In this document: in pieces, positions 1 through 10,249 of the stretch | Layout of the letters: each line of letters opens with the position of its first letter | Position numbering within the stretch: position 1 is the first letter of the stretch | NCBI GenBank assembly: GCA_023445955.1 | Contig: JAEXJH010000369.1 | Location: forward strand, 1-10,249 | Reading direction: 5' to 3' | Length of the DNA stretch: 10,249 nt | Source of the DNA: Pseudomonadota bacterium | GTDB taxonomy: Bacteria; Pseudomonadota; Alphaproteobacteria; Caulobacterales; Caulobacteraceae | Program-made: the position numbers and the translations under genes | Notes under the pieces: generated by a model | Database searches by the model: none | Told to the model about the DNA's origin: nothing | What the model saw: the letters and a program-made list of their open reading frames with translations, nothing else

Positions 1-757
1 CCAGCAGCAAGGCGGGGTATCCGCCGAACACATCGCAGGCCACCCGGCCGCCAGCGGCCAGGTAGCGGTCCATCCCGACCAGGGTGAAGCGGTCGTCCTC
101 GACCGTCGCCCGGTCATGCTCGACGACAGCGCGCAGTTGATAGTCCTGGAAGTAGCCGTCGAGCGCGGTCTGGGCGATCTCGGCCTGCTGCTTCTTGTCG
201 GGCAGGCGGGCGAACAGCCGAACCTGCTTCAGGGTCAGCCGGCCTTGGCGCAGCGCTTTGAGGACCGTCGGGTGGACGGCGGCCAGGGCCTCCAGTCGCT
301 TGATCTCCAGCTCGGCGTAGCCAAGCGCGGTCGAGATCGCCTGGGTGTCCATCTTGGCTTTGCGCAGCTTGCCGATGGCGGTGATCACATCGGCGATGTG
401 GACCGGCGCGTGCTCGGTGTTCGGCAGCACGATGGCGGCCGCCTGTTGGGCCGGGGTCTCGGCCAGCAGGCAGTCGATCAGGTAGTCGTCACCGATGTCG
501 CCGCGCTCACGCAGCAGGATCAGGCCAAAGCGCCGGCGACGGCCGTCGAGCGCCATGAACGGGGCCTCGCCTTTGCGCCCGGGCCGCACGATCGGCGGGA
601 TCACCACGCCGGCCGCCAGCAGGGTGTCGGCCAGCTGCGGTACGCCGTCGTCGGCCGGTTCGTGGAAGCGCAGGTTCTCCTTGGCCAGGCCAAGGTCGCC
701 GAGGCGCACCTGGATACGGCTCATGGCGGCCGGGGAGGCGGGGACTTGATCGGTCAT
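1..757 (-). CDS. ParB/RepB-family partition protein, N-terminal part (runs off left edge)
   Basis: The frame is open from ATG at 757 through base 1, giving about 252 residues with no stop, so the C-terminus lies outside the window. Residues about 15-115 fit a ParB-type N-terminal domain: a short basic-hydrophobic opening, 'PPIVRPGRKGEAP', then LDGRRRRFG (residues 70-78) where ParB proteins carry the G-E-R-R CTP/DNA motif. Residues about 114-160 fit the linker plus helix-turn-helix region (NTEHAPVHIADVI, then a DTQAISTALGY helix-turn-helix). In this family such proteins bind DNA and help segregate plasmids or integrative elements. A GGAG ribosome-binding site sits about 10 nt before the ATG, and the upstream Toprim gene ends only 6 nt away, so the two are probably cotranscribed. 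The family call is firm; the exact role (partition versus transcriptional regulation) is inferred. The Glu of the usual GERR motif is replaced by Asp. Confidence 0.85.
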   Translation of the reverse strand, partial: MTDQVPASPAAMSRIQVRLGDLGLAKENLRFHEPADDGVPQLADTLLAAGVVIPPIVRPGRKGEAPFMALDGRRRRFGLILLRERGDIGDDYLIDCLLAETPAQQAAAIVLPNTEHAPVHIADVITAIGKLRKAKMDTQAISTALGYAELEIKRLEALAAVHPTVLKALRQGRLTLKQVRLFARLPDKKQQAEIAQTALDGYFQDYQLRAVVEHDRATVEDDRFTLVGMDRYLAAGGRVACDVFGGYPALLL

Positions 758-763
758 CGGGGT

Positions 764-1747
764 CTAGCTCCTCGCGCCTGGGCGAGGGACATCCTGCCCC
801 TGGGCGCACCCGCCCGATCCCTTCCTCCCTCCTTTGGCGGCCCAGCTCACGACCGGATCCAGCAGGCCCGCCGCCTCCGCCTCGTTCCAGTCCCCAAAGC
901 CCTCCGGCGGCAGGGCGACCCGCGCCTTCAAGCCGGCGGCGGCCAGGCCCGCGCGCAGCTGCTCGGCCGAGGCCTCGCCGTCGGCCCCGCGATCGGCGGC
1001 GATGAGCACCTCGCGCACACCCTCCGGCGGCCGCCAGTGGCGCAGGTTGCGTGTGGACATCAGCGCCCAGGCCGGCAGGGCGAAGCGCGCGCTGGCCGAC
1101 AGGGTGGTGAAGAGACCCTCGGCCACCAGCATCTGCGGCGCGGCCGCATCGATGCGCACCGCGCACCGGGCCGGCGAGGGCCCTACTGTCTTGCGGCTCA
1201 GCCGCAGGTCGATCGCCCGGCGGGCGTTGGGCGCCAGATAGGTGACCTCGACGGCCGTGAAGGCCCCTCCCTCATCGGAGATCGCCGCCAACAGGGCCGG
1301 ACGATGATGGCGCGACGCGGCATAGGCCGACACCGGCGTCTCACCGCCATGGCGCAGCACGTCAGAGCCGGGGAGGGGACGGCTGACCCCGCGCAGCGCG
1401 CAGTGCCGTGCTGACAAGGTGCCGGCGAGAGGCCGCCCAGCCTCCCAGATCCGTAAGGCCGCCAGGCGGCGCTCCAGCCCGGTCGCGGGCCCGGACGCTT
1501 GGGCGCGACGCGCCTGCGACAGACTGGTCGGCGCATTGTGCGGATCGACCAAGCCCTCGCCGCGCAGATAGTCCAGCACATCCTTCCAGTCGCCGTCGCC
1601 GAAGGTGTGGACGATCACCCGGCCTTCCCGCAGCAGCAGCGAGACCGAACGGTCAGCGGCGCTATGGCCCGGCGCCGGAATATTCGCCCGAAGGCCGCGA
1701 TCGTAGAGATCGCCGCCCAGAGCCTGGACGATGGGTTTCAAGGACAT
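764..1747 (-). CDS. Toprim-domain primase-like protein (DUF7146/Toprim_3 type)
   Basis: A 327-residue protein. Residues 1-65 resemble the start of plasmid/phage primase-like proteins (GHSAADRSVSL, then VHTFGDGDWKDVLDYLR) but without a complete CHC2 zinc finger. A Toprim fold follows at about 205-290: the acidic residue in VAEGL (Glu210), the DxxxD pair in AADRGADG (Asp252, Asp256) and a downstream GFGDWNE. Toprim proteins of this type occur on plasmids and integrative elements and are presumed to act in primer synthesis or DNA metabolism; the reaction is not shown here. I chose ATG at 1747 because a strong GGAGG lies 9 nt upstream. The frame stays open another 78 codons to 1981, but that stretch is low-complexity Gly/Pro/Arg and has no convincing ribosome-binding site. 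It is followed 6 nt later by the ParB-like gene, forming a leftward operon. The last about 25 residues are low complexity. Confidence 0.87.
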   Translation of the reverse strand: MSLKPIVQALGGDLYDRGLRANIPAPGHSAADRSVSLLLREGRVIVHTFGDGDWKDVLDYLRGEGLVDPHNAPTSLSQARRAQASGPATGLERRLAALRIWEAGRPLAGTLSARHCALRGVSRPLPGSDVLRHGGETPVSAYAASRHHRPALLAAISDEGGAFTAVEVTYLAPNARRAIDLRLSRKTVGPSPARCAVRIDAAAPQMLVAEGLFTTLSASARFALPAWALMSTRNLRHWRPPEGVREVLIAADRGADGEASAEQLRAGLAAAGLKARVALPPEGFGDWNEAEAAGLLDPVVSWAAKGGRKGSGGCAQGQDVPRPGARS

Positions 1748-1841
1748 GGGTCGATCCTCCTTTGCCCCACAAGGGTCGCCCCAAGGCCGCCTCCCTCCGC
1801 CTTCGGCCGCCGCAAGCCGGCCCAATCCCTCGGGGGGCGTT

Positions 1842-1859
1842 GCGGGGGACCGCCCCCGC
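1842..1859. repeat. Perfect 7-bp inverted repeat (GCGGGGG / CCCCCGC)
   Basis: Arms GCGGGGG (1842-1848) and CCCCCGC (1853-1859) are separated by the 4-nt loop ACCG, giving a very stable hairpin. A second, alternative pairing (GGGGGCG at 1833-1839 with CGCCCCC at 1851-1857) competes for the same right arm. No T-run follows on either strand, so it is not a classic intrinsic terminator. It lies about 95 bp upstream of the Toprim start. Confidence 0.7.
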
Positions 1860-1898
1860 TGGAGGGGGTAGGCGCTCAAGGCCTGCCTTTGCGACTCA

Positions 1899-1916
1899 GG
1901 GGGAGGGCGCTCCCCC
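1899..1916. repeat. Perfect 7-bp inverted repeat (GGGGGAG / CTCCCCC)
   Basis: Arms GGGGGAG (1899-1905) and CTCCCCC (1910-1916) enclose the 4-nt loop GGCG. Stem and loop lengths match the hairpin at 1842-1859 although the sequence differs; there is no T-run. The pair of similarly built hairpins 40 nt apart suggests a structured RNA leader or an element-specific site rather than chance alone, but long G and C runs make such pairings easier to find. Confidence 0.6.
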
Positions 1917-1994
1917 CCGCCTCCCGCTTCAAGGCTCACGCCATGGCCGCTCAAGGGACAGGACCCAGCAATGCGGCTCAAAAATACGACGCCT

Positions 1995-2011
1995 GCCCGG
2001 CAAAACCGGGC
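1995..2011. repeat. Perfect 6-bp inverted repeat (GCCCGG-CAAAA-CCGGGC)
   Basis: Arms 1995-2000 and 2006-2011 are exact reverse complements around an A-rich 5-nt loop. The site lies about 85-100 bp upstream of the first rightward gene, a position suited to an operator or the base of a leader hairpin. No T-tract follows. Confidence 0.6.
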
Positions 2012-2046
2012 GAACTGTCACGCTTCGTCGCCAACCGCCCCGCGAC

Positions 2047-2057
2047 AGCACGGTGCT
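2047..2057. promoter_or_regulatory. Short palindrome AGCAC-G-GTGCT before the rightward operon
   Basis: A perfect 5-bp palindrome with one central base is followed by TTTT, about 40-50 bp before the likely start at 2096/2108. A related half, AAGCACG, recurs at about 2071-2077. Position and symmetry fit an operator for a DNA-binding protein, possibly the ParB-fold product of the same operon; this is inference from layout only. Confidence 0.35.
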
Positions 2058-2107
2058 TTTCTGCCAAGTTAAGCACGATTGTAGGGGAGCAGGCTTTGCC
2101 GCAGCAG

Positions 2108-2482
2108 ATGATGGCTGAACGGGAAACAGAAACGGACGCCCGCGAGGAGGCCTGGGTCATCGCGACCAATCCCGACTTCCCGATCCGCGCCCGCAACGTC
2201 AATTGGTTCCTGGAACGCGGCGGCTCGATCAAGGAAGTCCGGCTCACCGAGTCGGAAACTGGCGAGTGGAGCGTCTGGCTGCGCCTGGCCGGCCGTTCGG
2301 GCGAACACCGCCTGGCCATGTTCAAGTCTGACGAGCCGCGCGTCTACCGCGACGTCGCCCGCGCCATCGCCATGTGCCGTGACGACTTCGGCTACTTCGG
2401 CCCCATCACCCTGTCGACCGACCGGCAACCTCAGAACGCCGGATCGGCCCCGGCCTCGGGCCAGGATCTCGGCGCGGGTTAG
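2108..2482 (+). CDS. Small conserved plasmid/element-type hypothetical protein
   Basis: 124 residues from ATG at 2108 (the next codon is also ATG). I recognise no enzyme motif. Residues about 14-105 look like one compact domain: an N-terminal FPIRARNVNWF segment, GGSIKEVRL, SVWLRLAGR and GEHRLAMFKS beta-strand-like segments, then a helical RDVARAIAMCRDDFGY and an ending of FGPITLSTDR. The last about 18 residues are low complexity. Similar proteins are, from memory, common on alphaproteobacterial plasmids, sometimes under the loose name RepB; I would not adopt that function. Start choice is uncertain: a TTG at 2096 in the same frame has GGGGAG (2084-2089) 6 nt upstream, better placed than anything before the ATGs. 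It is the first of three same-strand genes; the JAB gene starts 39 nt downstream. Confidence 0.75.
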   Translation: MMAERETETDAREEAWVIATNPDFPIRARNVNWFLERGGSIKEVRLTESETGEWSVWLRLAGRSGEHRLAMFKSDEPRVYRDVARAIAMCRDDFGYFGPITLSTDRQPQNAGSAPASGQDLGAG

Positions 2483-2486
2483 ACCG

Positions 2487-2514
2487 CCCGCCAATCCAGC
2501 GAACAGCAGGCGGG
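2487..2514 (+). promoter_or_regulatory. Intercistronic inverted repeat overlapping the JAB gene RBS region
   Basis: CCCGCC (2487-2492) and GGCGGG (2509-2514) can pair around a 16-nt loop in the 39-nt gap before the JAB gene. The right arm overlaps the only purine-rich stretch before the ATG at 2522, so pairing could hide the ribosome-binding site. The stem is just 6 bp, so this may be coincidental. Confidence 0.35.
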
Positions 2515-2521
2515 ACGGACC

Positions 2522-3175
2522 ATGGTCGACTATCGTGTTCGGATGTCTGACCGCTTCCTGGAAGCGGCGATCATGGGCGCCATCGAGGCCTACTGTCACG
2601 GCGACGGCTTTCAGACCGAGATCGAGACCATCGGCCCGATCTGGGGTCACCGCCGGATCAGCGGCGATGAGCACATCATCTTCCTCGAACGGCTGGCCGT
2701 CAGCCTCTCGGCCGACCGGCAGACGGATTCGGTCACGCCGAAAGCCGAGGCCACCGACCTGATGGCCGAGGTCATGGAGCGCTTGGCGCCGGAGCTGACC
2801 CTACTCGGGGATTTCCACTCGCACCCCTACAAGGACCGGGCCACCGTCGAGCGCATCAAGGGCTTCGAGTTCTCGCCCGGTGACTTCAACGCTTTCCTCC
2901 ACGACGACGATCTGTGGGACCGCAACCCCGCGGGCCCGGTCATGCTGGTGGTGACGATATGCCGGCTGAACCGCGTCCACGATACCGATGGCAAGCAGCT
3001 GCGCTTCAACGTCTGGCAGTTCGACCTCGGCGAATTCCGGTTCTGGATCAATGTCTGCGTCGGCTACCTGGATGAGCAGGGCCAACGCCAGCACACCGGC
3101 AACAAGCGGTCGAACGTATGGCTGGACCTGAATTCGCGGTTTTTCAATATCAGCGGCGATCGCGTCGGGACCTAG
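2522..3175 (+). CDS. JAB/MPN (JAMM) metallopeptidase-like protein
   Basis: 217 residues. The JAMM zinc signature is visible: a Glu before a glycine-rich strand (Glu35 in ETIGPIWGHR), His99 and His101 in LLGDFHSHP, and Ser118-x-x-Asp121 in FSPGD. JAB/MPN proteins are zinc isopeptidases that release proteins or amino acids from ubiquitin-like or cyclase conjugates; Cap3 of type II CBASS belongs to this superfamily. The His-to-Ser spacing (16 residues between His101 and Ser118) is longer than the 7 in the classical signature, so this is a divergent member with an insertion. The C-terminal part (about 135-217) holds further strands (MLVVTICRLN, FRFWINVCVGYL) of unclear role. It is soluble, with no signal peptide. 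The start is ATG 2522; a second in-frame ATG at 2543 is possible. It stops 9 nt before the ParB-like ATG. Its substrate is unknown; a role with the nearby CBASS E2 protein is only a hypothesis. Confidence 0.8.
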   Translation: MVDYRVRMSDRFLEAAIMGAIEAYCHGDGFQTEIETIGPIWGHRRISGDEHIIFLERLAVSLSADRQTDSVTPKAEATDLMAEVMERLAPELTLLGDFHSHPYKDRATVERIKGFEFSPGDFNAFLHDDDLWDRNPAGPVMLVVTICRLNRVHDTDGKQLRFNVWQFDLGEFRFWINVCVGYLDEQGQRQHTGNKRSNVWLDLNSRFFNISGDRVGT

Positions 3176-3184
3176 GGCGTGGCA

Positions 3185-3604
3185 ATGGGTTTCAAGCGGA
3201 TCCGCATCCCGATCGCGAGCCTAACGGGGAAGGTAGATCCCCTCTCCGGACGGCTCTGGGGCTGTGACCCCATCGGGGCCAGTGAAATCGTCGAAGCTGT
3301 CGAACAAGGCGCTCACGAGCCTCGCCCCTGGGACGAGGTAAAGGACGCCCTTCAAGGTCCAGGCGGTCGCTCATTTCACATCAAACGAGTGGCGACCTTC
3401 GTCCGCGACGGCCTGCCCAGCGACGATCATGCCATTGTTTTGGACCTACAGCGGCAGCCGGATGGACTTCCGATTGGCGTGCAGAATGGAAATCATCGAC
3501 TTGCGGCCGCTCAAATCCGCGGCGACGCGCACATCGACGCGCTGGTCTATGTCTTTGACCAAGCCGACCTCGACCGCGAACTACCGGGCTGGATGGCGCT
3601 CTGA
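3185..3604 (+). CDS. Small ParB-fold (ParB/Srx-like) protein
   Basis: 139 residues. The N-terminus (FKRIRIPIASL) looks like the opening strand of ParB-like domains, and the C-terminal half contains LPIGVQNGNHRLAAAQIRGD followed by HIDALVYVF. This NGNHR-LAAA segment sits where ParB proteins have their G-[HE]-[HR]-R nucleotide-binding helix. There is no helix-turn-helix domain, so it is a stand-alone ParB/sulfiredoxin-like fold. Such proteins have varied roles (nucleotide hydrolysis, nicking, DNA modification) and none can be assigned here. I start it at ATG 3185 because AGGG (3174-3177) lies 7 nt upstream; a GTG at 3179 in the same frame would overlap that site. The AGGG overlaps the stop codon of the JAB gene, so the two are probably translated from one message. 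Confidence 0.75.
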   Translation: MGFKRIRIPIASLTGKVDPLSGRLWGCDPIGASEIVEAVEQGAHEPRPWDEVKDALQGPGGRSFHIKRVATFVRDGLPSDDHAIVLDLQRQPDGLPIGVQNGNHRLAAAQIRGDAHIDALVYVFDQADLDRELPGWMAL

Positions 3605-3645
3605 TCATCACCGCGTCAGAGCGGCGTAGGATCTGAGGCGGGCCG

Positions 3646-3659
3646 GCCGCTCCAGCGGC
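3646..3659. terminator. Hairpin between convergent genes
   Basis: GCCGC (3646-3650) and GCGGC (3655-3659) pair around the 4-nt loop TCCA in the 58-bp gap between the converging ParB-like and PIN genes, 3 nt past the PIN stop. Just upstream is the palindrome GGCCGGCC (3641-3648). There is no T-run on either strand, so if it terminates transcription it is not a textbook intrinsic terminator. Confidence 0.35.
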
Positions 3660-3662
3660 AGT

Positions 3663-4154
3663 TCATCGCCGATATCGGGCCAGGCGCGCGTTGACTTCGG
3701 CCCTCGGCAGACGGCACCGCGGATGTCCCGAGGCCTTGGCCAAGCCCGCCGCCAGCGCCTCAAGGCTGCAAGCCCCCTGCGCTTCCAGCTGATCCAGAAC
3801 CCAAAGCGTGCCGTGGACATCGAGGGCATGGGCTTCGGCGGTGCGCCTGAGACCCGCGTCCCCGGTCAGCAGCGTCCACTGTCGCCCCTGAGCCAGGGCG
3901 AAGGCGAAGGTGTCGGGCAAGGATAGGCTGGCGTCGGCCCGGCGCAGCACGGTCGCGCCCTGCACCTCGCCGGGCGACAATTCCTCAACCCGCAGGCCAA
4001 GCGCCAGAAGCCGGTCGCCCAAGGGGCCGGCCAGCTCGCGATGGAAGAGAAGGTCCGGCACGGCGAAATCGACCGTCAACCGGAAGACCGACTCCAGCAG
4101 TTCGCCTCGTTCCAGGTCGATGATGACCGAGGTGTCCGAGACGAGGACCGTCAT
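3663..4154 (-). CDS. PIN-domain ribonuclease (toxin-like)
   Basis: 163 residues carrying the PIN acidic quartet: Asp7 in VSDTSVIIDL, Glu40 in FHRELAG, Asp81 in LPDTFAFALA and Asp99 in LLTGDAGLR. PIN proteins are Mg/Mn-dependent ribonucleases; bacterial members paired with small DNA-binding partners are usually toxins. The C-terminal about 50 residues (helical, ending RLARYRR) form an extension beyond the core. The ATG at 4154 follows the stop of the XRE-ImmA/IrrE gene after 3 nt, so the two are tightly coupled. The partner is unusual for VapC-type toxins: instead of a small antitoxin it is a 351-residue repressor plus peptidase. Pairs of ImmA/IrrE regulators with PIN genes are known as predicted toxin-antitoxin-like modules. 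Whether the upstream protein neutralises this enzyme or only represses it is not visible in the sequence. Confidence 0.82.
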   Translation of the reverse strand: MTVLVSDTSVIIDLERGELLESVFRLTVDFAVPDLLFHRELAGPLGDRLLALGLRVEELSPGEVQGATVLRRADASLSLPDTFAFALAQGRQWTLLTGDAGLRRTAEAHALDVHGTLWVLDQLEAQGACSLEALAAGLAKASGHPRCRLPRAEVNARLARYRR

Positions 4155-4157
4155 GGA

Positions 4158-5213
4158 TCACGCCACCTGTTCCAGGCGAGCGTCGAGGTCACGCATCGAG
4201 ATGCCCAGCATCTCGGCCGCGCGGCCTTCGCCGATCACATTCTCGGCCAGGGCCCGCAGGCATAGGCGCTCGAAGCGCTTGGGCTCTTCTTCCTCGGCCT
4301 GCATGACCGCCGGCTCCTCGAACGGCGGATCGCGCCAACCTCTACGTTTGAATTCTCTGTAGAGGTCCGAAAAGGCCTTAGCGTCGATAATCCCCAGGTC
4401 CTTGCACCGAAAGGCGATGGCCTGGACGCTGACGCCGAAGCGCTTCTTGAGCGCAACCAGCTCGCCAATGCTGATCGACGAGCGATGGGCCCCGACCTCG
4501 GCCCGAACCACATCGGCCGGCATTAGGAAGGCCCCCGCGAAGCGGTGCGCGGCCTTCTCCTCATCAACGCCAACAGCCGGGGCCATGACCATGTGGCCAA
4601 GCTCGTGCGCCAACGTGAAGCGCTTGCGCTCCGCCCAGATATTTCGCCGAACAACCACGACCCGGGCGGCGTCGCGCCCGTGACGGCGAACGCGCGCGGC
4701 CAAGCCGTCGATGTCCTCAAGATCCAGCGAGAGGACCTTGATACCCCGCTCCTCGAGCAATTCGGCCAGCTTTGGGATCGGATCATGGCCCAAGCCCCAC
4801 TCCTCGCGCACGGAGCGGGCGGCGTCTTCGGCGTCGCGGATGTCGCTGACGGGGTAGGGCGCGCTGCGGGGCTGCTCCCAATCGACGCTTTTCAGCTGCA
4901 ACAGGTCTTCGATGGCCAGGTAGCGCTCCAGCATCTGGATCGTCAGCGCCTCGACCGTGGCCTCCTCCTTGGCCGACGTCTTCTTGCGGAAGTCCACGCC
5001 TTCCAGCACCAGCTCCTCGTCGCTGAGCAGGTAGCCCTCGCTGACGCCCAACGCCGAGGCCAGCGCCATCAGGGCGCGCGAGCCCGGCATGTCTTCATTG
5101 CGCTCATATTTGCCGATGGCCTGGGGCGTCACCACGCCGTCCATCCGGGCCGCAAGCTCGCGCAGCGACAGGCCAGCGGACGCACGCGCCACCTTCAGTC
5201 TGCGTCCAATCAT
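4158..5213 (-). CDS. XRE helix-turn-helix regulator fused to ImmA/IrrE zinc peptidase
   Basis: 351 residues. Residues about 5-65 are an XRE/Cro-type helix-turn-helix (GLSLRELAARMDG, then TPQAIGKYERNEDMPG and LMALASALGVS). A linker of about 80 residues follows, then an ImmA/IrrE-type peptidase at about 140-270 with RFTLAHELGHMVM (His203, Glu204, His207) and a downstream EEKAAHRFAGAFLMP supplying the third zinc ligand. A helical C-terminal region (about 310-351) resembles a second small helix-turn-helix. Members of this class repress genes and are relieved when a damage or phage signal activates proteolysis. I start at ATG 5213 since AAGGAG (5220-5225) lies 6 nt upstream; the frame remains open 26 more codons to 5291, through the operator region. 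The gene is divergent from the CBASS operon and coupled to the PIN gene. Control of CBASS is inferred from the shared TTTTGTAAAC sites. Confidence 0.9.
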   Translation of the reverse strand: MIGRRLKVARASAGLSLRELAARMDGVVTPQAIGKYERNEDMPGSRALMALASALGVSEGYLLSDEELVLEGVDFRKKTSAKEEATVEALTIQMLERYLAIEDLLQLKSVDWEQPRSAPYPVSDIRDAEDAARSVREEWGLGHDPIPKLAELLEERGIKVLSLDLEDIDGLAARVRRHGRDAARVVVVRRNIWAERKRFTLAHELGHMVMAPAVGVDEEKAAHRFAGAFLMPADVVRAEVGAHRSSISIGELVALKKRFGVSVQAIAFRCKDLGIIDAKAFSDLYREFKRRGWRDPPFEEPAVMQAEEEEPKRFERLCLRALAENVIGEGRAAEMLGISMRDLDARLEQVA

Positions 5214-5231
5214 CGCCCGCTCCTTCACGCA

Positions 5232-5268
5232 GTTTACAAAACTCGCATTTAAGCGCATTTTTGTAAAC
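5232..5268. promoter_or_regulatory. Inverted operator pair GTTTACAAAA-N17-TTTTGTAAAC
   Basis: GTTTACAAAA (5232-5241) and TTTTGTAAAC (5259-5268) are exact reverse complements with centres 27 bp apart. Each copy is itself nearly symmetric (TTT-two bases-AAA), as expected for a dimeric XRE operator. The left copy lies 6 nt upstream of the regulator's ribosome-binding site. The right copy, read on the minus strand, contains TTTACA, a plausible -35 box. The stretch is AT-rich within GC-rich surroundings. The likely binder is the XRE-ImmA/IrrE protein, giving autoregulation. Confidence 0.7.
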
Positions 5269-5276
5269 CAACAGCC

Positions 5277-5292
5277 CTTGAAATGGTTCAAG
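5277..5292. repeat. Inverted repeat CTTGAA-ATGG-TTCAAG
   Basis: Perfect 6-bp arms (5277-5282 and 5287-5292) flank 4 nt, between the two operator clusters. It might be a second protein-binding site or a small hairpin in the CBASS leader. The role is not evident. Confidence 0.45.
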
Positions 5293-5308
5293 ACGTCCCC
5301 ATGTCCCA

Positions 5309-5330
5309 GGCGAAATAACCCTGTTTCGCC
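5309..5330 (+). promoter_or_regulatory. Leader hairpin GGCGAAA-N8-TTTCGCC before the CBASS operon
   Basis: A perfect 7-bp inverted repeat (5309-5315 and 5324-5330) with an 8-nt loop lies 23 nt before the CD-NTase ATG and 3 nt before the third TTTTGTAAAC site. If transcribed, it could be a leader stem; as DNA, it could be an operator. The stem is followed by CCATTTTG, too weak a T-run to call a terminator with confidence. Confidence 0.5.
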
Positions 5331-5333
5331 CCA

Positions 5334-5343
5334 TTTTGTAAAC
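5334..5343 (+). promoter_or_regulatory. Third operator copy TTTTGTAAAC at the CBASS ribosome-binding site
   Basis: An exact copy of the right-hand motif of the regulator's operator pair, in the same orientation and 75 bp from it centre to centre (about seven helical turns). It ends 1 nt before the ribosome-binding sequence GAGGAA (5345-5350) of the CD-NTase gene. A bound repressor here would block the CBASS transcript, and with the copy at 5259-5268 it could form a DNA loop. Confidence 0.65.
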
Positions 5344-5353
5344 CGAGGAAGCC

Positions 5354-6592
5354 ATGGCCTGGCCGCCGCCTTCGAAAGATCCCTTCGCCGATCCGCTGGA
5401 CGCCGTCCTGGCCGAGATCGCCATCAACCTCCAACTTCCGCCTGGCCTGCACGCCAAGGCCGTCGACCGTTACGGGGCCGTCCGCACCTACATCGAACGG
5501 CCCGGCAGCCCGCTGCACGGGCGGGTGGCCTGCTTCTATCCGCAAGGTTCGATGCGGATCGACGCCACCATCTCCACCCGCGGCACCGACGACGAATACG
5601 ATATCGACATCGTCGCCGAGATCACCGGCCGCGACGACGGGCCCGAGGCCCTGCTCGACGACCTGGAGGCGGCGCTCGCCGGCTACCCGGTCGGCAAGAT
5701 CGTGCGCCAGACCCGGTGTGTCACGCTCTACTACGCGGACGGGATGCACCTGGACGTGACCCCGGCGCGGCGGACCGCGCTGAAAGAGAAAGAGGGCGTG
5801 ATCGCCCACGCCAAGAAGGCGGCCGGCGCCCCGCCCGGTCGCTACGTCCCGATGAACGCCTATGCGTTCGGGGACTGGTACACCGCGCGCACCCCGACGG
5901 AAGAGCGTTTCGCCAAGGCGCTGAACGAGCGGCTCTACGCCCAGGCCGGCATCGCCTTCGCCGACGCCGACGTCCATGACGTTCCCGACCAGACGCCGCT
6001 GATCATCAAAAGCGTGACGACCGTGGCCCTGCAGCTGCTCAAGCGTCATCGCAACATCGCCTATGCCGAAGAGACCGGCCGCGTGCCGCCCTCGATCGTG
6101 CTCTCCTGCCATGCGGGCCATGCGGCCCAGCCGGGCATGGGTCTGGCCGACATGGTCATCCGCCAGGCGCGCTGGACGGCGCGGGCGATCGACGAGGCGG
6201 CCCGCCAAGGCCGCCTGCTGTCGGTCCCCAACCCGGAGTTCTCCGACGAGCTTTTCACCGATCGCTGGCCTGAAAACCAGACCCAGCAACAAGGCTATGC
6301 GCGTCATCTCCACACCCTGGCCAACGGTCTGGAAGCCGCCCAACGGGGCAATGTGCAGCTGGAAGATCTCCAGGCCTGGTTGCGGGTGCAGTTCGGCGAG
6401 CGCGTGGTGACGCGGTCGGTCAAGGCGTTCAACGACCGCCTTGGCCGCCAAGTGAAGGCTGGCCAGCACGGCTATACGCCCAAGGGCGGCCTTTTCACCC
6501 CGGCGAAGCCTGCGATCATCGGCTCGCTGGCCAGCCTGGCGCCGGTCGCGGCCCGGGCCCACACCAACATGGGCGAGCGCCGCTTCTCGTGA
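5354..6592 (+). CDS. CBASS CD-NTase (cGAS/DncV-like nucleotidyltransferase, SMODS type)
   Basis: 412 residues. The nucleotidyltransferase core is clear: [10 protein letters not shown] (Gly65-Ser66), then [10 protein letters not shown] with the metal-binding Asp83 and Asp85, and a third acidic residue in MHLDVTP (Asp134). A helical domain fills the rest. On phage infection such enzymes make a cyclic di- or trinucleotide that activates the effector. From memory, HNH-SAVED (Cap5) effectors have been studied with CdnG-clade enzymes making 3',2'-cGAMP, including one from Asticcacaulis; the clade here is not proven. The ATG at 5354 has GAGGAA in front. The last 4 nt (GTGA) overlap the E2-like gene, which is translationally coupled. 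The C-terminal tail ends in GERRFS, the region that type II CBASS conjugation uses. Expression is probably controlled by the TTTTGTAAAC site just upstream. Confidence 0.92.
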
Positions 6593-7032
6593 GCCTGTCG
6601 ATCGACACCCAGATCGAGGCGATGGCGCGGCTGTGGCCGACCTTCAAGCTGGTCCGCCGCGAAGGGGCGGCGGCGCTGTGGCAGGGAGCGGTCCGGCCGC
6701 TCCTGCAAACCTATCAGGTCGGCGTCTTCTATCGCGCGCCGCTGATGGTCGAACGCTACAGCGTGCGCATTGTCCAGCCCCGGGTCGAGATCTTGTCGCC
6801 GGCCCTGCGGCCGCGCCGCGGCGACGCCGAAGGCATGTTGCCCCACGTCTATTACGGGCCGGACGGCGAGGTGACGCTGTGCATGCTCGATCCGGACTCG
6901 ACGGAATGGTCTCCGTCCGACCTGCTGGCCGAGACGACCGTGCCGTGGATCACCGACTGGCTGGCCGCCTACGAGGGCTGGCGCGCGACCGGCGAATGGA
7001 CCGGGACCGGCCGGCATGTGGAGCGCACCTGA
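6589..7032 (+). CDS. CBASS E2-like conjugating protein (type II short)
   Basis: 147 residues forming one E2-like (UBC-fold) domain. PHVYYG (His86) sits where E2 enzymes have their HPN-type motif, followed by the likely catalytic cysteine Cys98 in TLCML. The conserved tail shows [14 protein letters not shown], then [20 protein letters not shown], as I recall from E2-only CBASS proteins. In type II CBASS such proteins join the C-terminus of the CD-NTase to other proteins and so prime it. Here no E1 or JAB domain is fused or encoded in the operon, hence 'type II short'. Translation probably starts at GTG 6589, whose last two bases are shared with the TGA of the preceding gene; ATG at 6622 is a later alternative. 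The last base of its stop is the first base of the next gene's ATG. Confidence 0.85.
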
Positions 7033-8165
7033 TGGCCAAGACGACCATCCCTCAAAAAACGCAATCGGCCCTTTGGGCCCGCGCCGGCGGACGCTGCCAA
7101 TACCGAGGCTGCAATGAAGACCAGGTCGGCGACCTGATCTCCGGGCGCGAAGACGCGACCTTCGGCTTCATCGCCCACATTGTCGGCGACAGCATTGACG
7201 GACCGCGCGGCGACGCCGTGCGCTCGCCGCAGCTGGCGCGGTCGCTCGAGAACTTGATGCTGATGTGCGCCAAACATCACAAGCTCATCGACGTGGTGGA
7301 TGTCGATGGCCACCCTGAGACCGTGCTGCTGGCCATGAAGGCCGAGCACGAGAGCCGCATCCAGATCGTGACCGCGATCGACGAAGATCGGGCCTCTCAT
7401 GTGATCCGCTTCGGGGCCAACATCGGCGAAAACGAAGCCCTGGTTTCGACCAAGGCCATCTTCGCGGCCATGCCGCCCCACCACCATCCCGCCACGGGTC
7501 AGACGATCGACCTTGAGCTGGTCGGCTGCGCCTACAAGGACGACGAGCCGGCCTACTGGGTGTTCCAGCGCGACAATCTGCGCCGGCAGTTCGACGCCAA
7601 GGTTCGCGGGCGGGTCGAGCGCCAGGAGGTGCGCCACCTGAGCGTCTTCGCCCTAGCGCCGCAGCCCCTGCTGATCGAACTTGGCCGTCTCCTCTGCGAC
7701 ATCGTCCCCGCTACGGTGCGCCAGCGGCATCGGGAACCGGCGACCTGGGCCTGGCAGCCCGACCAACCGCCCATCGCGTTTACCGTGTCGCAGCCGGCCT
7801 CGACGGGCGGCTGCCCGGTCGCCCTGAAGCTGGGCATCAGCGCGACGGTCACCGACGAGCGCATCACCAAGATCCTCGGGGAAGACGTCGCCATGTGGTC
7901 GGTGACGGTGGACCAACCCCACAACGACATCCTGCGCCGGCCGGAAGACCAGGCCGCGTTCCGGACCCTGATGCGATCGTTGTTCGACCGCATCAAGGCC
8001 GTGCATGGTGAGGACGCGGTCCTGCATGTCTTCCCCGCCATGCCCGCCTCGCTGGCCGTGGAGCTTGGCCGGGTCTGGATGCCGAAATCCGACCTGGCCA
8101 TGACGATCTACGACAACAATCGCGCGGCCGGCTTCGTCCCCACGATCACGATCGGCAAGGACTAG
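7032..8165 (+). CDS. cap5: CBASS effector: HNH endonuclease fused to SAVED sensor (Cap5)
   Basis: 377 residues in two parts. An N-terminal HNH nuclease (about 1-95) has zinc-knuckle cysteines Cys22 and Cys27 (CQYRGC), a catalytic-type His49 in FIAHIVGDS, Asn74 in LENLMLMC, and Cys79 and His82/His83 in [10 protein letters not shown]. The remainder, from about residue 160, is the SAVED domain, which binds the CD-NTase product and makes Cap5 proteins assemble and cut double-stranded DNA without clear specificity, killing the infected cell. The C-terminal segment [20 protein letters not shown] is typical of SAVED ends. ATG at 7032 overlaps the E2 stop by one base (TGATG), and GGAG lies 8 nt upstream. 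The frame is open further 5' to 6633, but that is the shadow of the E2 gene. It converges on the SNase gene, with the stops 10 nt apart. Confidence 0.92.
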
Positions 8166-8175
8166 GCGGTCAAAG

Positions 8176-8847
8176 TCACCGCGCCGCCGCCGTCCAGCCC
8201 GCCGCGATCGCCTCAGCGGCCGAGCAAAACCAACGCTCACCGCGGGCCGTGTCGATGCGCGTGGCGGCGTAATCCTCCTGTCCGGGGACGTGGAAGATCC
8301 TCCGGCCCTTGGCGTTGATGTTGCCCTTGATCAAACAGCTCGCCGACGGCGGGGCGGCCGGCGCCGGCTTGGCCTGTCGCGCATCCGCCCGCCAGCTCGA
8401 GGGCGTCTCGAACCGCCCGGCCCATAGCCCGCGCCGGGCCTGGCGCGCGTCAGCCTCAGCGGACGCATAGGCGCCGCGGCTGAAAGCGCTGTAGTCGACC
8501 GCCCAGCCCGCGCGGACCAGGGCCGCACCCAAGTCGGTCGAGCCGACCCAACACCGAGAGACCGCCCGGCCGTAAGGGTCGCGGTCGCGTACCTCGCAGC
8601 GCACGGCTTGGCCTCCGATCAGGCGCGAAAGCTGTTCACGGGCGACGTCGCCGCAGGCATAACCACGGCCCTGGCCGTCCTGACAGACCTGGCGGCCTTC
8701 GGGGGCATCGACGCCCCAGAGCCGGACCCGCTCGGCGCCCAAGCTGAACGTGTCGCCATCGACGACCCGCGCGAACCCGGTCAACTTTGCCGGCGCGGCG
8801 GCCGCCATGCCCACCGCCAGGATCAACAACCCAACCCGCCGGATCAT
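8176..8847 (-). CDS. Exported SNase-like (thermonuclease family) nuclease
   Basis: 223 residues. Residues 1-20 form a Sec signal peptide (RR, hydrophobic run LLILAVG, then AAAAPA), so the enzyme is probably periplasmic or secreted. The staphylococcal-nuclease fold follows at about 24-145: VVDGDTF, VRLWGVDAPE (Arg42, Asp47, Glu50) and DPYGRAVSRC (Arg94), matching the Arg/Glu/Arg active site and calcium-binding aspartates. A Pro/Ala linker (about 155-168) leads to a C-terminal module with CLIKGNI, HVPGQEDY and GERWFCSAAEAIAAGW, frequent in alphaproteobacterial members. Four cysteines in the SNase part may form disulfides. The family cleaves DNA and RNA non-specifically with calcium. Its ATG overlaps the TGA of the replication gene (ATGA), so the two are translationally coupled. 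Its role on the element is unknown; nucleic-acid processing at the cell envelope during transfer is one guess. Confidence 0.9.
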   Translation of the reverse strand: MIRRVGLLILAVGMAAAAPAKLTGFARVVDGDTFSLGAERVRLWGVDAPEGRQVCQDGQGRGYACGDVAREQLSRLIGGQAVRCEVRDRDPYGRAVSRCWVGSTDLGAALVRAGWAVDYSAFSRGAYASAEADARQARRGLWAGRFETPSSWRADARQAKPAPAAPPSASCLIKGNINAKGRRIFHVPGQEDYAATRIDTARGERWFCSAAEAIAAGWTAAAR

Positions 8848-10094
8848 CGCTGATCCTTGCGCAGGGTGATCACCACCCGCTCGACGAAGATCTCGGCGAC
8901 CTCGGCGGCGTGCAGCACGGCGTCCAGATATTGGCTCTTGATCCGGTCGGCCGCGATCTGGCTGGGCGTCGACAGCTGCAGCACCCCGTCGGTCAGGCCG
9001 TGGAACCCAACCCGGCCGAACCAGCTGCCATAGGCCCCCTCGCGAACCAGCCGCCGCAGCGGCGCGGCGATCGCCTGCCAGATCGGATCGTCGGCGCCCG
9101 GCGCCGCCATCAGCGCCGCCGGTTCCGGCAGAGCCGCCGGCGGCGGAATATCCCCCTTGGCCTTGAGCACCCGCGCGAAATTCAGGCGCAGGTCCGGCGC
9201 CCCGCGCGGCTCATAGGAGGCCATGCGGCCGAAGTATTTGCAGGGGCTTCGGACGTCGGGATCCTCGATGGCGATCGCCAGCATGGCGATGGCGCGCACC
9301 CCGTGGCGCTTCAGGGCCCAGGCGAAGGTCTGATCGTTGTTTCGCTCGCGCTCGGGGAGCAAATCATCGACGGCGGCGGCCACCCGCGCGAGGTCAGCAG
9401 GCGTGACGCTGGCCGGATCGGCCACTGCGGCAGGCCCCACCAGCGCGGCGAGGCGTGGAGAGACCTGGAAGGCGGCCCTAAGCTCCTGGCGGACCATTTC
9501 CGCGGGCGCGGACCCCTCAGAAAAGGCGCTGGAGAAACCGCTTGCTCCCTCCGGAGAGCAAATGGCGCTGTTCTGTCGGTTGGCAGGGCGTTGGCCCGAG
9601 GATTTGGAGGTCGAGCTGATCTCGGCGGCCGCAGGTCGCCGACTATCGCATTGATGTCGCGCTGGAGGCGCGTCCTTTCCTTGTACAGGAGAACTGACGT
9701 TCTGATGGGACTGTTCTAGGTGAGTGAATCCTGGCGCCCAGGCGGCATTTCTTTCACTGAAGACGACGGCTTCGGAATAGGCGGCCCTCCGGGCCTGGGC
9801 CGCTTCACGAACCGCCAGATCCGCAGCCTCCAATTCATCCAGGCGAGCCACGAGGGGGGCCAGGTCATAGGCCTCGACCCCGGCCGGCCGGTTGGCGCGG
9901 GTGTAGTCGCGAACCATGAAGCCGGCCGCCTCCAGGGCGCGGCGATGGGCGCGAGCGTTGCTCTCCGTGCAGCCCAGATAGTCGGCAATCAGGCTCGTGC
10001 CGGGCCAGACGGTCGCCACGTCCTGTTCGAGCCGGTCCTGGTTAAGGTGCTCGACATAGAGCAGCAGCGTCATGCGTTGCTGCACCGAGAGCAT
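8844..10094 (-). CDS. RepC-like replication initiator with C-terminal DnaA_N-like domain
   Basis: 416 residues from ATG 10094 (AAGGG 7 nt upstream; TTG 10109 is an in-frame alternative). The N-terminal part (to about 90) is a winged-helix replication domain of the RepC type: TVWPGTSLIADYLGCTESNARAHRRALEAAGFMVRDYTRANR. Residues about 120-205 are a Ser/Gln/Pro-rich linker with lower GC. A second conserved part (about 205-300) includes TFAWALKRHG and SPCKYFGRMASYEP. The C-terminal about 336-405 (DPIWQAIAAPLRRLV, YGSWFGRVGF, LQLSTPSQIAADRI) resembles DnaA domain I, which contacts helicase and other DnaA molecules. Such proteins open the plasmid origin and recruit replication machinery. The coding signal continues upstream of both starts to a TAA at 10235-10233, so the intact protein was probably longer. 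The SNase gene overlaps its stop. Confidence 0.82.
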   Translation of the reverse strand: MLSVQQRMTLLLYVEHLNQDRLEQDVATVWPGTSLIADYLGCTESNARAHRRALEAAGFMVRDYTRANRPAGVEAYDLAPLVARLDELEAADLAVREAAQARRAAYSEAVVFSERNAAWAPGFTHLEQSHQNVSSPVQGKDAPPARHQCDSRRPAAAEISSTSKSSGQRPANRQNSAICSPEGASGFSSAFSEGSAPAEMVRQELRAAFQVSPRLAALVGPAAVADPASVTPADLARVAAAVDDLLPERERNNDQTFAWALKRHGVRAIAMLAIAIEDPDVRSPCKYFGRMASYEPRGAPDLRLNFARVLKAKGDIPPPAALPEPAALMAAPGADDPIWQAIAAPLRRLVREGAYGSWFGRVGFHGLTDGVLQLSTPSQIAADRIKSQYLDAVLHAAEVAEIFVERVVITLRKDQR

Positions 10095-10247
10095 CGGCGT
10101 GCCCTTCAAGACCGCCGCGGCGATCCGCGCGACGGTGACGCCGGCCTGCCAGCGCCAGGCGCGGGCCTGGGCGCAGACCGCGTCGAAATTGGGCGCGCGC
10201 TTGGCGAAGCCTGGTCGCCAATCGTCGCCCGCTTAGGCCGTTTGCAT
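10095..10247 (-). pseudogene. Interrupted 5' end of the replication initiator reading frame
   Basis: Upstream of ATG 10094 the same frame stays open to a TAA at 10235-10233. From 10232 to 10110 there are 41 codons, only 4 of which end in A or T, and they encode a plausible N-terminal segment (WRPGFAKRAPNF, AWRWQAGVTVARIAAAVLKG). None of them is ATG, GTG, TTG or CTG, so this coding-like stretch has no usable start. Directly above the TAA, in frame, are ATG (10247-10245) and three sense codons. The simplest reading is one original gene starting at that ATG and broken by a nonsense codon or a sequencing error, with the visible protein restarting at 10109 or 10094. If instead the gene begins internally, the upstream coding bias is unexplained. 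Confidence 0.5.
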
Positions 10248-10249
10248 GT

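Follow-up and report, generated by a model that had tools for sequence, protein, structure and literature searches.

The window, i.e., the whole stretch of 10,249 nucleotides that was analysed, carries a CBASS operon and, divergent from it, the gene of a single-chain regulator (REG) followed by the gene of a PIN-domain ribonuclease (PIN). On balance, the evidence tilts towards REG, PIN and three copies of a TTTTGTAAAC box forming a self-contained CBASS controller cassette, in which REG would repress the operon and would cleave itself at F75-R76 to derepress it. That is to say, the cassette is likely to be an exchangeable switch that holds CBASS off until it is needed. At the level of sequence, the comparison of loci establishes how the cassette is built, that it is conserved, that it is linked to CBASS in the closest relatives and that it is exchanged with controllers of the CapH/CapP type. 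The features of the window are as follows.

3663..4154, minus strand: PIN-domain ribonuclease gene, partner of REG, 163 aa (Pfam, structure model, adjacency, residue counts)
4158..5213, minus strand: REG, single-chain regulator, 351 aa (Pfam, PADLOC and NCBIfam matches, residue counts, structure model)
5232..5241, minus strand: box 1, TTTTGTAAAC, beside the REG RBS, forming an inverted pair with box 2
5259..5268, plus strand: box 2, TTTTGTAAAC, ahead of the CBASS promoter-like sequence, presumably overlapping the REG promoter
5278..5306, plus strand: putative CBASS promoter, with TTGAAA (-35) 9 nt past box 2 and a weak -10 near 5300-5306
5309..5330, plus strand: hairpin GGCGAAATAACCCTGTTTCGCC in the presumed leader (z -1.8; 11 of 200 shuffles fold as well)
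5334..5343, plus strand: box 3, TTTTGTAAAC, 75 nt from box 2, ending 1 nt before the cyclase RBS GAGGAA
5354..6592, plus strand: CD-NTase, the CBASS cyclase (PADLOC PDLC00800, E 1.8e-172)
6589..7032, plus strand: E2-like protein (PADLOC PDLC00877, E 4.1e-54)
7032..8165, plus strand: HNH-SAVED effector (PADLOC PDLC00739, E 2.8e-162; Pfam SAVED, E 2.5e-53)

The regulator, its PIN partner and the CBASS operon

The window operon consists of the CD-NTase, the E2-like protein and the effector, all three of which match PADLOC CBASS models; we take the HNH-SAVED effector to be Cap5-like and the operon to be of the kind named CBASS type II-short. The REG and cyclase genes are divergent, with a gap of 140 nt (5214-5353) between them. 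Over the whole window, no RNA family of Rfam reached its gathering threshold, and megablast returned no close DNA relatives on plasmids.

REG is one uninterrupted chain of 351 amino acids with no internal stop, and it is made up of an XRE helix-turn-helix, a linker with the F75-R76-K77 motif, an M78 peptidase and a C-terminal helical part. The fusion of XRE and ImmA/IrrE HELGH domains described in the earlier note is confirmed by Pfam, in which residues 6-62 match HTH_3 (E 1.2e-13) and residues 154-271 match Peptidase_M78 (E 1.5e-19), with HELGH at 203-207. H203, E204, H207 and E219 (i.e., HExxH and the distal Glu) are kept in 80 of the 81 REG sequences, one of which has an X; F75 and R76, located at the junction of the N-terminal and middle domains, are kept in all 81, and the aromatic-Arg pair recurs in 20 of 20 wider REG relatives, including those from Cyanobacteriota, Campylobacterota and Bacteroidota. 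The PADLOC model RmrA matches REG over nearly its full length (residues 4-345, E 3.2e-53), and the NCBIfam spr1629 repressor/antitoxin model gives 105.9 bits, far under its cut-off of 335. In the structure model of REG (pLDDT 88.7), the predicted peptidase part finds its best structural matches in CapP and PprI, and the predicted HTH part in phage-repressor, ImmR and CapH domains (Foldseek/VIA).

No GAF-like sensor was found in REG by Pfam. For the C-terminal part, a UPF0175-type antitoxin domain was considered and rejected, since no more than 2 of 20 members matched it at E<=0.1, the better one at 0.022; a weak HTH_8 match (best 0.0015) occurs in 9 of the 20. A cysteine in the loop between H207 and E219 is absent from 58 of the 81 REG sequences, among them that of the window, and present in 23, namely in 18 sequences of a Roseobacter clade (L057-L074) exactly at the spacing of the antitoxin VapB52, and elsewhere in the loop in 5 more. 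Hence a cysteine switch was rejected as the common trigger, and the REG of the window would need another one.

The earlier note had described a lone regulator and overlooked its partner: the unit comprises two proteins, a PIN ribonuclease and an antitoxin-like XRE-M78 protein. The PIN gene starts 3 nt past the REG stop codon, and a PIN gene or fragment stands behind REG in 79 of the 80 closest loci. In the window the Pfam PIN match is marginal (E 2e-4, 22.4 bits vs the cut-off of 23.6); all 15 of the 15 family members match Pfam PIN at E<=0.1. The model of PIN (pLDDT 95.3) is predicted to share the folds of RNase P and VapC, and of 80 aligned rows, D7 is kept in 79, D13 in 77, E40 in 77, D81 in 77 and D99 in 76. 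In PADLOC, the PIN protein matches PDC-S70 models only, and weakly (E 5.9e-5), with no RmrT model at E<=0.01; among solved structures nothing relevant appeared at E<=0.1, the single query giving one chance match to an enoyl-CoA hydratase and the profile none. The PIN match is clearly shortened or split in L003 and L026, and it appears so in L035, L041 and L079. In L004, where it ends at residue 16, and in L003, where it ends at residue 76, REG is open and the CBASS genes are matched in full.

The boxes between REG and the cyclase gene

Three identical boxes had been claimed for the divergent region, and exact TTTTGTAAAC does occur at 5232-5241, 5259-5268 and 5334-5343. These are the only exact copies in the window; in 200 dinucleotide shuffles of the whole window the mean was 0.04 and three copies never occurred, and no further copy appeared in the window at one mismatch. 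The placement was also as described, with an inverted pair beside the REG RBS (AAGGAG, 5222-5227 on the complement, with box 1 just outside it), a third copy 1 nt before the cyclase RBS, and a gap of 140 nt between the genes.

In order to count the boxes among relatives, 80 upstream regions were used (79 loci and the window; L078, the contig of which begins 26 nt before REG, was excluded). With at most one mismatch per 7-mer, the inverted pair beside REG is found in 79 of the 80 and the triad in 70 of the 80, so that the motif, for the absence of which before cdn the earlier note would have looked in related loci, is present there; with zero mismatches the counts are 58 and 49. When one representative is taken per 90% REG cluster, the inverted pair occurs in 29 of 29 and the triad in 22 of 29, with 7 clusters lacking it, and no triad arose in 100 shuffled sets of the 29 representatives. 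The spacing within the triad is 29-30 nt from box 1 to box 2 and 72-76 nt (about 7 DNA turns) from box 2 to box 3. In L019, L021 and L023, box 3 is absent and the cyclase lies about 595 nt off. The exact inverted pair occurs at a single place in 12 of 14 whole genomes (2.8-8.8 Mb) and nowhere in the other 2, and the pattern of boxes 2 and 3 at a single place in 5 of 6 genomes and nowhere in 1; one place per genome is in keeping with a regulator that is local and dedicated.

A TTG[ACT] element, usually CTTGAAA, stands 7-10 nt past box 2 in 24 of the 29 REG clusters. This conserved element is read as the CBASS promoter, which would put box 3 about 20 nt into the transcript; the reading rests on conservation, since a consensus promoter scan of the window found no promoter at 5278..5306. 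Boxes 2 and 3 thus bracket the promoter-like sequence of the CBASS operon, and box 3 is conserved just downstream of it. Boxes 1 and 2 most likely serve the autoregulation of REG, for the promoter of which no convincing -10/-35 could be fixed. A single CBASS-only operator made up of all three boxes was considered and discarded, since boxes 1 and 2 persist without box 3 (29/29 vs 22/29 clusters). Two minor features were noted by eye: a TA-rich hexamer is often seen about 17 nt beyond the TTG[ACT] element, and the hairpin GGCGAAATAACCCTGTTTCGCC is kept only in the nearest relatives.

Linkage to CBASS and exchange of controllers

A scan of GTDB species genomes gave 119 REG relatives, and the best 80 (55-99% identical) were taken. 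In 74 of these best 80 of 119 loci, CBASS genes lie directly divergent from REG, with every match on the divergent strand; the calls were made with representative sequences taken from these same loci, each of which was verified with PADLOC (the first gene of L063 with Pfam). The cyclase is more than a fragment in 68 of the 74, being in two pieces in L022, L026 and L035, while the other six comprise L006 (a CapV-like effector only), L020 (contig end), L045, L046 and L047 (cyclase fragments) and L051 (57 TRIP13 residues). The operons linked to REG match seven PADLOC cyclase models and have effectors of unrelated kinds, and the builds seen are HNH-SAVED with E2, CapV with E2, HORMA/TRIP13 with NucC, HORMA/TRIP13 with a TIR-type effector, a two-TM effector, a Tle1-like protein with cyclase, and full E1-E2/JAB with SAVED-TM. 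The six loci without CBASS are L027 and L030 (an E2/E1/JAB fusion operon), L075 (a multi-ubiquitin/E2/E1 operon), L080 (divergent genes with no clear defence match), and L078 and L079, which have too little sequence on the divergent side and were counted within the 80 as without CBASS.

On the REG tree, which is a quick tree with many weak forks, the linked operon type changes at least 19 times, vs a minimum of 10 for the 11 groups and a mean of 47.6 after shuffling. The operon types are therefore clustered on the tree, and exchange is occasional, not constant. In L060 and L061 the REG proteins are letter-identical and the CBASS operons differ, with TRIP13-HORMA-cyclase-NucC (type III) in L060 and CapV-cyclase-E2 (CapV type II) in L061; the DNA of the two is 93% identical from 76 nt inside the first CBASS gene, across REG and PIN, and for about 6.5 kb further. 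In L059 and L061, about 26 TRIP13 codons are left past box 3, followed by a stop and CapV. Between L057 and L063, the common stretch is limited, at that search sensitivity, to box 3 through the end of PIN.

The reverse case, with one CBASS operon and another controller, is found in the genome G469, the cyclase of which is 96% identical to that of the window. Its DNA is 86% identical over window positions 5353-8155 and shows nothing else in common in the 18 kb compared, and its divergent slot holds CapH-like (E 6.2e-10) and CapP-like (E 2.7e-48) genes. Since the similarity begins 1 nt before the cyclase ATG, with CapH/CapP-like genes upstream, the controller with its operators is a plug-in unit; judged from these sequences, REG-PIN and CapH/CapP are alternatives for one socket.

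How often each controller fills the slot was counted in a sample chosen from the cyclase side, comprising 15 CBASS loci (6, 3 and 7 places, one counted once) and including the centre genome, which was chosen for its REG-PIN. REG-PIN fills the divergent slot in 1 (the centre genome). PADLOC recognises a CapH/CapP-like pair or a single CapP-like gene there in 6, and weak tblastn matches alone point to the same in 2 further loci; WYL proteins stand there in 2, and 4 have nothing recognised. REG-PIN is thus a minority occupant. As a side observation, the upstream palindromes of G469 differ by eye from those of the window.

Away from the closest relatives, the linkage of REG to CBASS is weaker. An XRE-M78 match at E<=1e-15 is present in 24 of the 385 alphaproteobacterial genomes of an even sample, and in 5 of these the identity to REG is >=40%. 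Of the 5, only the centre genome, i.e., that of the window, has CBASS next to REG; among the other four, L123 has an E1-like gene, L122 a SoFic-like one as the second gene along, L124 an SspH/Mad8-like one at a distance of about 1.5 kb, and L121 nothing that was recognised. For the 19 genomes below 40% identity, the PIN and CBASS queries found no match within 1.5 kb flanks. REG relatives were also found in 311 plasmid records, of which 8 were opened, hand-picked for spread. Four of the 8, from Pontibrevibacter, Roseovarius, Methylobacterium and the Bacteroidota member Runella, have CBASS next to REG; of the others, two have R-M genes nearby, one has CRISPR genes and one has nothing of this sort. 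L083, one of the two R-M loci, has an AbiTii-like gene on the divergent strand as well. In 7 of the 8, all but L083, annotation or tblastn shows PIN. REG-PIN pairs without CBASS are known from the plasmid loci L082, L084 and L085, and also from L121, L122 and L124. REG-PIN is scattered, not common, and we read it as a module that serves defence operons in general, CBASS being its usual partner in the subfamily of the window.

Proposed mechanism, rival explanations and known systems

We infer for REG a sequence of DNA binding, repression, response to a signal, self-cleavage and toxin neutralisation. REG on boxes 1 and 2 would repress its own gene and the PIN gene, and REG on boxes 2 and 3, which flank the CBASS promoter-like sequence, would repress the CBASS operon, possibly via a DNA loop. 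The trigger would be a DNA-damage or phage signal, most likely ssDNA, upon which the ImmA/IrrE domain would cut its own chain at the F75-R76 junction, so that the DNA-binding head is parted from the rest and CBASS and the cassette are derepressed; the cleavage could also loosen the hold of REG on the PIN ribonuclease. The earlier placement of the regulator in control of CBASS is supported by the 74/80 linkage, the conserved box 3 and the CapP-, PprI- and CapH-like matches of the structure model, and it needs amending for boxes 1 and 2, the role of which is most likely autoregulatory. A bolder version is possible, though we hold it with less than even confidence: a toxin–antitoxin module may have turned into a master switch that can be exchanged between CBASS, ubiquitin-like and probably further immune operons, in which one self-cleaving antitoxin-repressor would sense infection-linked DNA damage, turn on the operon behind box 3 and free the PIN ribonuclease as a backup killing arm, so that a phage destroying or bypassing the controller would trigger both.

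Antitoxin repressors of type II toxin–antitoxin systems commonly respond to the toxin ratio, and REG could likewise be a CBASS repressor whose release depends on the toxin:antitoxin ratio, on the binding of PIN or on a host protease, with an M78 domain that is structural or acts on another protein. The operator anatomy and the CBASS linkage would be the same in this case, and the lack of a conserved cysteine switch speaks for it; we nevertheless regard it as rather unlikely, since the catalytic residues (80/81) and F75-R76 (81/81) would be needless in a purely structural role and the VapB52 self-cleavage reported in PMC13273310 offers a precedent.

It is also unlikely that REG-PIN is an independent module of the VapBC52 or RosmerTA kind merely lying beside CBASS, with autoregulatory boxes and a box 3 that has no CBASS role. 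REG is indeed RmrA- and antitoxin-like, PIN or its fragment follows it in 79/80 loci, the pair exists without CBASS in the six loci named above, and such pairs were predicted by Makarova in 2009 (PMC2701414); against this stand the 74/80 linkage to unrelated CBASS types in the closest relatives, the conservation of box 3 beyond the CBASS promoter-like sequence, the locus in which a CapH/CapP-like pair stands in place of the cassette and similarity runs from the cyclase start codon, and the retention of REG beside a broken PIN gene. It appears very improbable that the cassette is an addiction element by which defence islands are stabilised, with CBASS carried along and its regulation secondary: REG-PIN is kept beside a mere CBASS remnant in L045, L046, L047 and L051 and relatives of REG occur in 311 plasmid records, yet L004 and L003, in which the PIN match stops at residues 16 and 76, retain REG and CBASS, and CapH/CapP-like and WYL proteins fill the same slot elsewhere.

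CapW/BrxR, CapH with CapP, and CapK with CapS are the controllers of immune operons named in PMC13373217, and CapH and CapP are controllers of CBASS (Lau et al. 2022, as cited in PMC13373217 and PMC13273310). If the proposal is true, another class would be added to this short list, and the antitoxin-like protein beside CBASS would be explained, the toxin–antitoxin pair being the control panel. It also makes testable the question of whether controllers and immune operons evolve as plug-in units swapped at the start codon, for which the natural exchanges (one CBASS with two controllers; one controller with several CBASS types) are matched pairs. The XRE HTH repressor and the IrrE-type zinc peptidase (HExxH, distal Glu) of CapH/CapP are both found in REG; however, CapH and CapP are two proteins, whereas REG is one chain with the PIN gene in its unit, the CapH/CapP cysteine-switch loop between the zinc ligands has no counterpart Cys in the REG of the window, and the TTTTGTAAAC box is absent from the CapH/CapP-type upstream regions examined (L125 by scan, L129 by eye). 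CapH/CapP release the immune operon beside them through cleavage activated by ssDNA, and the same would hold for REG. CapW/BrxR and CapK with CapS (PMC13373217) resemble REG in that they act locally on immune operons that can be exchanged, CBASS and ubiquitin-like (Bub) operons among them; they differ from it in protein family, being unrelated, and in sensing mechanism.

Fused COG2856-Xre proteins beside PIN genes were predicted to be toxin–antitoxin-like in 2009 (Makarova, PMC2701414), and RosmerTA and ImmA-type antitoxins with PIN-like partners are discussed in PMC10440598; the RmrA-type antitoxin resembles REG, and the divergent CBASS operon sets REG-PIN apart. A single-chain XRE-IrrE/PIN pair as a CBASS regulator was not found in the literature searched, with preprints and most subscription papers beyond the search and a remark on fused CapH-CapP in Lau et al. 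2022 being possible. Within the literature searched, the earlier claim of novelty for the single chain with CBASS survives for the tie to CBASS and gives way for one-chain self-cleavage, which was reported earlier for VapB52 (PMC13273310): a toxin–antitoxin-type controller of CBASS would be new, and a self-cleaving single-chain XRE-IrrE antitoxin with PIN is known.

Also close among known systems is VapBC52 of M. tuberculosis, reported in June 2026 in PMC13273310 as an XRE-IrrE antitoxin with a PIN toxin, with ssDNA-stimulated self-cleavage of VapB52 near its FR motif at 75-76; neither an operator nor a link to a neighbouring CBASS operon is described in the part of that text that was consulted. 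Neutralisation of the toxin by the XRE-IrrE protein, which belongs to this kind of pair, is proposed for REG as well. VapBC52 and REG-PIN are alike in having an XRE-IrrE protein with a PIN gene in the same operon and FR at residues 75-76. The switch cysteine of VapB52, given there as C229, nine residues past the second His, is lacking in the REG of the window, and in 18 of the 81 REG sequences a Cys stands equally far from HExxH. In sequence the relation of VapB52 to REG is remote: REG alone matches no solved structure at E<=0.001, and the REG profile matches the chain 9vzy at E 9.3e-6, which, judged by its zinc-ligand spacing, is probably VapB52.

Trace of operon replacement and other operons beside the proposed controller

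At two loci with relatives of REG, the XRE-ImmA/IrrE regulator (L059 and L061), about 26 TRIP13 codons remain between box 3, the putative operator nearest CBASS, and the CapV gene, about 100-180 nt past box 3; this remnant is a scar of CBASS operon replacement. Operons of other kinds were also found beside REG and its proposed cassette (REG, its partner gene PIN and the boxes):

L027:211-4428, also in L030: three-gene operon under the same controller (424-aa protein, E2/E1/JAB fusion, 221-aa protein)
L075:4678-6903, divergent from REG: multi-ubiquitin, Prok-E2_E and E1-like genes

The genes of L075 form a ubiquitin-like operon under predicted control of the same cassette, and the three-gene operon is a candidate immune operon, in which the 424-aa protein has weak LmuA/RTasMBL matches and the 221-aa protein is without any match. 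The 286-aa frame divergent from REG at L080:5890-6750, for which the PADLOC search gave no match, is possibly an unknown immune gene. Since more distant REG relatives lie near AbiTii-like, type I R-M, CRISPR type I-U, SoFic-like and SspH/Mad8-like genes (L083, L084, L085, L122, L124), and GTTTACAA/TTGTAAAC pairs stand 5′ of REG in L082-L084, the REG module may serve other defences too.

Regulator variants, split controllers and the presumed CBASS leader

In 18 of 81 REG sequences, all from the clade L057-L074, a Cys is located nine residues past the second His of HELGH, the same spacing as that of the switch cysteine reported in VapB52 of M. tuberculosis.

Split CapH/CapP-like controllers were observed over window-type CBASS operons in L135 (G469:C22:722000-740000) and L125 (G364). 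By eye, TTGTCTnGCCnGACA-like palindromes are visible in the upstream DNA of L129 and L135, and these are possibly CapH operators.

The presumed CBASS leader contains one further element, whose folding is equalled by 11 of 200 shuffles:

5309-5330: hairpin whose tail resembles a terminator, lying downstream of the CBASS promoter-like sequence and upstream of box 3

Remaining genes of the window

2522-3604 (+), convergent with PIN: Prok-JAB-like protein and 141-aa protein
1-1747 and 8176-10109, both (-): genes that are ParB-like or thermonuclease-like (each by eye), weakly TraI-like, or of RepC/DnaA_N type

With its ParB-, TraI-, thermonuclease-like and RepC/DnaA_N-type genes, the window resembles a plasmid or an integrative element. 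The Prok-JAB-like match has an E of 8e-4, under the cut-off, and the 141-aa protein carries a ParB-like GNHRLAA motif; this gene pair was detected in L002, not in L001.
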